Origin: Comamonas testosteroni | GTDB lineage: Bacteria > Pseudomonadota > Gammaproteobacteria > Burkholderiales > Burkholderiaceae_C | DNA: 64,000 bases | Reading direction: 5' to 3' | Assembly (NCBI RefSeq): GCF_030505195.1 | Contig: NZ_CP129672.1 | Span: 5,056,501-5,120,500, forward strand | Shown here: positions 1 through 64,000 of the stretch, in pieces | How the letters are laid out: each line of letters begins with the position of its first letter | How positions within the stretch are numbered: the first letter of the stretch is position 1 | Program-made: the position numbers and the translations under genes | The notes under the pieces: model-generated | Told to the model about the DNA's origin: nothing | What the model saw: the letters and a program-made list of their open reading frames with translations, nothing else | The model's database searches: none

Positions 1-1040
1 ACGGTCAAGTTGTGTCATCTGATGCTGCCGGCAATCTCGCGCAGGATCGGGCCAATCGCATACTCGTCCATGATGCGCAAGGGCGATTGGCGTCCGTATC
101 CATCGATGGTGCAGTAGTAGCCTCGTTCATCTACAACGGGCTGGGGCAGCGCACCCACAAAATCACGCCTGCAGGTACCACCACCTATCTGTACGATCTC
201 TCCGGCCAATTGCTGGGCAGCACAGCATATGGGAACTCGGGTGCGCCGTCGAAGTCTGAATACTTCGTTTGGATTGGCTCACTTCCGGTGGCTGTGCTGA
301 ATGTGACCCATGATGCGGCTGGAGCTGCCGGGAATCTGGAGACTATCTACCTCCATGCAGACCACCTTGACACGCCGAGGCACGCCACCAATGGAGGGCA
401 GGCGGTGGTCTGGCAGTTGCCGGAGACGCAGGCCTTCGGTGACCGCGATGCTGCAACAGATCCGGATGGAGATGGGAGCCACACGCACATCGCCCTGCGG
501 TTTCCTGGGCAGATTCGTGATGATGAAACTGGTTTGAACTACAACTACTTCCGGGACTACGATCCGGAGACAGGGCGCTATGTTCAGAGCGATCCGATCG
601 GGTTACTGGGCGGAACTAATACTTTTGCCTATGTGGATGCAAACCCATTGATGTTTGTTGACCCACTCGGCTTGCAGCGGGGAGGTAGTCCATCATCGCC
701 GTATGGTCGTCCCGGGTACATCCCGAGTACGCGCGAAATTAACCGTAGTGGTGGCTCAATTCCAGCTGGGGCTCCTACCGCCTCCGAAAATGGCGGCTAT
801 CCGAGCGACAGATCAATTCTTCAGCAATTCACCAATCTACCGAATCCAACACAGGGATTGCCTGGACATTATGTGGGAATAAACTACCCTTGGAGCATGC
901 CTAGACTAGGGCAGGTCTGTGAAAAATGGGAGGGCATATCCCCACCAAATCCAAGAGGAAATATTTGCCGCTCAAATTGGGGAGGACCTGAGATGAGGCC
1001 AATGCGATGCGTGGCATGGAAACTTGTGGAGGATCGGTAG
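1..1040 (+). CDS. Rhs repeat-associated core protein, 3' part
   Basis: This is the C-terminal part of an Rhs/YD-repeat polymorphic toxin; the reading frame is open at the left window edge, so the gene begins upstream. YD-type repeats (FIYNGLGQRTHKI, TTYLYDLSGQLLG) lead into the Rhs core with HADHLDTPRHATN, DPETGRYVQSDPIGL and the closing motif VDPLGL at about residues 215-220 of the visible part. In this family the core forms a shell around a variable C-terminal toxin. The roughly 120 residues after VDPLGL are that variable tip; I do not recognise its activity. A small membrane-protein gene starts at the last base of the stop codon, as expected for a toxin-immunity pair. Confidence 0.9.
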   Translation, partial: GQVVSSDAAGNLAQDRANRILVHDAQGRLASVSIDGAVVASFIYNGLGQRTHKITPAGTTTYLYDLSGQLLGSTAYGNSGAPSKSEYFVWIGSLPVAVLNVTHDAAGAAGNLETIYLHADHLDTPRHATNGGQAVVWQLPETQAFGDRDAATDPDGDGSHTHIALRFPGQIRDDETGLNYNYFRDYDPETGRYVQSDPIGLLGGTNTFAYVDANPLMFVDPLGLQRGGSPSSPYGRPGYIPSTREINRSGGSIPAGAPTASENGGYPSDRSILQQFTNLPNPTQGLPGHYVGINYPWSMPRLGQVCEKWEGISPPNPRGNICRSNWGGPEMRPMRCVAWKLVEDR

Positions 1041-1276
1041 TGACCACAAATGGACGGAGGAACTTAGTAGTAGTTGCTGTCTTGACTGTGATAGGCGGTG
1101 CGCCATGGCTGATTGCATATTTGGCAAGAGACGTTCCCACTGCACAACAGGCATGTACTAAGAAATGTGCTTCCTTTAATAAAGATGGCGTTCTTGTTTA
1201 TCGAGGGCCTCTAACGCCAAAAGATTTCGGCAAAGATGCCCGCAGTGATTGCGAGTGTCGAGAGCCCAATCAGTAG
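1040..1276 (+). CDS. small single-span membrane protein, candidate immunity to the Rhs tip
   Basis: The gene encodes 78 residues from a GTG that shares one base with the rhs stop codon (TAGTG). A GGAGG at 1028-1032 sits 7 bases upstream and decides this start over the in-frame upstream ATGs. Residues 8-24 (LVVVAVLTVIGGAPWLI) form one membrane span, followed by a small domain with four cysteines (CTKKC and CEC). I recognise no family. Coupling to the rhs stop suggests immunity or an accessory role, by analogy with other rhs loci; the function is inferred only from position. Confidence 0.7.
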   Translation: MTTNGRRNLVVVAVLTVIGGAPWLIAYLARDVPTAQQACTKKCASFNKDGVLVYRGPLTPKDFGKDARSDCECREPNQ

Positions 1277-1309
1277 ATCAACGGATTTAAGAATTTTGCA
1301 TGAGTCTAG

Positions 1310-1978
1310 TTACTCGGCGGAACTAATACATTTGGCTATGTCAATGGCAATCCATTGACTTGGGCGGACCCGCGTGGCCTTTGCCCCTTCTGTTTGGCAA
1401 TGCCGCTTGTGGCGGGCGGCATTACGGCGACTGAGATTGCTGTAGGAGTTGTCGGTGCGGGAGCTTTGATGGGACTGGATCGCCTCATGAGTTCTGGGCT
1501 GCCTCCAGGATTCATTCCTGGGGACAAAGGTGCAGAACAATGGGGAAGGAATAGCGGCATCGATCCGAATGACGCTCGTGGCCGCTTTCATGGAGTCAAG
1601 CAGAGCGATAAGGGGCGTGGTCGCGACAAGTACGAGGTTAATCCTCAAACCGGTGAAGTGTGTAACCCGGACGGCGACGTAGTCGGCGATCTGGGTGATG
1701 CCCCAAGCATGCCTGCTTGCAGGTGTTTGCACCTTCAACGAGGGCACAAAAACCCCGAATAGCGGGGAGCCAGACTCGTCTCATGTGAACCCTGGCAGGG
1801 CCAAGAGCGTAAGTACGGCACGGACGGGAAACCTGAGTACGACATTGATTGGGACCACAACCATGGGCAAGGCGTTCCGCACGGGCACAACTGGGGGCGT
1901 GGCCCTAACGGCCAGCCGGTTCGCGGACCTGGTGTGTCGATTAGCCCTTGGCTGCAAGGGCGTGGACCTGAGGGATAA
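1310..1978 (+). pseudogene. orphan (displaced) Rhs C-terminal tip, frame-disrupted
   Basis: Directly after an in-frame TAG, the frame reads LLGGTNTFGYVNGNPLTW then ADPRGL. This repeats the end of the Rhs core of the upstream gene (LLGGTNTFAYVDANPLMF then VDPLGL), and no start codon is needed or seen. It is therefore a displaced tip rather than a free-standing gene. A tip follows with WGRNSGIDPNDARGRFH and DKYEVNPQTGEV, a pattern seen in some Rhs toxin domains. Around 1700-1740 the apparent coding frame shifts, and near 1796 it shifts back, giving a second toxin-like tail (KYGTDGKPEYDIDWDHNHGQ, then GVPHGHNWGRGPNGQPVRG) ending at TAA 1976-1978. The element probably acts only as a recombination donor or relic. 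Confidence 0.75.
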
Positions 1979-1980
1979 AG

Positions 1981-2475
1981 ATGCAAGAGCAAGAGATGGT
2001 TCAACTCCACGACGCGGAAGTCATTGCCGTTGCTGTTGATAGGCTGAGCGGCCTTGCTCGGCTCAGTCTGCGGCAAGAGGATGGCGTTCTGCGCGCTGTT
2101 GAGTTTTATGGGCTGAAAGCTTTCCGCAGCGAGGCAATGACTTTGCAGAACGTAGTCAGCCGCGTTCTTCGGTCGTCAAGTGGGCAGCTCTCGAAAGAGG
2201 TACTTGAGCGATGGCTGCTGTGGGTAACCAGCTTGCCTGATGCTGAATCTGGGTTAAGTGAAGCGCGACGACGCGAGTGGTGCGCAGCATGCGAGGCCGG
2301 TAGTTTGGAGTTGGTGGTGGTCGAACCTTCCGCTGGTGCGCAAATTGTGGCCCCAAGTTCGGCGGAGGGTCAAAAATTGGCAGTTCGCTTACGTATTCAG
2401 CTACAGGTGCCTGGAGTTTGGGCGAGGCATTCGGCCGACTGTTCGAACGCGTTCTCGGCCGTTAGTGAGGCGTAA
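1981..2475 (+). CDS. candidate immunity protein of the orphan Rhs tip
   Basis: This is a 164-residue soluble protein with no signal peptide, starting MQEQEMVQLHDAEVIA. A second ATG at 1996 is an alternative start. The SD-like AGGG at 1971-1974 lies 6 bases before the first ATG, which begins two bases after the toxin-tail stop. Immunity genes usually follow their tip, so this is the likely partner of the toxin tail ending at 1978. The last 20-30 residues (VPGVWARHSADCSNAFSAVS) look unlike the rest and may be altered by a frameshift. Family membership is not certain. Confidence 0.6.
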   Translation: MQEQEMVQLHDAEVIAVAVDRLSGLARLSLRQEDGVLRAVEFYGLKAFRSEAMTLQNVVSRVLRSSSGQLSKEVLERWLLWVTSLPDAESGLSEARRREWCAACEAGSLELVVVEPSAGAQIVAPSSAEGQKLAVRLRIQLQVPGVWARHSADCSNAFSAVSEA

Positions 2476-2739
2476 ATGGGCCCCCTCGTAAAGTACCGAG
2501 CCTCGCTAGCGCTGTTCGTGGCATCTTGCTTTCTAATCGCCATTCTGAGCCTCTATGTCCATGAGGCCTTTGTGGTTCTGTTTTTCGTGAATGTTCTCTT
2601 CTGGAGTTGGCGACTCAAGCGCGTTAGCTGCCTTCACTGCGGTCATCCGTTGGCGCCGCCAAGCGGCGCAACCGCGCTCGCCATCTTCCGAAGCTTCTCG
2701 TCGAGCGAGTGCGCAAATTGTGGTAACAAGCTTGACTGA
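2476..2739 (+). CDS. membrane protein with a zinc-ribbon-like tail
   Basis: This 87-residue protein starts at the ATG immediately after the preceding stop. Residues 9-45 form two membrane spans (LALFVASCFLIAILSLYV and AFVVLFFVNVLFW). Two CxxC pairs follow (CLHCGHPL and CANCGNKL), spaced like a small zinc ribbon. No specific family is recognised. Its place in the tip/immunity array suggests either an additional immunity-type gene or a passenger; nothing in the sequence gives a catalytic role. Confidence 0.6.
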   Translation: MGPLVKYRASLALFVASCFLIAILSLYVHEAFVVLFFVNVLFWSWRLKRVSCLHCGHPLAPPSGATALAIFRSFSSSECANCGNKLD

Positions 2740-2783
2740 ATATCGAAGCGTGTAGAGCCGCTGCCGCAGGACAGCAGGCAGCA

Positions 2784-3137
2784 TTGAGGCGCGGACCAAG
2801 CGCCGGTGCAGACCCTGTGCAGGCTGCGGCGCTGTATTGGACGGAGGACGAGGGGGTATCGAGCCTTGAGAAGCTGAGGGCTGTTGATTTCCATCTCGAA
2901 GTGATCCGCAGGGAGTGCAGTGAAAACTCTTGTACTCCTGGGAAATCTCCGACTGCTTTCTTGCCTGCGGCTTATCACCAAGATGACGCCCCAAGCGGAT
3001 GCAAGTGCACCCAAACAAATCTCGGCCCAGTGTTTAATGCGCCCAGTGCCGATCGGAACAGTGCGCTAGACACGATTGGAAAATATCGCAACAGTGGTGG
3101 CCAATTAGGCGGCATGTTGCGCTCCATCATTCGCTAA
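2784..3137 (+). CDS. unrecognised ORF, possibly another decayed Rhs tip
   Basis: The frame is open from just after 2735 and the first usable start is TTG at 2784 without a clear ribosome binding site, giving 117 residues. It has no signal peptide or membrane span, but carries a cysteine-containing middle (SGCKCTQ). I do not recognise it. A small two-span membrane gene follows within 12 bases, repeating the tip-then-immunity layout seen twice upstream. It could therefore be a displaced toxin tip that has lost its core junction. Coding status is uncertain. Confidence 0.35.
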   Translation: MRRGPSAGADPVQAAALYWTEDEGVSSLEKLRAVDFHLEVIRRECSENSCTPGKSPTAFLPAAYHQDDAPSGCKCTQTNLGPVFNAPSADRNSALDTIGKYRNSGGQLGGMLRSIIR

Positions 3138-3149
3138 CAGGACTGCCCT

Positions 3150-3368
3150 ATGAATAAGGTCGAAATTGGAATTGGGCTCACAGCCATAGCAATTGGACTG
3201 GCTCTCATGATGAGCGGTCAGCGAATGTGCAGCACGAGTTGCTGGTTAGACAACGTGCTCAAGTGGCTTCTTCCCAAGGACTACGAGTTCTTAGCGGGAG
3301 GCATATCATGGTTCCTGATGGGAGTCGCAATTGTTGCCTATGCCATTTGGAAGAGGCCGAAGCCGTGA
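3150..3368 (+). CDS. small two-span membrane protein, candidate immunity
   Basis: The protein has 72 residues and starts with ATG after a weak AGGA about 8 bases upstream. Two hydrophobic segments are visible, residues 6-23 (IGIGLTAIAIGLALMMSG) and about 48-66 (FLAGGISWFLMGVAIVAYAI), with two cysteines between them. It is the last gene of the rhs-tip array and is followed by a clear terminator. A role as immunity to the preceding ORF is inferred from order alone. Confidence 0.55.
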   Translation: MNKVEIGIGLTAIAIGLALMMSGQRMCSTSCWLDNVLKWLLPKDYEFLAGGISWFLMGVAIVAYAIWKRPKP

Positions 3369-3425
3369 TGCCGTGTGCGACCCAGATCTGAGGTAGTCCG
3401 CACTGAGGTCTATTACTCACCAAGA

Positions 3426-3484
3426 AAGCCACCCGCTACCCCAGCCAGCCGCTAAAGCTATGGGGTTCGGGTGGCTTCTTCTTT
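3426..3484 (+). terminator. rho-independent terminator closing the rhs-tip array
   Basis: AAGCCACCCG (3426-3435) pairs with CGGGTGGCTT (3468-3477), and an inner CCCC/GGGG extends the stem. The 3' arm runs into CTTCTTTT on the + strand. Confidence 0.75.
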
Positions 3485-3564
3485 TCGCCGCTGAGTGTTT
3501 GGGCGCTATGAATCGCCCCGAGTTTGAACTGACCCAAGGAGTTGGACAAACACTCAGGAGTTCC

Positions 3565-3789
3565 ATGAAGAAGTACCAAACAGAATTCAAACTCGCAGGC
3601 GTCAGGAGTTTCTTGGCTGGTGAGGGTGGAGCGAAGTTGCTGGCGCGGCCATGGTCTGTGCCGGAGGAGAAGATCCGAACGTGGGTGAGCCATTACCGAT
3701 TGCAAGGCATTGATGGTCTCTCACCACAGATCCATTGCAAGCCCAGCATGACGATAACTGTCAGGTCCCGGATGATTGCGCTGCCGTAG
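3565..3789 (+). pseudogene. truncated IS3-family OrfA (helix-turn-helix transposase subunit)
   Basis: From ATG 3565 the frame reads MKKYQTEFKLAGVRSFLAGE, then GGAKLLARPW and IRTWVSHYRLQGIDGL. This is the N-terminal HTH of IS3/IS150-type OrfA proteins, which bind the element ends. Similarity stops at about 3720; the remaining codons are unrelated and no OrfB follows. It is a fragment left by insertion and deletion next to the rhs array, a common place for IS wreckage. Confidence 0.75.
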
Positions 3790-3914
3790 CCCATGGCTTC
3801 ACTTCCTGGGTTGCACAGATCGCTCATTCCACCCGAGGCGAGTATTTGCCCGCGTGAGCGATGGCCCCGGAGTCTGCCTGGCAACTGGCCCAGGTGCGTT
3901 CTAGAGATTCAAAA

Positions 3915-3957
3915 AAATAGCGGCCAGCGCTTTATCCATAAGCGCTGGCCGCTATTT
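3915..3957. terminator. strong hairpin, terminator of the acyl-CoA dehydrogenase gene
   Basis: An 18-bp perfect stem (AAATAGCGGCCAGCGCTT at 3915-3932 against 3940-3957) has a 7-base loop. A-rich sequence at 3911-3917 gives a T-run on the minus strand, so it terminates the minus-strand gene ending at 4011. Confidence 0.85.
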
Positions 3958-4010
3958 CCATGCATTTCACGATGGGGCAGGGCATTGCCGCCCCGCCTTC
4001 AGGTGCAGGC

Positions 4011-5831
4011 TCAGAACAGATCCATGGGCAATGCCATCACGCTGGCGGCGCCGTTGATCACGGCATCGGCCTGGCCGGGCACGCGGGTCAGGATATGTTC
4101 GGCATAGAACTGTGCCGTGGCCAGCTTGGCCTGCATGAAGGCCGTGTCCTGGCCCTTGGACAACAGCTCCTGCGCAGCCAGCACCGAGCGGCCCAGCTGC
4201 CAGCCTGCGACCAGATTGCCGGTGAGCATCAGATAGGGGACGCTTCCGGCATAGGCGGCATTGGGGTCGGCCTTGGCCTTGGCCACGATGAAGTCCACCA
4301 CCTGTACAAAGGCCTGGCGGGCCTGGGCCAGATTCCTGGCAACGGCCTTGGCCGCATCGGTGCCGCTGGCAATGAGAGCTGCTTCGGTCTTCTCGATCTG
4401 GGCGGCAATGGCCTTGGCGGTCAGGCCGCCATCACGCGCGGTCTTGCGGCCGACCAGGTCATTGGCCTGGATGGCGGTCGTGCCCTCATAGATGGTCAGG
4501 ATCTTGGCGTCGCGGTAGTACTGGGCGGCGCCGGTTTCCTCGATGAAGCCCATGCCGCCATGCACCTGCACGCCCAGGCTGGTGACTTCCAGGCTCATCT
4601 CGGTGCTGTAGCCCTTGACCAGGGGCACCATGAATTCATAGAAGGTCTGGTTGGCCTGGCGCACTTCGGCGTCCGGGTGGTGGTGGGCGGCATCGTAGGC
4701 GGCAGCCGCCGTGGTGGCCATGGCGCGGCAGCCCTCGTTGCTGGCACGCATGGTCATCAGCATGCGGCGCACATCGGGGTGGTGAATGATGGTGGCGCTG
4801 GCCTTGACCGAGCCGTCGACGGGGCGGCTTTGCACGCGTTCCTTGGCATAGGCCACGGCGTGCTGGTAGGCCCGCTCGGCCACGGCCAGACCCTGCAGGC
4901 CCACGGCATAGCGCGCGGCGTTCATCATGATGAACATGTATTCGAGACCGCGGTTTTCCTCGCCCACGAGGTAGCCCACAGCGCCGGGGCCGGTGCTGTC
5001 TGCAATGCTCGCCGCCGTGCCGTCGCCAAATTGCAGCACGGCCGTGGGCGAGGCCTTGATGCCCATCTTGTGCTCGATGCTGACGCAGTGCACATCGTTG
5101 CGCTTGCCCAAGGAGCCGTCCTGGTTCACGAGGAACTTGGGCACGACAAACAGGCTGATCCCCTTGACGCCTTCGGGAGCGCCGGCCACGCGGGCCAGCA
5201 CCAGGTGGACGATGTTGTCCGCCATATCGTGCTCGCCATAGGTGATGAAGATCTTGGTGCCGAAGACCTTGTAGCTGCCGTCGCCCTGAGGCTCGGCCCT
5301 GGTGCGCACCAGGGCCAGGTCGGAGCCGGCCTGGGGCTCGGTCAGGTTCATGGTGCCGGTCCACTCGCCGGTGACCAGCTTTTCCAGGTAGGTGGACTTG
5401 AGCTCGTCGCTGCCCGCAGTCAGCAGTGCCTCGATGGCGCCGTCGGTCAGCAGCGGGCACAGGGCAAAACTCAGGTTGGCGCTGTTGAGCATCTCGATGC
5501 AGGCCGCGCCAATGGTCTTGGGCAGGCCCTGGCCGCCGAAGTCGGCAGGGTGCTGCAGACCCTGCCAGCCGCCTTCGGCGTACTGCTTGAAGGCATCGGC
5601 GAAGCCGGGCGTGGTGGTGACCACACCATCCTTGAAGGAAGAGGGATTGAGGTCGCCGGGAACATTCAGGGGAGCGACCACGCCTTCGCAAAGCTTGGCG
5701 CATTCTTCGAGAACGGCCTGCGCGGTTTCCAGCCCCGCATCTTCAAAGCCGGGAATCTGGGCGACCTGCTCGATCTGGGCCAGATGCTCCATGTCGAACA
5801 GCATGTCTTTGATGGGCGCTTTGTAAGTCAT
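4011..5831 (-). CDS. acyl-CoA dehydrogenase (long, ~600-aa class with C-terminal extension)
   Basis: This FAD-dependent flavoenzyme oxidises an acyl-CoA to the 2,3-enoyl-CoA. It has 606 residues, matching the long bacterial class that includes DmdC-like enzymes rather than the 380-residue short-chain class. Visible signatures are GTMNLTEPQAGSDL (flavin/substrate loop), TKIFITYGEHDM, the C-terminal helical region with GGMGFIEETGAAQYYRDAKI, and an extra C-terminal domain (LVGRKTARDGGLTAKAIAAQ). The start MTYKAPIKDML at 5831 follows AAGGA about 11 bases upstream; an upstream in-frame extension to 5957 lacks family character. The true substrate cannot be read from the sequence. A palindromic operator lies 150 bp upstream. 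Confidence 0.93.
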   Translation of the reverse strand: MTYKAPIKDMLFDMEHLAQIEQVAQIPGFEDAGLETAQAVLEECAKLCEGVVAPLNVPGDLNPSSFKDGVVTTTPGFADAFKQYAEGGWQGLQHPADFGGQGLPKTIGAACIEMLNSANLSFALCPLLTDGAIEALLTAGSDELKSTYLEKLVTGEWTGTMNLTEPQAGSDLALVRTRAEPQGDGSYKVFGTKIFITYGEHDMADNIVHLVLARVAGAPEGVKGISLFVVPKFLVNQDGSLGKRNDVHCVSIEHKMGIKASPTAVLQFGDGTAASIADSTGPGAVGYLVGEENRGLEYMFIMMNAARYAVGLQGLAVAERAYQHAVAYAKERVQSRPVDGSVKASATIIHHPDVRRMLMTMRASNEGCRAMATTAAAAYDAAHHHPDAEVRQANQTFYEFMVPLVKGYSTEMSLEVTSLGVQVHGGMGFIEETGAAQYYRDAKILTIYEGTTAIQANDLVGRKTARDGGLTAKAIAAQIEKTEAALIASGTDAAKAVARNLAQARQAFVQVVDFIVAKAKADPNAAYAGSVPYLMLTGNLVAGWQLGRSVLAAQELLSKGQDTAFMQAKLATAQFYAEHILTRVPGQADAVINGAASVMALPMDLF

Positions 5832-5980
5832 CGTCTCTGTTTCCTTGAATGCTGGCCCGGCTGGCAGCCAGACCTGGGTTGTGCCTTGGATTGTTGGGGA
5901 TGTTGCCTGCCACGGACGGCAGGGGCTTCCCTCGACTTCATGTCCGGCGCCTGGCAAGAATGCCTGGCCCTCGCATTGGT

Positions 5981-5998
5981 TTGACGTTTACGTAAACG
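5981..5998. promoter_or_regulatory. palindromic operator candidate between the divergent acd and qor genes
   Basis: TTGACGTTTACGTAAACG contains the perfect 14-bp palindrome CGTTTACGTAAACG (5985-5998). It lies in the 484-bp divergent region 5832-6315. The motif resembles the ACGTNNACGT-type sites reported for MerR-family LiuR and related regulators of fatty-acid and branched-chain amino-acid degradation. Assignment to a regulator is inference. Nothing else in 5832-6315 looks like a gene. Confidence 0.5.
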
Positions 5999-6315
5999 GA
6001 ATGATTCTAGAGGCTGGGACGGGTTTGTCGCAGTCGCAGACGCGCAATATGGTGGCCAACGCTTGCGGCAAGCTTTCAATCAAAGAGAAACTTTGAGGTT
6101 AACTTTTTATGCCTGGTATTTACCCGTACTGTCGCGTAAAGACAAGAGAGCGGCGCTCTCGGGAAATGTCCTGAAGACGAACTCCCATAAATTCAGTCCA
6201 GTCTGAATGGAGGAATACCGGGGATATGGCTTAAGTCATTGATTCGTATTGATTCTGTTCGAGGTGAGGCCGTGTGCCGTATCACCTTTCGATTGGTATC
6301 TGACTGGGAGTTTGT

Positions 6316-7296
6316 ATGGCTAAAGTAATCCGTTATCACGAAGTGGGCGGCCCCGAGGTGTTGCGACAGGAAGACATTGAAGTCGGCCAACCCGGACCTG
6401 GTCAGGTCCGCCTCAAGCAAGGCGCTGTGGCCTTGAACTTTGCCGATACCTATTTCCGCTCCGGTCTGTATCCCGCTCCTTTGCCTGCAGGCGTGGGCAG
6501 CGAGGCTTGCGGCACGATCACGGCCGTGGGCGACGGCGTGGCGGATTTCAAGGTCGGCGACCGCGTGACCTATACCGGCGCACTGAACACCATCGGCGCT
6601 TACGCCACGGAGCGCCTGATTTCTGCGGCTCCCCTGATCCGTCTGCCTGACAGCATCAGCTTTGAAACCGCAGCAGCCATCACCATGCGTGGACTGACGG
6701 CGGCTTACCTGATGCGTCGGATCTGGGACTTCAAGAAGGGCGACACCATCTTGCTGCATGCTGCGGCCGGTGGCGTGGGTCTGCTGGTGTCGCAGTGGGC
6801 AAAGCTGGAAGGCCTGAATGTGATCGGCACCGTCTCCAGCGATGCCAAGGCTGAAGTGGCCAAGGCCCACGGCTGTGTTCACACCATCAACTACAGCCAT
6901 GAGGACGTGGCCAAGCGCGTGCGTGAGCTGACGGACGGCGTGGGCGTGAATGCCGTCTTCGACAGCGTGGGCAAGGACACGTTCGAGGGCTCGCTCAACA
7001 GCCTGAAGGTGCGCGGGCTGATGGTCTGTCTGGGTACGGCTTCGGGCTCCATTGCACCATTCAACCCGCAGATTCTGGCCGGCAAAGGCTCGCTTTTCCT
7101 GACCCGTCCCGCATCGGCGCATTACATCGCCGACCCCACGGAGCGTGCAGAGCTGGCCAACGAGCTGTTCGCCCATGTGGCCGAAGGCCGTATCAAGGTG
7201 GATATCAGCAAGCGCTATGCGCTGGAAGACGCCGTGCAGGCTCACCGCGATCTGGAAGCCCGCAAGATTGTGGGATCGGCCATTTTCACGCTCTGA
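6316..7296 (+). CDS. NADPH:quinone oxidoreductase, zinc-independent MDR family
   Basis: The protein is 326 residues, the usual length of QOR/zeta-crystallin-type medium-chain reductases, which reduce quinones or enones with NADPH. The N-terminal GroES-like domain includes NFADTYFRSGLYPAPLPAGV and GSEACGTITAVG. The Rossmann domain carries LLHAAAGGVGLLVSQWAK. The structural and catalytic zinc ligands of alcohol dehydrogenases are absent, as expected. The start ATG has GGGAG 5 bases upstream (GGGAGTTTGTATG). It is divergent from the acyl-CoA dehydrogenase and followed by its own terminator, so probably monocistronic. Confidence 0.93.
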   Translation: MAKVIRYHEVGGPEVLRQEDIEVGQPGPGQVRLKQGAVALNFADTYFRSGLYPAPLPAGVGSEACGTITAVGDGVADFKVGDRVTYTGALNTIGAYATERLISAAPLIRLPDSISFETAAAITMRGLTAAYLMRRIWDFKKGDTILLHAAAGGVGLLVSQWAKLEGLNVIGTVSSDAKAEVAKAHGCVHTINYSHEDVAKRVRELTDGVGVNAVFDSVGKDTFEGSLNSLKVRGLMVCLGTASGSIAPFNPQILAGKGSLFLTRPASAHYIADPTERAELANELFAHVAEGRIKVDISKRYALEDAVQAHRDLEARKIVGSAIFTL

Positions 7297-7324
7297 GATA
7301 CCGAAGGCAGCACTTCGGTATGAA

Positions 7325-7350
7325 AAGGGCTGAGCCATTCAGCCCTTATT
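7325..7350 (+). terminator. terminator after the quinone oxidoreductase gene
   Basis: AAGGGCTGA (7325-7333) pairs with TCAGCCCTT (7339-7347) around a 5-base loop. The T-tail is short (ATT), so efficiency may be moderate. Confidence 0.55.
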
Positions 7351-7387
7351 GCATCAACCCTGGTGATTGCCCACAGAAATAAATGCC

Positions 7388-8044
7388 ATGACTCAACGCT
7401 GCGCTGCAACGACATTGCAGGTCGACTTTTCGCTGGACCTGATCTGCCCCTGGTGCTGGATCGGTCTGCGCAATCTGCTGGCTGCCCGTGAGATGATGCA
7501 GGTCGCCTATCCCGACCAGCAGCTTGCAATTCAATGGCATGCAGACACTCTGCTGCCCCAGATCCCGGAGCATGGAGTGCCTTATCAGGCTTTCTATGAA
7601 GCCAGGCTGGGCGGCCCCAGGGCCGTGGAGGTTCGCCGTGCCCAGGTGCGCTCGGCGGCCCATGCGGCGGGCCTGCAGATCAATCATGCGCTGATTGAAA
7701 CCTTCCCCAGCACACGCCTGGTTTGTGCGTTGGTCAACTACGCCCAGACCCAGCTCGATGGCGAATCCATGATCCGCTTTGTGGAGTCCATCTTTGCCGC
7801 CTACTTTGTACAGGGCCGCGATATAGGCTCGGTCATGGTGCTGCAGCAGCTGGCGCACTCGGCAGCACTGGACTGGAATCCTTCCCGCTTTGATGCGCTG
7901 CGCTACCAAAGCGAGGCGGGCCATGCCGGTGGCGTGCCGCATATGGTGTTCAACCAGCGCCTGCAGGTGACGGGCGCTGTGGCGCCCGCAGAGCTGCTGC
8001 GGGCCATGGAGCATGCTCGTGTTGCCGACAGCATCTTCGCCTGA
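7388..8044 (+). CDS. DsbA family oxidoreductase, FrnE-like
   Basis: A 218-residue cytoplasmic thioredoxin-fold protein of the FrnE/DsbA superfamily, which act as thiol-disulfide oxidoreductases or isomerases. The active-site motif is CPWC at residues 20-23 in SLDLICPWCWIGLRNL, and a helical insertion follows as in FrnE proteins. The cis-Pro loop is GGVPHMVFNQR near residue 180. There is no signal peptide. The start is ATG 7388; an in-frame TTG at 7367 lies inside the upstream terminator region. Its 3' end overlaps the next gene by 32 bases, so the two are translationally linked. Confidence 0.85.
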   Translation: MTQRCAATTLQVDFSLDLICPWCWIGLRNLLAAREMMQVAYPDQQLAIQWHADTLLPQIPEHGVPYQAFYEARLGGPRAVEVRRAQVRSAAHAAGLQINHALIETFPSTRLVCALVNYAQTQLDGESMIRFVESIFAAYFVQGRDIGSVMVLQQLAHSAALDWNPSRFDALRYQSEAGHAGGVPHMVFNQRLQVTGAVAPAELLRAMEHARVADSIFA

Positions 8045-8363
8045 TACCGCATTGCTGGCTGCCGGCGCCGTGCGGGATTTGCCGCCGGGCGGGCGAAAGC
8101 TGGTCTTCACGCCTGGTGGCCAGAGCATCTTGCTGCTGAATGTCGAAGGCGAGTTCTATGCCCTGGACAACAGTTGCCCGCATGCGGGTGCCTCCATGGC
8201 CGGTGGCAGCTGCGATGCCCATGTGCTGAGCTGCCCCGCGCATGGGCTCAAGTTTGATATCCGCAGCGGCAGATGCACGGCATCGCCGCAGATGACGATT
8301 CCTCTCTACGAAGTTCTTGTCAGAGAGGGGCTGCTCTGGCTCAAACCGCCTGACAACTGCTGA
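8013..8363 (+). CDS. Rieske [2Fe-2S] ferredoxin-like protein
   Basis: This 116-residue protein is a single soluble Rieske domain. It has cluster ligands C55-x-H57 in NSCPHAGASMAGG and C74-xx-H77 in LSCPAHGLKFD. Such free-standing domains resemble NirD and Rieske-type ferredoxins that pass electrons to oxygenases or reductases. No partner oxygenase is adjacent, so the electron acceptor is unknown. It overlaps the preceding FrnE-like gene by 32 bases and is followed by a terminator, making a two-gene unit. Confidence 0.9.
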   Translation: MLVLPTASSPDTALLAAGAVRDLPPGGRKLVFTPGGQSILLLNVEGEFYALDNSCPHAGASMAGGSCDAHVLSCPAHGLKFDIRSGRCTASPQMTIPLYEVLVREGLLWLKPPDNC

Positions 8364-8393
8364 TAAACCATCGAGCGCTGATGTGCGATGAAG

Positions 8394-8425
8394 AAGGCCT
8401 GCGGATTATCTCTGCGGGCCTTTTT
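8394..8425 (+). terminator. terminator of the frnE-rieske unit
   Basis: AAGGCCTGC (8394-8402) pairs with GCGGGCCTT (8414-8422) with one G-U pair, followed by TTTTT. The porin gene converges from the other side. Confidence 0.75.
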
Positions 8426-8497
8426 CTATGGTTTCAGGATGGATGTCCTCTGGCCGGCAGCCGGCAACCAGCAGGTGCCGGTTGCCATGGACTGGGC

Positions 8498-9604
8498 TCA
8501 GAACGTGTGGCGAATGCCGATGTCAAAGCCCGAAGCATTGCCGCCTGCGACCGGAATCGGGCCTTGCAGCGCGCCCGTGGCCACGGGCAGGTTGATGCTG
8601 CCGCGGTTGTCCACGTAGGCATAGGTGCCGTAGAGTGCAGTGCGCCTGGAGAGGTTGTGCACATAACCCACGGCGTACTTGTTGGAGCTGCTGCCACTGT
8701 TGTCATTGCGGCTCAGGCGCATGAAGCTCATGGGAATGTTGCCGTTGCCGACCTTCCAGATGGCACCCAGCTGCCAGTAGCGTACATGGTTGGCATTGTC
8801 CAGAGCTGCCAGGCGGTTGCCGGTGCGGTGATCGGCAGCCAGAACCATGAGGCGGTGGCCCTCCCAGAGGTAGGAGGCGGCGGCATTGATCTGCCTGTAA
8901 TCGTCGGCGGCACGGTTCTTGGTGGTTGTGATGGCGACGGCTGCATCCCAGTTGTCGCCGCCATAACCCAGTCGTGCACCATAGGCGCGGCCGTCCTGGC
9001 GGTTGGGGCCGGCATCGTTTTCGCCGAATGCCGTCATCAATTGATAGAACAGGCCCTTGCAGCTGGAGCAGCCGGGCGAGAGGTAGCCAATGCTGTTCGA
9101 CGCCCGAAAGCCCGTCACCGTCGTGCCGTGCAGCACATGCAGGCTCATGCCCACGCCCAGGCGGAAGGGGTCGTAGTTGAACATGTTCCAGAAGGCGGGC
9201 ACATAGTCGCGGCCCAGGCGCACCTCGCCCCATTGCTTGCTCTGCAGATAGACCAGGGACTTGCGGTTGAAGCTCAGGCCGTTGCCGCTGCCGGCCCCCG
9301 AAGGCTGGTTGTTGGTGTTGGAGGCCTGGCCGGTGCCGCTGTCGGTGTTGAGTCCCGCTTCCAGATCAAAGCCTGCGGCCAGACCGCTGCCGAGGTCCTC
9401 GCGGCCCTTGAAGCCCAGGCGGCTGGCCTGATTGCCGCTGGAGGTCAGCATCTGGCGCGAGCCTGCGCCCGCGCCGCGGTAATTGGATACGGCCATATCC
9501 ACCACGCCGTAGACCTGCACGGACGATTGTGCCGAGGCCGCCAGCGGCACCAGCGTGCATGCCAGAGCGCCCAGCGCATTGAAAGCCATTTTTTTTGTAG
9601 TCAT
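8498..9604 (-). CDS. outer-membrane porin, betaproteobacterial general porin family
   Basis: The 368-residue protein has a Sec signal peptide (FNALGALACTLVPLAASAQ) and mature start SSVQVYGVVDMAVSNY. It shows the typical GFKGREDLGSGLAAGFDLE motif and ends in the outer-membrane C-terminal phenylalanine (DIGIRHTF). It should form a trimeric 16-strand beta-barrel for small, mostly anionic solutes, like Omp32-type porins. Start ATG has AAGGAG at 7 bases. It lies downstream of a Bug receptor, hydrolase and dioxygenase on the same strand, which suggests it may serve uptake of the same compound, although 251 bp separate it from the Bug gene. Confidence 0.93.
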   Translation of the reverse strand: MTTKKMAFNALGALACTLVPLAASAQSSVQVYGVVDMAVSNYRGAGAGSRQMLTSSGNQASRLGFKGREDLGSGLAAGFDLEAGLNTDSGTGQASNTNNQPSGAGSGNGLSFNRKSLVYLQSKQWGEVRLGRDYVPAFWNMFNYDPFRLGVGMSLHVLHGTTVTGFRASNSIGYLSPGCSSCKGLFYQLMTAFGENDAGPNRQDGRAYGARLGYGGDNWDAAVAITTTKNRAADDYRQINAAASYLWEGHRLMVLAADHRTGNRLAALDNANHVRYWQLGAIWKVGNGNIPMSFMRLSRNDNSGSSSNKYAVGYVHNLSRRTALYGTYAYVDNRGSINLPVATGALQGPIPVAGGNASGFDIGIRHTF

Positions 9605-9855
9605 TCATGTCTCCTTGAACCGTTGAAAAAAGATGCCTGATGGCAAACCGACGAAACACACAGCAGGGCAAAGCCGGACCCGAGCCCGGGCCTGGGGATG
9701 GGTTGAAGGCGCAGGCAAGCCCCCGGCTCGAATCCGCAAAAAGGGCTTGAGCCGGGTGCAGCCGCCCACGGTGCCAAGGGGGAGGCACCGGGCAGAGGTC
9801 TTGAATCAGATAGGGGATGGAGCCGCTTGAGAGCCACTGCTCAAGGGCCCGGGGC

Positions 9856-10914
9856 TCAGTTTTCGGGCTTGTAGCCTATGGACTTGAGCAGGGCTGCCTG
9901 CTTGCGGTTGGCCTCTTTGAGCTCGGCCGTCATTTCTGCCGTGGTAAGGGGCTGGCCCGGCTCCATGCCCAGCGCAGCGAGCTGTTTGAGCACGGACTCC
10001 TTGCGGAAATGTGTCAGCGCCACATCCCGGAGTTTTTGCTGGATGACGGCCGGGGTTTGCGGGTGGGACCACAGGGCGAACCAGCCGGGCTTGGACAGCT
10101 GGGGGTAGCCCAGCTCCGTGAACGTCGGCACGTCGGGCAGGGCCTGCAGGCGGCTCGGGTAGACGGCGGCCAGCGCCTTGATCTTGCCGCTGCGAATCAG
10201 GGGTAGCGAAGTGGTGACGCCATCGAACATCACCGGGACATGGCCGCCCATGAGGTCCACCAGAGCAGGGGGCGAGCCCTTGTAGCCCACATGGCGCATA
10301 TTGATCTTGGCCAACTGGCCCAGCAGCATGCCCGAGGTGTGACCCTTCAGGCCCGTGGCGTAGGAGGCAAAGTCCACGCCGTCGCGTTGCTGTCTGGCGT
10401 AGCTGATGAATTCGGGCAGGGTCTGGAACGGCAGATCCTTGTTGGCGACCATGACCAGGCCGGTGCGTGTGAGCTGGGCCAGCGGAGTCAGGTCCTTGAA
10501 CGGGTCGAAACTGACTTTCTGGGCCAGGGGCGCCTCGCTCAGTGCTCCGTCCTGAATCACCAAAAAGGTGTAGCCGCTTTTGCCATGGGACTTGAGGTCC
10601 TGGATGCCGATGGCCCCCGAGGCACCGGCCTTGGATTCCACGATCACGGGCTGCTTGAGCTCTTGCTGCATGCCCTCTGCCAGCAGACGGGCCAGGGTGT
10701 CGGCCGTGCCGCCGGCAGGCCCGGTGACGATCAGGCGTATGGGCTTGCTCGGCCAGTCTGCGCTTTGCTCGGCCTGTGCGGGCAGGGTCAGGCTGGCGGC
10801 CACGGCTACGGCCATGACGGCCAGGCCTGATTTGCGGCGCAGTGCGCTGGCTGTCGCGGTGCGAGAGTCTGCCGTGTCCACGGAACTGCGCGAGGCGGGT
10901 GTCGTTGCCTTCAT
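9856..10914 (-). CDS. Bug family (TctC-like) periplasmic solute receptor
   Basis: This 352-residue tripartite-tricarboxylate-type binding protein captures small carboxylates in the periplasm. The N-terminus is long and polar before a signal sequence (SGLAVMAVAVAASLTLPAQA). The mature protein begins WPSKPIRLIVTGPAGG, the hallmark of the family, and IVESKAGASGAIG is also conserved. TctA/TctB membrane partners are absent nearby, as for most Bug proteins in this family of bacteria. Start ATG has AAGGAG 7 bases upstream. It lies 100 bp downstream of the hydrolase gene on the same strand. Confidence 0.92.
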   Translation of the reverse strand: MKATTPASRSSVDTADSRTATASALRRKSGLAVMAVAVAASLTLPAQAEQSADWPSKPIRLIVTGPAGGTADTLARLLAEGMQQELKQPVIVESKAGASGAIGIQDLKSHGKSGYTFLVIQDGALSEAPLAQKVSFDPFKDLTPLAQLTRTGLVMVANKDLPFQTLPEFISYARQQRDGVDFASYATGLKGHTSGMLLGQLAKINMRHVGYKGSPPALVDLMGGHVPVMFDGVTTSLPLIRSGKIKALAAVYPSRLQALPDVPTFTELGYPQLSKPGWFALWSHPQTPAVIQQKLRDVALTHFRKESVLKQLAALGMEPGQPLTTAEMTAELKEANRKQAALLKSIGYKPEN

Positions 10915-11014
10915 TGCTTGTCTCCTTCAATGGGGGAGGTCTGGCTCCCCATCAGCGCGCACCTACTACATATTGTGGGTGGCTGCGCATTCATCGTGAT
11001 GGTCGTCGGGCGGC

Positions 11015-11617
11015 TCAGGCCGTTGGCTCGGGCTGTCGGGCTTCGATCCGAGCCTGCAAATCCTCGATCAGCTGTTTTGCCTGCGGCCAGGGGCCATGGC
11101 CCGAGGCTGGGTTCAGGTGGCCCTGCGGGCCCAGCTCCACCAGCTCGCTTCCCCAGTCGCGCGCAAAGCCGCGCGCGCGCTCCAACGAGGTCAGCGGATC
11201 GTTGCTGCTGGCTGCCAGCAGTGTGGGAAACGGCAGGCGCTGGCGCGGGATGGGCGTCCAGCCGTGGGCTGCCAGCACATCTTTGGAGGGGTAGCCGGCA
11301 GGCATCTGGGTTTGCACATCGGCGGGGGCCGCAAGCAAGGCTCCGAGAACGGGACGGGATCGAAGCAGCGCCCAGTGCGCGACCATCATGCAGCCGGCGC
11401 TGTGCGCCACGATGATGACGGGGCCGTCGATGCTCTCCAGTGCACGATCGATTGCGTCCAGGCGGGCCTGGCAGCTGAGCTTGTCCTGCTCCAGCGGTGG
11501 CACGGTGACGCAGGGGATGGACTGCGCAGTCAGCTCCTTGGCCAGCAGTGTTTGCCAGTGCTCTTCCACATGGTCGCGCAGGCCGGGGATGATGAGAATC
11601 GTGTGGTTCAAGGTCAT
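11015..11617 (-). CDS. RBBP9/YdeN-type alpha/beta hydrolase
   Basis: The protein is 200 residues, the size of the small RBBP9/YdeN serine hydrolases. The N-terminal strand TILIIPGLRDHVEEHWQ contains the oxyanion region, and the nucleophile elbow is VAHSAGCMM (Ser in HSAG). An Asp in SSNDPLTSLERA and a C-terminal His in GPQGHLNPASGHG complete a plausible triad. The substrate is unknown. The gene starts 15 bp after the dioxygenase stop and is surely co-transcribed with it. Confidence 0.88.
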   Translation of the reverse strand: MTLNHTILIIPGLRDHVEEHWQTLLAKELTAQSIPCVTVPPLEQDKLSCQARLDAIDRALESIDGPVIIVAHSAGCMMVAHWALLRSRPVLGALLAAPADVQTQMPAGYPSKDVLAAHGWTPIPRQRLPFPTLLAASSNDPLTSLERARGFARDWGSELVELGPQGHLNPASGHGPWPQAKQLIEDLQARIEARQPEPTA

Positions 11618-11632
11618 CTTCTGTCTCCTGGC

Positions 11633-12544
11633 TCAGTCCGTGGGGCCGCCGATGATGGCGGTGCGTTCCATCTTGCGGTGGCAGGGCTGGTAATCCATCA
11701 CTGCGTAGTGCTGGGTGGAGCGGTTGTCCCAGAAGGCTACGCTGTTCCTGCGCCATTTGAAGCGCACCTGGTACTCGGGAATCATGGCCTGGCTGGTCAG
11801 GTAGTTGAGCAGTTGCGAGGAGCCGGGCGATTTGTCCAGCCCGAAGCGCACATTGGCGGGTGTGTTGTAGTTGGTGAAATGGGTGGTGAAGCTGCTGTTG
11901 ACGAACAGAATCTTCTCGCCGGTTTCGGGGTGGATGCGCACCACGGGGTGCTCGGCGTCGGGGTATTGGGCCTTGAGCGCCAGGCGTTTTTCGATGGGCA
12001 TGACGGCACCAAAGCTCGCTTCGATGCTGTGGCGGGCACGCAGATGCTCGATCTTGACCTTGATGTCGGCTGGCAGGTTCTCATAGGCCATCACCATATT
12101 CACCCACATGGTGTCGCCGCCCACGGGCGGGCATTCAACGCAGCGCAGCACGCAGCCCATGGGGGGCTGCTCGCGCCAGGTGGCATCGGTGTGCCAGGAG
12201 TTCTCGTTGCGGTCCACAGGGCTGTCGGGGGTCTTGTAGATCTGCACCAGGCCAGGGTGCTCGGGGTGGCTGCCCACCACCGGGTGGTCTTCCAGTTCGC
12301 CAAACTTGCGTGCAAACGCCACATGCTCGGCGCGTGTGATGTTCTGGTCGTGGAAAAAGATCACGCGGTGCCTGAGCAGCGCCTGGCGGATCTCGGCCAT
12401 CAGGCCTTCGTCCTCGGCGGCCGCACCCAGATGAACGTTGGACAGCTCCGCACCGATGGAGCAGGTCAGAGGATTGACTTCCACAGAGCGGGTCAAAGAG
12501 CTGGAGCGGATAAGGGCGGGTGCTGCGCCAACCTCGTTTTTCAT
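11633..12544 (-). CDS. TauD/TfdA family 2-oxoglutarate-dependent dioxygenase
   Basis: This 303-residue Fe(II)/2-oxoglutarate oxygenase carries the facial triad H118-x-D120 (SWHTDATW) and the distal His279 (STQHYAVMDY). Arg294 (RKMERTAII) probably binds 2-oxoglutarate. Family members hydroxylate taurine, 2,4-D, sulfate esters and similar carboxylates or sulfonates; this substrate cannot be deduced. AAGGAG lies 8 bases before ATG. It is the first gene of a minus-strand unit (dioxygenase, hydrolase, Bug receptor, perhaps porin) and is divergent from the AraC regulator, which is the likely activator. Confidence 0.92.
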   Translation of the reverse strand: MKNEVGAAPALIRSSSLTRSVEVNPLTCSIGAELSNVHLGAAAEDEGLMAEIRQALLRHRVIFFHDQNITRAEHVAFARKFGELEDHPVVGSHPEHPGLVQIYKTPDSPVDRNENSWHTDATWREQPPMGCVLRCVECPPVGGDTMWVNMVMAYENLPADIKVKIEHLRARHSIEASFGAVMPIEKRLALKAQYPDAEHPVVRIHPETGEKILFVNSSFTTHFTNYNTPANVRFGLDKSPGSSQLLNYLTSQAMIPEYQVRFKWRRNSVAFWDNRSTQHYAVMDYQPCHRKMERTAIIGGPTD

Positions 12545-12654
12545 GGGGAAGTCTCCTTATAGAATCAATGTCGCCAGTGTGAAAACTCCCCTCAAACAGC
12601 GCTTGTCATTACATGACTGGTGCTTTGCAATTAGTGCCAAGTTAGTGAAACCCC

Positions 12655-13677
12655 ATGGCCTCTCTCGTTCGCGCAGCCTGCTTGACCAATTACGCCGAAG
12701 TCGCCCAGGCTTCGGGGCTGAATGGCACGCGCATGCTGCTCGATGCCGGCCTGAGCCCCGGTGTGCTCGACGAGCCGGATCTGATGATCCCGGTGGACAA
12801 GGTGGGGCGTTTGCTGCAGGCCTCGGCCACGCAGTCGGGCAATGAGAGCTTTGGTCTGTGCATGGCGCGCTCGCGCCTGCTGTCCAATATGGGGCCGGTG
12901 GGCCTGCTGATTCGCGATCAGGCCACGCTGCGCGATTCGCTGAACCTGCTGGTGCGTCATCTGGCCCTGCTCAATGGCGCGATGACGCTGGAGCTCGATG
13001 AGCAGGCCGATACCGTGCTGATCCGTGAGCTGTTGCTGGCCGGCCGTGCCCATGAGCCTACGCGCCAGCGCGTGGAGCTGGCGCTGGGCGTGATGGTGCG
13101 CGCCATTCGGCAGCTCATCGGGCGTGACTGGCAGCCTCGCATGGTGTGTTTCGAGCATGCCGCGCCCAAGGACCTGAGCATGCATCACCTGATGTTCGGC
13201 CCGCGCGTGCAGTTCAATCAGGAGTTCAACTGCATTGTGTGCGTCAAGGACGATCTCGATACGCGCAACGAGTTTGCCGACCCTGCCATGGTGCGCTATG
13301 CCCAGAAGCTGCTGGAGTCCGTGGCGCCCATGAGCGAGGAAGCGGTGCTGGACGATGTGCGCCGCACCATCTTGCTGCTGTTGCCCAGCGGTCGCTGCAG
13401 CATTGACAAGGTCAGCGAGCACCTGGGTGTGGTGCCACGCACCATTCAGCGCCGGCTGACGGAAAAGGGTCAGAGCTTTTCCTCGCTGATGAACGATATC
13501 CGCAAGGAGCTGGCCGTGCGCTATGTGTTTGAGAGCAACCGCTCTCTGACCGAAGTGGCCGAGCTGCTGGGCTTTACGGCCCCCAGCAGTTTTTCGCGCT
13601 GGTATCAGAGCCAGTTTGGCTGCAGTGCCAAGGACAGCCGTGCCAAGGCACAGACCGAAGGCACAGGCGGCGCATAA
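12655..13677 (+). CDS. AraC family transcriptional regulator
   Basis: The 340-residue protein has an N-terminal arabinose-binding-type effector domain of the OruR/ArgR kind (LTNYAEVAQASGLN, LLDAGLSPGVLD). The C-terminal double HTH domain includes VSEHLGVVPRTIQRRLTEKG and VAELLGFTAPSSFSRWYQSQ. It is transcribed divergently from the TauD-type dioxygenase across 110 bp. It therefore probably controls that operon, and perhaps the convergent Bug and BKACE genes, in response to the substrate. The effector is unknown. Confidence 0.9.
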   Translation: MASLVRAACLTNYAEVAQASGLNGTRMLLDAGLSPGVLDEPDLMIPVDKVGRLLQASATQSGNESFGLCMARSRLLSNMGPVGLLIRDQATLRDSLNLLVRHLALLNGAMTLELDEQADTVLIRELLLAGRAHEPTRQRVELALGVMVRAIRQLIGRDWQPRMVCFEHAAPKDLSMHHLMFGPRVQFNQEFNCIVCVKDDLDTRNEFADPAMVRYAQKLLESVAPMSEEAVLDDVRRTILLLLPSGRCSIDKVSEHLGVVPRTIQRRLTEKGQSFSSLMNDIRKELAVRYVFESNRSLTEVAELLGFTAPSSFSRWYQSQFGCSAKDSRAKAQTEGTGGA

Positions 13678-13700
13678 AAAAGCGGGCCGCAGGGGCCCGC
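13678..13700 (-). terminator. terminator of the second Bug gene (minus strand)
   Basis: GCGGGCC (13682-13688) pairs with GGCCCGC (13694-13700). The T-run is on the minus strand (AAAAAA at 13676-13681 of the + strand), abutting the araC stop codon. Confidence 0.7.
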
Positions 13701-13755
13701 CAAACACACTACCAAAGTGCCGCCTTCGGGGAGAGGGCGGCTACGCCAGCGCCAT

Positions 13756-14808
13756 TCAGTTGCTGGCGATTCTGAGCTTGCTCAGAATTTTGCGGTTCTG
13801 CTCCACCGTGTTCAGCATTTTTTGTTGCAGCTCCGTCATCGTGCCGGGCTGGGGTGCGTCAAAGCCCTGGGTTTTGAGCTGCGCCTGGAACTTGGCGGAT
13901 TGAGTCACCTTGTCCATTTCCTGGCGCACCTTCTGGATCAGGGCCGGGGGCGTGCTGCTGAGCACGAACAGTCCCACGCTGGCATCAGGCAGCACAAAGT
14001 CGGGCATGTTCTGCTCGGCAAAGCTGGGCACATCGGGCAGCAGGCGCGAGCGGTTGGGCGAGACCACGCCCAGGGCCTTGACCTTGCCGGCCTTGACCAG
14101 CGGGGCTGCATTGGTCACCACTTCAAAGGTCAGCTGTACCTGGTTGCCAATCAGATCAACGATGGCAGGGGCCGAGCCCTTGTAGGGTATGGCGGTGATC
14201 TTGCCGCCGCTTTTCTCGCTCAGCAGCTCGCCCAGCATGTCGGAGCGAGTGCCGGGGCTCAGGTTGGCGATATTGATCGGGCCGGAGCTCTTTTTTGCAT
14301 AGTCCAGCACCTCCTGAATCCTGTTGGGGGGAAAGCTGTTGTTGGCCACCAGCATATGCACCATGGAGGCCACATCCGAGACATAGGTGAAGGTCTTGTG
14401 CACGTCAAACGGCGTCTTCACGGTGAGTGGAAAGTCGGTCCAGATGCTGGAGGGCGCAATCATCAGCGTGTGCCAGTCGGCAGGTGCATTCATCACGGCG
14501 CGCTCGGCAATCACGGCCGATCCGCCGGGTTTGTTGTCGACGACCACGGGCTGGCCCAGATTGCTCTGCAGATGATCGGCCACCAGGCGCGCCACACCAT
14601 CGGTGATGCCACCTGGAGGCGCAGGAACGACGAGGCGGATGGGTTTGACGGGCCAGGCGAGTGTTGGGGTCTGGGCCTGTGCGGCGGTGGCGGCCAGCAG
14701 GCCGGTACAAAGCACGGCGGCGCAGCAGCGCAGGCTTTGAACCATGCCGCGCCTATGTTGCTTGCGTGATGGCGTGGCGGGTTCTGCGAAATTCACGGCG
14801 CTTGTCAT
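13756..14808 (-). CDS. Bug family (TctC-like) periplasmic solute receptor
   Basis: A second Bug receptor of 350 residues. The start at 14808 (MTSAVNFAEPATPSRKQ) has AGGAG six bases upstream; an in-frame extension to 14964 has no ribosome binding site. The signal region is CCAAVLCTGLLAATAAQAQ, and the mature protein begins LAWPVKPIRLVVPAPPGG. VVDNKPGGSAVIA matches the conserved carboxylate-loop region. It is divergent from the BKACE gene across 421 bp, which suggests that it captures the compound which that enzyme degrades; the ligand itself cannot be read from sequence. Confidence 0.92.
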   Translation of the reverse strand: MTSAVNFAEPATPSRKQHRRGMVQSLRCCAAVLCTGLLAATAAQAQTPTLAWPVKPIRLVVPAPPGGITDGVARLVADHLQSNLGQPVVVDNKPGGSAVIAERAVMNAPADWHTLMIAPSSIWTDFPLTVKTPFDVHKTFTYVSDVASMVHMLVANNSFPPNRIQEVLDYAKKSSGPINIANLSPGTRSDMLGELLSEKSGGKITAIPYKGSAPAIVDLIGNQVQLTFEVVTNAAPLVKAGKVKALGVVSPNRSRLLPDVPSFAEQNMPDFVLPDASVGLFVLSSTPPALIQKVRQEMDKVTQSAKFQAQLKTQGFDAPQPGTMTELQQKMLNTVEQNRKILSKLRIASN

Positions 14809-15229
14809 GGAGGTCTCCTGTCGTTTTGTCATGGGGTCTGGCATGTCCTTGCGTGCAGGTGCCCGGGTGGAGGAATGCAGCCATTCATGATGGTTGGCGG
14901 CCAGTCGCCGGACTTGACGGTTCATGCCTGCGACTTCGCATTTGATGACTGCCGTACCCCGCACTTACCCGATGCGGGCGATGTCGTTCGCAGGCTGCGG
15001 CAGCTTGAGTCTGCGGCCTGCGAAGCTCTTGGCGCAGCTTTGCTGCCTGTCTCGCTTTCAGGCGTGGCTTGCCGGCCCTGTCGCGTTTGAGAAAGCGCGT
15101 GTCCTGAAATGCAAAGTGGCATCCCGCACGGCATTTGATACTGGCCTCACGCATCGGCAAGGGACTGAAATGCCCTGTTGCCGCTGGTCCAGACACTGAT
15201 TTCTCGCACTCAAACCGGAGACAACAACC
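14809..15229. other. divergent intergenic region between Bug receptor and BKACE genes
   Basis: This 421-bp region shows no gene I can support. It must hold both promoters. I found no convincing sigma-54 site or long operator palindrome. An RBS-like GGAGA precedes the BKACE start at 15230. Confidence 0.5.
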
Positions 15230-16300
15230 ATGAACTTTCTCGACGGTCACCTGTATCCCGAAAACCAGCAGCCGCTGATCATCACGGCGGCTCCCTACGC
15301 TCCGGGCTGGATTCCCTCGGACTTCCCCGAGGACATCCCCATCACCATGGAAGAGCAGATTCAGAAGGCCGTGGACTGCTATGAGGCCGGCGCCACCGTG
15401 CTGCACCTGCATGTGCGGGAAGACGATGGCAAGGGCAGCAAGCGTCTGTCCAAGTTCAACGAGCTGATCGCCGGTGTGCGCGAGCGTGTGCCCGAGATGA
15501 TCATTCAGGTGGGCGGCTCCATCAGCTTTGCGCCCGAAGGCCCGGATGGCCAAGCCAAGTGGCTCTCCGACGATACCCGCCATATGCTGGCCGAGCTGAC
15601 ACCCGTGCCCGATCAGGTGACGGTGACCGTCAACACCACGCAGATGAACGTGACCGAGCATGCCGGCGAAGACGACTTCCGCGGTGTCTCGCGCGGCTTC
15701 CCGCATCTGCACAAGACCTACAAGGACATGATTGTTCCTTCGAACCCCAGCTTCGTCGAAGAACACATCCGCCGCCTGTCCGAAAAGGGCATCCAGAGCG
15801 CCTTCCAGGTCTACAACATCAACAGTTTCGAGACCATCGAGCGCATGATTCGCCGCGGCGTCTACAAGGGCCCGCTGGTCATGAACTGGGTCGCCATCAG
15901 CGGCGGCATGGACCAGGCCAATATCTACAACCTGGCCAATATGCTGCGCGCCGTGCCCGACAACGCCATCGTGACGGTGGAGAGCTCGGTGCTGAACGTG
16001 CTGCCCATCAACATGATCGGCATGGCACTGGGTCTGCATGTGCGCTGCGGTATCGAAGACGTGCTGTGGAACCAGACCCGGACCGGCAAGATGAGCACCG
16101 TGGAGCAGATCAGGCAGCTGGTGCGCATTGCGGGCGAGTTTGGTCGCCCGATTGCCACCGCCCAGCAGGCCCGCGAGATCAAGCAGATCGGCGTGTTCTA
16201 CGAAACCGCCGACGAAACCCTGGCCAGGAACGGCTTCGCACCCAACCGCAAGGGCGCCAACCAGGGCTTTCTGCGCAAGCCCATGGATGCTGTGGCCTGA
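15230..16300 (+). CDS. beta-keto acid cleavage enzyme (BKACE / KCE family)
   Basis: Members condense a beta-keto acid with acetyl-CoA to give acetoacetate and a new acyl-CoA; the founding member is 3-keto-5-aminohexanoate cleavage enzyme, and another cleaves dehydrocarnitine. The protein has 356 residues with zinc-ligand motif H59-L-H61 in ATVLHLHVREDDGKG. Other conserved segments are IIQVGGSISFAPEG, EVSRGFPHLHK-like GVSRGFPHLHK, and SVLNVLPINMIGMALGLHVR with GIEDVLWNQ. The start ATG follows CGGAGA. The exact keto acid depends on pocket residues that cannot be read here. Flanking Bug, AraC and TauD genes support a role in catabolism of an imported carboxylate. Confidence 0.92.
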   Translation: MNFLDGHLYPENQQPLIITAAPYAPGWIPSDFPEDIPITMEEQIQKAVDCYEAGATVLHLHVREDDGKGSKRLSKFNELIAGVRERVPEMIIQVGGSISFAPEGPDGQAKWLSDDTRHMLAELTPVPDQVTVTVNTTQMNVTEHAGEDDFRGVSRGFPHLHKTYKDMIVPSNPSFVEEHIRRLSEKGIQSAFQVYNINSFETIERMIRRGVYKGPLVMNWVAISGGMDQANIYNLANMLRAVPDNAIVTVESSVLNVLPINMIGMALGLHVRCGIEDVLWNQTRTGKMSTVEQIRQLVRIAGEFGRPIATAQQAREIKQIGVFYETADETLARNGFAPNRKGANQGFLRKPMDAVA

Positions 16301-16402
16301 GTCTCAAAGCCCGGATGACTGGGCCCGGCTCATCGGCCAAGGGCTAGCCGCTGTGCGTTTGTCACGCTTGCCTGGTGGATGCGTGGCCAAGCGCTTGGCC
16401 CT

Positions 16403-16436
16403 GCCGACTTCCTTGAGAAGTCGGCTTTTTTATTTT
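16403..16436. terminator. terminator of the BKACE gene
   Basis: GCCGACTT (16403-16410) pairs perfectly with AAGTCGGC (16418-16425), followed by TTTTTTATTTTT on the + strand. The minus-strand metallo-hydrolase gene converges 8 bases further on. Confidence 0.85.
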
Positions 16437-16443
16437 TCTGGAT

Positions 16444-17382
16444 TCAAGCCCGCAGATAAAGGTCTTCGCCACGCACATTGCACTCCCGCAGGATTTCTCC
16501 GGCCGCCTGCAGCTCGTCCAGATGCTGGGAGATGCTGCGCGTCTCGGCCCCCAGCACCCAGGGCGCATCAAAGCCTTGCGGGTAGAGCAGGCGCTGCTCC
16601 ACCATCTGCGAGAGCGTCAGGGGCCGCTGCGCCAGCCATTCGAGAATGCGTGCACCGCGCTCGTCAATGACAGCAGCAAAGCGCCTGAGGTCTCGCACAA
16701 ACGTCTCGCGCTCGGTGTAGATGCCTTTGTGGTGAGAAGTCACCCAGATCCTGGCATCGATCTCCGGCAGCCGTGCCAGGCTGCGGCGAAAGTCCGCCAG
16801 ACAGGAGCAGGCATCGCCGTAATAGGGCCCGAAGCCCGTCAGGTCGATATCTCCGATAAAGGCAACCCCCTCGGGCTCGATCAGCAGCACGCTGTGGCCC
16901 GCCGTATGGCCCGGCATATGAATGGCGCGAATCTGCGACTGGCCCAGCTCCCAGACGGCCCCATCTTCGTAGCCCCTGGCATCGGGTCTGGGGGTGTAGA
17001 AGAATTCGCTCTCCAGCTTGCTGCGCATGAGGTCGGCCTGCGCCGAATCGGCCCAGCCAAAGGTGGCAACCAGGCCCTCCCAGCTTTGCAAGGCCGCCAG
17101 ATCGCCCACGTGAGCAAAGACCTGTGCGTCTGGCAGGCGGTGCAGGCCAGCCATATGGTCCTCATGCACATGACCCATCACCACCAGCTCGGCGGCATCG
17201 AACTCGGCCCCGATATGGTTGGCAACAATAGGCGTATCCAGCGCTGCCAGCGTATCGCTGCCGCGAATCATGATCTGGTTGCCGTCCGGATACTTGCCGC
17301 CCTTGGCGCCGCGAAACACCGTCACGCGGCCAAACTGGTGGCGCTGTATGTCTGTCTGGGCTGTGTCGATGGGATGCGTCAT
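16444..17382 (-). CDS. MBL-fold metallo-hydrolase
   Basis: This 312-residue cytoplasmic protein has a metallo-beta-lactamase fold. Metal motif HVHEDHMAG at residues 71-79 supplies the HxHxDH ligands; HMPGHTAGHSVLL, FIGDIDLTGFGPYYGD and TSHHKGIYTE provide the rest. The C-terminal 70 residues form a small winged-helix-like helical domain (LTLSQMVEQRLLYPQGF), common in thioesterase/lactonase-type MBL enzymes such as those of the LACTB2-like group. Substrate unknown. It is a single gene convergent with BKACE. Confidence 0.85.
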   Translation of the reverse strand: MTHPIDTAQTDIQRHQFGRVTVFRGAKGGKYPDGNQIMIRGSDTLAALDTPIVANHIGAEFDAAELVVMGHVHEDHMAGLHRLPDAQVFAHVGDLAALQSWEGLVATFGWADSAQADLMRSKLESEFFYTPRPDARGYEDGAVWELGQSQIRAIHMPGHTAGHSVLLIEPEGVAFIGDIDLTGFGPYYGDACSCLADFRRSLARLPEIDARIWVTSHHKGIYTERETFVRDLRRFAAVIDERGARILEWLAQRPLTLSQMVEQRLLYPQGFDAPWVLGAETRSISQHLDELQAAGEILRECNVRGEDLYLRA

Positions 17383-18010
17383 GGTCTGGGTAGAGGAAAG
17401 TGAAGCCGGCTTCTGCGAAGATTAAGACCTTGGGGGTGTTGCAAGTATCAACGGCTTTGCAAAAAATCAAATTGCAAGGGGTACTGGTGACTCCTCTTGG
17501 AGAGAAGATATTGTTTAATCGTTGTTGGCGTGCGCGTGATATAGGAAGTTATACAAAGCCACTGTATCAGTGTAATCTGATGTAAATAGTTATGGTTTTT
17601 ACAGTTTTTGCTGACTGTATTTCATATGTTTATTGGCGCTGAACTAGTTAGATAATTTCTTTATTCTTTAAATATCCTGATTTTGCTGCATTTATAAGGT
17701 CATAAACTTTTAATTTCCTTTGAATTTTTCTGAAAAAAGATAAGAACCCTTCCGAGCCAAAGTGTAATTCAGAATTAAATTCAGAAATATCTACAGAAAA
17801 TTTCTCTGAGAAAGTTTTAATTAGATCCTCTCCGTCATCTCCGGTCACCCCAAAATCAAAAAGAATAGAAGAGTCTAATTTTATTTCATCTTTTTTAATG
17901 CTTAAGAAATTTGATAGAAAGTCAATTACTTCGCTTTCTTTATTATTCACATTGATCCTCTTGATCCATACAGTCTTTTGTACATATGCCGATCTGTATC
18001 GCATCATAAG
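17383..18010. other. AT-rich patch containing a DUF1493-like gene
   Basis: From about 17440 to 18010 the DNA is strikingly AT-rich compared with both flanks, with many TTTATT/AATAAA-like runs. Only one credible gene (17648-17950, minus strand) is present; the 265 bp at 17383-17647 holds nothing coding that I can support. Composition suggests horizontal acquisition or a relic. Confidence 0.6.
17648..17950 (-). CDS. DUF1493-like (acyl-carrier-protein-like) small protein
   Basis: About 100 residues, with the pattern FLSNFLSIKKDEIKLDSSI then LFDFGVTGDDGEDLIKTFSE, as in DUF1493 proteins. These are small acidic helical proteins that resemble acyl carrier proteins but lack a clear phosphopantetheine serine. 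I prefer the GTG at 17950 because AGAGG lies 6 bases upstream; the frame is open to ATG 18007. Codon use is very AT-rich (many AAA, ATT, GAA), unlike its neighbours. The function of the family is unknown to me. Confidence 0.65.
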   Translation of the reverse strand: MNNKESEVIDFLSNFLSIKKDEIKLDSSILFDFGVTGDDGEDLIKTFSEKFSVDISEFNSELHFGSEGFLSFFRKIQRKLKVYDLINAAKSGYLKNKEII

Positions 18011-18126
18011 CGCCTATGGCCAGGCCAAGTAAAGGTATCCACCTTCCAATAAAACTGCCAAAATATTTTGTTTTAGATTTCCTGTATTTGCGCTGTCACC
18101 ACAGCGCTTTGAAAGACGAGTCGCAG

Positions 18127-18720
18127 ATGACCCAACAAGACAAACAGGCTCAGGAAAGCCATCTGATCGAGCACCCCATCAAAAGCGAGCTGGTGCATCA
18201 GGGCAGTTTTCTGCAAGTAAAGCTTGATACCGTGCGCCTGCCCCATGGCGGTCAGGCCACGCGCGAGTATGTGGTGCACCCCGGTGCGGTGGTGGTGATC
18301 GGGCTGCTCGACGATGGCCGCGTGCTGCTGGAGCGGCAGTTTCGCTACCCCGTGGGCCGGGTCATGACAGAGTTTCCGGCTGGCAAGCTCGATGCGGGCG
18401 AGCGGCCGCTGGTCTGCGCCCAGCGCGAGCTGCTGGAGGAGACCGGCTACAGCGCGCGCGAATGGGCCTATGCCGGCCCCATGCATCTGGCGATCGGCTA
18501 CTCCGACGAAGTCATTCACATCTTCTTTGCACGCGGTCTGACTGCGGGCGAGCGCCAGCTCGATGCCGACGAGTTTCTCGATGTCTGCAGCATGACACCT
18601 GCCGAGTTGCTGGACGGCGTGCGTAGCGGCCAGGTCACCGATGCCAAGACCTTGAGCTGTTGCCTGTGGCTGCAGAATGTGCAAAGCGGTGCCTGGTCTC
18701 TGGAGTGGAAGCCGGCCTGA
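18127..18720 (+). CDS. NUDIX hydrolase, ADP-ribose pyrophosphatase type
   Basis: The 197-residue protein has a full Nudix box at residues 86-108 (GKLDAGERPLVCAQREL then LEETGY), binding Mg2+ for hydrolysis of a nucleoside diphosphate linked to X. The N-terminal strand region (VKLDTVRLPHGGQATREYVV) and VVVIGLLDDGRVLLERQFR match NudF-type ADP-sugar hydrolases. The start ATG 18127 fits the family N-terminus; an open frame back to 18016 lies in the AT-rich patch and adds unrelated residues. It precedes the sox locus but is not obviously part of it. Confidence 0.9.
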   Translation: MTQQDKQAQESHLIEHPIKSELVHQGSFLQVKLDTVRLPHGGQATREYVVHPGAVVVIGLLDDGRVLLERQFRYPVGRVMTEFPAGKLDAGERPLVCAQRELLEETGYSAREWAYAGPMHLAIGYSDEVIHIFFARGLTAGERQLDADEFLDVCSMTPAELLDGVRSGQVTDAKTLSCCLWLQNVQSGAWSLEWKPA

Positions 18721-18724
18721 TTTT

Positions 18725-18742
18725 TTGATAGCTGCTTGCGCT
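18725..18742 (+). repeat. dispersed intergenic repeat, copy 1
   Basis: TTGATAGCTGCTTGCGCT occurs here and identically at 29874-29891, in both cases just after a stop codon and followed by an AT-rich stretch. Shorter related sequences (TTGATAGCT) occur at about 45131 and 51529 on the minus strand. Confidence 0.7.
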
Positions 18743-18953
18743 CGTAAAATATGATTTTTAGCTATAAAAGTGCCTGAAATTCATGTCAATCGGGCGCTGG
18801 CTGCTTCTTTTTTAGGATTGCCTGATGCCCATCAGTGTTTGTCGCCGGATGATGACAGGCGCTGCATGGCCTTCCTATAAACTGGTGCCATGCACCATGG
18901 CGCACCACCTCTATTGGAAGGTTGCGGTCTGAAGCGGTGTTCAGGAGTGTTTC

Positions 18954-19262
18954 ATGGAATCGTCAGAGCTTGAGGATGACAGCGTTTTCGAGAGTGCGGC
19001 CGAGCTGTTCAAAGCTATGGCTGCCCCCATGCGGCTGAAGATCATCAGCGCGCTGTGCAACGGAGAGAAAAACGTCTCCGAACTGCTCGCTTCCATAGAC
19101 ACGACCCAGCCCAATATGTCTCAGCACCTGAACACGCTGTACCAGTCCGGCATTCTGGGCCGCAGGCGTGAAGGGGTCAGCATCTACTACTTCATCGCCA
19201 ACGAGAAGGTCGTCCATATGTGCCGCACCATCTGCGTGCAGATTGCCATCGAACAGAACTGA
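18954..19262 (+). CDS. soxR: ArsR-family regulator at the head of the sox locus (SoxR-like)
   Basis: This 102-residue winged-helix protein carries LFKAMAAPMRLKIISALCNG and recognition-helix region TQPNMSQHLNTLYQSGILG, then a wing RRREGVSIYYFI. ArsR-type SoxR proteins in other sulfur oxidisers repress sox genes until a sulfur signal oxidises a cysteine pair. Here Cys residues are at CNGEK in helix 3 and MCRTICVQI near the C-terminus, a plausible redox pair. The gene stands alone and is followed by a bidirectional terminator. The symbol is by analogy and position. Confidence 0.75.
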   Translation: MESSELEDDSVFESAAELFKAMAAPMRLKIISALCNGEKNVSELLASIDTTQPNMSQHLNTLYQSGILGRRREGVSIYYFIANEKVVHMCRTICVQIAIEQN

Positions 19263-19285
19263 TGGCTTGAGCCCCAAAAGAAGAA

Positions 19286-19308
19286 AAGGCGCACCAGGCG
19301 CCTTTTTT
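19286..19308. terminator. bidirectional terminator between soxR-like and dsrE-like genes
   Basis: AAGGCGC (19286-19292) pairs with GCGCCTT (19298-19304). T-runs lie on both strands (TTTTTT to the right, TTTTC on the minus strand). Confidence 0.8.
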
Positions 19309-19324
19309 CATGGCCGTATGCGCC

Positions 19325-19738
19325 TCAGGGCTTGAGATAGACAAAGCCCTCCTTGGCCTGCAGGCGTGCGACTTCGGCCACACCGGAGGGGACGACCGAG
19401 GCTTCCATCAGCAGGCTGGAGGCCTCGAGCTTGCGCGTTTGCAGCGTGTTGTTGCAGACCTTGAACTCCACGCCGCGCCCCACCAGTGCGCTGACCTGGC
19501 CGCTGAACTCGCGGCCCTTGCTGTCCTTGGCCTGGTTCAGCAAAAAGTCTATGCCGGGCCCATGGGTGACCACCACGATCTTGTCCGTGGGCGAGGCATT
19601 GAGTTCGTTATTGATATTGGCGAGTATGGCGGCCGCCGTTTCCACGCCGGTGTTGACGTGATAGACCACTTTCACATCCTGAGCGGCGGCAATCGCCGTA
19701 CACAGGGCAAAGCTCAGGGCAACAAGTTGGCGCTTCAT
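19325..19738 (-). CDS. exported DsrE-family protein
   Basis: The 137-residue protein has a signal peptide (LVALSFALCTAIAAAQ) and a DsrE-like fold (VKVVYHVNTGVETAAAILAN, KIVVVTHGPGIDFLLNQA). A cysteine occurs at FKVCNNTL, the position used for sulfur transfer in many DsrE/TusD proteins. A periplasmic location suggests sulfur carriage or sulfane handling for the Sox system. Start ATG 19738 has AGGAGA upstream. It is divergent from the SoxH-like gene across a region that contains a candidate Sox operator. Confidence 0.82.
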   Translation of the reverse strand: MKRQLVALSFALCTAIAAAQDVKVVYHVNTGVETAAAILANINNELNASPTDKIVVVTHGPGIDFLLNQAKDSKGREFSGQVSALVGRGVEFKVCNNTLQTRKLEASSLLMEASVVPSGVAEVARLQAKEGFVYLKP

Positions 19739-19785
19739 CGAAGGTCTCCTGTGGTGTCTGTAGGCATCAGGGAAGATGCTGCTGG

Positions 19786-19812
19786 TTAAATATTGCCACT
19801 TGCTTATATTAA
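19786..19812. promoter_or_regulatory. candidate Sox operator, copy A
   Basis: An AT-rich imperfect palindrome begins TTAAATATTGCC, continues ACTTGCTTATATTAA, and lies in the divergent region between the dsrE-like and soxH-like genes. It aligns with the sequence at 21480-21505 (TTAAATA, 8-9 bases, TGCTTATAT). Confidence 0.5.
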
Positions 19813-19898
19813 CGATGACGCAAACATTCAAAAATAGGGCAAGCGCTAGTGGCGGCTTCGCTGTCGCCGGTCGCTGCCCACGGAAGGGAGACACCGCG

Positions 19899-20918
19899 AT
19901 GACAAGCTGGGCAGGGGCGGCGCTGAGGAGCTTTGCAGGAATGGCAATCGCAGCGGCCATCGCAGCGCCGGGAGCAGCTGCTGCGCATGATGCGCACCCC
20001 GTGGCGGGCAGTCGCGTGGCAGGCACTCCTGTGGCGGCCAGTGCCCCCGTGATGGAGCTGCAGCAGGTGGCGGCCAATGTGTTTTTTGTGCAGGGCGTAT
20101 CGGCGCTGGGCAGTGCGGCCAATCGCAACTTCATCTCCAATGCGGGCTTTGTCATCACCCATGACAGCGTGGTCGTGATCGATGCGCTGGGCTCACCCGC
20201 ACTGGCCGAGGAGCTGGTGCAGAAAATCCGGGCGCTGACGCCCAAGCCCATCAGCCATGTGCTGCTGACCCACTATCACGCCGACCACATCTATGGCCTG
20301 CAGGTGTTCGAGGCCCTGGGCGCAAAAATCGTGGCCCATGCCCAGGCGCGTGAGTACATCAACTCCGAGACCGCGCATCTGCGGCTTGAGGCTTCGCGCA
20401 AGGATCTGGCGCCCTGGGTCGACCGGAGCACGCGCCTGGTGCCGGCGAATCAATGGGTGGCAGGCGACAGCTCCACGCTGAAGATAGGGGGCGTGGACTT
20501 TGTGCTGCAGCACATGGGGCCCTCGCACACGCCGGAGGATACGGCCATCTTCCTGCCGCAAAGCGGTGTGCTGTTCATTGGCGATGTGGTGTTTCGCAAC
20601 CGCATTCCCTATGTGGGCCAGGCCGACAGCCGCCACTGGATTGCGGCGCTGGACGAGTTGCTCAAGCTGCCCGTGAGGGTCATGGTGCCGGGCCACGGTC
20701 CGGCCTCCGAGCAGCCGCGCCAGGACATGCAGCTGACGCGTGACTATCTGCACTATCTGCGCGGGGCCATGGGCAAGGCCGCAGCCAATCTCGACCCGTT
20801 TGACGAGGCCTACCAGGCGACGGACTGGTCCAGGTTCTCGGCTTACCCGCTGTTCAAGGAAGCCAATCGCATGAATGCCTACAACACCTTCTTGCTGATG
20901 GAGCAGGAAAAGCCGTGA
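19899..20918 (+). CDS. soxH: exported SoxH-like MBL-fold hydrolase
   Basis: The 339-residue exported protein has an Ala-rich signal sequence (GMAIAAAIAAPGAAAAH) and a metallo-beta-lactamase domain with H125-YHADH130 (LLTHYHADHIYG). Further ligands are in MGPSHTPEDTA, LFIGDVVF and VMVPGHGPASEQ. This matches the SoxH/quinoprotein-relay metallohydrolase group found beside sox genes, whose substrate is not established. GGGAG at 19885-19889 supports ATG 19899; the frame is open upstream but reads through the operator. Its stop overlaps the next start (TGATG). Confidence 0.82.
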   Translation: MTSWAGAALRSFAGMAIAAAIAAPGAAAAHDAHPVAGSRVAGTPVAASAPVMELQQVAANVFFVQGVSALGSAANRNFISNAGFVITHDSVVVIDALGSPALAEELVQKIRALTPKPISHVLLTHYHADHIYGLQVFEALGAKIVAHAQAREYINSETAHLRLEASRKDLAPWVDRSTRLVPANQWVAGDSSTLKIGGVDFVLQHMGPSHTPEDTAIFLPQSGVLFIGDVVFRNRIPYVGQADSRHWIAALDELLKLPVRVMVPGHGPASEQPRQDMQLTRDYLHYLRGAMGKAAANLDPFDEAYQATDWSRFSAYPLFKEANRMNAYNTFLLMEQEKP

Positions 20919-21409
20919 TGGCCACGGCCCGCTTCTTTGATGTCCGCAGAAGACTGTGCTTGCAGTTGCTGCTGGCGGGCGCGGCACCGGCATGGGCGGC
21001 GCTCGATGCCTCGGAGCGCCTGCTGCCCACCAGCCAGAGTCTGCAAAGTGACCTGGCCTTGGCGCTGGCCCACAAGCAGCCGCTGGTGGTGATGGCCAGC
21101 CTGCATGGCTGCCCGTATTGCAAGATCGTGCGCGAGCATCATCTGCTGCCGCTGCAGCGCTCCGGGGCCTTGGTGACCCAGATTCATTTTCTGTCGCCCG
21201 AGCCTTTGCGGGACTGGAATGGCGCGGCGATCACGCATGGCGGCATGGTCAGGCAACTGAGCATCGAGGTCGCGCCGACCGTGCTCTTCTATGGCGCTGC
21301 TCACAAGGAGGTGGCCGAGCGCTTGAGCGGCAGCTCCATCCCCGATTTCTATGGCGCTTATCTGGATGAGCGCATGCAGACGGCGCGTGCAGCGGTGCAG
21401 GGGCGTTGA
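20918..21409 (+). CDS. periplasmic thioredoxin-like protein (SoxS/SoxW type)
   Basis: A 163-residue thioredoxin-fold protein with a signal sequence (LCLQLLLAGAAPAWAA) and active site C65-PYC68 in ASLHGCPYCKIVREHHLL. The cis-Pro loop is SIEVAPTVLFYG. In sox clusters such thioredoxins keep the SoxYZ carrier cysteine in a usable redox state. ATG 20918 overlaps the preceding stop by one base and has AGGAAAA upstream. A four-base shift to GTG 20915 is possible. Which of SoxS or SoxW it corresponds to cannot be settled by eye. Confidence 0.8.
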   Translation: MATARFFDVRRRLCLQLLLAGAAPAWAALDASERLLPTSQSLQSDLALALAHKQPLVVMASLHGCPYCKIVREHHLLPLQRSGALVTQIHFLSPEPLRDWNGAAITHGGMVRQLSIEVAPTVLFYGAAHKEVAERLSGSSIPDFYGAYLDERMQTARAAVQGR

Positions 21410-21479
21410 GCTCGTTGTTCCTGCTCGGGAATAACGAGGGTTAGCGCGGGATTTCAAATTGGGCATCCTGTCCGATACT

Positions 21480-21505
21480 TTAAATAACAACATGCTTATA
21501 TATAA
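21480..21505. promoter_or_regulatory. candidate Sox operator, copy B
   Basis: The sequence begins TTAAATAACAAC and continues ATGCTTATATATAA, immediately upstream of the AAGGAG that serves the cytochrome gene (ATG 21524). It is similar to copy A at 19786-19812 and would control the cytochrome-soxCDYZAX run. Confidence 0.5.
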
Positions 21506-21523
21506 ATATAAGGAGACCAAGCG

Positions 21524-21844
21524 ATGAAGACTGCATCCTGGCTGGGTGGCTTGACGGTGCTGCTGGGGCTGGCGGCTCCTGCACTGGCGCAGGCGGATCA
21601 GGCGCTGGCGCAGAAGAACGCCTGCATGGCCTGCCATGCGGCAGACAAGAAACTGGTAGGCCCGGCGTTCCAGGACGTGGCCAGGAAATATGCGGCCCAG
21701 GCCGATGCACAGGCCTATCTGGTCAAAAGCATCAAGGCTGGCGGCTTTGGCAAATGGGGGCCGGTGCCCATGCCCGCCCAGCCCGCTCTCAGCGATGCCG
21801 ACACCCAGACACTGGCGGCCTGGATTCTCAAGGGTTCCCAATGA
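21524..21844 (+). CDS. small class I cytochrome c of the sox operon
   Basis: The 106-residue protein has a signal peptide (LTVLLGLAAPALAQ), heme motif C34-MA-C37-H38 and the axial-Met region GPVPMPAQPALSDAD. It is a periplasmic monoheme cytochrome, likely an electron acceptor for SoxXA or SoxCD. The mature part is strikingly similar to the C-terminal heme domain of SoxD encoded downstream (KNACMACH, KLVGPAF, PMP-QP-LSDAD). AAGGAG precedes the ATG. It is the first gene of the main sox run. Confidence 0.88.
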   Translation: MKTASWLGGLTVLLGLAAPALAQADQALAQKNACMACHAADKKLVGPAFQDVARKYAAQADAQAYLVKSIKAGGFGKWGPVPMPAQPALSDADTQTLAAWILKGSQ

Positions 21845-21899
21845 AACCGGCGCCTCACGCTTTCCCGGTAAGCGCCAGCAGCGATCAAAGAGAGAGCTT

Positions 21900-23252
21900 A
21901 TGCAAAGCCAGTTGACGGGCAAGGTGCGCAAGGCACCCGAGAATTTCGTGTGCTCAGGCGATGTCGGCACCGTGTTTGCCGAAGCCAGGGCAGGCCGGCG
22001 TGACTTCATTCGCGGGGCTTTCGCAGCCGCAGCGGCCGGCGCTTCAGCCGTCCATGCGCAGGGCCGGCAGGCCGCGAGCGGCGAGGGAGACCCGAATATT
22101 CTGGAGCTGCCCGCGCACAGCAAGGGCCTGGGTCAGCCGGTGGTCACCGACGGCTACGGCAAGCCTTCCCGGTACGAGGCCAATGTGCAGCGTCGCCAGA
22201 GCCCGGGGCTGACCCAGACCAAGCAGGCTTCGGTATCGTTTGCGCCGCTGCAGTCGCTGTTCGGCATCGTCACGCCCAGCGGTCTGCATTTCGAGCGTCA
22301 CCACCAGGGCTGGTGGGACATCGACCCCTCCAGGCACAGGCTGATGATCAATGGTCTGGTGAAGAATCCCAAGGTCTTCACCATGGACGAGATCATGCGT
22401 CTGCCTTCGGTGTCGCGTTTTCATTTCATAGAATGCGGCGCCAACACCGGCATGGAGTGGGGCAACGTGGCCGTGCCCACGGTGCAGTACACGCACGGCA
22501 TGCTGTCGTGCAGCGAGTTCACGGGCGTGCCCCTGATCACCTTGCTGGAGATGGCCGGTGCCGATCTGAAAAAAGGCCGCTTCATCCTGGCCGAGGGGGC
22601 GGACGGCTCGTCGATGACGCGCACCATTCCCGTGGAGCTGATCACTTCCGGCGAGGTGCTGGTCGCCTACGGCCAGAACGGCGAGATGCTGCGGCCTGAG
22701 CAGGGCTATCCGCTGCGCCTGGTGGTGCCGGGTGTGCAGGGCGTGAGCTGGGTGAAATACCTGCGCCGCATCGAAGTGGGCGACATGCCTTATGCGGCCA
22801 AGGACGAGGCCATCCACTATGTGGACCTGATGCCCGACGGACAGCACCGCCAGTACTCCAGCATTCAGGAGTGCAAGAGCGTGGTCACCACGCCGTCCGG
22901 CGGGCAGATGCTGCTGGACAAGGGCTTCTACAGCATCACGGGCCTGGCCTGGTCGGGGCGCGGCAAGGTCAGGCGCGTGGATGTGAGCGTGGACGGCGGT
23001 CGCAACTGGCGTGCAGCCCGGCTCGAAGGGCCGGTGATGGACAAGTGCCTGACGCGCTTTCATCTGGACTGGGTCTGGAATGGCGAGGAATGCATCATCC
23101 AGAGCCGCGCCATGGATGAGACGGGCTATGTGCAGCCCAGCTACCAGCAGCTGCGTGCCGCGCGCGGCACGCGCTCCATCTATCACAACAACTCCATCCA
23201 GTCCTGGGCGGTACGAGCCAACGGGGAGGTCGCCAATGTTCAGCTTGCGTAA
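21900..23252 (+). CDS. soxC: SoxC, molybdoprotein subunit of sulfane dehydrogenase SoxCD
   Basis: SoxC carries the molybdenum cofactor that, with SoxD, oxidises the SoxY-bound sulfane sulfur in the periplasm. It has 450 residues with a Tat signal (GRRDFIRGAFAAAAAGASA) and the sulfite-oxidase fold. The molybdenum-ligand cysteine is C179 in FHFIECGANTGMEWGN. VVPGVQGVSWVKYLRRIEV and a C-terminal dimerisation domain (DVSVDGGRNWRAARLEGP) follow. Start ATG 21900 is 55 bases after the cytochrome stop. SoxD overlaps its 3' end by 17 bases, so the subunits are translationally coupled. Confidence 0.95.
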   Translation: MQSQLTGKVRKAPENFVCSGDVGTVFAEARAGRRDFIRGAFAAAAAGASAVHAQGRQAASGEGDPNILELPAHSKGLGQPVVTDGYGKPSRYEANVQRRQSPGLTQTKQASVSFAPLQSLFGIVTPSGLHFERHHQGWWDIDPSRHRLMINGLVKNPKVFTMDEIMRLPSVSRFHFIECGANTGMEWGNVAVPTVQYTHGMLSCSEFTGVPLITLLEMAGADLKKGRFILAEGADGSSMTRTIPVELITSGEVLVAYGQNGEMLRPEQGYPLRLVVPGVQGVSWVKYLRRIEVGDMPYAAKDEAIHYVDLMPDGQHRQYSSIQECKSVVTTPSGGQMLLDKGFYSITGLAWSGRGKVRRVDVSVDGGRNWRAARLEGPVMDKCLTRFHLDWVWNGEECIIQSRAMDETGYVQPSYQQLRAARGTRSIYHNNSIQSWAVRANGEVANVQLA

Positions 23253-24309
23253 ACCGTTGGCGCTGCTGGCGCTGTTGCTGGTCATGGGCGTGACTGCCGG
23301 GCCCGCTGCGGCGCAGGGCAAGTCTGGCGAAGAGCGCTATCCCGGCGTGGGCCGCAATGCCACGGGCAAGGAGGTTCTGGCCTGGGATATCGATGTGCGC
23401 CCGGATTTCAAGGGGCTGCCCCCGGGCTCGGGGTCCGTGCAAAAAGGCATGGATGTGTGGGAGGCCAAGTGCGCGTCCTGCCACGGGGTGTTCGGCGAAT
23501 CCAACGAGGTGTTCAGCCCGCTGATCGGCGGCACCACGGCCGAGGACATCAGGACCGGCCATGTGGCGCGGCTCAAGGACCCGGCCTTTCCGGGGCGCAC
23601 GACCCTGATGAAGGTGGCCACGGTCTCGACGCTGTGGGATTACATCAACCGGGCCATGCCCTGGAATGCGCCCAAGTCGCTGTCCACCGAAGAGGTGTAT
23701 GCCGTCACCGCCTATCTGCTCAACCTCGGCGGCGTGGTGCCCGAGAGCTTCACGCTCAGCGATACGAACATTGCCGAGGTGCAGCGCAAGCTGCCCAACC
23801 GCAATGGCATGACGACCCGGCATGCTCTGTGGCCCGGCAATGAGTTCGGCAAGAGCGCCAGGCCCGATGTGCTGGCCACTGCCTGCATGAGCAACTGCGG
23901 CCCTGAGCCCAGGCTGCGCTCGGCCTTGCCCGAGCATGCCAGCAACAACCACGGCAATCTGGCCCAGCAGAACCGGCTGGTCGGTGCCCAGCGCGGCATC
24001 GCTACCGATGGCGGCGCCAGCAAGGCCGCTCAGCCTGCGGCCGCCGGGAAATCGGGCAGCGCGGCACCGACGGCCTTGCTGGAGAAGAACGCCTGCATGG
24101 CCTGCCATGGCATGACGCAAAAACTCGTTGGCCCGGCATTCAGCGACATTGCCAGCAAGCGCGGCGGCCAGCCAGACTATCTGGCCGGCAAGGTCAAGTC
24201 AGGAGGCTCCGGCGTCTGGGGATCAACACCCATGCCGCCTCAGCCCAATCTCAGCGATGCTGATGCCAGGGTGATTGCCCAGTGGCTGGCGGCGGGCGCC
24301 AAGCCCTGA
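23236..24309 (+). CDS. soxD: SoxD, diheme cytochrome subunit of SoxCD
   Basis: This 357-residue exported cytochrome has a signal peptide (LALLALLLVMGVTAGPAAAQ) and two heme-binding motifs. The first is C79-AS-C82-H83 in the SoxD-specific domain, and the second is C287-MA-C290-H291 in a C-terminal cytochrome domain. It accepts electrons from SoxC. GGGGAGG at 23223-23229 lies inside soxC and positions ATG 23236. The two cytochrome domains are joined by a low-complexity linker (GGASKAAQPAAAGKSGSAAP). The C-terminal domain closely resembles the separate 106-residue cytochrome upstream. Confidence 0.95.
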   Translation: MFSLRKPLALLALLLVMGVTAGPAAAQGKSGEERYPGVGRNATGKEVLAWDIDVRPDFKGLPPGSGSVQKGMDVWEAKCASCHGVFGESNEVFSPLIGGTTAEDIRTGHVARLKDPAFPGRTTLMKVATVSTLWDYINRAMPWNAPKSLSTEEVYAVTAYLLNLGGVVPESFTLSDTNIAEVQRKLPNRNGMTTRHALWPGNEFGKSARPDVLATACMSNCGPEPRLRSALPEHASNNHGNLAQQNRLVGAQRGIATDGGASKAAQPAAAGKSGSAAPTALLEKNACMACHGMTQKLVGPAFSDIASKRGGQPDYLAGKVKSGGSGVWGSTPMPPQPNLSDADARVIAQWLAAGAKP

Positions 24310-24356
24310 TGCAGCTTGTGTCGTGCGACAGTGAAGTGAATGAAAAGGAGACAAAG

Positions 24357-24812
24357 ATGAAACGTAGAGACGCCCTCAAGAACAGCGCGGCCGTGCTCGG
24401 CATGCTGATGGCCGCCGGCCTGCTGCCGCAGGCTGCGCAGGCGGCCTATAACAAGACCGCCTTCGACGCCAAGACCGTGGCCGATGTGCTCAAGGCCATG
24501 GGAGCGTCGGCACCTGCCGAGAGCAAGGACGTGACGCTGACGGCGCCCGACATCGCCGAAAACGGTGCCGTCGTGCCCCTGGGGGCCGCGACCACCCTGC
24601 CCAATGTGAAGCAGATGCTGGTGCTGGTGGAAAAGAACCCCAACACGCTGGTGGCGGCCTTCACCGTCAACGAGGCGCTGGACGCCAATTTTCTGACCCG
24701 CGCCAAGCTGGGACAGTCCTCGGATGTGTATGCCGTGGCCATCACCAATGACGGCAAGGCTTTCTATGCCAAGAAGGAAGTCAAGGTCACCCTCGGTGGC
24801 TGTGGCGGTTGA
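24357..24812 (+). CDS. soxY: SoxY, sulfur carrier subunit
   Basis: SoxY carries the pathway intermediates covalently on its C-terminal cysteine. The 151-residue protein ends in the diagnostic GGCGG motif (C149). It has an RR-type export signal (MKRRDALKNSAAVLGMLMAA) for Tat export, probably folded with SoxZ. AAGGAG at 24345-24350 supports ATG 24357. soxZ follows within 32 bases. Confidence 0.96.
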   Translation: MKRRDALKNSAAVLGMLMAAGLLPQAAQAAYNKTAFDAKTVADVLKAMGASAPAESKDVTLTAPDIAENGAVVPLGAATTLPNVKQMLVLVEKNPNTLVAAFTVNEALDANFLTRAKLGQSSDVYAVAITNDGKAFYAKKEVKVTLGGCGG

Positions 24813-24844
24813 TGGCAACCAATCATCTGAAACAGGAGAAGAAC

Positions 24845-25156
24845 ATGGCTGATCCAATGCGTATTCGTGCCCAGGCTGCGGGTGACAAGACCACCGTGCG
24901 CGTGCTGATGTCCCATGAGATGGAGACCGGCCAGCGCAAGGATGCGGAAGGCAAGACCGTGCCCGCCTGGTTTATCCAGGAGGTGACGGCGGCGCACAAC
25001 GGCAAGCAGGTGCTGCAGGCCGAATGGGGTCCTGCGGTTTCCAAGAACCCGTTTTTGCAGTTCGTGGTCAAGGGCGCGAAGGCGGGAGACAAGATCTCGG
25101 TGAGCTGGAAGGACAACAAGGGCGAGACCCGCACGGATGAAGCGACCGTGAGCTGA
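24845..25156 (+). CDS. soxZ: SoxZ, partner of SoxY
   Basis: The 103-residue protein has the SoxZ immunoglobulin-like fold: MRIRAQAAGDKTTVRVLMSH, FIQEVTAAHNGK, and GDKISVSWKDNKGETRTDEA. It has no signal peptide, as expected for co-export with SoxY. ATG 24845 follows CAGGAGAAG. It forms the SoxYZ scaffold presented to SoxXA, SoxB and SoxCD. Confidence 0.95.
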   Translation: MADPMRIRAQAAGDKTTVRVLMSHEMETGQRKDAEGKTVPAWFIQEVTAAHNGKQVLQAEWGPAVSKNPFLQFVVKGAKAGDKISVSWKDNKGETRTDEATVS

Positions 25157-25235
25157 GCACGGCGCAGACAGCGGCTGGCTGGCGGCCAGCCTTCACCCTG
25201 GACCAGAATCAATCAAAAAAGCAGAGAGGTGCCCC

Positions 25236-26045
25236 ATGAGACATTCCTCCCCGGGCCAGGCGGCTGCCGCCGTGCTGGCCTTGTGCATGGCCGCGCCGGT
25301 GCTGGCGCAAAAGTCCACGGCCGACGGCATTGCCGAGTACCGCGAGATGCTGCAGGACGGCAACCCTGCCGAGCTGTTCGAGATGAAGGGCGAGGAGCTG
25401 TGGAAGCAAAAGCGAGGCCCCCGCAAGGCGTCCCTGGAGCAGTGCGATCTGGGCCAGGGGCCAGGCGTGGTCAAGGGCGCATTTGTAGAGCTGCCGCGCT
25501 ATTTTGCCGACACGGGCAAGGTGCAGGATCTGGAGTCGCGCCTGCTGACCTGCATCGACAGGCTGCAGGGGCTGGACGCCCAGAAGATTGCGGCAACACC
25601 GTTCGGCAAGGACGAGCAAAAGAACATGGAAGGGCTGGTGGCATGGATTTCATCGCAGTCCAAAGGCATGAAGTTCAACCTGCCCCAGAGCCATGCGCAG
25701 GAAAGACAGATGTACGAGGCGGGCAAGCGCCTGTTCTATATGCGTGGCGGCCCGCATGACTTTGCCTGTGCCTCCTGCCATGGTGCGGATGGCAAGCGCA
25801 TCCGCATGCAGGATCTGCCCAATCTGACCCGGAACCCCGGTGCAGCGGAAGGCTTTGGCGCCTGGCCCGCCTATCGCGTCTCATCGGGTGAGCTGTGGAG
25901 CATGCAGCGCCGCCTCAACGACTGCTTCCGTCAGCAGCGCTTTCCCTATCCCGGTTACGCCAGCGACGTGACGGTGGCGCTGGGTGTGTTCATGGGCGTC
26001 AACGGCAAGGGCGGAGCGTCGAGCGCACCGGCCATCAAACGATAA
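25236..26045 (+). CDS. soxA: SoxA, catalytic subunit of L-cysteine S-thiosulfotransferase SoxXA
   Basis: SoxA with SoxX couples thiosulfate to the SoxY cysteine. It has 269 residues with a signal peptide ending AAPVLAQ. One heme motif C178-AS-C181-H182 is present, with catalytic persulfide cysteine C230 in RRLNDCFRQQRFP. In place of the N-terminal heme of diheme SoxA proteins there is a C70/C106 pair, which in monoheme types forms a disulfide. This is therefore a monoheme SoxA. The gene precedes soxX with a 9-base gap. Confidence 0.95.
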   Translation: MRHSSPGQAAAAVLALCMAAPVLAQKSTADGIAEYREMLQDGNPAELFEMKGEELWKQKRGPRKASLEQCDLGQGPGVVKGAFVELPRYFADTGKVQDLESRLLTCIDRLQGLDAQKIAATPFGKDEQKNMEGLVAWISSQSKGMKFNLPQSHAQERQMYEAGKRLFYMRGGPHDFACASCHGADGKRIRMQDLPNLTRNPGAAEGFGAWPAYRVSSGELWSMQRRLNDCFRQQRFPYPGYASDVTVALGVFMGVNGKGGASSAPAIKR

Positions 26046-26054
26046 GGAGGCCCT

Positions 26055-26708
26055 ATGCGCAAGCCAAAATACATGCCGTACCTGGCCGTGGCCGCATCGT
26101 TGCTGGTGCTCGGCTGTGCCTCCGTCGACGGGGTGGCGGACATCGATGCCTTGACGACCAAGATGGTGCAGACCTCTTTTCGCGATCAGGGCATCGCCAA
26201 GGTCGATCGCCTGCAGCAGGACGAAGCGAATGCGGCCTGCAGCGCTGCCGATGCCTCCGGCAAGCCGCTGGCGCCTGAGCGTGCGCAAGCCATCGAAGCG
26301 GCCAATCTCAAGACCGTCAAATGGCCTCAGGATGGCAAGCTGCTCGGCGACTGGAAGGAGGGCGAAAAAATCGCCCAGAACGGCCGGGGCATGACCTGGA
26401 GCGACAAGGCGGGCAGCGCCAATGGCGGCAACTGCTACAACTGCCACCAGATCAGCAAGGAAGAAATCTCCTTTGGCACGCTGGGCCCCAGTCTCTACAA
26501 CTATGGAAAGATTCGCGGCATCAAGGATCCGGGCAGCCCCGAATCCAGAGCCATCGTCGAGTACACCTGGGGCAAGATCTGGAACGCCAAGGCCTACAAC
26601 GCCTGCTCGGGCATGCCGCGCTTCGGTCACTCCGGCATCCTCAGCGAAGCGCAGACACGGGATCTTGTCGCCTTGCTGGTCGATCCGGCCTCTCCCGTCA
26701 ACAGATAG
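26055..26708 (+). CDS. soxX: SoxX, cytochrome subunit of SoxXA
   Basis: This 217-residue monoheme cytochrome has heme motif C127-YN-C130-H131 and axial Met187 in ACSGMPRFGH, accepting electrons from SoxA. It is longer at the N-terminus than minimal SoxX. The leader LAVAASLLVLGC ends in a lipobox-like VLGC at residue 21, so the protein may be lipid-anchored rather than soluble. AAGGAGG precedes ATG 26055. A 213-bp gap then separates it from soxB. Confidence 0.93.
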   Translation: MRKPKYMPYLAVAASLLVLGCASVDGVADIDALTTKMVQTSFRDQGIAKVDRLQQDEANAACSAADASGKPLAPERAQAIEAANLKTVKWPQDGKLLGDWKEGEKIAQNGRGMTWSDKAGSANGGNCYNCHQISKEEISFGTLGPSLYNYGKIRGIKDPGSPESRAIVEYTWGKIWNAKAYNACSGMPRFGHSGILSEAQTRDLVALLVDPASPVNR

Positions 26709-26734
26709 CTTGCTCTGAGCGGCCATGCCGCTTG

Positions 26735-26770
26735 CCCCCTCTCTCGCGTTGCTTCGCAATTCGAGAGGGG
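26735..26770. terminator. hairpin in the soxX-soxB gap
   Basis: A C-rich left arm (CCCCCTCTCTCG, 26735-26746) faces CGAGAGGGG (26762-26770) with a small bulge. It lacks a T-run, so it may be a REP-like element or an mRNA-processing/attenuating structure rather than a full terminator. Confidence 0.4.
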
Positions 26771-26921
26771 ATGCCCCTTCGCGATGGAGTGCCCAGCCTG
26801 GCGTTTGCCAAGCAGTTGCGGCGCGCAGCATTACGGACACAGCTTGTGCAAATTCGGATCAGGCAGGGTAGAAATGCCCGTGCTTGATTCCTGGCTTGCT
26901 CAGGCACCAACGGATATCAGC

Positions 26922-28655
26922 ATGAGTCTTTCCAAACGCGAATTTCTGCAAGTGCTGGCGGCAGCCAGTGTCTCGGGCATGGGCTTGCAGCGCTATGCCT
27001 ACGCCGATCAGTCGCTGGCCGACAAGGCCTTGTATGAGGTGGCACCGTTCGGCAATGTGTCCCTGCTGCATATGACGGACTGCCATGCTCAGCTCAATCC
27101 GGTGCACTTTCGCGAGCCCAGTGTCAATCTCGGCATCGCTGCGATGAAGAACCAGCGCCCGCATCTGGTGGGCGAGCATCTGCTGCGCTCCGTGGGCATC
27201 AAGCCCGGCACGGCGTCGGCCCATGCATTCAGCTATCTGGACTTCGAGGCGGCGGCCAGGCGCTACGGCAAGGTGGGCGGGTTTGCCCATTTGTCCACAC
27301 TGGTCAAGCGCATGCGCGCCTCGCGCCCGGGTGCGCTGCTGCTGGACGGCGGCGATACCTGGCAGGGCTCGGCCACTTCGCTGTGGACCAATGCCCAGGA
27401 CATGGTGGATGCCTGCAAGCTGCTGGGCGTGGACGTGATGACGGGCCACTGGGAGTTCACCTACGGCATGCAGCGCGTGCAGGAGATCATCGACAAGGAC
27501 TTCGGCACGCAGCTCGACTTTGTGGCGCAAAACGTCAAGACGGCCGATTTCGGCGATCCGGTGTTCAAGCCCTATGTGATTCGCGAGATCAACGGCGTGC
27601 CCGTGGCCATCATCGGCCAGGCCTTTCCGTACACGCCGATCGCCAATCCGCGCTACATGGTGGCGGACTGGAGCTTCGGCATCCAGGACGACAATCTACA
27701 GAAGATGGTGGACGAGGTGCGCGCCAAGGGGGCCAAGGTGGTGGTCGTGCTCTCGCACAACGGCATGGACGTGGACCTCAAGATGGCCGGCCGCGTGCGC
27801 GGCATAGATGCCATTTTGGGCGGGCACACGCATGACGGCATGCCTGTGCCCACGCTGGTGCAGAACGCGGGGGGCAAGACCATCGTCACCAACGCGGGCT
27901 CCAACGGCAAGTTTCTCGGAGTGCTGGACTTCGATGTCAGGGACGGCAAGGTGCGCGGCTTCCAGTACCGCCTGCTGCCGGTGTTCGCCAACATCCTCCC
28001 CGCCGATACCCAGATGCAGGCGCTGATCACGCGGGTGCGTGCGCCCTATGAAAGCCGGCTGGGCGAAGTGCTGGCGCGCACCGACGGCACGCTGTACCGC
28101 CGTGGCAACTTCAACGGCACGGGCGACCAGTTGCTGCTGGACGCCATGATGGCCGTGCAGAATGCACCGATTGCCTTCTCGCCGGGCTTTCGCTGGGGGA
28201 CAACGCTGCTGGCCGGGCAGGACATCACGCGCGAATGGCTGATGGACATGACGGCCACCACGTATTCCTACGCCACGGTGACCGAGATGACGGGTGCCAC
28301 GATCAAGACGGTGCTCGAAGACGTGGCCGACAACCTCTTCAACCCCGATCCCTACTACCAGCAGGGCGGCGACATGGTGCGCGTGGGCGGCCTGCAATAC
28401 CAGTGCGACCCGGTGGCCGGCGCGGGCCGGCGCATCAGCGACATGCGCCTGAACGGCCAGCTGCTGGAAGCGGACAAGAAATACAAGGTGGCCGGCTGGG
28501 CTCCCGTGGCCGAAGATGCCAAGAGCGCAGGCCACAAACAGATCTGGGAGGTGGTAGAGCCCTGGCTCAAGGACCGCAAGACGTTGGGGCCGCGCCGGCT
28601 CGATGAGCCCCGACTGATCAATGTCGGCGGCAATCAGGGGCTGGCCAGGGTCTGA
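26922..28655 (+). CDS. soxB: SoxB, sulfate thiol hydrolase
   Basis: SoxB hydrolyses the SoxY-bound sulfonate to release sulfate, using two manganese ions. The 577-residue protein has the 5'-nucleotidase/metallophosphoesterase core: SLLHMTDCHAQLNP (D53, H55), LLLDGGDTWQGSATS, TGHWEFTYG, VVLSHNGMDVD and GGHTHDGMPVP. The C-terminal nucleotidase-type domain contains FNGTGDQLLLDAMM. The export signal is Tat-like with KR in place of RR (SKREFLQVLAAASVSGM). No good ribosome binding site is seen before ATG 26922. The 213-bp gap after soxX suggests partly independent expression. Confidence 0.95.
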   Translation: MSLSKREFLQVLAAASVSGMGLQRYAYADQSLADKALYEVAPFGNVSLLHMTDCHAQLNPVHFREPSVNLGIAAMKNQRPHLVGEHLLRSVGIKPGTASAHAFSYLDFEAAARRYGKVGGFAHLSTLVKRMRASRPGALLLDGGDTWQGSATSLWTNAQDMVDACKLLGVDVMTGHWEFTYGMQRVQEIIDKDFGTQLDFVAQNVKTADFGDPVFKPYVIREINGVPVAIIGQAFPYTPIANPRYMVADWSFGIQDDNLQKMVDEVRAKGAKVVVVLSHNGMDVDLKMAGRVRGIDAILGGHTHDGMPVPTLVQNAGGKTIVTNAGSNGKFLGVLDFDVRDGKVRGFQYRLLPVFANILPADTQMQALITRVRAPYESRLGEVLARTDGTLYRRGNFNGTGDQLLLDAMMAVQNAPIAFSPGFRWGTTLLAGQDITREWLMDMTATTYSYATVTEMTGATIKTVLEDVADNLFNPDPYYQQGGDMVRVGGLQYQCDPVAGAGRRISDMRLNGQLLEADKKYKVAGWAPVAEDAKSAGHKQIWEVVEPWLKDRKTLGPRRLDEPRLINVGGNQGLARV

Positions 28656-28751
28656 TGAAAGTCGATGGGAAAGCCGATTAAGACAGCGTTAGCGCGCGGG
28701 CTGGGGTATATGCCATTGCCTTGAAGCCGGGCCGCGCCGTCCAATGCCCGC

Positions 28752-29861
28752 ATGAGTCTTGCCGAGTTTGATTCCCTGACGGCCACCGTTCTGGTGGCCA
28801 TTTTGTTGCTGGCCGCCATGCTGGGCTTCGTGATGCGCGAGACCCGCTTTTGCACCGTGGGCGCCATCAGCGATGTGGTCTATCTGCAGGACTGGGGGCG
28901 GGCGCGCCAGTGGTGCATGGCCATCGCCGTGAGCATGCTGGGCTTCACGGCGCTGGCGCTGTGGGGCCAGTTGCAGGTGGGCGATGCCCTGTATGCCAGC
29001 CGCCGCTTGCTGTGGCTGTCGGCCCTGGCCGGAGGGGTGCTGTTTGGCGCAGGCATGGTGCTGGCATCGGGTTGCGGGGCCAGGAATCTGACTCGGCTGG
29101 GCAGCGGCAGCCTCAAGGCGCTGGTGGTGCTGCTGGTCATGGGCGTGGCCGCCTTTGCCACGCTCAAGGGCATCACCGCCGTGGCGCGGGTGCGCTGGCT
29201 GGACAGCGTGCATCTTGAATTCGCGGGCCCGGCCCTGTTGCCCGAGTGGCTGGCCGGCCATATGGCCTGGCCCTTGACGCTGCTGCGCGGCGTGCTGGGT
29301 CTGGGCCTGGGGGCCTTGCTGCTGCTGCTGGCCTTCGACCCCCGGCCCGGTGCCGAGCGCAGCCGGCTCGTGCTGCTGGGCGGGCTGCTGGTGGGCCTGT
29401 GCGTGACGGCGGCCTGGTGGCTCAGCGGCCATCTGGCGCTGGTGGCCGAGCACCCCGAGACGCTGGAGCAGATCTATGCCGCGACCTACAGCGGCCGTAT
29501 CGAGGCCTTCAGCTTTGTCACGCCGGTGGCGCACACGCTGGACTGGCTGATGTTCTTCAGCGATCGCAACAAGGTGCTGACCTGGGGCATTGCCTCGGTG
29601 GCAGGCGTGGTCCTGGGCAGCTTTGTCCATGCGCTGTGGCGCAGGGACTTCCAGTGGCAGGGCTTTGCCGACCGCCGGGACCTGGCCCGTCATTTGCTGG
29701 GCGGGTTGCTGATGGGCGTGGGCGGGGTGACGGCCATGGGCTGCACCGTGGGCCAGGGCATCAGCGCGATCTCCATGCTCAGCCTGGGCAGCTTTGTGGC
29801 GCTGGCCGGCATTGTGCTGGGGGCGGTGCTGATGCTGCGCCATCTGGCAAAGACGGTATGA
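28752..29861 (+). CDS. YeeE/YedE family sulfur-compound transporter
   Basis: The 369-residue polytopic membrane protein belongs to the family of the thiosulfate channel TsuA/YeeE. Conserved cysteines lie in TRFCTVGAISD (C34), LASGCGARN (C108) and TAMGCTVGQGIS (C331). About nine hydrophobic segments are visible. In this location it probably moves thiosulfate or sulfane sulfur across the inner membrane, complementing the periplasmic Sox enzymes. It follows soxB by 96 bp and ends the cluster before a repeat and terminator. Confidence 0.9.
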   Translation: MSLAEFDSLTATVLVAILLLAAMLGFVMRETRFCTVGAISDVVYLQDWGRARQWCMAIAVSMLGFTALALWGQLQVGDALYASRRLLWLSALAGGVLFGAGMVLASGCGARNLTRLGSGSLKALVVLLVMGVAAFATLKGITAVARVRWLDSVHLEFAGPALLPEWLAGHMAWPLTLLRGVLGLGLGALLLLLAFDPRPGAERSRLVLLGGLLVGLCVTAAWWLSGHLALVAEHPETLEQIYAATYSGRIEAFSFVTPVAHTLDWLMFFSDRNKVLTWGIASVAGVVLGSFVHALWRRDFQWQGFADRRDLARHLLGGLLMGVGGVTAMGCTVGQGISAISMLSLGSFVALAGIVLGAVLMLRHLAKTV

Positions 29862-29873
29862 AGCCCAATAAAT

Positions 29874-29891
29874 TTGATAGCTGCTTGCGCT
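29874..29891 (+). repeat. dispersed intergenic repeat, copy 2
   Basis: TTGATAGCTGCTTGCGCT is identical to 18725-18742. It starts 12 bases after the YeeE-type stop codon and is followed by a small CAGCATG/CATGCTG hairpin (29908-29925). Confidence 0.7.
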
Positions 29892-29935
29892 TGTTAATAA
29901 ACAGATTCAGCATGAAAACATGCTGAGAACGAGAA

Positions 29936-29962
29936 AAGGAGCGCGGTAGGCGCTCCTTTTTT
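29936..29962. terminator. bidirectional terminator at the end of the sox cluster
   Basis: AAGGAGCGC (29936-29944) pairs with GCGCTCCTT (29950-29958), with TTTTTT to the right and TTTTC on the minus strand for the convergent aminotransferase gene. Confidence 0.85.
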
Positions 29963-29977
29963 ATCGGTTGCAGCGTG

Positions 29978-31144
29978 TCAGAGCTTGCGCAGACGCGCGG
30001 CTGCTTCGATCAGGGTTTCGTCCTTCTTGGCAAAGCAAAAACGCACCACGCGCTGATCGAAGCCGTCGCCGTAGAAGGCCGACAGCGGAATCGCGGCCAC
30101 GCCGATTTCCCGGACCAGCCACTGGCAGAACTCGGCCTCGTCGAGATCCGAGACCGAGGAGATGTCGGCGCAGAGGAAATACGTGCCGGCCGTGGGCAGC
30201 AGCTTCAGGCGCGAGCCCTGCAGGCCGCCGAGGAACAGATCGCGCTTGGCCTGGTAGAAGGCCGACAGCTCCAGATAGGGCGCGGGGTCCTGCATGTACT
30301 GCGCCAGGCCCGCCTGCATGGGCGTGTTCACGGTGAACACATTGAACTGGTGCACCTTGCGGAATTCGGCGCTGAGGGCGGCGGGCGCGGCCACGGTGCC
30401 CACCTTCCAGCCCGTGACATGGTAGGTCTTGCCAAAGCTGGAGACGATGAAGGCGCGCTCGGCCAGGCCCGGGTAGCGGGCGCTGCTCAGATGCTGGGCG
30501 CCGTCGAAGACCATGTGCTCATAGACCTCGTCGCTGATCAGCAGCACATTGGTGGGTGCCAGCAGGGCTTCGAGCTGGCGCATTTCCGCATCGCTCCAGA
30601 TGGTGGCGCTGGGGTTGTGCGGGCTGTTGATGATCAGCAGGCGCGTGCGCGACGTGATGGCGGCCGCGATCGCGGCAAAGTCGGGGCGGAAGCTGCCGGG
30701 CGTCAGCGGCACCCGCACGGCCACGCCGCCGGCCATCTCGATATTGGGCACATAGCTGTCGTAGCAGGGGTCGAGCACGATGACTTCGTCGCCCGCATGC
30801 ACGGTGGCCAGGATGGCGGTGAGAATGGCCTGAGTGGCGCCGGCGGTGATGGTGATCTCGCTGCCCGCGTCATAGTGGCGGCCGTGCAGCGTTTCGATCT
30901 TGGCCGCCACGGCTTCGCGCAGCGCGGGCCAGCCCGCCATGGGCGGGTACTGGTTGTGGCCGGCGCGCATGGCGTCGTTGACAGCGTCGAGCAGCCTGGG
31001 GTCGCAACCGAAGTCGGGGAAGCCCTGGCCCAGATTGACGGCCTTGTGCTCGGCGGCCAGCGCCGACATGACGGTGAAAATGGTGGTGCCCACATTGGGC
31101 AGCTTGCTGGGAAAGTGGGGAGTCACGATAGTCTTGCAATGCAT
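29978..31144 (-). CDS. PLP-dependent class I/II aminotransferase, methionine aminotransferase-like
   Basis: This 388-residue fold-type I aminotransferase has AVNLGQGFPDFGCDPRLL at the N-terminus and NQYPPMAGWPALREAVA. The cofactor residues are Asp205 (LISDEVYEH) and Lys239 (VSSFGKTYHVTGWKVG). These motifs fit the YbdL/kynurenine-aminotransferase group, of which YbdL uses methionine. It transfers the amino group between a (possibly sulfur) amino acid and a 2-oxo acid in the cytoplasm. It sits between sox genes and a CysB-type regulator, which fits sulfur metabolism but does not prove it. Confidence 0.88.
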   Translation of the reverse strand: MHCKTIVTPHFPSKLPNVGTTIFTVMSALAAEHKAVNLGQGFPDFGCDPRLLDAVNDAMRAGHNQYPPMAGWPALREAVAAKIETLHGRHYDAGSEITITAGATQAILTAILATVHAGDEVIVLDPCYDSYVPNIEMAGGVAVRVPLTPGSFRPDFAAIAAAITSRTRLLIINSPHNPSATIWSDAEMRQLEALLAPTNVLLISDEVYEHMVFDGAQHLSSARYPGLAERAFIVSSFGKTYHVTGWKVGTVAAPAALSAEFRKVHQFNVFTVNTPMQAGLAQYMQDPAPYLELSAFYQAKRDLFLGGLQGSRLKLLPTAGTYFLCADISSVSDLDEAEFCQWLVREIGVAAIPLSAFYGDGFDQRVVRFCFAKKDETLIEAAARLRKL

Positions 31145-31184
31145 GGGCCGGGTGCGCAGGCACCAGCCCTTAGGGCGGGCCGGA

Positions 31185-32126
31185 TCAGAGCCCGAAGTCG
31201 TCCACGCTGCCGTTCATGGCGCGCATGATGAGGTCGCGCGAGAGTCGGTCGCTGAGCAACTCGGCAAACCGGTAGACGAAGTTGCGCAGGTATGCGCCGC
31301 GCTTGATGGCCACACGGGCCACGCTGGCGCCGAACAGATGGCCGACGGGGCGCACCACCAGGTCATTGACGGGGTCGTCGCGCATGGCCATCTCGGCCAC
31401 GATGCCAATGCCCAGGCCCAGGCGCACATAGGTCTTGATCACGTCGGCATCGATGGCCTCCAGCACGATATGCGGGTGCAGGCGACGCATCTCGAAGGCA
31501 TGGTCGATCTTGCCGCGTCCGGTAAAGGACGGGTGGTAGGTGATCAGGGCCTCCTGGGCGATGTCCTCCAGCGTGATGCGCTCTTTCTGCGCCAGCGGGT
31601 GGCCCGTGGGAATGACCAGCACATGCTGCCATTCGTAGCAGGGCAGGGTCACGAGATCGGGGTAGTCAGCCAGCGATTCGGTGGCCATGCCGATCTCGGC
31701 CACTTCATCGATCACCATGCGCGCAACTTCGGCAGGCGTGGCCTGGTGCAGGCTGATGGTGACCTTGGGATAGAGCTCGCGCAGGCGTGCCACGGCGGGC
31801 GGCAGCACATAGCGGGCCTGGGTGTGGGTGGTGGCGATGCTCAGCGTGCCGCTGTCCTGGGCGCTGTATTGCTCGCCGATGCGCTTGAGGTTGCCCACCT
31901 CGCGCATGATCAGCTCTATGCTCTTGAGGACTTCCTGTCCCGGCTCGGTGATGCGCTTGAGGCGCTTGCCGTGGCGTGCAAAGATATCGATGCCCAGCTC
32001 TTCCTCAAGCTCGATGATGGCTTTGGAGACTCCAGGCTGGGAGGTGTGCAGGGCCTTGGCCGCCTCGGTGAGGTTGAGATTGCGGCGGGCGGCTTCCTGG
32101 ACGAAGCGGAATTGATGCAGGTTCAT
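31185..32126 (-). CDS. cysB: CysB/Cbl-type LysR family regulator
   Basis: The 313-residue LysR protein has the HTH FVQEAARRNLNLTEAAKALH then TSQPGVSKAIIELEEELGI and the CysB-type effector domain (TTHTQARYVLPPAVARLRELYP, ITYHPSFTGRGKIDHAF, IGIVAEMAM). CysB activates cysteine/sulfate assimilation genes when N-acetylserine accumulates. The N-terminal MNLHQFRFVQEAARR is typical. No ribosome binding site is clear. CysB versus Cbl cannot be separated by eye; one such gene per genome is common in this family, hence the symbol. Confidence 0.88.
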   Translation of the reverse strand: MNLHQFRFVQEAARRNLNLTEAAKALHTSQPGVSKAIIELEEELGIDIFARHGKRLKRITEPGQEVLKSIELIMREVGNLKRIGEQYSAQDSGTLSIATTHTQARYVLPPAVARLRELYPKVTISLHQATPAEVARMVIDEVAEIGMATESLADYPDLVTLPCYEWQHVLVIPTGHPLAQKERITLEDIAQEALITYHPSFTGRGKIDHAFEMRRLHPHIVLEAIDADVIKTYVRLGLGIGIVAEMAMRDDPVNDLVVRPVGHLFGASVARVAIKRGAYLRNFVYRFAELLSDRLSRDLIMRAMNGSVDDFGL

Positions 32127-32184
32127 GACGGCATGGACTAAGAACTCGCATCATTATGCTTCAAATATCTAAAGAAGCTATTTT

Positions 32185-32613
32185 TTATTTGAAATCTGTA
32201 TGTTTGAGCGCTTCGCTGCCGGCTGCCGCCTCTAGCGCCAGCTGCGCCAGCAGGGACGTGACGCGCGGATTCTCACCGGCCGCAGTCTGCAGATCGAACC
32301 GGCAGTCGGGATGCTGCCGGCGCAATTCGTCCAGCAGGCGCGGAATGTCCTCGCGTGCATGTTTGCCGGTACCGAGGAACAGCGGCAGCACGATCAGATG
32401 TTTGACGCCTTGGGCAATCAGGGTCTGAGTGGCGGCAGGCAGATCCGGGGCGCAGGCGTCCAGATAGGCGCAGATGCAGGGCAGGCCGGGCTGCATGGCC
32501 TGAACCGTTTGATGCACGGCCTCTATGGGCTGGCGCCAGAGCGCGTCTCTGGAGCCATGGGCCAGCAGGATCAGGCCGGATGGGGCAGGAAAAGTAGCTT
32601 GCTTGTCGTTCAT
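32185..32613 (-). CDS. CbiX-type sirohydrochlorin chelatase
   Basis: A 142-residue single-domain class II chelatase inserting Co2+ or Fe2+ into sirohydrochlorin. The active-site strand is LILLAHGSRDALWRQPI; VKHLIVLPLFLGTGKHARED supplies the second conserved His. The short length corresponds to CbiXS/SirB-like enzymes. With CysB beside it, siroheme for sulfite or nitrite reductase is the probable product. The start lies 3 bases after the lptG stop, so it is co-transcribed with lptFG. Confidence 0.87.
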   Translation of the reverse strand: MNDKQATFPAPSGLILLAHGSRDALWRQPIEAVHQTVQAMQPGLPCICAYLDACAPDLPAATQTLIAQGVKHLIVLPLFLGTGKHAREDIPRLLDELRRQHPDCRFDLQTAAGENPRVTSLLAQLALEAAAGSEALKHTDFK

Positions 32614-32616
32614 GGT

Positions 32617-33720
32617 CTAGCGTCTCAGAACCAGCCAGGCAAAGGCCGAGAGCGATAGCGCGGTGTAGAGCAGGCCCGGCGCTGCGGCGGCCAGCCAGGG
32701 CCACCAGGATTGCAGGGTGCCGATATAGCCGAAGACGTTGTTGAGCAAGAAAAAGCTGATGCCTGCCATCACCCCGCCAAACACATAGGCCGTGATACCG
32801 CCCGAGCGGAAATGCAGATAGGCAAAAGGCAGTGCGAGAACCACCATCACCAGGCAGCTCAGCGGGTAGAAGACCTTGCGCCAGAACTCGATTTCGTACT
32901 TCTGCGCCGCCTGGCCGTTGTCCTGCAGATGGCGTATGAACTGGAAAAGTGCAATCGTGGTCATGCGATCGGGCTTGAGCAGCGCGCCCGAGACCATGGC
33001 CGCAGTGACCTTGGTGGGCCAGTTCATGCTGGCTTCCCTGATTGGGCTGAGCTTGGTGACATCGCCTTCTTGAGCGATCTTGCTGCCTTGCACGCCATTC
33101 AACGTCCACTGCTCCTGGTCTTCATCGACCTGGGCTGATTGAGCGTTGATCTGCGCGGCGATGCGGCCCTTGCTGTCGAACTCGAAGATGCGCACATTGA
33201 CGAAATCGCCAGGGCTTTTGACGGCCCCGACATTGATGGCCACAGAATGATCGCCCTGCTTTTCCTTGAGCCAGGCGCCGGTGGCGCCCCGGGAGATCTG
33301 GCCCTTGCTGATCACGCGCAGTTTCTGGCTGAAGTTGTCGGCAGCAGGGGCAATATAGTCACCCACCAGCACGGTGAGCAGCACAAAGCTCATGCCCAGA
33401 ATCAGCAGCGTGCGCAATGCCAGCCAGGGGCCCATGCCGCTGGTGCGCATGATGGTGAACTCCGAGCTCTGGGCGAACTTGGCCATCACGAAGATGGCGC
33501 CGATCAGCACGGCAATCGGCATCAGCTCGTAGAGGTGGCCCGGAATGGACAGGGCCACAAACAGCAAGGCACGCGTAGCGGTGTAGCCGGCATTGCCGCT
33601 GCCCACCCAGCGCATTTCATCGACCAGGTCAAAGAAGAAGAACAGCGCCAGAAAGGCCAGCGAGACATACAGGACGGCCTGTATGACTTCGCGATAGATC
33701 AGGTTGCGCAGGACTTTCAT
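32617..33720 (-). CDS. lptG: LptG, LPS export ABC transporter permease
   Basis: This 367-residue inner-membrane permease of the LptB2FG complex extracts lipopolysaccharide and passes it to the Lpt bridge. Three N-terminal spans (ALFFFFDLVDE motif at the end of the first) are followed by a periplasmic beta-jellyroll (residues about 130-265) and three C-terminal spans. FTIMRTSGMGPW is the coupling region. ATG 33720 overlaps the lptF stop by four bases (ATGA). An apparent upstream extension to 33849 lies inside lptF and is rejected. Confidence 0.95.
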   Translation of the reverse strand: MKVLRNLIYREVIQAVLYVSLAFLALFFFFDLVDEMRWVGSGNAGYTATRALLFVALSIPGHLYELMPIAVLIGAIFVMAKFAQSSEFTIMRTSGMGPWLALRTLLILGMSFVLLTVLVGDYIAPAADNFSQKLRVISKGQISRGATGAWLKEKQGDHSVAINVGAVKSPGDFVNVRIFEFDSKGRIAAQINAQSAQVDEDQEQWTLNGVQGSKIAQEGDVTKLSPIREASMNWPTKVTAAMVSGALLKPDRMTTIALFQFIRHLQDNGQAAQKYEIEFWRKVFYPLSCLVMVVLALPFAYLHFRSGGITAYVFGGVMAGISFFLLNNVFGYIGTLQSWWPWLAAAAPGLLYTALSLSAFAWLVLRR

Positions 33721-34826
33721 CGTGCGGCCTCCTTGCGGGTGCCCGAGCGCTGCAGCAGATCGCGCGGCGACCAGCGGAAATGGCGCGCCAGCAGCACCAG
33801 CACGCTGACCGTGAGGATGCTGCCGTGCAGCAGGCCCAGCAGACCCCACATGCCTATCTTGTTGGCGCTGACCCAGCTCTCGCCCAGGGTCATGAGGTTG
33901 TAGTAAACGATAAAGGCGAAGAGGGCGATCATCAGGCTGCTGCTATTGCCCGCACGCGGGTTCACGCTGGAGATGGCCAGGCCCAGAATGACAAAATTCA
34001 GCGCGGCAAAGGGCAGGCCCAGACGCCATGCCAGCACGGAGCGGGCAATCGGCTCATCCATGCCGATCAAGTCCTTGGTGGGCATGCTGCGCGCGGCCAT
34101 CTCCTCCATGGTGACGGGGTTGTCGTTGTCGATCTGCACACCGTATTCCTTGAACTCGGTGATGCGCACCGAGCCGTCTTCGCTGTGTGTCTCCATGCGC
34201 TGGCCGTCCTCCAGAATCACCATGCGCTGGCCCTTGATGACGGCCAGATGCGCGCCCTTGGCCGAGGTCACGGACTCCTTGCCCGGGTCACGCGAGACCA
34301 CGAAGACGTTGCTGGCAGCCATATCCGAAGGGGAATCCTTGTCGACGAAGAACACGCGTGTGCCGCCCGCCGATTCCTGGAACTCGCCGGGGGCGATGCG
34401 ATCCAAGTCGCTGCGCTGCTGGAACTGGGTCTTGATCTGCTCGATTTGCTGATAGGACCAGGGCAGCACGCCCAGAGCCAGGACTGCCGTGATGAGAATC
34501 ACCGGCCAGGCAAAGCGAAGCAGAGGCTTGAGCAGGCTGGCCAGACCCTGGCCGGCCGCAAACCAGATGACCATCTCGCTGTCGCGGTACATGCGGGAAA
34601 GAGATCCCACAATGGCGACAAACAGACTCAGGCCCAGAATGGTCGGGAGTTGTCCGAGCACGGTGAAACCCATGACCAGCATCACGTCGGAAGGGCTGAC
34701 ACTGCCCTTGTAAGCTTGACCCAGGGTGCGGATCAGCATCATGGTCATCACCACAGTGATCAGAACCACGGCCGTTGCACCAAAGCTGCGGGCCAGCTCT
34801 TTGCGTATGGATGAATCGAATAACAT
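33717..34826 (-). CDS. lptF: LptF, LPS export ABC transporter permease
   Basis: The 369-residue partner of LptG has MLFDSSIRKELARSFGATAV at the N-terminus, then membrane spans, a periplasmic jellyroll with EEYGVQIDNDN-like FKEYGVQIDNDNPV, and C-terminal spans including AISSVNPRAGNSSSLMIALF. It pairs with LptG in the inner membrane. Its start is only 23 bp from the divergent pepA start, so both promoters must overlap one another or lie in the opposite coding sequence. Confidence 0.95.
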   Translation of the reverse strand: MLFDSSIRKELARSFGATAVVLITVVMTMMLIRTLGQAYKGSVSPSDVMLVMGFTVLGQLPTILGLSLFVAIVGSLSRMYRDSEMVIWFAAGQGLASLLKPLLRFAWPVILITAVLALGVLPWSYQQIEQIKTQFQQRSDLDRIAPGEFQESAGGTRVFFVDKDSPSDMAASNVFVVSRDPGKESVTSAKGAHLAVIKGQRMVILEDGQRMETHSEDGSVRITEFKEYGVQIDNDNPVTMEEMAARSMPTKDLIGMDEPIARSVLAWRLGLPFAALNFVILGLAISSVNPRAGNSSSLMIALFAFIVYYNLMTLGESWVSANKIGMWGLLGLLHGSILTVSVLVLLARHFRWSPRDLLQRSGTRKEAAR

Positions 34827-34849
34827 TGGCTAAAAGGAAAACACCGATT

Positions 34850-36406
34850 ATGAACTTTGAACTGAAGGCTCTGACCGCTGCCGCTGCAGCGCGTGAAAAA
34901 TGTGATCTGCTGTTGGTGCTGGTTTCTGAACAGGCAGCATCGGGCACATTCGGCAGCGACGCCATCGGAGCCATGGTGGCTCATGCGGTGAAGCAGGGTG
35001 ATTTTGCCCTGTCTTGCGGCAAGCAATTGCCTTTGTACCAAGTGCCCGCCATTGCCGCACGCCGTGTGGTGCTGTTGGGCGTGGGAGCGGGTACTGCCAA
35101 GGATGTGCGCAATGCCTTGGCCGGCTGCGGCGCGGTGCTCAAGACCGAAGGCATTGCCAAGGCGGTGGTGAGCTTCGCCTTTGATGCCGATGTCCAGGCT
35201 GTAGCGGCTGCCGTGCAGGCAGTGGCCGATGCGACCTACCTCTATACCCACACCAAATCCCAGGCCAAGCCCATTGCGCTGACCAAGCTCGTGCTGGGCG
35301 TATCGTCCAAGACGGCTGCTGTTACCGCTGCTTTCAATACTGCCGTCGCGCAGCAGGAGGGCGTGAACACGGCCCGCGAATGGGCCAACCGCCCGGCCAA
35401 CCATGCAACGCCCACCTTGCTGGCCAATGCTGCCAAGAGCATTGCCAAGGCTGCACGCATGAGCTGCAAGATCCACGGCCCTGCCGAAGTGGCCAAGCTG
35501 GGCATGGGTGCCTTCATGGCGGTGGCCCAGGGCTCGCGCGAGCCCCTGCGCTTCATCGAACTGCACTACAACGGAGCGGCTAAGAACGTGGCCCCCATCG
35601 TGCTGGTGGGCAAGGGCATCACTTTTGACACCGGCGGCATCTCGCTCAAGCCTGCAGCCGAGATGGACGAGATGAAGTTCGACATGGGCGGCGCTGCCAG
35701 CGTGCTGGGCGTGTTCCAGGCGCTGGCCAAGCTGCAGCCGGCCATCAATGTCGTCGGCCTGATCCCCGCCTGCGAGAACATGCCCGACGGTGCAGCCGTC
35801 AAGCCCGGCGATGTGGTGACCAGCATGAGCGGCCAGACCATCGAGATCCTCAACACGGACGCAGAAGGCCGCCTGGTGCTGTGCGATGTGCTGCATTACG
35901 CAGCGCGCTTCAAGCCCTCTGCGCTGGTCGATATGGCCACGCTGACTGGCGCTTGCGTGATCGCTCTGGGCGGTTTGCGCAGCGGCCTGTTCTCGAGCAG
36001 CGACGAGCTGGCAGCCGCGTTGCAGACCGCTGGCGATATGGCGCTCGATCCTTGCTGGCGCATGCCTCTGGACGAGGAGTACGCCGATGGCCTCAAGAGC
36101 AATTTTGCGGACATGGGCAACGTGGCAGGGCGCGCCGCAGGTGCGGTGACGGCGGCCAAGTTCCTGCAGAAATTCGTGGGCGATATTCCCTGGGCGCATC
36201 TGGATATCGCCGGTACTGCCTGGAAGAGCGGTGCCGCCAAGGGTGCCACCGGTCGCCCCGTGGGTCTGCTGGTGCAATATCTGCTGGGCCAGCAAGGCAA
36301 GGCAGCCGCTGCAACCGCGACGGCCAAGACCTCGGCGTCGCGCAAGAGCGCTGCCAAGCCTGCGGCCGCACGCCGCACGCGTGTGACAGCCAAGGCTTCG
36401 ACTTAA
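34850..36406 (+). CDS. pepA: leucyl aminopeptidase PepA (M17 family)
   Basis: This dimetal aminopeptidase of 518 residues cleaves N-terminal residues, and PepA homologues also bind DNA. Metal and catalytic motifs are visible: VGKGITFDTGGISLKP, FDMGGAASVLGV, GLIPACENMPDG and the signature NTDAEGRLVL. The last ~35 residues form a Lys/Arg/Ala/Thr-rich tail (SASRKSAAKPAAARRTRV) beyond the usual C-terminus, reminiscent of histone-H1-like DNA-binding tails. AAGGA precedes ATG 34850. holC follows 52 bases later. Confidence 0.95.
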   Translation: MNFELKALTAAAAAREKCDLLLVLVSEQAASGTFGSDAIGAMVAHAVKQGDFALSCGKQLPLYQVPAIAARRVVLLGVGAGTAKDVRNALAGCGAVLKTEGIAKAVVSFAFDADVQAVAAAVQAVADATYLYTHTKSQAKPIALTKLVLGVSSKTAAVTAAFNTAVAQQEGVNTAREWANRPANHATPTLLANAAKSIAKAARMSCKIHGPAEVAKLGMGAFMAVAQGSREPLRFIELHYNGAAKNVAPIVLVGKGITFDTGGISLKPAAEMDEMKFDMGGAASVLGVFQALAKLQPAINVVGLIPACENMPDGAAVKPGDVVTSMSGQTIEILNTDAEGRLVLCDVLHYAARFKPSALVDMATLTGACVIALGGLRSGLFSSSDELAAALQTAGDMALDPCWRMPLDEEYADGLKSNFADMGNVAGRAAGAVTAAKFLQKFVGDIPWAHLDIAGTAWKSGAAKGATGRPVGLLVQYLLGQQGKAAAATATAKTSASRKSAAKPAAARRTRVTAKAST

Positions 36407-36458
36407 GGAAAGCCGGCAGGAGCAGCCCGGTTTCGGACTGCTGCTGCCGCCAACAGCT

Positions 36459-36890
36459 GTGACAGAAATTGCCTTTCATTTCAACGCACCGGACAAGCTG
36501 GGCTATGTGTGTCGCTTCGCGCGCAAGGCTTTGCGTCATGGTGCGCGCATCGTGGTTCTGGGGGATGGCGCTGCGCTGAGCCGGCTTTCGCCCCGTTTGT
36601 GGAGCGTCTCGGCCACGGATTTTCTGGCCCATGCTTTCGAGTCGGATGGAGCACAGATGCTGGCTGCTTCTCCCGTCATCCTGGCCGAACACCTGCAGGA
36701 CTTGCCCCATTGCGATGTGCTGGTCAATCTCACGCCGCAGGTGCCCTCGGGGTTTGAGCGCTTTGAGCGTGTGGTGGAAATCGTTTCTTCCGGCGATGAG
36801 ATGGATCGCCAGGATGCGCGTGCCCGCTGGCGCGACTATGCCGCGCGTGGTTTTTCCATTGTCCGGCACGATCTGAATCTCAAGGGCTAG
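36459..36890 (+). CDS. holC: DNA polymerase III chi subunit
   Basis: A 143-residue chi-family protein (EIAFHFNAPDKLGYVCRFAR, CDVLVNLTPQVPSGFERFER) that bridges SSB and the clamp loader. The start is GTG 36459. pepA-holC is a widespread gene pair. The following gene starts 3 bases after its stop. Confidence 0.9.
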   Translation: MTEIAFHFNAPDKLGYVCRFARKALRHGARIVVLGDGAALSRLSPRLWSVSATDFLAHAFESDGAQMLAASPVILAEHLQDLPHCDVLVNLTPQVPSGFERFERVVEIVSSGDEMDRQDARARWRDYAARGFSIVRHDLNLKG

Positions 36891-36893
36891 GTC

Positions 36894-37700
36894 ATGAACT
36901 CCTCATCCAAAGTTCCGCCACGCTTTGTTCCCACGCTGACCGAGGTGGTCCAGCCCGAAGCTGCCGCGCCCGAAGATGCTGCAGACAGCGCTCAGTCGGC
37001 GCAGCCGGAGCAGTCTCAGGCAGCTGCACAGCAGGTGCTGGGCCCGCAGACGCTGGGAGACAGCGTTGTCCCTCTGGCGCGGCCGTCGTTTCATACCTCA
37101 TGGCTGGCGGATGGTCTTTACGGCCGTGGCCGGCCTGCAGGTATTCCGCATCAGCTGCCCCCCTTGCCGGAATCCTTGCCGCCGCAGCAGTCATTTGCGC
37201 AAAGCATGGCTGCGGAGGCGGTGGAAGCAAGAGCGGCCGTGCAGGTGGAGTCTGAGCCTGAGTCGGCAACTGCCGAGCTCGTGGAAGCATTTGCGCTGGC
37301 AGACCAGGCGGAGCAGCCATCCATTACGGATGCTGGCCAAGCCCAGGATGAAGAGCTTCAGCCCGGGGCTGAGCCCTTCCATGAGGAAGCCGCCGAGCCG
37401 CTCGTGCAGGCACAGGATGTGGTGCAGGCCGTTGAACCCGACCCGGTCTTCGAGGCAGCCGGCCTGCAGCAGGCGCTGGATGCACACGGAGCCGTGGTGA
37501 CCGAAGAATATCTGGTCCACCGGCTGATGCAGCGGGTGGATCTGGTTCTGGAGCACAAGCTCAAGGAAGCAATAGCTCAGGTTGTGGAAGCACAGACCCG
37601 ATCCATGGTGCTTCGTCTGCGTGAAGAAGTGGAGACCGTGGTGCGTCAATCGGTCTACGAGGCCGTGGAGGCCGAGCTGGCGCTGCAAGCCCGGCAGTAG
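36894..37700 (+). CDS. acidic, largely disordered protein of unknown function downstream of holC
   Basis: The 268-residue protein has no recognised catalytic family. Residues 1-190 are Ala/Glu/Gln/Pro-rich and presumably disordered, with a conserved-looking PSFHTSWLADGLYGRGRPAG in the middle. The C-terminal 70 residues (EEYLVHRLMQRVDLVLEHKL then KEAIAQVVEAQTRSMVLRLR) are amphipathic helices suited to coiled-coil or protein-protein binding. Tight linkage to holC hints at a replication-associated or co-regulated role; this is inference from position. Confidence 0.7.
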   Translation: MNSSSKVPPRFVPTLTEVVQPEAAAPEDAADSAQSAQPEQSQAAAQQVLGPQTLGDSVVPLARPSFHTSWLADGLYGRGRPAGIPHQLPPLPESLPPQQSFAQSMAAEAVEARAAVQVESEPESATAELVEAFALADQAEQPSITDAGQAQDEELQPGAEPFHEEAAEPLVQAQDVVQAVEPDPVFEAAGLQQALDAHGAVVTEEYLVHRLMQRVDLVLEHKLKEAIAQVVEAQTRSMVLRLREEVETVVRQSVYEAVEAELALQARQ

Positions 37701-37717
37701 TTGCCGAGCGGTGGCGG

Positions 37718-38740
37718 TTAGCGGTTCAAACGCAGTGGGCCGCTGAAAACTTCAGGATTCAGGATGTTGCTGGGCTGGCCGTTGGCAAAGTTCACCACGT
37801 TCTCGAACGCCGCACGGAAATACAGCTCATAGCTGTCCTGCTCCACGTAGCCGATATGGGGCGTGCAGATGCAGTTCTCCAGACGGAGCAGGGCATGGCC
37901 TTGCAAGATCGGCTCGCTTTCGAATACATCGATCGCGGCCAGTCCCGGGCGGCCACGGTTCAGGGCACAGAGCAGTGCTTCGGGCTCCACCAGTTCGGCC
38001 CGCGAGGTATTGACGAACAGGGCGGTCGGTTTCATGCGTGCCAGCTCCTGTGCCGTCACAATGCCGCGCGTCGCGTCGTTCAGACGCAGATGCAGCGACA
38101 GCACATCGCATTGTTCAAAAAAAGCTTCTTTGGACGGGGCACTCAGATAGCCATCGGCCTCGGCCTTGTGACGCGAGGCCTCGCTGCCCCAGACACAGAC
38201 CTGCATGCCAAAGGCCTTGCCATAGCCCGCCACCAGTTGCCCGATGCGGCCGTAGCCCCAGATACCCAGAATGCGTCCGCGCAGCACGCTGCCCAGTCCG
38301 AAGTTGGGCGGCATGGAAGCCGCCTTGAGTCCGGACTGCTGCCATGCACCATGCTTGAGATTGGAGATGTACTGCGGCAGACGGCGCATGGCCGACATGA
38401 TCAGCGACCAGGTCAGCTCTGCCGGAGCAATGGGAGAGCCCACGCCCTCTGCAACCGCCACGCCACGTTCGGTGCAGGCCTGCACATCGATATGGGCGCC
38501 AGCCTTGCCCGTCTGGGCAATCAGCTTGAGCCGGGGCAGTTTATCGAGCAGCTGCCGCGAGATCTGGGTGCGTTCGCGAATCAGGACGATGACATCCGCG
38601 TCGCGCAGTCGAACCGAGAGCTGACCCACGCCCTTGATGGTGTTGGTATAGACCTTTGCGTTGAAGGCATCGAGCAGCTTGGCGCAATCGAGCTTGCGAA
38701 CCGCGTCTTGGTAATCGTCCAGGATAACGATGTTCACCAC
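37718..38740 (-). CDS. D-2-hydroxyacid dehydrogenase (NAD-dependent)
   Basis: The 340-residue protein of the D-isomer-specific 2-hydroxyacid dehydrogenase family reduces or oxidises 2-oxo/2-hydroxy acids with NAD(P). The Rossmann motif is RILGIWGYGRIGQLVAGYG. Catalytic Arg is in VNTSRAELVEPEALL, Glu in AIDVFESEP and His in CTPHIGYVEQD. The N-terminal MVNIVILDDYQDAVRKL and its relatives suggest a phosphoglycerate-dehydrogenase-like clade of unknown substrate. A TTGAA-5-TTCAA palindrome (38770-38784) lies 30 bp upstream of the start. Confidence 0.88.
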   Translation of the reverse strand: MVNIVILDDYQDAVRKLDCAKLLDAFNAKVYTNTIKGVGQLSVRLRDADVIVLIRERTQISRQLLDKLPRLKLIAQTGKAGAHIDVQACTERGVAVAEGVGSPIAPAELTWSLIMSAMRRLPQYISNLKHGAWQQSGLKAASMPPNFGLGSVLRGRILGIWGYGRIGQLVAGYGKAFGMQVCVWGSEASRHKAEADGYLSAPSKEAFFEQCDVLSLHLRLNDATRGIVTAQELARMKPTALFVNTSRAELVEPEALLCALNRGRPGLAAIDVFESEPILQGHALLRLENCICTPHIGYVEQDSYELYFRAAFENVVNFANGQPSNILNPEVFSGPLRLNR

Positions 38741-39804
38741 TGGAATCCTTAAATAAGTGGCTGAGTTTATTGAATGAAATTCAATGCGATCAAAGGCTTA
38801 GGATTGCTTCTGTGAAAACTAACGCCAAATCGACGCCACCAGATTCCCTACGCGCACCCTACACACTCCAGAGCTTAGCGTAGGTTGGGCGCAGGTGCTG
38901 AAAGCTACGCTGGCCCAAGCCATTTGCAGGTCTCTTGATGCCCCTGCCGCAAAAGCTCTGTCCGATGGGGATGCTATTGTGATTCATGCTTGTCCCGGGT
39001 TGCGACGGGAGGCTGTTGCGTCAGCTAGAAATTGGGGTTATAGGCATCAGTCGCGGGTAGACGGGCATATGCGGCAGGCCAAGTTCGGCACTTGGCCGAG
39101 TACCTGTGTCACTGATGTATCCAAACCCTCCAGAGGCTGTGAGGGAAGTGATTCCGGGCCATGTGCTTGCCTGTGCGCCTGGCATCTGTAATTGCCACAA
39201 ATGCGACGCCGAGAAGCGGCCATGGTCGCAGCCATCTGGCACTGCGGCTTGCGGCCGTTGATCAAGCAGATGCTGTGTGACTGCGCAGAGGCTTTTTGGG
39301 CGCCGGTGTTTTCTGATGACTGCCATCGAGACAACGGGTGCTTGCTCACCCATGCGTCAAGATTGCCAGCCGGCAAGCGTTCCGCGTTGATTTTCCGAGG
39401 CTGGGGCAGGTTGGCTGTTTTGCCGTTCAAGGCGCTCAAAGGTCTTCCAGAGCAGGTCCATCAGTTGACTAGCGACTTCTTTGGCGATGACTCCAGAAGG
39501 TATTGCCTGGGAGATGCATCTTTGATTCAGTCATAAAAAGCCCGCCCAAAGACGGGGGCGGGGGCGAGTGTGAGCGCTGCGGGTGCGGGTGAGGGCGGCC
39601 GCTAGTTGCTGCTTCTTGACGAACTCGTGACGCTCCAGGGAAACCAATGGGTTTCGGAGGAGATTTGCAGGGTTCTCGGCACACTTGTTAACATTCAGGC
39701 GTTTATCAGTCCACTTAGCAAATGGACTCCACCTTCTGGGTCTCAGAGCATGGGTCACCACAATTGCGTTGCCGCGTGAATGAGCTTTTCTGATCCGCCA
39801 ATTC
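38741..39804. other. 1.06-kb region without a supportable gene
   Basis: Several open frames exist on both strands but none has family character, good codon bias and a ribosome binding site together. The region is of mixed composition. It contains a minus-strand terminator at 39535-39562 with no recognisable gene upstream of it, and an inverted repeat TTGAATGAAATTCAA at 38770-38784. It may be a decayed gene region. Confidence 0.5.
39535..39562 (-). terminator. minus-strand terminator lacking an obvious gene
   Basis: CCCGCCC (39541-39547) pairs with GGGCGGG (39556-39562). The T-run (TTTTTATG on the minus strand) lies at 39535-39539. Confidence 0.6.
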
Positions 39805-40971
39805 ATGTCTAGCAATTTGCAGCTCTACTTGTTGGTCGCGCCGGTATGCATAACGGCATTGGGCGCACTCATGGCTTTTTGCTGGCTTGCACAGTGCCGT
39901 TCCGTGTTTTTGCTCTCGACGGCTTGTGGTTTGACGCTTACGGGGCTTGCCTTGGGTTGGCAATGCCTGACGCCTCACGGACAGCTGGTTCGGTGGGCTG
40001 TTTACACCGGGCCCATCTATCTGCTTGGCGCCTGGCTCTGTACCTGGGGCGTCGCTCAGAAATTTTCCGTCTCCTCATATCCCAAGTTCTCGGCCCTGGT
40101 ATCGATCATCGTGGTTGCTGCTCTTTACGAGTACAGCATCGCGCAGGACAACATTGCAGCGCGCGTGCTCTGGCTGAACACAGGGCTTGGCATCATTCAT
40201 TTCATACCGTTTCCTGCCATCGCGCTGAAAAAAGTCAGACGTGACGGGCTGGAGAAGCTGCTCTACCGGTCATACGGGGCCTTTGCGATCTACACAGTGC
40301 TCAGGCCCATCATGGTGCTGTTCCTTGGATTCACTGAACTCCAGGACATGCTCAGCTCCATTTACTGGCTGGTCACCATGCTGGGCTCGCTATTGTTCAG
40401 CCTGGTGTTCTCGGGCCTCATGCTCATCGTGTCGATGAGGGATGCAATGGCCACACTCAGAGACGAGCGCAATCACGACATGCTCACTGGCGTGTTGAAT
40501 CGTCGTGGCTTCTGGGAGTTTGCAGACCCGCTGGTCAGGGAGCGAAAAGCGCAGCCGATTTCCATCGTGGTGGCGGATCTGGATCACTTCAAGCGGGTCA
40601 ATGACAGTTGGGGGCACGAGTATGGCGACGGAGTGCTCAAGGCCGTCGCGGAAGTCGTGCAGGCAAGTGTCCGTGGTAGCGACCTGGTGGCTCGCTTTGG
40701 AGGCGAAGAATTCGTGCTGCTGTTGACCCATGCCGACATTGAGACCGCACAAGGTGTGGCGCAGCGTATTCGAGCAGGTGCGGTCGAGATCATTGCGCCA
40801 TTGCCCGATGGCCAGCGTGTGACCTTGAGCATGGGTATCGTGGTCAACACATTCGGCAGTGATTTGCGCGAAGCCGTAATGCGGGCTGACCAGCAGCTCT
40901 ACAAGGCCAAGGAGCGCGGGCGCGATCAGGTCGTCGTGCACGGAGCAGGGGGCGTTGCGGCAGCGGCGTGA
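39805..40971 (+). CDS. membrane diguanylate cyclase (GGDEF domain)
   Basis: This 388-residue protein has six to seven N-terminal membrane spans (residues about 5-215) of MASE type, then a GGDEF domain. The active-site loop is ARFGGEEFVLL, with an inhibitory I-site RGSD five residues before GGEEF. MLTGVLNRRGFWEFA and VVADLDHFKRVNDSWGHEYG supply substrate and metal contacts. It should make cyclic di-GMP in response to an unknown membrane signal and is feedback-inhibited. The protein at 41916-43133 has the same layout. Confidence 0.92.
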   Translation: MSSNLQLYLLVAPVCITALGALMAFCWLAQCRSVFLLSTACGLTLTGLALGWQCLTPHGQLVRWAVYTGPIYLLGAWLCTWGVAQKFSVSSYPKFSALVSIIVVAALYEYSIAQDNIAARVLWLNTGLGIIHFIPFPAIALKKVRRDGLEKLLYRSYGAFAIYTVLRPIMVLFLGFTELQDMLSSIYWLVTMLGSLLFSLVFSGLMLIVSMRDAMATLRDERNHDMLTGVLNRRGFWEFADPLVRERKAQPISIVVADLDHFKRVNDSWGHEYGDGVLKAVAEVVQASVRGSDLVARFGGEEFVLLLTHADIETAQGVAQRIRAGAVEIIAPLPDGQRVTLSMGIVVNTFGSDLREAVMRADQQLYKAKERGRDQVVVHGAGGVAAAA

Positions 40972-40985
40972 GATCCCGGATCCAC

Positions 40986-41807
40986 TCAGCTCTTCTTGCT
41001 AAAGAGTGACGGCCGTTCGGCGGACTGCGCTGCGTCGCGCATAAATGGCGGCACGGACAGTACAAGCAAAAGAGCGGCCAGCGGAACCACGCAGATGAAG
41101 CCGATATGCTTGAAGCCCAGTGCACCGGTGATGCCGCCCAGCACAAACATCAAGATCAGCCCTGCGGACACCTTCATACGGCGCCAGTCATGCCGAACCA
41201 GGGGCGATAGTTGCAGGCCGGCGTTGGCGTGGCGCTTCCAGAAAAACATCTTGCCCAGTTCCATGCCCAGATCCGTGAAATTGCCGGTCATGTGCGTGGT
41301 GCGAGTGCTGCCGCCGGACGTCTTGGAGCCCACGGCATTCTGCAAACCCATCATGAAGGACAGCAGCAGCACGGTCAGCGGCACTGCAAAGGGTGTGTTC
41401 CAGGTCAAGGTGACTGTGCCCATCAGGCCAAAGGCAATCAGCATGACGGCCTCCAGCATCAGCGGCAGGGCATAGACGCTGTAGAGGTGGCGTTTGCGTC
41501 CCCAGTTCACCAGCAACGCGCAGACGGCTGCGCCAGTTGTAAAGGCGATGATGGCACCAAGCGCATTCAGCAGCAGCTTGGCGTTCTCAAGCACCAGGCC
41601 GTCAGCCAGTTGAGAGGCGAAGCCCGTCATGTGCGAGGTATTCATCCGCAGCACAAGAAAGCCGCCAGCGTTGACCGCGCCCGCGTTAAAGGCCAGCAGC
41701 AGACCCAGTGCGATATTGGTGGACGGCGTGCGATGCCGATTGGTGAGATGGCGAAGTCTGCGCATCAAAGATTCCACTGACAAAAGTGCACCCATGACGG
41801 GGTGCAT
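40986..41807 (-). CDS. DUF1275 (YoaK-like) membrane protein
   Basis: The polytopic membrane protein has about 270 residues. The DUF1275 signature is AFNAGAVNAGGFLVLRMNTS then HMTGFASQLADG, with TSGGSTRTTHMTGNFTDLG in the middle repeat. The family is of unknown function, with possible transport roles suggested. The start is uncertain: ATG 41807, ATG 41795 and ATG 41765 are all in frame and the shortest still contains the whole domain. It lies between two diguanylate cyclase genes and converges with the first. Confidence 0.85.
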   Translation of the reverse strand: MHPVMGALLSVESLMRRLRHLTNRHRTPSTNIALGLLLAFNAGAVNAGGFLVLRMNTSHMTGFASQLADGLVLENAKLLLNALGAIIAFTTGAAVCALLVNWGRKRHLYSVYALPLMLEAVMLIAFGLMGTVTLTWNTPFAVPLTVLLLSFMMGLQNAVGSKTSGGSTRTTHMTGNFTDLGMELGKMFFWKRHANAGLQLSPLVRHDWRRMKVSAGLILMFVLGGITGALGFKHIGFICVVPLAALLLVLSVPPFMRDAAQSAERPSLFSKKS

Positions 41808-41915
41808 CAATGCTGACAAATTGGTTTGCCAGCGACCATACAGGAATCATTGTGGGCCAACTTGGATACGTGAGCTGCCTGGTGCGTGATGGCATTGGTC
41901 AGCGATTTCACCGGC

Positions 41916-43133
41916 TCACATCGACAAGGCCATGGGGTGGTCTGCCGGTACGGTGTGTTCAAAGCTGATGTCCGGGTAAGTGCGGCCTTCCACATGAACG
42001 CGATCTCGGCCAGCATTTTTGGCGCTGTACAGCAACTGGTCGGCTTGTCTCAGTGCACCTTCAAGCTGCTCAGCATTGCTGATTGAAGTGATGCCAAAGC
42101 TCAGTGTCAGGGCTGGCCCGTTCGGCAATACCTCCTGGTCATTTCTCAACTCCAGTCCAATGCGCTTGGCGACTTGCTCGGCGCCTTGCAAATCGATCTT
42201 GGTCAGCAGAACCATAAACTCTTCACCGCCGAAGCGTGCAACCAGATCATTGCTGCGCACATTGTGCTGCATCGCTGCGGCGACAAGCCGCAAGACCTCG
42301 TCACCTTTGTCATGCCCCCAGTTGTCGTTGATGCGTTTGAAGTGATCAATATCGCTGGCCAGAAGCGCCATGGGGTACAGGCGCGGGTCGGTCAGGCGAT
42401 GCTGTGCGGCTTCCCTGAATGCGCGGCGATTCAGTATCTGGGTCAAAGCATCCAGGTCGCGTTCAGTGCGCAGTTGACGGACTGTGTCCCTGATGGTGAC
42501 TGCACAGACTAAAACCGTGAACAGCAAGGCAAAAAGCAAAATACTCATCAGCGTTGTCAGCCAATAGGTCGAGTTGGCATCCATGGCATCGCCGAGACCG
42601 TTGTGCGCGAAAGTCGCAACCAGCGTTGGGCGCAGCATGGTGAAGACTGCATAAGACAGATAGGACCACAGCAAAGTCCTATCCAGCCAATCGTTGGTGA
42701 GGCCTCGTTTGAGAACTGCTGGCACTGGCAGCAAGAGCATCAGTGCTACGCCTATACCGAATGTGTGCAGCCGACCCACCGGGTTCTGCGCCACGTTGGC
42801 GAAGTAGTAGAGCGAGGCCAGCGTTGCGGCACACAGGGCAAGGGCTGCAAGCGGATATGTGGGCACACGCCGACGCTCTGAAAAGCTCTTGGAAAAACAC
42901 CAAGCTCCCGCCAGAAACAGTGCGTTGACGAGAACCACATAGTGATTGAGGACTTCAAACTTCAGCACGCTGCGAATGCTGATGGACATGGCTGTCAGCA
43001 GGAAAGCGGCGCACAGCCAGAGCAGAAAGCGTTGCTTGGGCTGGGTCGCCCAGCACACTCCCAGCAGGCCGGCCAAGAAGAGCAGGGACAGAGATGGCAT
43101 CAACACAAAGATGTGGTCGTTGCTCGTATGCAT
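41916..43133 (-). CDS. membrane diguanylate cyclase (GGDEF domain)
   Basis: This 405-residue protein repeats the architecture of the cyclase at 39805: seven or so N-terminal spans (residues about 10-215), then a GGDEF domain. It has ARFGGEEFMVLL, I-site RSND five residues earlier, ILNRRAFREAA and LASDIDHFKRINDNWGHDKG. It should synthesise cyclic di-GMP. The start ATG 43133 begins MHTSNDHIFVLMPSL. The two proteins resemble each other in the membrane region as well (LLRPTLVATF versus VLRPIMVLFL), so they are probably an old tandem duplication separated by the DUF1275 gene. Confidence 0.92.
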   Translation of the reverse strand: MHTSNDHIFVLMPSLSLLFLAGLLGVCWATQPKQRFLLWLCAAFLLTAMSISIRSVLKFEVLNHYVVLVNALFLAGAWCFSKSFSERRRVPTYPLAALALCAATLASLYYFANVAQNPVGRLHTFGIGVALMLLLPVPAVLKRGLTNDWLDRTLLWSYLSYAVFTMLRPTLVATFAHNGLGDAMDANSTYWLTTLMSILLFALLFTVLVCAVTIRDTVRQLRTERDLDALTQILNRRAFREAAQHRLTDPRLYPMALLASDIDHFKRINDNWGHDKGDEVLRLVAAAMQHNVRSNDLVARFGGEEFMVLLTKIDLQGAEQVAKRIGLELRNDQEVLPNGPALTLSFGITSISNAEQLEGALRQADQLLYSAKNAGRDRVHVEGRTYPDISFEHTVPADHPMALSM

Positions 43134-43453
43134 ACACAGCCCTTCTGCTAGTGATCACCAACAGACAGGCCAGACTGGCCATATCTCTAGTCAAATCTAA
43201 ATGCCAAGGCGGCCGCTAATGTGTCAGCCGCTCATCTTCCGGATCAGAAATTAACAACTTCTTGCGATTTCTGACAGTTCACTTTTCCTTTTTTTGGAGG
43301 TGAAATAACTAAAAGTGACATTGGCTGACAGAGTGCCGCCAGCATCATCGGTGCCAACCCTTGGTCCCTATGGATGAAGGAAACGAGGGATTGATGCAAA
43401 TCAGGAGTTTGGGCGGCTCAATTGAAAAAGGCGGCATTTGCTACATTGAGTTC
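43134..43453. other. divergent intergenic region upstream of the second cyclase
   Basis: This 320-bp stretch has no gene. It includes an inverted repeat TCACTTTT/AAAAGTGA around 43280-43318 with intervening T- and GGAGG-containing sequence, in the promoter region of the cyclase and of the small lipoprotein gene. Confidence 0.4.
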
Positions 43454-43699
43454 ATGAAAAAAGCACTTGGAACCACCAGCACAGTACTTTCTGCGCTTGC
43501 CATCAGCGGTTGCGCCCAGCCTCAGCCCGCTGCACCTGTGATCGGCATGGCCAACCCAGCATCGGTGTACTGCGCCAAGCTGGGCGGCAAGACCCGCATC
43601 GAGAAGACAACTGCCGCAGAGCGCGGCATATGCGTGCTGCCCAACGGCATGGAAATTGACGAGTGGGAGCTGTTCCGCCGCGACCACCCTGCAAAGTAA
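43454..43699 (+). CDS. DUF333-family small lipoprotein
   Basis: The 81-residue protein has a lipoprotein signal (STVLSALAISGC, lipobox ISGC). The mature part follows the DUF333 pattern ANPASVYCAKLGGKTRIE then RGICVLPNGMEIDEWELFRR. The family comprises small periplasmic/outer-membrane lipoproteins of unknown function, often annotated as putative hemolysin without good evidence. ATG 43454 gives the correct signal length. Confidence 0.85.
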   Translation: MKKALGTTSTVLSALAISGCAQPQPAAPVIGMANPASVYCAKLGGKTRIEKTTAAERGICVLPNGMEIDEWELFRRDHPAK

Positions 43700-44267
43700 C
43701 CGAGCCGTAGTCTTCACATTGGGGGCTCAAGTGCCAGCAGGTGCCTGGTGCGCGCTGGATGACGCGGCATGTACCTCCCTGAGGTCAAGGGGCGGCGTGA
43801 CCCATCGCGTTTCCGTGAATAGAAAACAAACAAATCCACACTGTGCAGGCTGGGTGGGCGGGATCTGGACAGTTCAGCCAGCTTGACCAATTTGTAAGGC
43901 ATTGGCTGTGTCCAAAACAGTCAGCACCGCGCCGTCTTGGGTCTGCGCAAAGAAGTCATGCCGTTCTGATGCAGCTGCATTCGATCTGCTTGCGGTATGC
44001 AAATCTGAAAAAATTGTGCGAACTTGTGGTGCTTGGGATGGGTCGCGTTGGCCCCCTGTATGTCAAAGCATGCTTTTTGCTGTCAGCCGTGGATTGGGCG
44101 GCGCAGGCGGTGCCGTGCCGTATACAGCAATTGGTAACTGACAAGCGCTCCTTGCAATGCCATGCGAATGACGTAGTGATAAGTTTTTTCACCTGTCCTT
44201 CGGCTCACCAGCCATACCTGAAGAATTCCTTGGGAGCTCTAGGTGCAGCTCTTATGAAGGAGAAATC
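43700..44267. other. 568-bp region with no supportable gene
   Basis: Open frames on both strands lack ribosome binding sites, codon bias and recognisable motifs. GAAGGAG at the right end is the ribosome binding site of the cupin gene. I see nothing else I can support. Confidence 0.5.
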
Positions 44268-44648
44268 ATGGCCACTCCAGTCAGCGTTGAGAAGCTAGAA
44301 GTCAGGTCGCACAGCGAGCCCGATGAACTTCGCACACCTAGCAAAACTCGCGTGGAGCTCGTAAAGCTTCAGGGCTACACGATTGGGCGGTTCAACTTTG
44401 AGCCCGGATGGCGCTGGTCCGAATGCATCAAGCCCGTGGTGAAGACCGACTACTGCCAACTCTCGCATGTGGGGCATGTCGTTTCGGGAAAGCTCACCGT
44501 TCAAATGCAGGATGGCTCTCAGAAAATGCTCAGCGCAGGGCAGTCCTACGCCATCCCACCCGGTCATGACGCCTGGGTCGAAGGGAATGAACCCTTTGTC
44601 GGCCTTGAGGTGCTAAGTGCAGAGGTCTACGCAAAACCTTCCGAATAG
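44268..44648 (+). CDS. small cupin-domain protein
   Basis: The 126-residue single-cupin protein has GRFNFEPGWRWSECIKPVVK, a cupin motif 1 region with YCQLSHVGHVVSGKLTVQMQ, and motif 2 with YAIPPGHDAWVEGNEPFVGL. Several His and Glu residues could bind a metal. Proteins of this type are often annotated as cupins binding small molecules; function unknown. AAGGAG six bases before ATG 44268 is convincing. Confidence 0.85.
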   Translation: MATPVSVEKLEVRSHSEPDELRTPSKTRVELVKLQGYTIGRFNFEPGWRWSECIKPVVKTDYCQLSHVGHVVSGKLTVQMQDGSQKMLSAGQSYAIPPGHDAWVEGNEPFVGLEVLSAEVYAKPSE

Positions 44649-44903
44649 TGCTTGCGGGCTTTTGTCTGCTTGGAGGGCGCTTCCAAGCTTTTGAATTGGT
44701 GATCCCGTTGCGCTTGCCCTATCTGCATTTGAAAGTGTGCTGCTAGTGATGGCATCGTCTGGATTGAACTAGCTGTCTTGCTTTCAATAGCCGTCGGCAG
44801 TGTGCTGCGCTGACTGCGTCGGCTGTTACGGTGCTGCAGTTATTGGCACACGGTGTCGATGGGACATGGGCTGTTCACGGGGAAATGGGGGCGTAGCGGC
44901 AGA

Positions 44904-45098
44904 TCAGGGCTTTTCGCGCAGGCACTGGACGGTGTGGGCGTCCAGCCATTCGGCGTGCATGCCCGGGCAGGCGAATTCGTCGCGCACGGATTTGGTGAGT
45001 GTGGTGGGTTCGTCTGCTTGGGCGTTGGGGGTGGCAAGCCACAGTACGCCCATGAAGATGGCGGCGACGAGGATCAGGGATTCGATGATCTTTTCCAT
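44904..45098 (-). CDS. 64-aa exported protein, third gene of a LexA-boxed small operon
   Basis: The protein has a clear N-terminal signal sequence (IIESLILVAAIFMGVLWLAT, probable cleavage after NAQA). The mature peptide of about 36 residues contains two cysteines (FACPGMHAEW, TVQCLREKP), which could form a disulfide. GGAGA lies 8 bases before ATG 45098. It is 68 bases downstream of the 59-aa membrane gene on the same strand. Its tail VQCLREK resembles VQRLREK at the end of the 24-aa peptide. No family recognised. Confidence 0.7.
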   Translation of the reverse strand: MEKIIESLILVAAIFMGVLWLATPNAQADEPTTLTKSVRDEFACPGMHAEWLDAHTVQCLREKP

Positions 45099-45166
45099 GA
45101 TATTTCTCCGGTCTGGCGCTTGTCAGGAAAACGCCTGTAGCTATCAAAATCGATGAGATTGACCGT

Positions 45167-45346
45167 TCACAGCGGCCATGCTTGCGGGGTGGTGGCAATG
45201 ACGACGGCCACGCCGATGAGGCAAAAAATCCCCAGCAGGGTGAGGCCCCATTGCGCGGCGGTCAGTAGCCTTGTTCCAAGGCCGGGGCGATCAAGAGCAG
45301 GACTGCGAGGAGCAGCGCGAGCGCGAAGGTGGGGGTGTGTGGCCAT
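45167..45346 (-). CDS. 59-aa single-span membrane protein, second gene of the small operon
   Basis: The start ATG 45346 follows the stop of the 24-aa ORF by one base (TGAAATG), so translation is coupled. A basic N-terminus rich in Arg, Pro and His (HPHLRARAAPRSPALDRPGL) precedes one hydrophobic segment (WGLTLLGIFCLIGVAVVIAT), with a five-residue tail. The layout, with a cationic head and a C-terminal membrane span, is that of small inner-membrane or toxin-like peptides. No family recognised; function unknown. Confidence 0.6.
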   Translation of the reverse strand: MATHPHLRARAAPRSPALDRPGLGTRLLTAAQWGLTLLGIFCLIGVAVVIATTPQAWPL

Positions 45347-45347
45347 T

Positions 45348-45422
45348 TCACAGGCCCCCCTTTTCGCGCAGGCGCTGCACGAGGTCTTCATCAACGGGTT
45401 GAGGAACGGTGTTGTGCAGCAT
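45348..45422 (-). CDS. 24-aa peptide, first gene of the small operon
   Basis: ATG 45422 has AGGAG seven bases upstream, one of the best ribosome binding sites in the region. It encodes MLHNTVPQPVDEDLVQRLRE plus KGGL. It is charged, not hydrophobic, and stops one base before the membrane-protein start. It could be a leader peptide that couples translation of the next gene or a functional small protein. A leader of roughly 175 bases separates it from the predicted promoter. Confidence 0.55.
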   Translation of the reverse strand: MLHNTVPQPVDEDLVQRLREKGGL

Positions 45423-45569
45423 GGAATCTCCTATGGGCGAGAGGCAGGCCCGCTGAATGGGCGGGGCGAATAAAAAAGGCCAGCACTCTTGCGAGCAGGC
45501 GAAACCAACGAAGGTATGGAGTGAATGCGCTTCGCGCTCTGGTGCAGCAAGCGGTTGCTTTGAATTTTA

Positions 45570-45634
45570 CTGTTATTTTCATCAGTGCTGTTCATTTGTA
45601 CAGTAGTTTAAATTTGCCCTGTACAGCGCGTCAA
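45570..45634 (-). promoter_or_regulatory. tandem LexA-type SOS boxes and promoter of the small operon
   Basis: On the + strand CTGTTATTTTCATCAG (45570-45585) and CTGTTCATTTGTACAG (45588-45603) are two 16-bp CTG(T)-N8-(A)CAG boxes, 2 bases apart. The second is a perfect CTGT-N8-ACAG. On the minus strand a TTGACG -35 (45634-45629) and TAAACT -10 (45610-45605) with an 18-base spacer lie just upstream. Transcription would therefore start inside the boxes. A further CTGTACAG octamer lies in the spacer. The layout matches the two boxes at 57485-57519 before lexA. Confidence 0.7.
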
Positions 45635-45683
45635 CAGACGTCGACCCCATGTGTTGCGTGGCCGCACTGAGTGCCTGCCGCCA

Positions 45684-45717
45684 AAGAAAAAGCCCACCGG
45701 CGTTGGCGGGTGGGCTT
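45684..45717 (-). terminator. minus-strand terminator
   Basis: AAGCCCACC (45690-45698) pairs with GGTGGGCTT (45709-45717), and the minus-strand 3' side runs into TTTTTCTTTGG. It would insulate the small operon from genes further right. Confidence 0.65.
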
Positions 45718-46121
45718 ATGTGTAAAGGCCGATGCCTTGCGGCGTGCCTGGGGAAGCGGAGGGAGGGTAGAGAACCTCAGGCTCGGCAGAAAGCGATGGG
45801 TAACGTCACCATCTGGCGTGACCGCTCAGACCGCAGTTCACAGCTTGTGCACTACGTACGGTATTGGTAAAGCGTATTTCAGGCCTCGATTTTGAGCAAT
45901 ACCTTGTACCTGGAACAATCACACCAGATGGCCCCGCTTGACCCTGCGGGGAGAGGTTGCGCTTAAGGCCTGCGTGGCCAGGAGGCTACATTTGAAAATC
46001 TCCGCGAAAAAAAAGCCGACCGCGAGGTGGGCTGAACTTCGAATGGTTGGCGGCCGGCGCTGACCGGCCTGCGGTTCTTCTTGAGGTTGGGCACTAGCGC
46101 ATGTGTGGCTGCGTGCCGGGG
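45718..46121. other. 404-bp region with no supportable gene
   Basis: Nothing coding is convincing on either strand, and no recognised RNA gene or long repeat is seen. Confidence 0.5.
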
Positions 46122-46469
46122 TTAGACAAAGGGCACACCATAGTGGTCATAAACACGGCGGCCGTAGTCGTCGGTGTATTCGGGCAATGTGCCTCCCTCG
46201 TAGTGAGGGGCGTTTTCCAGCCGCTCCTTGGTAACAGAGACCACGTACCCGCCTTGGCTGGGTTCGTATTTGAGGCTATCCCACGGCAGTGGGTAGAGAT
46301 CCGAGCCTATGCCCAGGAAACCGCCAAACTGCATCACTGCATATCGAATCTTGCCGGTGAGCTTGTCGATCATCAGTGAGTCGATAGCTCCCAGCTTGTC
46401 GCCGTTGGGGTTGTAGACGTTGGTGCCGTTGACACGATCGGATGAGATGACGGGTGAGGCTAATTGCAT
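46122..46469 (-). CDS. PRC-barrel domain protein
   Basis: This 115-residue cytoplasmic protein contains a PRC-barrel: VNGTNVYNPNGDKLGAIDSL then MIDKLTGKIRYAVMQFGGFL. The PLPWDSLKYE motif and tail VTKERLENAPHY are usual for stand-alone bacterial PRC-barrel proteins, whose role is unclear (stress or surface-related). ATG 46469 has AGGAG six bases upstream; longer in-frame starts lack one. Confidence 0.88.
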   Translation of the reverse strand: MQLASPVISSDRVNGTNVYNPNGDKLGAIDSLMIDKLTGKIRYAVMQFGGFLGIGSDLYPLPWDSLKYEPSQGGYVVSVTKERLENAPHYEGGTLPEYTDDYGRRVYDHYGVPFV

Positions 46470-46537
46470 GCCTGCTCCTTTCTTTGCGTGGTACAGAACA
46501 ACGCGGGCAAGGTGGGCCAGCGCTGAGGCGCTGACTT

Positions 46538-46729
46538 TCACTGCTGAGGCGTTTTGTGCTGCTGCCCTGGATGCTGTTGCTGAGCAGGGTTCTTCTGCTG
46601 TCCCGGGGTTTGCTGTTGCTGCTGGCCGGGCTGACTGGTGCTCTGGCCTGGCTGGCGTTGCCCAGGGTTTTGCTGCTGCTGCTTGTCCTGTTGGCTGGGG
46701 CTGTGCTGCTGGTTCGCTTGTTGCGTCAT
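46538..46729 (-). CDS. Gln/Pro-rich low-complexity protein
   Basis: The 63-residue protein is almost entirely Gln, Pro, Gly, Asn and Ser, with repeated GQQ/PGQ units (for example PGQRQPGQSTSQPGQ). It is intrinsically disordered. AGGAG eight bases before ATG 46729 supports this start; the frame remains open to 47110. It lies 68 bp upstream of the PRC-barrel gene on the same strand, probably in one transcript. Function unknown. Confidence 0.6.
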   Translation of the reverse strand: MTQQANQQHSPSQQDKQQQQNPGQRQPGQSTSQPGQQQQQTPGQQKNPAQQQHPGQQHKTPQQ

Positions 46730-47240
46730 GTCCTTCACTCCTTCAGGTTGGTGACCAGCAAACCGGGTTGGCTTGCTGTGGGTGCATGGTCGTCGAGTCA
46801 TGGAAAACCCTTCTGTAGGAGAACGTGGCGCAACGCTGAATTTTGTGAGTTCATGGCCATGACGTAGCATTTGGTTTACGTTTGAGGCGGAACTCTCGAT
46901 ATTCCTCACAGTATTCATCCGGACACGCAGCAGGATGTGGTGGGTCTCGGGCTCACTCAGGATTGCAGTCGCTGCCTCCACGATGCAAGTCGCTCCAACC
47001 GCAGCACCCTGAATCGGGTCCACCGGCTGGCCTTGTGCTTTGGTGAAGGGCGCTGCCGTGATTGCAGCCAGCCTTGCCGTTTTGCCCTTGTCCGCATTCG
47101 ACAGGCCCATTGGCTTTTCCCAGCGCTAGCCGTTTTGATAGCCTGCGGCGTTTGGTGGATAGGCGCTGCAGGCCTATTTGACCTAAATTCCTGGGTGCGG
47201 AGAAAAGCCTCGCAGCTACTGGTTGGCAGGGGTTTTCTGT
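46730..47240. other. 511-bp region between the Gln-rich gene and a hypothetical gene
   Basis: The minus-strand frame of the Gln-rich gene stays open to 47110 with a reasonable composition (TARLAAITAAPFTKAQGQPV) but no good ribosome binding site. It may be a longer form of that protein or a relic. No other feature is supported. Confidence 0.4.
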
Positions 47241-48101
47241 TCAGGCCAGGCAGTTCAGGTCGTAACCCACCATGAAGAGTGAAGCTTCCATGGCGCGCAT
47301 GCGATCGGGCTGGCCTGAAAACAGGCTGGGGGTCTTGCGCAGGGTTTCGGCCATTACCCAGGCCAGTCGCACCTTGGCACCAGCCCAGCGCTGGGGCGTG
47401 CTTTGGCTGGCGTAGAGCAGGGTGCCCGGCGACGGTGGCTGGTCAAAGAGGCAAGCCAGTTTGTGCTGGGGCTTCTGGCTGCCGCCGGCCAGCGGGAAGC
47501 TCAGCGTATCGGGCAGGTGGGACGTGCCGCTGCTGCGGCGCCAGAGCTCCACCAGAGCAGCCGCTGCGGCGCTGACCCGTGAGTCATAGATGGGCAAGCC
47601 TTCGGCCGAATAAAAGGCGTGCACCTTGGTGAGCATGGAGTTCATGAGCCGCACGGTCGGAAAGCCGGCGCTCAGGCTGGCCGAGCCAAGTGCCATTTCC
47701 CGGTGGGTCTGGGCAATGTAGTGGCTGATGTTAGTGCCAAGGCCCAAAAGAAAGGGCCGCGCGCCTTCCTTGGGGTTGCGCTCGCCGCCCCAGTCCAGCA
47801 CATCGCTACAGGCGGCCAGGGTGGCTGTCGCATCGTTGGCCTGTACGGCAGCGCGCAGCTTGGCAGAAAGAGCGCTTGTCTTGATGCACGACTCGGCCCA
47901 GTCGCCCGTTACGAGGCCAGTCGCTCGCCAGCGGTAGTGGCGAGGTACCAGATCGGCAAAACGGGTGGCGGCTGTCAAGCCCTTGGGTACGTAGCTGGAA
48001 GAGCGAATGTTCAACTGAACCTGCCGCTGGGGGAGTGTGGCTGCAAGCCAGTCGGTAAAGCCTATGACTTCGGGCTGTTGCAGAAATTCGGTGCGATTCA
48101 T
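47241..48101 (-). CDS. conserved-looking hypothetical protein
   Basis: This 286-residue cytoplasmic protein has no signal peptide or membrane span. I do not recognise a family. Segments that look structured are FLLGLGTNISHYIAQTHREM and YSAEGLPIYDSRVSAAAAAL, the latter resembling a helix-rich nucleic-acid-binding or nuclease-like region, but this is a weak impression. The start could be ATG 48101 (MNRTEFLQQPEVIGF) or ATG 48158. Codon use is like the neighbours, and it stands alone. Confidence 0.7.
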   Translation of the reverse strand: MNRTEFLQQPEVIGFTDWLAATLPQRQVQLNIRSSSYVPKGLTAATRFADLVPRHYRWRATGLVTGDWAESCIKTSALSAKLRAAVQANDATATLAACSDVLDWGGERNPKEGARPFLLGLGTNISHYIAQTHREMALGSASLSAGFPTVRLMNSMLTKVHAFYSAEGLPIYDSRVSAAAAALVELWRRSSGTSHLPDTLSFPLAGGSQKPQHKLACLFDQPPSPGTLLYASQSTPQRWAGAKVRLAWVMAETLRKTPSLFSGQPDRMRAMEASLFMVGYDLNCLA

Positions 48102-48443
48102 TGATGCCTCGTGGCCTGTCGGATTTCTTGTTTTACTCAGTTGGTGAGGCTTTGACATTGTCGCCCGGCGCGGGCGGTTGACGGAGCAAAGAAAGGCGGA
48201 CTACAGCAATGAGTGCGCACGCCCCAGGTTTACGCTGTGGTGGTGTTGCGAGCACTTTTTCAGGCTCAGACTCCTCATGTGGTTGAGGAGACTCCATGCG
48301 CTGAAACTGAGTGAGATCGCACACCAGTTAAACCAGCGCTACTGAGGGCCTGATGCAGCACGGTTCGCCCGCAGCGATTGCTGTATGTGGCATTGCAGAC
48401 CGCTGGTCTGCCGGGCTGGGTATTGTCTATCCGCTGGTGGTGA
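48102..48443. other. 342-bp region without a supportable gene
   Basis: A 54-codon minus-strand frame (48133-48297) overlaps the upstream alternative start of the hypothetical gene but lacks a ribosome binding site. No operator or terminator is convincing. Confidence 0.4.
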
Positions 48444-49205
48444 TCAGAACCTGAGCGTCGCTCCGACGATCGGGCCGCTCTGGCTGAAGTCCAGTCGCTT
48501 GCCATTGTCACGGTAGTCCACGCTCAGGTGGCGGTAGCCTACGGACACAAAAATGTTTTCCTTGACCTGGTAGTTCACCGAGGCATGAACCTGCCAGGTG
48601 AACTTCGAGCCCACATCCAGCCCGCCCATATCGGCATACAGCAAGCTGGACCAGCGTGGCGCAATGTCGTAGCGCCAGCGTGCGGCGACCACGGGGTCGA
48701 CGAACGAGGTGTTGGATTGCGCCGAACCTACCCCTGGCACATTCACTTCGGCCTTGATCTGCCACAGGCGCAGGCCGGCCATCAGGTCGAAGCTCGATTG
48801 AGGGCTCAGCATCCAGTTGTACCCGCCCGTCATAGTCAGCGAGGTCTGACGAATCTTGGCATTGGCACTAAGGCCCAGGGGCAGGGCGGCCTGGTCCGAT
48901 GTGGCCGCGTAGCTGAAGTCGCCCTGCAGCACATATTGCCCCTTGCGCGCCGTGCCGTTCACAAAGGCTGCAGCGTCCAGACTCTCCAGAATGTCCGAGA
49001 ACGACTTGTTCACGGTCACGGTGGGCGCGCCCCTGAATGGGCGGACGCTGCCGTCCAGCCCCGTCATCCACACATAGGGCGTGAGCTGATAGCGCCATGC
49101 ATCGGCCGCCGCCTTATCCTGCGCCCAGGCCTGCGTGCCTGCCAGCAGGCCCACGGCCAGCGCCGCCGCTGCCATGCCCGCAGTGGTGTTGATGTGCTGG
49201 ATCAT
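48444..49205 (-). CDS. outer-membrane beta-barrel protein
   Basis: The 253-residue protein has a signal peptide (AAAALAVGLLAGTQAWAQ) and alternating amphipathic strands (WRYQLTPYVWMTGLDGSV, FDLMAGLRLWQIKAEV, IFVSVGYRHLSVDYRDNG). It ends in the outer-membrane C-terminal F (VGATLRF). It looks like a small closed barrel of the OmpW/porin-like type with no assigned substrate. It starts 9 bases after the amidohydrolase stop, so the two form one transcript. Confidence 0.85.
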   Translation of the reverse strand: MIQHINTTAGMAAAALAVGLLAGTQAWAQDKAAADAWRYQLTPYVWMTGLDGSVRPFRGAPTVTVNKSFSDILESLDAAAFVNGTARKGQYVLQGDFSYAATSDQAALPLGLSANAKIRQTSLTMTGGYNWMLSPQSSFDLMAGLRLWQIKAEVNVPGVGSAQSNTSFVDPVVAARWRYDIAPRWSSLLYADMGGLDVGSKFTWQVHASVNYQVKENIFVSVGYRHLSVDYRDNGKRLDFSQSGPIVGATLRF

Positions 49206-49214
49206 TTGTCTGCC

Positions 49215-50693
49215 TTACAGCGTGTTCTTGTACACCTTGCCGTCCTTCATGATCAGGCGCAGGTTCTGTTCCGGGTTGCTCAGGAAGTCCAGATTCACCG
49301 TCGGGTCGCCATCGGCCACCAGAAGATCGGCAAATGCGCCAGCGGCGATGCGGCCCAGCGGCTGGGGGTAGGGGTTGCGCTCGCCCGACAGGGCCAGGAG
49401 CTCGCCGTTGGTGCCTGTGGCCTGCTTCAGCAGCGTCATGGGGTCGTAAAAGCGCGTCAGCTTGGCCAGTTGCCTGCCCTGAGTGACTGTGCCCTTGGGG
49501 TTGAAAAGAACGTCCGTGCCCCAGCCGGTCTTGATGCCGTACTTCTGCGCCATCTCATAGGCGCGCACTGTGCCCTGGGCCACGCGCGATTGGCTCTCTT
49601 GGCGTGTGGCATCGGGGTATACGTTGCTGTCCTCGTCCTGCAGAAACGGCTGCAGGCTCCACCACACACCCTCGTCGCGCATCATGCGCACGCTTTCCTC
49701 GTCGGCCAACTGGCCGTGTTCAATGCTCTTCACGCCCGCCTTGATGGCCCGTTTGATGCCTTTGGGCGTGTAAACATGCGACATCACATAGGTGTTCCAG
49801 TCTGCGGCGGCTTCCACGCCGGCGCGCAGTTCCTTCTCGGTGAACTGGGTGCTGTCCAGCGGGTCGTACAGCGATGCCACGCCGCCGCCCGCCAGCATCT
49901 TGATCTGCGAGGCGCCCAGCATCAACTGCTCTCGCACGCGGCGCAGCACCTCGGTCTCGCCATCCGCAATCATGGCCACGCCGACTTGCTCCACCATGCT
50001 CAGCGACTCGTTCGCCGCACGTGGGATATCGCTGCGCAGGCGGAAGTCGCCATGGCCCGAAGTCTGAGAAATCATTGCCCCGCTGGGGTAGATGCGCGGG
50101 CCCGGCACCATGCCCTCGTCGATCGCGCGCTTGAGCGCAAAGGCTGGCCCTCCCGCATCGCGTACCGAGGTGAAGCCGCGCATCAGTGTGCGCTGCGCCT
50201 CTTGTGCGGCGCAGATGTACAGATAGCCCAGATCTGCCGTCATGGCCGTCATCTGCGGCACGGCCGCCAGCATGGTGTGCCAGTGCGTATCGATCATGCC
50301 CGGCATCACCAGCTTGCCCTGGCAATCGATCACCTGGGCGCCTTCCACCTTCTCGCCGGCAGAGGGCAGGGCAGCAATCACCTTGCCCTGGATCAGCACC
50401 TGCACGCCCTGGCGCACGGACTTGCCCGTGCCGTCAAACAGGCGCAGATTGGTCAGCAACACGGGGCGGTCGGCCTGCTTGGGCGTGCCGCCAGCACCGG
50501 GCTCGGCCGCATGCAGGCCTACGAACGGCGCCATCATAGCGGCCACTCCGCCCACAAACATGCGGCGCGACATATCAGTCATTACCCGCTCATGCAGCAA
50601 TTGACACACCACGCTGCCGCAGGTGCAGGCTCTGGGGCGAATCGGGCCGGCCTTCCAGGCCAGGTCGACGTCAGTAGCGATTGCGTTGCTCAT
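49215..50693 (-). CDS. exported amidohydrolase (metal-dependent, imidazolonepropionase-like)
   Basis: The 492-residue amidohydrolase-superfamily enzyme has MPGMIDTHWHTML (first metal His pair), ASQIKMLAGGGVASL, MSHVYTPKGIKRAI, SIEHGQLADEESV and TGWGTDVLFNPKG. Such enzymes hydrolyse amides, peptides or imides; substrate unknown. A Tat-type signal MSRRMFVGGVAAMMAPFVG begins near residue 41, after a cysteine-bearing segment (ACTCGSVVC). The start may therefore be ATG 50582 (MTDMSRRMF) instead of ATG 50693, which has GAGAG upstream. It is co-transcribed with the outer-membrane protein downstream. Confidence 0.85.
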   Translation of the reverse strand: MSNAIATDVDLAWKAGPIRPRACTCGSVVCQLLHERVMTDMSRRMFVGGVAAMMAPFVGLHAAEPGAGGTPKQADRPVLLTNLRLFDGTGKSVRQGVQVLIQGKVIAALPSAGEKVEGAQVIDCQGKLVMPGMIDTHWHTMLAAVPQMTAMTADLGYLYICAAQEAQRTLMRGFTSVRDAGGPAFALKRAIDEGMVPGPRIYPSGAMISQTSGHGDFRLRSDIPRAANESLSMVEQVGVAMIADGETEVLRRVREQLMLGASQIKMLAGGGVASLYDPLDSTQFTEKELRAGVEAAADWNTYVMSHVYTPKGIKRAIKAGVKSIEHGQLADEESVRMMRDEGVWWSLQPFLQDEDSNVYPDATRQESQSRVAQGTVRAYEMAQKYGIKTGWGTDVLFNPKGTVTQGRQLAKLTRFYDPMTLLKQATGTNGELLALSGERNPYPQPLGRIAAGAFADLLVADGDPTVNLDFLSNPEQNLRLIMKDGKVYKNTL

Positions 50694-50889
50694 CTGCTCT
50701 CTCCCCTTGTGCTGAATGAACAAAGACGCCGCGGCAGGCGTGACAAATGGAACCGAAGATTCACAATTTGATGCGCCGATGTTACGCGACGATCGGCCCA
50801 TGAAAAAGCGCCCCACCGCACGAGGGCGATGGGGCGTTGTTTGCAGTATGAGAGCGGCCGGGAAGTGGCTGCGCTGCAGTCGATCATGC

Positions 50890-51336
50890 TTAAACCGGGC
50901 GATGCACCAGCACCGGAATGCTGCTGTTGACCAGTACGCGCTGGGTCTCGCTGCCCAGCAAAATGCCGGCAATGCCCTTGCGGCCGTGTGATGCCATGCA
51001 GATCAGATCGCAGTTACCCTCCTGCGCCTGCTTGATGATGGCCTGATTGATGGAGATATTTGTTACCCGCACCGTTTGGCAGGCCACGCCCTCGGTTTTG
51101 GCAATGCCCAGGGCAGCTTGCAACACCTGATCTGCTTCCTTCTGGGCGCTCTTGTCGAACTCTGCAGAGTTGTAGGCGATCAGCGCCTCGGCTCCGTAAA
51201 TCATGGCTGCGTAATCCGGCATCACATACAGCGCCGTCACCTGTGCGCCTTGTTCCTTCGCCAGCTGTATCCCTGCGCGCAGCGCGGCCTCAGAGAGTTT
51301 CGAGCCGTCCGTAGGAATCAAAATGTGCTTGAACAT
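50890..51336 (-). CDS. universal stress protein UspA family
   Basis: The 148-residue single-domain Usp has MFKHILIPTDGSKLSEAALR, CDLICMASHGRKGIAGILLG and SETQRVLVNSSIPVLV, which form the ATP-binding G-2x-G-9x-G-(S/T) motif. It is a cytoplasmic stress-survival protein. A perfect FNR/ANR-type box at 51460-51473 lies 124 bp upstream, which implies induction under oxygen limitation. A close paralogue lies at 54928-55389. Confidence 0.92.
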   Translation of the reverse strand: MFKHILIPTDGSKLSEAALRAGIQLAKEQGAQVTALYVMPDYAAMIYGAEALIAYNSAEFDKSAQKEADQVLQAALGIAKTEGVACQTVRVTNISINQAIIKQAQEGNCDLICMASHGRKGIAGILLGSETQRVLVNSSIPVLVHRPV

Positions 51337-51459
51337 ATCCAGCCTCCTTGCGCATTGGTGCGCGTCTTGTTGCCAAATCAATTCGACCTATCATCAAACT
51401 CATACTCACACTTCAGGGCTGCTAGTGCAACACCTTGAAATGAGTATTCAGATGGTTTA

Positions 51460-51473
51460 TTGATGGAAATCAA
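51460..51473. promoter_or_regulatory. FNR/ANR-type box upstream of uspA
   Basis: TTGATGGAAATCAA is a perfect TTGAT-N4-ATCAA dyad, 124 bp upstream of the Usp start at 51336. The spacing suits activation of that minus-strand gene. Confidence 0.6.
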
Positions 51474-51688
51474 ATTGATAAAGGTGCGAGTAAAATCTGC
51501 CTCAAGCCCTTATCCATAAAGCGTTAGAAGCTATCAAAAACAGACTATCCGAACGTCATGCGCAGCATGCCCCGCGGCTGTGGCCGGTTGGCAGGCTGTC
51601 GAAGGAGGCCGACATCAGGTCGGTCGCAATCGACTGTGCATGGCGCAGGGGGGCCGTAATCCAGGTTCAGTAGGTGGCGGCTGTGCTG

Positions 51689-51984
51689 TCATTTGTCGGC
51701 ATCGCCCTGTATCAAAGTCTTGAAGGCAGTGCGGTGCACCTGCACCGCAGCCTTCGCGACCAGATTGAAGGCCAGCGCCATGTGCCGAATGCCGACAGCT
51801 TGCTGCGAATGGTCTCCATGCGTTGAAAGACATCTATATAGGCCAGTGTGCGGGCAAGCGCCTTCTTGCCCGTAAGGTCCATGACCAGCAGCGTAAGGCC
51901 ATCGCGGACGATGCGGTAATCGGGGCGTGTGCGCCCTGTGGAGCCGGTGAATTCGGCCGTGGCGTGGAGTCCCTTGAGAGCGCT
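51689..51984 (-). pseudogene. frame-disrupted coding remnant
   Basis: On the minus strand one frame reads well from 51984 to about 51790 (TRPDYRIVRDGLTLLVMDLT, AYIDVFQRMETIRSKLSAF). Another frame continues to a stop at 51689 (HMALAFNLVAKAAVQVHRTA). No start codon or ribosome binding site is present. This suggests the end of a gene that has lost its 5' part and suffered a frameshift. The family is not recognised. Confidence 0.35.
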
Positions 51985-51986
51985 AA

Positions 51987-52628
51987 TCAGATTTCAACTG
52001 CGGCCCTTGCCGTTGGGTTGGGCGTGGGCTCGCCAATCTTGTGCAAGGTGTTGCGGTCGGTATGGGCAAAAGGCTCGCTCTGACCGGGGATGGTCAATGT
52101 GGTTTCCTGCTCGTAGGACCAGGTGCCGTCTGAGTGCTTGGTGACGGTGATGGTATAGGCGTCGGTTCTGAAGGCATGCTCCAGAAACGGGTTGCTGGAG
52201 ATGCCGTTGACGGTGGAGCCGCGCTCGGCCCTGAGGGTGAAGCTGGTGGCATCGGCCGTGGTCTTGCCTGTGGCCATGGCGGTCTGCCCGCGCGGGATGG
52301 TCAGGGTCTGGATGATGTTGCCGGTGGCAGGCTCCCACAGCCAGTAACCGACCTGGTCGTGAAAGGTTTCCACGTCGTCGGGCTTGACGATGCGTGTGTG
52401 GTAGCGCAGGCCATAGAAGAGCTGGGGGCCGTTGGTTTGCGCATCGATGGGCTGGCACTCCATGTGCTCGATAAAGGCCTGCTTTTCGGGCCCGTCAGCC
52501 TTGGGGTTGATGTCCAGGCCGCGCTTGCCGGTCCAGACGCCGGCCATTCCGGTGAGGGGGCCGAGGTTGGCCAGGGTATTCACATCGGGCGTAGGCTCGG
52601 TGTAGATGTCTTTGGGAAAGTTTTCCAT
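51987..52628 (-). CDS. nitrobindin-like heme-binding beta-barrel protein
   Basis: The 213-residue protein has the lipocalin-like FABP/nitrobindin barrel: LGPLTGMAGVWTGKRGLDI, ECQPIDAQTNGPQLFYGLRY, HDQVGYWLWEPATGNIIQTL and TITVTKHSDGTWSYEQETTL. Relatives bind heme or other hydrophobic ligands; GxWxGxG is modified here to GVWTGKRG. No signal peptide. Start ATG 52628 (MENFPKDIYTEPTPD). Confidence 0.8.
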   Translation of the reverse strand: MENFPKDIYTEPTPDVNTLANLGPLTGMAGVWTGKRGLDINPKADGPEKQAFIEHMECQPIDAQTNGPQLFYGLRYHTRIVKPDDVETFHDQVGYWLWEPATGNIIQTLTIPRGQTAMATGKTTADATSFTLRAERGSTVNGISSNPFLEHAFRTDAYTITVTKHSDGTWSYEQETTLTIPGQSEPFAHTDRNTLHKIGEPTPNPTARAAVEI

Positions 52629-52712
52629 ATCGTGTAACGGGCTTTCACTTTGAATCTGTTAGAGCCAGTTTACAAGCCACGGACTAAGGTGTTCTTGTTG
52701 GCAGTCAAGCCG

Positions 52713-53117
52713 TCAGGTGCTTTCTTCGGTGGTAAGCGTAAAGCGTGCGCTTTCGCCGCGCAGGGCTGCTTCACGCGTGAGGAAGATCAGCACGCGGTAG
52801 CTGGCTCCACGCTCGATGCGGAAGGTGCAGATGTTGTTGTTGGCAGAGCCTTGGCATAGAGGCTGGGCAGAGCCGTCCTTGAAGACGTTCATCTGGCTGG
52901 ACGGGTTGTTGGTGTTGAGCGTGACGGTCATGCGCTGGAAGGGCCGCGTTTCGAGCCCGTATTGCACGATGCCGTTGCCCGTGATCTGGCCGCTATAGGA
53001 GTTGGTGTAGCCGCCCGGGGTTGTAAAGGCGGCCTGTGCCATGGAGCTGCTGCTGAGGTGTAGGGTCATGAGACTGAGCAGGGCAGCAGTTGCAAGCATC
53101 GGTTGGAAGCGGGTCAT
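52713..53117 (-). CDS. small exported protein of unknown function
   Basis: The 134-residue protein has a Sec signal (MLATAALLSLMTLHLSSSS, cleavage near MAQA) and a beta-rich mature domain with one disulfide-spaced cysteine pair (PLCQGSANNNICTFRIERG). The layout resembles periplasmic inhibitor or pre-peptidase-like beta-sandwiches, but I cannot place it in a family. It is followed by no clear terminator and lies between two other small genes on the same strand. Confidence 0.65.
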   Translation of the reverse strand: MTRFQPMLATAALLSLMTLHLSSSSMAQAAFTTPGGYTNSYSGQITGNGIVQYGLETRPFQRMTVTLNTNNPSSQMNVFKDGSAQPLCQGSANNNICTFRIERGASYRVLIFLTREAALRGESARFTLTTEEST

Positions 53118-53212
53118 GCAACTCTCCTGAATGTGTTGGACAGGATGGCGCTCCTGGCGCAGCGGCGGGTGTCTATGTCGACAGCCAGGCCTTCATCCCC
53201 CACCGCCGCGCC

Positions 53213-53521
53213 CTAGCGGCAGGAGACATTGCGCCAACTGAATTTGCCGTCGTTGAAGAACTCTGTCCATACCGACATGATGGGAGCCTGACGGTAAGAG
53301 AACGTAATCTGGTTGGGTATCTTTGGCCCTAGTGCGGCAGGCTGTCCATCCTTGTCGAAGACCTTGACGATGTAGAGCGTGACGCCTCCGTCCTCGTCTG
53401 TGTGCAGGACTACACGGTAGTCCTTGGTGAAGAGATCCCAGTCGAATTGCTTGGTCACATACGTGTGCAGACGAACAAAAGCGCGGTTCGCGTTCTTGGC
53501 GGCAGGATTAACTTTTCTCAT
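53213..53521 (-). CDS. small hypothetical protein
   Basis: The 102-residue protein has no signal peptide; basic N-terminus (MRKVNPAAKNANRAFVRLHT) and beta-rich remainder (DYRVVLHTDEDGGVTLYIVK). GGGAG lies about 8 bases upstream of ATG 53521. No family recognised. Confidence 0.6.
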   Translation of the reverse strand: MRKVNPAAKNANRAFVRLHTYVTKQFDWDLFTKDYRVVLHTDEDGGVTLYIVKVFDKDGQPAALGPKIPNQITFSYRQAPIMSVWTEFFNDGKFSWRNVSCR

Positions 53522-54236
53522 GACGACACTCCCTGTTGCTCAACGACTTGCCGCAGGACCTGCGAGCTGACATTTCATTGCATTTGACTGATGTTGTATC
53601 AAGCGGATGTAAGAAAGTATGTAGGCACTTACAGATCTCGCTAATGGATAGAACAGATCTGATGTGTGAGCTTCTTTGAAGCGCAGAGGAGGTGCTTTGC
53701 CGGTGCAGCTGTCATCTTTTCTTGATGAAGTGGCCGTGCTAAGTAACTGAGTGAAAAGATAGATTTTTTTAATGAAATCTATCTTGAGCTGGCATGGGTT
53801 TGAGCGTAGAAGTTGCCTGATGATGGCAATTTTTAGAAGGGGAGCATTGAATTTCAGGATGTCGATGCTTGAGTCCTGAGTCATTGAAAGGATGGCTGAA
53901 TCGCCTTGCCTGAATTCCAGCAAGCAAGTCATCGACAGGCACTCCCGAAATACCTGGCAAAGCGGTGGCTGAACAGCTGGCAAGCGTCCGAAAGCCGGCT
54001 TATTCAATCCTTGAGATATGTCACCGTGCAGGCTCAGGGTTCACCGTGGCTCTGGCCATTCTCACTTTGCCAGTCGTCTCTCAGGTCAGTCATCAAGCAG
54101 TGTTAAACCCTGAACCTGTTGGTGATGTAGATTTTGTTTCTGCTGCACTTTTCGGTAAATTGGGCGTAGGAAAATTCTGATTTTGATGTGCAAGTGGCGT
54201 TCTAGCCCGATGTCCTACTGAATTACAAAAAAGCCC
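53522..54236. other. 715-bp AT-richer region with no supportable gene
   Basis: Composition is lower in GC than the flanks at about 53580-53900. A direct repeat ACAGATCT occurs twice (near 53633 and 53650). A + frame at 53965-54180 encodes a hydrophobic stretch but lacks a ribosome binding site. I support no gene here. Confidence 0.45.
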
Positions 54237-54620
54237 ATGTCCCACCACCTGCAATACACTTTTGCCTCCCGTCTGGATGCCTGGATCAGACATATGAAGC
54301 TGGCCAAGCCTTGCCATACGCAGCAGATGGCTTATGAGTTGGTGATCGACAGCTGGGTGCAAACCAATGCAGAGCTTGGTGCCTCGCCGGAATTTTTGAA
54401 GGCCTTGCGTCGGCGTCGGCTGTGCGAGGAGCATGGCTGGCGGGGGGTGAATACGAGCGTTGCACACTGGGATCTGGATGATGCACACACCGTGCGGATC
54501 TATCTGCACGAAGACGGCTCCATCGTGGTGCAGCAAATGGACTCGCAGAATCTCCAGATTCTGTTCACCTTGCCTGGGCACCGTGAGCGATTGGGAGAAG
54601 TATCGGAGCGATGCGCATAG
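54237..54620 (+). CDS. small hypothetical protein
   Basis: The 127-residue soluble protein has a helical N-terminal half (LDAWIRHMKLAKPCHTQQMA) and a basic middle (LRRRRLCEEHGWRG). No ribosome binding site is evident before ATG 54237. Codon bias is reasonable and a terminator follows directly. Family unknown. Confidence 0.5.
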   Translation: MSHHLQYTFASRLDAWIRHMKLAKPCHTQQMAYELVIDSWVQTNAELGASPEFLKALRRRRLCEEHGWRGVNTSVAHWDLDDAHTVRIYLHEDGSIVVQQMDSQNLQILFTLPGHRERLGEVSERCA

Positions 54621-54633
54621 CAGCCAAAAAAAA

Positions 54634-54660
54634 TGCCCGCGCAAGGCGGGCAAGTTTTGG
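54634..54660 (+). terminator. terminator after the hypothetical gene
   Basis: TGCCCGC (54634-54640) pairs with GCGGGCA (54646-54652), followed by AGTTTT. The A-run on the left gives a T-run for minus-strand transcripts too. Confidence 0.65.
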
Positions 54661-54927
54661 GGTCCTCTCGATCCGGTTCTGCAGCTCACACAGTCAATGC
54701 ATTTGAATAGTTGGCAGAGGCCTTACCTTGGCCTCAATCGCCGTTTATCGCTCTTGCACTGTTGCTGACGCGTTTGAACGGTTGACAGGTTGCCCCATCG
54801 GGGGAGGCCAGCAACTTCTGACTGGCTGGCCTGCATTTTGTAGCCATGACCTGCAAGTCGCTTGAGCCCATCTTGTATCGAGGCAAGCGTGCGACATGCA
54901 GGACTGCTATTCGGTATTTCTGGCTCC

Positions 54928-55389
54928 TTAATGTTTGCCGGTGGAGGCGGGCCGGTGTACCAGCACCGGGATATGGCTGTGCGTCAGAACGCGTTGGGTT
55001 TCGCTGCCCAGCAAAATTCCGCCGATACCTTTGCGACCGTGTGAAGCCATGCAAATCAGGTCGCATTGCAATTCCTGAGCCTGTTGAACAATGGCTTGGT
55101 AAACAGAGGCGTGGGTGACGCGCACAAAGTTGCAAGGTACGCCTTCAGGCCTGGCAATCTGGTCAACGAACTGCAAAGCCGCATCTGCATCGCTGTTGGC
55201 ACTTCGCTCGAACTCCGCGCTGTTGTAAGTCAACAGCGCGTCTGCGCCGTAGATGATGGCGCGGTAATCGGGCATGACATAAAGGCTGGTCACTTTGGCG
55301 CCTTGTTCACGTGCAAGTAGAACGCCTGCACGCACGGCAGCCTCTGACAGTTTGGTGCCATCGGTGGGAATGAGCAGGTGCTTGAACAT
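54928..55389 (-). CDS. universal stress protein UspA family, second copy
   Basis: The 153-residue Usp has MFKHLLIPTDGTKLSEAAVR, CDLICMASHGRKGIGGILLG and SETQRVLTHSHIPVLV. It is very similar along its length to the Usp at 50890-51336 (the same LYVMPDY and NSAEF segments), so the two are recent paralogues. Unlike that copy I see no FNR-type box upstream. AGGAGG-type sequence precedes ATG 55389. Confidence 0.92.
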   Translation of the reverse strand: MFKHLLIPTDGTKLSEAAVRAGVLLAREQGAKVTSLYVMPDYRAIIYGADALLTYNSAEFERSANSDADAALQFVDQIARPEGVPCNFVRVTHASVYQAIVQQAQELQCDLICMASHGRKGIGGILLGSETQRVLTHSHIPVLVHRPASTGKH

Positions 55390-55533
55390 GTTCAGCCTCC
55401 TGATGCCGAGATATGTGCCTGAGAATTAATCTATTCCAATATTTCGAGCCGCGCAATGCCTAGTTCTTGCATGCAGCACAGTTGTAGACAGGAGGTAAGA
55501 CTCTGTAACGAGGGGCGGTCGCATCGAGTTGTC

Positions 55534-55779
55534 TCATTCCTCGGGCGAGGGAGGAATGCGATTGAGGATTTCGCCAGTGGCCTCTATCTCGAATTGCTGT
55601 GGATTGAGCCAGTTGACCTTTTGGTGATCGGCAGTTTCAAAGTAAATGGCAGAGGGGCGTATGGAGATGCCATGCGGCATGTCGACCTCATCAAAACTCT
55701 GATAGACCAGAATCAGGCGCAGGCCTCCATTGGCGTCTTTGGCCTGTATGTGCTGCAAGAGCTTGCGGTAGGCACTCAT
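55534..55779 (-). CDS. small hypothetical protein
   Basis: The 81-residue soluble protein (MSAYRKLLQHIQAKDANGGL, SIRPSAIYFETADHQKVNWL) has GAGGG about six bases upstream of ATG 55779, which decides against the longer frame to 55866. No family recognised; no signal peptide. Confidence 0.55.
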   Translation of the reverse strand: MSAYRKLLQHIQAKDANGGLRLILVYQSFDEVDMPHGISIRPSAIYFETADHQKVNWLNPQQFEIEATGEILNRIPPSPEE

Positions 55780-56190
55780 AAGACGCCCTCGTTGACATGT
55801 GTATATGAATGTTTCCACTGTCGAAGAGGTGCCGCAATACCCTGATTCGGGTATCCGTTCTGACAAATATTCGCGCCTGACAAGGAGTTCTGAAGGCTGC
55901 GAGGCTTGTGCGAAATGCGTTCCGCCAACAGGCCCAGGCAGAACGTCCGCAAAAAATTTACATGGCGATCCAGATCGTTCGGCGCGAATGCAGAGGGCCT
56001 GCTCTGGCGATATCGATTTTTTCGCCGATGCGCTGTTGGCAGAGTTGTCTGGCGCCGTATCTGCCGGCCGATGTGCCAGGAGCGTTGAGATGGCTTTCTG
56101 TTGGATGCATATCGAAGCTATGTTGCATCGCCTGCAGGCCTATCGCGGCTCGGGCTGCATAAGCGCAGGCCGTCAAACCTCACTGTGCTT
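55780..56190. other. 411-bp region with no supportable gene
   Basis: Three overlapping + frames exist but none shows codon bias, a start with ribosome binding site or motifs. Nothing else recognised. Confidence 0.4.
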
Positions 56191-56613
56191 TCAGACTTGC
56201 GGGGCTGTTTGCTCATGGAGTGCCATACGCTCCAGCGCGGCGCAGACATCGGCCATGCGTCCGCAGATCAGCAGGCATTCGGGCTGCTTGCGCGGTTCTC
56301 GCTGCACGATTTTGAGAAGTCGCGGAGAAGCAGCTGGCGTCGACTCATCGGTTACCAGCGATTGCAGCTCTGGGGGCGCTGCAAAGGCCTGAGGATAAAG
56401 TGTATTGCTGCCTGGACGACTGCGGCCGCGGTTGGCGCGCATGACGGGAATGCTGATCTGCTTCGCCTTTGGACGATTGGTAGTGAACGATACGGGTTGT
56501 GCAGCGGCTTTGCTTGCGTCATCGGAGCTGAAGTTCGGGTTGAGCGACAGCGTGGCAGGCAGGCTCTTCAGAGTCAGGCGTGTCAAAGTCTGCAGTGATG
56601 TGGCGAATCCCAT
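56191..56613 (-). CDS. hypothetical protein
   Basis: The 140-residue protein starts at ATG 56613 (MGFATSLQTLTRLTLKSLPA) with AAGGAG seven bases upstream. It is Ser/Pro/Arg-rich in the middle and ends with a helical segment containing two cysteines (LLICGRMADVCAALERMALH). No family recognised. It lies downstream of lexA on the same strand, 169 bp away. Confidence 0.6.
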   Translation of the reverse strand: MGFATSLQTLTRLTLKSLPATLSLNPNFSSDDASKAAAQPVSFTTNRPKAKQISIPVMRANRGRSRPGSNTLYPQAFAAPPELQSLVTDESTPAASPRLLKIVQREPRKQPECLLICGRMADVCAALERMALHEQTAPQV

Positions 56614-56782
56614 TTGGCAACTCCTTTTGATGACCTTGCGGCATGAATAAGGGCAGGATTGCATTCTTGCGGCAAAGCTCCGCCCAGGGCGAAGCTCAAC
56701 GGCTTCGCGCCTACGGCCTGGGCTTGAGAGGGAAAGAGGCTCAGTGCCTGCGCTGCATGGACGGACGGACGCCGTCTGCCCG

Positions 56783-57454
56783 TTACATGAACATGCTGTT
56801 GCGGATAAGGCCTACGGCCAGGCCTTCGATGGCGAATGACTCTTCAGGATCGACGTGAATGATCTTGTAGTCGGGGTTCTCGGGCAGCAGCTCGATGCCC
56901 TGAGGCGTGCGCTTGAAGCGCTTGACGGTAACGTCATCACCGAGGCGGGCCACCACAATCTGGCCGTTGCGCGCTTCATGAGTAGCCTGTACCGCCAGCA
57001 GGTCGCCGTCCATGATGCCCGCGTCACGCATGGACATGCCACGCACTTTGAGCAGGTAATCGGGCTTGGCGGCAAACAGGCTGGGCTCGACCGAATAGCT
57101 CTGATCAATATGTTCCTGGGCCAGAATGGGCGAGCCGGCAGCGACGCGGCCGACCAGGGGAAGCACCAGCGGTGCCAGAGCCGCGAGCGGCAGCGCAAAG
57201 CTGGCACCGCGTGCCGCATTGATGGTGCGCACGGTATCGGCGCGCAGGCGAATGCCGCGCGATGTGCCGCTGACCAGATCGATGACGCCCTTGCGGGCCA
57301 GTGCCTGCAAATGCTCTTCTGCAGCATTGGCCGACTTGAAGCCAAAGGTACTGGCAATCTCGGCCCGGGTCGGGGGTGCACCCGTGCGAGCGATGGTGGA
57401 CTGGATGAGGTCCAGAATCTGCTGCTGGCGGGGAGTGAGCTTGGGGTGGTCCAT
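56783..57454 (-). CDS. lexA: LexA, SOS repressor
   Basis: LexA represses DNA-damage genes and self-cleaves when stimulated by RecA filaments. The 223-residue protein has a winged HTH ([38 protein letters not shown]) and an S24 protease domain. The cleavage site is A106-G107 (GRVAAGSPI), with Ser141 (RGMSMRDAG) and Lys178 (VTVKRFKR) as the dyad, spaced exactly as in E. coli LexA. I place the start at ATG 57454, six bases after AAGGA; an in-frame ATG at 57496 lies inside the operator. It is divergent from ansA. Confidence 0.96.
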
Positions 57455-57484
57455 GGGCATTCCTTGATCGATCAATGATGAATA

Positions 57485-57519
57485 CTGTGTGTTCATCCAG
57501 TACCTGTATTTTTAATCAG
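57485..57519. promoter_or_regulatory. tandem LexA (SOS) boxes between lexA and ansA
   Basis: CTGTGTGTTCATCCAG (57485-57500) and CTGTATTTTTAATCAG (57504-57519) are two 16-bp CTGT-N8-NCAG boxes separated by 3 bases, on the lexA promoter side. They imply autoregulation. They end 17 bases before the ansA start, so ansA may be affected too. Confidence 0.75.
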
Positions 57520-57536
57520 TTTGAAGAGGACTGCAA

Positions 57537-58520
57537 GTGGAACGTGACAAAAATATCGTCATCCTGGGCACCGGTGGCACGATTGCCGGTGTTGCAGAGC
57601 AGGCTGGCACCAGCGTGGGCTACCGTGCGGCCGAACTGGGTGTGGTCCAGCTGCTGCAGGCTGTGCCGGACCTGGAGCGCGTTGCTGCTGCATCTTTGCA
57701 GGCGGAGCAACTGGCGCAGCTGGACAGCAAGGATATGGATCACGCAACCTGGCATGCACTCGCGCTGCGCTGTGCAGAGCTGCTCGCGCGTGATGATGTG
57801 AGCGGCATTGTCATCACCCACGGCACAGACACACTGGAGGAAACCGCCTGGTTTCTGCAATGTGTCCTGCGCCCGACTAAGCCCGTGGTGTTGACTTGCG
57901 CCATGCGCCCGGCTACAGCCATTTCGGCAGACGGCCCGGGCAATCTGCGTGATGCCGTGGCCTGTGCGGCCGATACGCAGGCTGCTGGCCGCGGTGTGCT
58001 TGCCGTGGTGGCGGGCCGGGTGTTCAGCGCGCGCCAGGTGCGCAAGGTGCATCCCTACCGTGTGGATGCCTTTGATGGAGGCGGCGCCGGTCCGCAGGGT
58101 TGGGTGGAAGAGGGGCGGCTGCGCTGGGCAACGGGCGGACTGCCCATGGCTGCTTCGGCTGGCTTGCCTGAGATCGCTTTACCGCCCGCAGCTCAATGGC
58201 CCCAGGTGGAGCTGTTGCACAGCCATGCCGGCTGCAACAGTGCCGTGGCGCTGGCGGTAATGCAGGCCTGGCATGCGCAAGGCGTGCGTGCCGTGGTGGT
58301 GGTGGGAACGGGCAATGGCACGGTCCATCAGGCATTGGAGCCGGCCCTGAACTGGGCGCAGGCGCAGGGCATGACTTTGCGTATCACAACCCGGTGCGAG
58401 GAGGGGCAGGTGGTGCAGGCTCAGGGTGCACGGGATAGCCGCGTGAGCAGTCTGCCTGCGGCCAAGGCCAGAATCAGCCTGATGCTGGAGCTGATGGGCT
58501 GGCCTCGCGCATTGGTTTGA
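57537..58520 (+). CDS. ansA: L-asparaginase, type I-like
   Basis: The 327-residue enzyme hydrolyses asparagine to aspartate and ammonia. It has the first catalytic motif VILGTGGTIAGVAEQAG (Thr15 region) and the second ITHGTDTLEETAWFL (T97-D98). CAMRPATAISADGPGNL and the C-terminal VVVGTGNGTVHQA complete the family pattern. No signal peptide, so cytoplasmic. GTG 57537 has GAAGAGGA about 6 bases upstream. It is divergent from lexA over 82 bp with the LexA boxes between. Confidence 0.92.
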   Translation: MERDKNIVILGTGGTIAGVAEQAGTSVGYRAAELGVVQLLQAVPDLERVAAASLQAEQLAQLDSKDMDHATWHALALRCAELLARDDVSGIVITHGTDTLEETAWFLQCVLRPTKPVVLTCAMRPATAISADGPGNLRDAVACAADTQAAGRGVLAVVAGRVFSARQVRKVHPYRVDAFDGGGAGPQGWVEEGRLRWATGGLPMAASAGLPEIALPPAAQWPQVELLHSHAGCNSAVALAVMQAWHAQGVRAVVVVGTGNGTVHQALEPALNWAQAQGMTLRITTRCEEGQVVQAQGARDSRVSSLPAAKARISLMLELMGWPRALV

Positions 58521-58654
58521 TGCTCCTGTTTTAAGAGCTTAAATCCCATGTGATACGGGGAATGTATGATGTTATTTGTCTGAAACTCAATGAGAATAAG
58601 CGCAGGCAGCTATGAATAGTGATGGCCGCGACTCCGCCACGGTGCAGCTTGCCA

Positions 58655-58686
58655 CATCGGACGGATGCCGCATCGGACGGATGCCG
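58655..58686. repeat. perfect 16-bp tandem duplication
   Basis: CATCGGACGGATGCCG occurs twice head-to-tail (58655-58670 and 58671-58686) in the ansA-adk intergenic region. Confidence 0.8.
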
Positions 58687-58722
58687 GCCGAATGGCCAGG
58701 AGCTTGAGGTTCGAGAACAAAA

Positions 58723-58751
58723 AAGGCCGGTGAAGACACCGGCCTTTTTGC
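58723..58751. terminator. bidirectional terminator between ansA and adk
   Basis: AAGGCCGGTG (58723-58732) pairs perfectly with CACCGGCCTT (58737-58746) with loop AAGA. TTTTT follows on the + strand and AAAAA precedes it, giving T-runs in both directions. Confidence 0.85.
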
Positions 58752-58812
58752 GCGCAGAAATGCCCGACCGCGAAAAGTCGGCAAGGCTCGCATGCGCGAG
58801 TGATCAGGGCGA

Positions 58813-59859
<1,047 letters not shown>

Positions 59860-60636
59860 TCAAACAGCAAAAACAGCACGCACGCGCTCAAGGTCTTCGG
59901 GCGTGTCCACGCCGGCACCCGGTGCATCGGGCGTGATATGCACGGCAATGCGGTGGCCGTGCCAGAGGGCGCGCAACTGCTCCAGCTGCTCCATGGCTTC
60001 GGTGGGCGCGGGTGCCAGTTGTGGGAACTCGCGCAGAAAACCTGCCTTGTAGCTGTAGATGCCAATATGGCGCAGCGGTGTGAAGCCTGTGTGACCGGCC
60101 TGGGGGGCCGCCGTCTGCCACCAGGCTTCATCGCCATGGTCGCGCGAGAAAGGGATGGGCGCGCGGCTGAAATAGCTGGCCAGACCCTTTGCGTCACAGA
60201 CCACCTTCACCACATTCGGGTTGCGGTAATCCGTCAGGCTGTCAATAGGATGGGCTGCCGTGCCCATGCTGGCTTCGGGGCGTGCCAGCAGCAGTTGTGC
60301 CACGGCCTCGATGAGCTTGGGGTCGATCAGCGGCTCGTCGCCCTGCACATTGACGACCACATCGTCGCCGGACAGGCCCAGTTGCTCACAGGCTTCGGCC
60401 AGACGGTCGCTGCCGCTGGGATGATCCTTGCGCGTCAGGATGGCCTGGACGTCATGCCGGGCGCAGGCCGCGACAATGCTTTCGTCGTCGGCCGCCACCA
60501 CGCAGCGGGCTGCACCGGCCAGAGCCGCGCGCTGGGCCACACGAACCACCATCGGCAAGCCGGCAATATCGGCCAGCGGCTTGCCGGGCAGACGGGTCGA
60601 GGACAGGCGGGCCGGGATCAGTACCGTATAGCTCAT
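59860..60636 (-). CDS. kdsB: 3-deoxy-manno-octulosonate cytidylyltransferase
   Basis: KdsB activates Kdo as CMP-Kdo for lipopolysaccharide core synthesis. The 258-residue protein has [53 protein letters not shown] and [15 protein letters not shown], all typical. Its start lies 3 bases downstream of the Trm112-like stop, so they are co-transcribed. Cytoplasmic. Confidence 0.96.
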
Positions 60637-60639
60637 GGG

Positions 60640-60831
60640 TTACTGCTTTTCTTCTTCCAGCTCGTCGTCGGACAGGGTGCGGGCTTCGTTTTCCAGCAGC
60701 ACCGGGATGCCGTCGCGCACGGGATAGGCCAGACGCGCGCTGTGGCTGATCAGCTCCTGATGCTCGCGGTCAAAGCGCAGCGGGCCCTTGGTGACGGGGC
60801 AGACCAGCAGTTCGAGAAGTTTGGCGTCCAT
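60640..60831 (-). CDS. Trm112/YcaR-like small protein
   Basis: A 63-residue protein of the Trm112-like family ([38 protein letters not shown]). It is invariably placed before kdsB in many proteobacteria; its role there is unsettled. Start ATG 60831 (MDAKLLELL). Confidence 0.9.
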
Positions 60832-60927
60832 GGAGTATTCCTGCAAAACGGGATGAGGGCGCCGGCAGTGAGCTGGCGCTGCAAAAAGAGGTGATCAAAC
60901 GCTGTTGATCCATAGGCCCAATGATAG

Positions 60928-61986
60928 TCAGCCTGGCTTGCCACCGCGGCGAATATTGGCGTTGGCCTTGGCCAGCTGTGCATCCAGCAGCTCCCAGAAG
61001 GCCTGCGGCAGCTGCAGCTCAAGGGGCACAGCCCAGGCCTCAGGATGGCTGCGCCAGAGTTTGACGGCATCTTTTTCGGTGCAAATCAAGGGTTTGTCGT
61101 TTTCCAGCTTGCGCGAGAAGCTCTCGAAATCATAGTGATCGGGCAGGGCCTGGGTTGCCGCCGCAGTGATGCCCTGCGCGGCCAGCATGGCAAAAAAGGA
61201 CTCGGGGCGTGCCACGGCGGCCACGGCCTCCGGGCTCTGAGCGGCCAGGCTGCGCAGCGGGATGCTCTGACCATGGCCGTTGTAGGCGGTCTCGGCCAGG
61301 TTGCGCTGCAGCGCGAACGCCGGGGACGTGCCCAGCGGCCTGGGCGGCTGGCCGGCATGCAGTGTGGCCGTCACCGGGCGAGGCCAGGGCTCGCGCAGCG
61401 GGCCTGCGGGCAGCAAAAAGCCGTTGCCGACTCCTTCATCATTGAAGACGCACAACTCCACATCGCGTGCCAGGGCTAGATGTTGCAGGCCGTCGTCGCT
61501 CACGATCACATCGACCTGCGGGTAGCGCTGGCGCAGCGCTTGCGCCGCCTGCAGACGTCTGGAGGCAACAAAGACCGGCACGCCGGTGCTGCGCGCCAGC
61601 AAGGCGGGTTCGTCGCCGACTTCGCTGGCGGGGCTGTCGGGCAGGGCCTCGCGGCAATCCTGCCCGCTCTCTATCCTGCGGCCATAACCGCGCGAGATGA
61701 TGGCCGGCTGCCAGCCTCTGGCCTTGAGGTGGGCCACCACGGCCTGAGTCACGGGGGTCTTGCCCGCGCCGCCTGCAATCACATTGCCAACGACGATGAC
61801 TGGCACACCGGTGCTTTGCTGGCGGCTGCGCATGCGCCGTGCATTCCAGGCCTGCAGCATTCCATAGACCAGCGATAGCGGCCACAGCAGCCAGGCGCCT
61901 GCTCCACGCTGGCGCCAGAGGGCGCGCAAGCCATGTTGCGAGGAGGATGCTTGGACGGTGTTTTGAGGCATAGGGGTTCGGATCAT
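60928..61986 (-). CDS. lpxK: tetraacyldisaccharide 4'-kinase
   Basis: LpxK phosphorylates the lipid A disaccharide at the inner membrane. About 352 residues, with a hydrophobic N-terminal anchor (WLLWPLSLVYGMLQAWNAR), Walker A VVGNVIAGGAGKTPVTQAVV and VIVSDDGLQHLALARDVELC. The start is either ATG 61986 or ATG 61971; neither has a strong ribosome binding site, and the long frame further upstream belongs to the permease region. The downstream order lpxK, Trm112, kdsB, adk is conserved. Confidence 0.93.
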   Translation of the reverse strand: MIRTPMPQNTVQASSSQHGLRALWRQRGAGAWLLWPLSLVYGMLQAWNARRMRSRQQSTGVPVIVVGNVIAGGAGKTPVTQAVVAHLKARGWQPAIISRGYGRRIESGQDCREALPDSPASEVGDEPALLARSTGVPVFVASRRLQAAQALRQRYPQVDVIVSDDGLQHLALARDVELCVFNDEGVGNGFLLPAGPLREPWPRPVTATLHAGQPPRPLGTSPAFALQRNLAETAYNGHGQSIPLRSLAAQSPEAVAAVARPESFFAMLAAQGITAAATQALPDHYDFESFSRKLENDKPLICTEKDAVKLWRSHPEAWAVPLELQLPQAFWELLDAQLAKANANIRRGGKPG

Positions 61987-62066
61987 ACGGGCGCGGCCAC
62001 AGTTCCCGCCGCCAACCGGCCTGCGCAATGCGCAAATACCTGGGCTCTGATCCCGGGAGCTTGGGA

Positions 62067-63476
62067 TCAAAAGCTGCCAAACAGGCTGCCCAGCGCCACG
62101 ATGACGGCAAGGGCAGCGACGGCAGGGGCTATGGCCACCATGGCAATGTCCAGATAGGACTGCCGATGCGTGAGCCCGCAGATGCCCAGCAGGGTGATGA
62201 CGGCGCCGTTGTGCGGCAAAGTGTCCAGTCCGCCTGTGGCCACGGCCGTGACGCGGTGCAGCAGCTGAGGCGACAGGCCTGCAGCCTCGCCCATCTGCAG
62301 CCAGGTGCTGCCCAGGGTCTGCAGGGCGATACTCATGCCGCCCGAGGCCGAGCCGGTGATGCCGGCCAGAATATTGATGGCGATCGACATCGAGATCAGC
62401 GGGTTGTCCGGGTAGATGTTCAGCACCGCATCGCGTATCAGCGTGAAGCCTGCCAGCGAGGCGATGACCGCACCATAACCGACCTGGGAGGCTGTGTTCA
62501 GCAGCGGCAGGGCCGAGGCGCTGGCACCTTCGTCGAGCAGTTGCTTGAGCTGTGGCAGGTGGCTCCACCACATGGCGACCAACAGGCAGATTGCTGCGGT
62601 CAGGGCCGCAATCACGGCCCAGATGCCGCGCAGCGCCTCGATGCTGGTGGCGCCGAAACGGGCTTCGGCCAGATAGCGCGTGTCCAGCCCCGGAAGCACA
62701 TGCACGGATAAAAGATAGTTCAGAGCGATCACCACGGCAACAGGCAGCAAGGCCTTGCCCAGCTCCAGATGGCTGGGGGTGGCCTCTGCCGCTGGAGCAA
62801 GTTTGTCTGCCGGCTGCTGTGCTTCATCCCCGGCGGTAAAGCCTTCGCCTCTGGAGCGCGCTTGCGCGCTGCGCCAGTGCAGCCAGCACAGGCCGAGCAT
62901 CAGCATCACGGCTGCGGCGATCAGGCCCAGCCCCGGCGCGGCAAACGGCGTGGTGCCGAAATAGGGCATGGGAATCGCGTTCTGGATGGCCGGCGTGCCG
63001 GGCAGCGCCGTCATGGTGAAGGTGAAGGCTCCCAGCGCAATCGTGGCCGGCATGAGGCGGCGCGGGATGTCGGCACGCCTAAAAAGCGCCAGGGCGATGG
63101 GATATACCGCAAAGGCCACGACAAACAAGGAAACGCCGCCGTAGGTGAGAACGGCACAGGCCAGCACCACGGCGAGTATGGCGCGCCGCTCGCCCAGTGC
63201 TGCCGCAATGCCCTGGGCAATGATGTGAGCCGCACCCGAAGCTTCCATGAGCTTGCCGAAGACCGCGCCCAGCAAGAACAGCGGAAAGTAGGCGATGACA
63301 AAGCCGCCAAGGCTGACCATGAAGATCTGGGTGTAGCTGGCCAGCATCAGCCACGGTGCACTGACGGCTACGGCCAGCAGGGCTGTCAGTGGCGCCAGCA
63401 GCAGCACGCTGACGCCGCGATAGGCCAAAGTGATGAGTAGACCGAGTGAAAGAACGATGCCCAAAATGCTGATCAC
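62067..63476 (-). CDS. GntP-family permease
   Basis: The 469-residue inner-membrane protein has 11-13 hydrophobic spans. It has YGGVSLFVVAFAVYPIALAL, FTMTALPGTPAIQNAIPMPY and GITGSASGGMSIALQTLG, typical of the GntP superfamily of gluconate/carboxylate:H+ symporters. The GTG at 63476 is preferred because GGGAGG lies five bases upstream. The substrate is not predictable. A same-strand LysR gene lies 223 bp upstream. Confidence 0.88.
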   Translation of the reverse strand: MISILGIVLSLGLLITLAYRGVSVLLLAPLTALLAVAVSAPWLMLASYTQIFMVSLGGFVIAYFPLFLLGAVFGKLMEASGAAHIIAQGIAAALGERRAILAVVLACAVLTYGGVSLFVVAFAVYPIALALFRRADIPRRLMPATIALGAFTFTMTALPGTPAIQNAIPMPYFGTTPFAAPGLGLIAAAVMLMLGLCWLHWRSAQARSRGEGFTAGDEAQQPADKLAPAAEATPSHLELGKALLPVAVVIALNYLLSVHVLPGLDTRYLAEARFGATSIEALRGIWAVIAALTAAICLLVAMWWSHLPQLKQLLDEGASASALPLLNTASQVGYGAVIASLAGFTLIRDAVLNIYPDNPLISMSIAINILAGITGSASGGMSIALQTLGSTWLQMGEAAGLSPQLLHRVTAVATGGLDTLPHNGAVITLLGICGLTHRQSYLDIAMVAIAPAVAALAVIVALGSLFGSF

Positions 63477-63699
63477 ATGCACCTCCCTAAGCAAACCGTC
63501 TAGTTACGGCGTTCAAGTAAAAGCAGCGCAGTCTGTGCCGAGCCGGCAGGAGCCCGCCGCGGAAGCTCGATTCTTCCGTCCTGCCATGGCGCGCTCTGCT
63601 GCGGCGATATAGCTCTCGTCGAGAGCTGCTGCGCAGCAGGCCCAGTGCGCAGCTTCATCGCGACACAGGTGTGACAGCCGCCGGGCCGGCTCGCGCCGC

Positions 63700-64000
63700 T
63701 CAGGTCTCGAAAGGGCGGCTGCCCAGCGTTTCCACCACATGGTCCACAAAGCAGGTGATGCGCGCCGCCAGCGCGGTGTTTCGATAGTAGACCGCATTGA
63801 TGGGCTGACAGATATCCAGCGTCTGCTTGCCGAACAGCGGCACCAGACTACCTTGCTCGCGGTCTGCGCGCGTCATGAAGTCCGACAGGCAGACGATGCC
63901 CAGGCCGGCCAGCGCCATCTGCCTGAGCGTCTCGCCGCTGGAGGAGGCAATGTCAGGGCGAATGCGTATGGCATTGCCGTCGGCGTCGCGCAGCGGCCAG
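63700..64000 (-). CDS. LysR-family regulator, C-terminal part
   Basis: Only the last ~99 codons are in the window; the gene continues past the right edge. The visible part is the effector-binding domain end: SSSGETLRQMALAGLGIVCL, LSDFMTRADREQGSLVPLF and NAVYYRNTALAARITCFVDH. This is typical of LysR regulators of the betaproteobacterial DNA-binding type. It may control the permease gene downstream on the same strand. Confidence 0.85.
   Translation of the reverse strand, partial: WPLRDADGNAIRIRPDIASSSGETLRQMALAGLGIVCLSDFMTRADREQGSLVPLFGKQTLDICQPINAVYYRNTALAARITCFVDHVVETLGSRPFET

Follow-up and report, generated by a model that had tools for sequence, protein, structure and literature searches.

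Unrelated bacteria possess small membrane proteins that are induced by the SOS response, and genes of such small size are often overlooked in annotation. In Caulobacter, the 29 amino acid long SidA is an SOS-induced division inhibitor of the inner membrane that acts on FtsW (PMC4211646). TisB, which also consists of 29 amino acids, requires K12 and Q19 within its membrane span and a positively charged C-terminal residue, and the charge rules differ between such membrane toxins (PMC11449926). DinQ of E. coli is an SOS-linked single-span membrane peptide like TisB (PMC3567139). Finally, the small division inhibitor Kil of phage lambda blocks FtsZ assembly; its gene overlaps gam and belongs to the PL operon, which also contains the red recombination genes (PMC3961180).

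The locus described here is located in the window, i.e. the whole 64,000-nucleotide stretch of Comamonas testosteroni DNA that was analysed, and all positions are those of the window unless they are marked as own genome. It covers 44904..45634 on the minus strand and comprises a promoter, tandem LexA boxes, a leader and four small open reading frames (ORFs). In Comamonas, four very small genes are thus placed behind a conserved DNA-damage (SOS) switch, and they apparently descend from a phage early region. Two tiny membrane peptides and one exported product, all predicted from the sequence, make the operon a promising candidate for a novel effector of the damage response. Overall, we lean towards reading it as a LexA-repressed operon of four genes that goes back to an early-operon cassette in Comamonas prophages, has become fixed in the host and serves as a damage effector. 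If this is true, such effectors can arise when a LexA promoter captures an early cassette from a phage. Among the open-licence papers listed on Comamonas LexA and SOS, on Comamonas prophages, RdgC and small proteins, on LexA of Betaproteobacteria and on LexA-linked domesticated prophage genes, no title or abstract opening mentions the operon. It represents a conserved and testable candidate, for which box-less relatives are available for comparison.

The 29 amino acid long peptide predicted from the sequence of this operon resembles SidA in its number of residues, its membrane nature and its LexA control rather than in any recognised sequence kinship, and the SidA account, in the part cited here, describes neither a four-ORF cassette nor a phage origin (PMC4211646). 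With Kil the cassette shares very small size, early position and the vicinity of prophage recombination genes; in contrast to Kil, which blocks FtsZ assembly, the Comamonas products are predicted to reside in the membrane or to be exported. The tisB gene has a long leader RNA, and size, LexA control and such a leader connect the Comamonas operon with TisB and DinQ. Different from both, it adds a coupled membrane peptide and an exported protein.

LexA boxes and the SOS promoter

The minus-strand promoter (45605..45634) consists of the -35 hexamer TTGACG (45634-45629), a spacer of 18 bases and the -10 hexamer TAAACT (45610-45605), and it is aligned among the orthologs. It is one of two promoter-like sites in 44840-46000, where 0.2 are expected; both are located on the operon strand, and a consensus scan, which is weak evidence, found no such site on the opposite strand of this interval. 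LexA box 1 (45588..45603, minus strand; CTGTACAAATGAACAG, or CTGTTCATTTGTACAG as read in the window) has no mismatch to CTGTN8ACAG and lies over the expected transcription start, while box 2 (45570..45585, minus strand; CTGATGAAAATAACAG, or CTGTTATTTTCATCAG as read in the window) has one mismatch. Box 1 begins one base past the -10 hexamer, and both boxes therefore cover the expected transcription start. Promoter and boxes had been proposed in an earlier note made from the sequence alone, and they are present as claimed. The locus accordingly has what defines members of LexA regulons, namely a CTGT-N8-ACAG operator that overlaps or adjoins the promoter.

When 100 genomes, including 53 from Comamonas, were searched at the DNA level, 20 of them gave matches. 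The SOS locus is found in 14 of these, including the own genome (L001-L014), and L015 in genome G052 represents a fifteenth locus; the other five matches are short. The tandem boxes are kept in 15 of 15 loci and are always spaced by 2 bp; one of these loci, L015, was itself recognised via its boxes and ORFs. The operator is thus found at the orthologous promoters, and promoter, start codons and ORFs are conserved between the related genomes as well. In the other 38 Comamonas genomes no such locus was found by this search, which scored few places per genome and does not prove absence. A PRC-barrel gene adjoins the operon in the window and is present within the approx. 19-kb surroundings of 10 of the 14 other loci, suggesting that the site of the operon was mostly inherited in place.

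A single box with one mismatch carries little weight, as 20 are present in the window versus 24 expected. In contrast, tandem boxes with 18-bp phasing and at most one mismatch occur at only two places in the 6.08-Mb genome, i.e. at this locus (0 mismatches) and at 5553433 of the own genome (1 mismatch), and the reversed pattern of the box pair occurs at no place in the 6.08 Mb. A chance origin of the boxes is ruled out by their conservation and by this genome-wide rarity of the tandem pair. The lexA gene, which lies outside the operon (56783..57496, minus strand; Pfam LexA_DNA_bind and Peptidase_S24), likewise has a tandem pair of boxes (57485-57500 and 57504-57519), with one mismatch in each box. 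Upstream of the recA start in the own genome, two boxes with one mismatch each are separated by 1 bp; this pair alone is not beyond chance, because 58 of 200 shuffles of the 3.8-kb stretch give two or more boxes. Paired boxes at both core SOS genes that were checked count in favour of LexA control of the operon, which we consider very likely from the comparison of the sequences. SOS control, as the earlier note had suggested it, has therefore gained strong comparative support from the boxes, the promoter and the ORFs that are kept in relatives, a comparison that the note itself had named as a check.

Two side observations concern these sites. The second tandem LexA-like site of the own genome (L089; 5553433-5553466, one mismatch) is located beside a 131 amino acid ORF and an ORF that looks GGDEF-like by eye. 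In addition, the promoter spacer contains an 8-bp palindrome (CTGTACAG, 45619-45626), in which every base is conserved in 11 or more of the 14 orthologs considered, L015 not being counted.

Four short reading frames and their products

The first frame encodes 24 amino acids (MLHNTVPQPVDEDLVQRLREKGGL; 45348..45422, minus strand), is preceded by AGGAG at 45432-45428 and is present in 15 of 15 loci; ribosomes probably bind within its end to translate the next ORF. This is a frame for a hydrophobic peptide of 29 amino acids (VKWPHTPTFALALLLAVLLLIAPALEQGY; 45262..45351, minus strand) in stop-start overlap with the 24-aa ORF, its GTG start sitting inside the stop of the latter (..GGCCTGTGAAATGG..). 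A second single-span membrane peptide (..TAAQWGLTLLGIFCLIGVAVVIATTPQAWPL; 45167..45265, minus strand) starts either with CTG at 45265, where it would overlap the TGA stop of the 29-aa frame, or with ATG at 45346, which would yield 59 amino acids. The last frame (44904..45098, minus strand) encodes a 64 amino acid protein with a hydrophobic start and an AQA/DE site, both of which fit export, and with a CPGMHAEWLD..TVQC end that contains two cysteines (C44 and C59).

Codon positions 1/2/3 show pairwise differences of 0.093/0.044/0.134 for the 24-aa ORF (15 sequences), 0.213/0.126/0.273 for the 29-aa ORF (14 sequences, without L008), 0.159/0.144/0.331 for the final 32 codons within the 59-aa frame (12 sequences, without L007, L008 and L015) and 0.095/0.086/0.317 for the 64-aa ORF (15 sequences). 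In all four frames position 3 is the most and position 2 the least variable, which is the order of coding sequences. In the first half of the 59-aa frame, its own position 3 is the most conserved because the substitution pattern follows the 29-aa frame. The 59-aa frame as one constrained protein is therefore rejected, as its first half is without constraint in that frame. The earlier note had counted three tiny genes, of which the 24-aa ORF with its AGGAG and the 64-aa ORF hold as described; its 59 amino acid membrane protein (45167-45346) persists as an open frame with approx. 32 coding-like codons at its end, and in its first half the pattern fits the 29-aa ORF that had been missed. The description as an SOS operon thus stands, but with four frames of coding pattern instead of three. 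A programmed frameshift joining the 29-aa and the second peptide was rejected too, since no conserved slippery site is visible by eye in the ortholog alignment.

The 29-aa ORF is intact in 14 of the 15 SOS loci; it is broken by a 13-nt deletion in L008, the genome of which is 85% complete. In L015, it ends with TAA instead of TGA and the second membrane peptide is lost. Thus, neither peptide is indispensable everywhere. At the overlap with the 29-aa stop, the second peptide starts with CTG, but with TTG in L011. Several box-less copies without a 29-aa ORF provide the second peptide with its own ATG approx. 13 codons upstream of that CTG, and so both starts are possible. Maximal hydropathy over 17 residues reaches 2.9 for the 29-aa peptide, 2.86 for the second peptide and 2.38 for the 64-aa product. 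The span of the 29-aa peptide is uncharged and its C-terminus reads LEQ(S/G)(Y/F) in 14 of 17 sequences, with LEQGY in the window. For the exported protein, AlphaFold2 yielded only a weak model (pLDDT 72, pTM 0.32).

Pfam gave nothing above the cut-off for the four ORFs, with the 29-aa ORF touching Mlo at an E-value of 0.076; PADLOC, which covers known anti-phage defence proteins, gave 0 families, and PHROGs gave weak matches only. When 19 relatives of the exported protein were compared with Pfam and NCBIfam, only scattered weak matches were obtained. By contrast, 16 of these 19 match phrog_30427, a phage family of unknown function, at E-values of at most 0.1 (best 2.4e-9), and the 64-aa protein of the window, itself a weak match (E-value 0.082), is tied to this family through its relatives. 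The earlier statement that the genes belong to no known family is hence correct for Pfam and PADLOC with all four ORFs and for NCBIfam with the exported protein and its relatives only, but it is qualified by the link to phrog_30427. According to profile searches, 24 of 53 Comamonas genomes and 5 of 250 genomes sampled across the family, three genera in all, contain the exported protein; the own genome has it at 10 places, which include partial matches and two with a stop. A protein search yielded 120 relatives, and those with an organism name are from Comamonas; the record of Comamonas testosteroni ATCC 11996 contains the exported protein at 100% identity. Ten columns around CPGM.A.WLD...V.C are invariant in the 19 hand-chosen relatives; exceptions outside this set are L042, which lacks the first cysteine, and L045 and L122, in which neighbouring residues are changed. 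A lipobox-like cysteine is present in the forms of L043, L047, L017 and L020.

Similar DNA encodes VQRLREK near the end of the 24-aa peptide and VQCLREK in the 64-aa protein, which may be due to chance or to an ancient duplication. The interval that separates the second membrane peptide from the 64-aa ORF, at approx. 45100-45166, contains the pattern GATAGCTA..GCG(C/T)TT..AAGCGC; short matches to it elsewhere in G034 and G047 indicate that this stretch may be a dispersed repeat.

Leader elements and box-less relatives

The leader RNA (45423..45598, minus strand) comprises approx. 176 nt when its start is deduced from the -10 hexamer, which agrees with the approx. 175 bases predicted in the earlier note; among the 15 genomes, 150 to 341 nt separate the first box from the start codon. 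It contains a hairpin (CCCGCCCATTCAGCGGG; 45449..45465, minus strand) that has lost its U tail and is likely the remnant of a terminator that precedes many box-less copies of the cassette. Upstream of box-less ORFs, 11 of 14 hand-picked copies have a hairpin GCCCGC..GCGGGC that is followed by 6 or more T within 8 bases, the exceptions being L023, L041 and L046; in L022 the scan took a second leader copy, at 628. The SOS copies keep the hairpin in 13 of 15 cases, but at least 5 T follow it only in L011.

As a side observation, L006, L008, L009, L011 and L013 contain approx. 160 nt of extra leader between the boxes and the 24-aa ORF. The hairpin within it (CATCAAGAAAGAGTGC..GCACTCTT(C/T)CTTGATG) is very stable in L008, L009, L011 and L013 (-44.9 to -46.5 kcal/mol) and is preceded by CCCGCAGGG..AAGCGGGG(C/T)CATC; similar flank letters precede the element R1 at the window locus.

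R1 is a palindromic element of Comamonas prophages (45808..45933, minus strand) that was brought to light by this analysis and that, like the rest of the window, has no Rfam match at gathering scores. It is 97-124 nt long and combines a nearly invariant terminal stem of approx. 19 bp (GGCCATCTGGTGTGA.../...TCACGCCAGATGGT) with inner hairpins. The covariance model was built from 21 copies that were oriented by hand, and loci outside the training set agree in orientation; the window copy, which belongs to the training set, scores 88.8 bits in the own genome. There, R1 occurs at 8 places (4 from training), 7 of which are upstream of an exported-protein copy on the same strand. The viral loci contain 42 plus-strand matches in 33 of 71 loci, all upstream and cassette-oriented, and 35 minus-strand matches, which are weaker mirror images. 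At the SOS loci, R1 is detected with E-values of at most 0.001 in 10 of 15 cases, 5 of these being training copies. The single orientation of R1 speaks for a cis-acting leader element, but R1 as a proven RNA was rejected, because its terminal stem is mostly invariant, double changes are seen in only 5 of 24 pairs, and the palindromic ends would fit a DNA element too. It is possible that R1 is either an antitermination RNA or a mobile DNA element. Between R1 and the SOS promoter, an intrinsic terminator is located (CCCGCCAACGCCGGTGGG and CTTTTTCTTT; 45683..45710, minus strand), and 12 of 15 loci show a terminator-like pattern just upstream of this promoter, with the stem of the window in 10 cases. 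The position of the SOS promoter downstream of R1 and the terminator fits a promoter that bypasses phage control.

Copies of the cassette without boxes occur at scattered places in Comamonas genomes and on viral contigs, many of them beside recombination genes for an exonuclease or RdgC. The same stop-start overlap couples the 29-aa ORF of L055 to the end of a phage exonuclease (phrog_255), and the copy in L056 is followed by RdgC (phrog_724). The neighbours of L057 look by eye like ordinary chromosomal genes, and not every box-less copy is therefore phage-borne in appearance; some are interrupted by stops or are incomplete through loss. When 37 of 40 further loci were scanned with our own scoring (L015-L054 without L019, L053 and L054; some with less than 900 nt upstream), 36 were without boxes and the sole exception was the SOS ortholog L015. 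A relative of the exported protein is encoded on 71 viral contigs. An RdgC-like ORF, assigned by similarity, follows or overlaps it in 22 of these 71 loci, 21 of them in the closer set L110-L141. Within 1200 nt upstream, tandem boxes occur only in L112, which has the SOS type, and single box-like sites in L110, L144, L145 and L169. No match was obtained for the operon DNA in plasmid records, nor in phage records for the exported protein, the 59-aa frame or two exported-protein relatives, and the phage evidence is hence provided by IMG/VR contigs, PHROGs and genome neighbours.

The protein tree was calculated for 42 distinct proteins (12 SOS, 13 box-less, 17 viral) after identical, short and broken ones, L003-L005 among them, had been dropped. 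Eleven of the 12 SOS rows form one supported clade (99/98), which counts for a single origin of the SOS type, but all SOS rows stand on one side of a branch in only 8% of 200 bootstrap trees; the alignment has few columns, and the bootstrap had not settled. The 64-aa protein of L013 (G016) falls outside the clade and may reflect gene conversion by a box-less copy. The presence of R1 and the terminator upstream of both SOS and box-less copies counts for a phage origin of the cassette, which we regard as probable. The best reading is an early-operon cassette of a prophage that became fixed in the host and was put under LexA.

Possible functions of the operon

Following DNA damage, LexA would leave the two operators that cover the transcription start, as the sequence suggests. 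The transcript would begin with the approx. 176-nt leader, in which the ancestral terminator now lacks its U tail, and translation would proceed from the 24-aa ORF via the stop-start overlap to the 29-aa membrane peptide and probably onward to the second membrane peptide. The 64-aa pre-protein encoded downstream may give rise to an exported, short periplasmic piece with two cysteines. By analogy to SidA, Kil and TisB, and given that SulA is not detected, the products might jointly hold growth or cell division from the inner membrane and the periplasm during DNA repair. We consider it reasonably likely that the operon acts on the envelope, while division or growth arrest by its products, deduced by analogy, is assigned slightly less than an even chance. 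In the own genome SulA (PF03846) gave 0 matches, with a positive E. coli control, and a SulA match is missing from 52 of 53 Comamonas genomes; G052 has a weak SulA-like match with an internal stop. The argument that the operon fills the vacancy left by SulA is weak, because the locus is present in 15 of 53 genomes, SulA is missing in 52 of 53, and G052 is among the 15.

In a bolder version, proposed only tentatively, the locus would be a captured host checkpoint. A prophage early cassette, held by a terminator and a structured leader element, would have gained a tandem-LexA promoter downstream of the terminator and become a stand-alone damage effector. In cells without a recognisable SulA, division would be paused by a single envelope complex, built from the two coupled membrane peptides together with the exported peptide and its two cysteines, and R1 of the prophage would be a cis-acting antitermination RNA for passage beyond the terminator.

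An envelope-acting brake on division or growth, suggested by analogy, is our favoured guess over membrane depolarisation and phage interference. As a toxin of the TisB/DinQ type, the 29-aa peptide would depolarise the inner membrane after damage and promote dormancy, with the long leader restraining its translation. The earlier note had drawn the comparison with TisB; the size, which equals that of TisB (PMC11449926), the single hydrophobic span, the LexA boxes and the long leader agree with it. The uncharged span and the LEQ(S/G)(Y/F) end, however, lack the K12, Q19 and positive C-terminus that TisB needs, which is no exclusion in view of the varying charge rules of such toxins (PMC11449926), and the likeness is one by analogy only. 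In addition, no antisense promoter was recognised in 44840-46000. In contrast to the Comamonas operon, TisB is also not known to have a co-transcribed exported partner, and we consider this type of toxin unlikely.

It is also quite unlikely that peptides and exported protein counter superinfecting phages or the induction of resident prophages, with LexA control providing the timing with prophage induction. The many relatives in Comamonas genomes and viral contigs and the exported forms with a lipobox-like cysteine would suit such a role, and the title of a 2025 study reports that TisB prevents prophage induction through ATP depletion, with antibiotic tolerance in Salmonella (PMC12626290). On the other hand, PADLOC recognises none of the four ORFs, and the RdgC-like ORF in 22 of 71 viral loci indicates a recombination region rather than a known exclusion gene. 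Compared with an envelope-acting brake, a decaying phage relic that kept a LexA-regulated promoter would be of no benefit to the host; the box-less copies broken by stops and the loss of one ORF each in L008 and L015 point in this direction. Such a relic is nonetheless very improbable, as the four ORFs are under codon-position constraint and promoter, boxes and start codons are conserved across 15 genomes.
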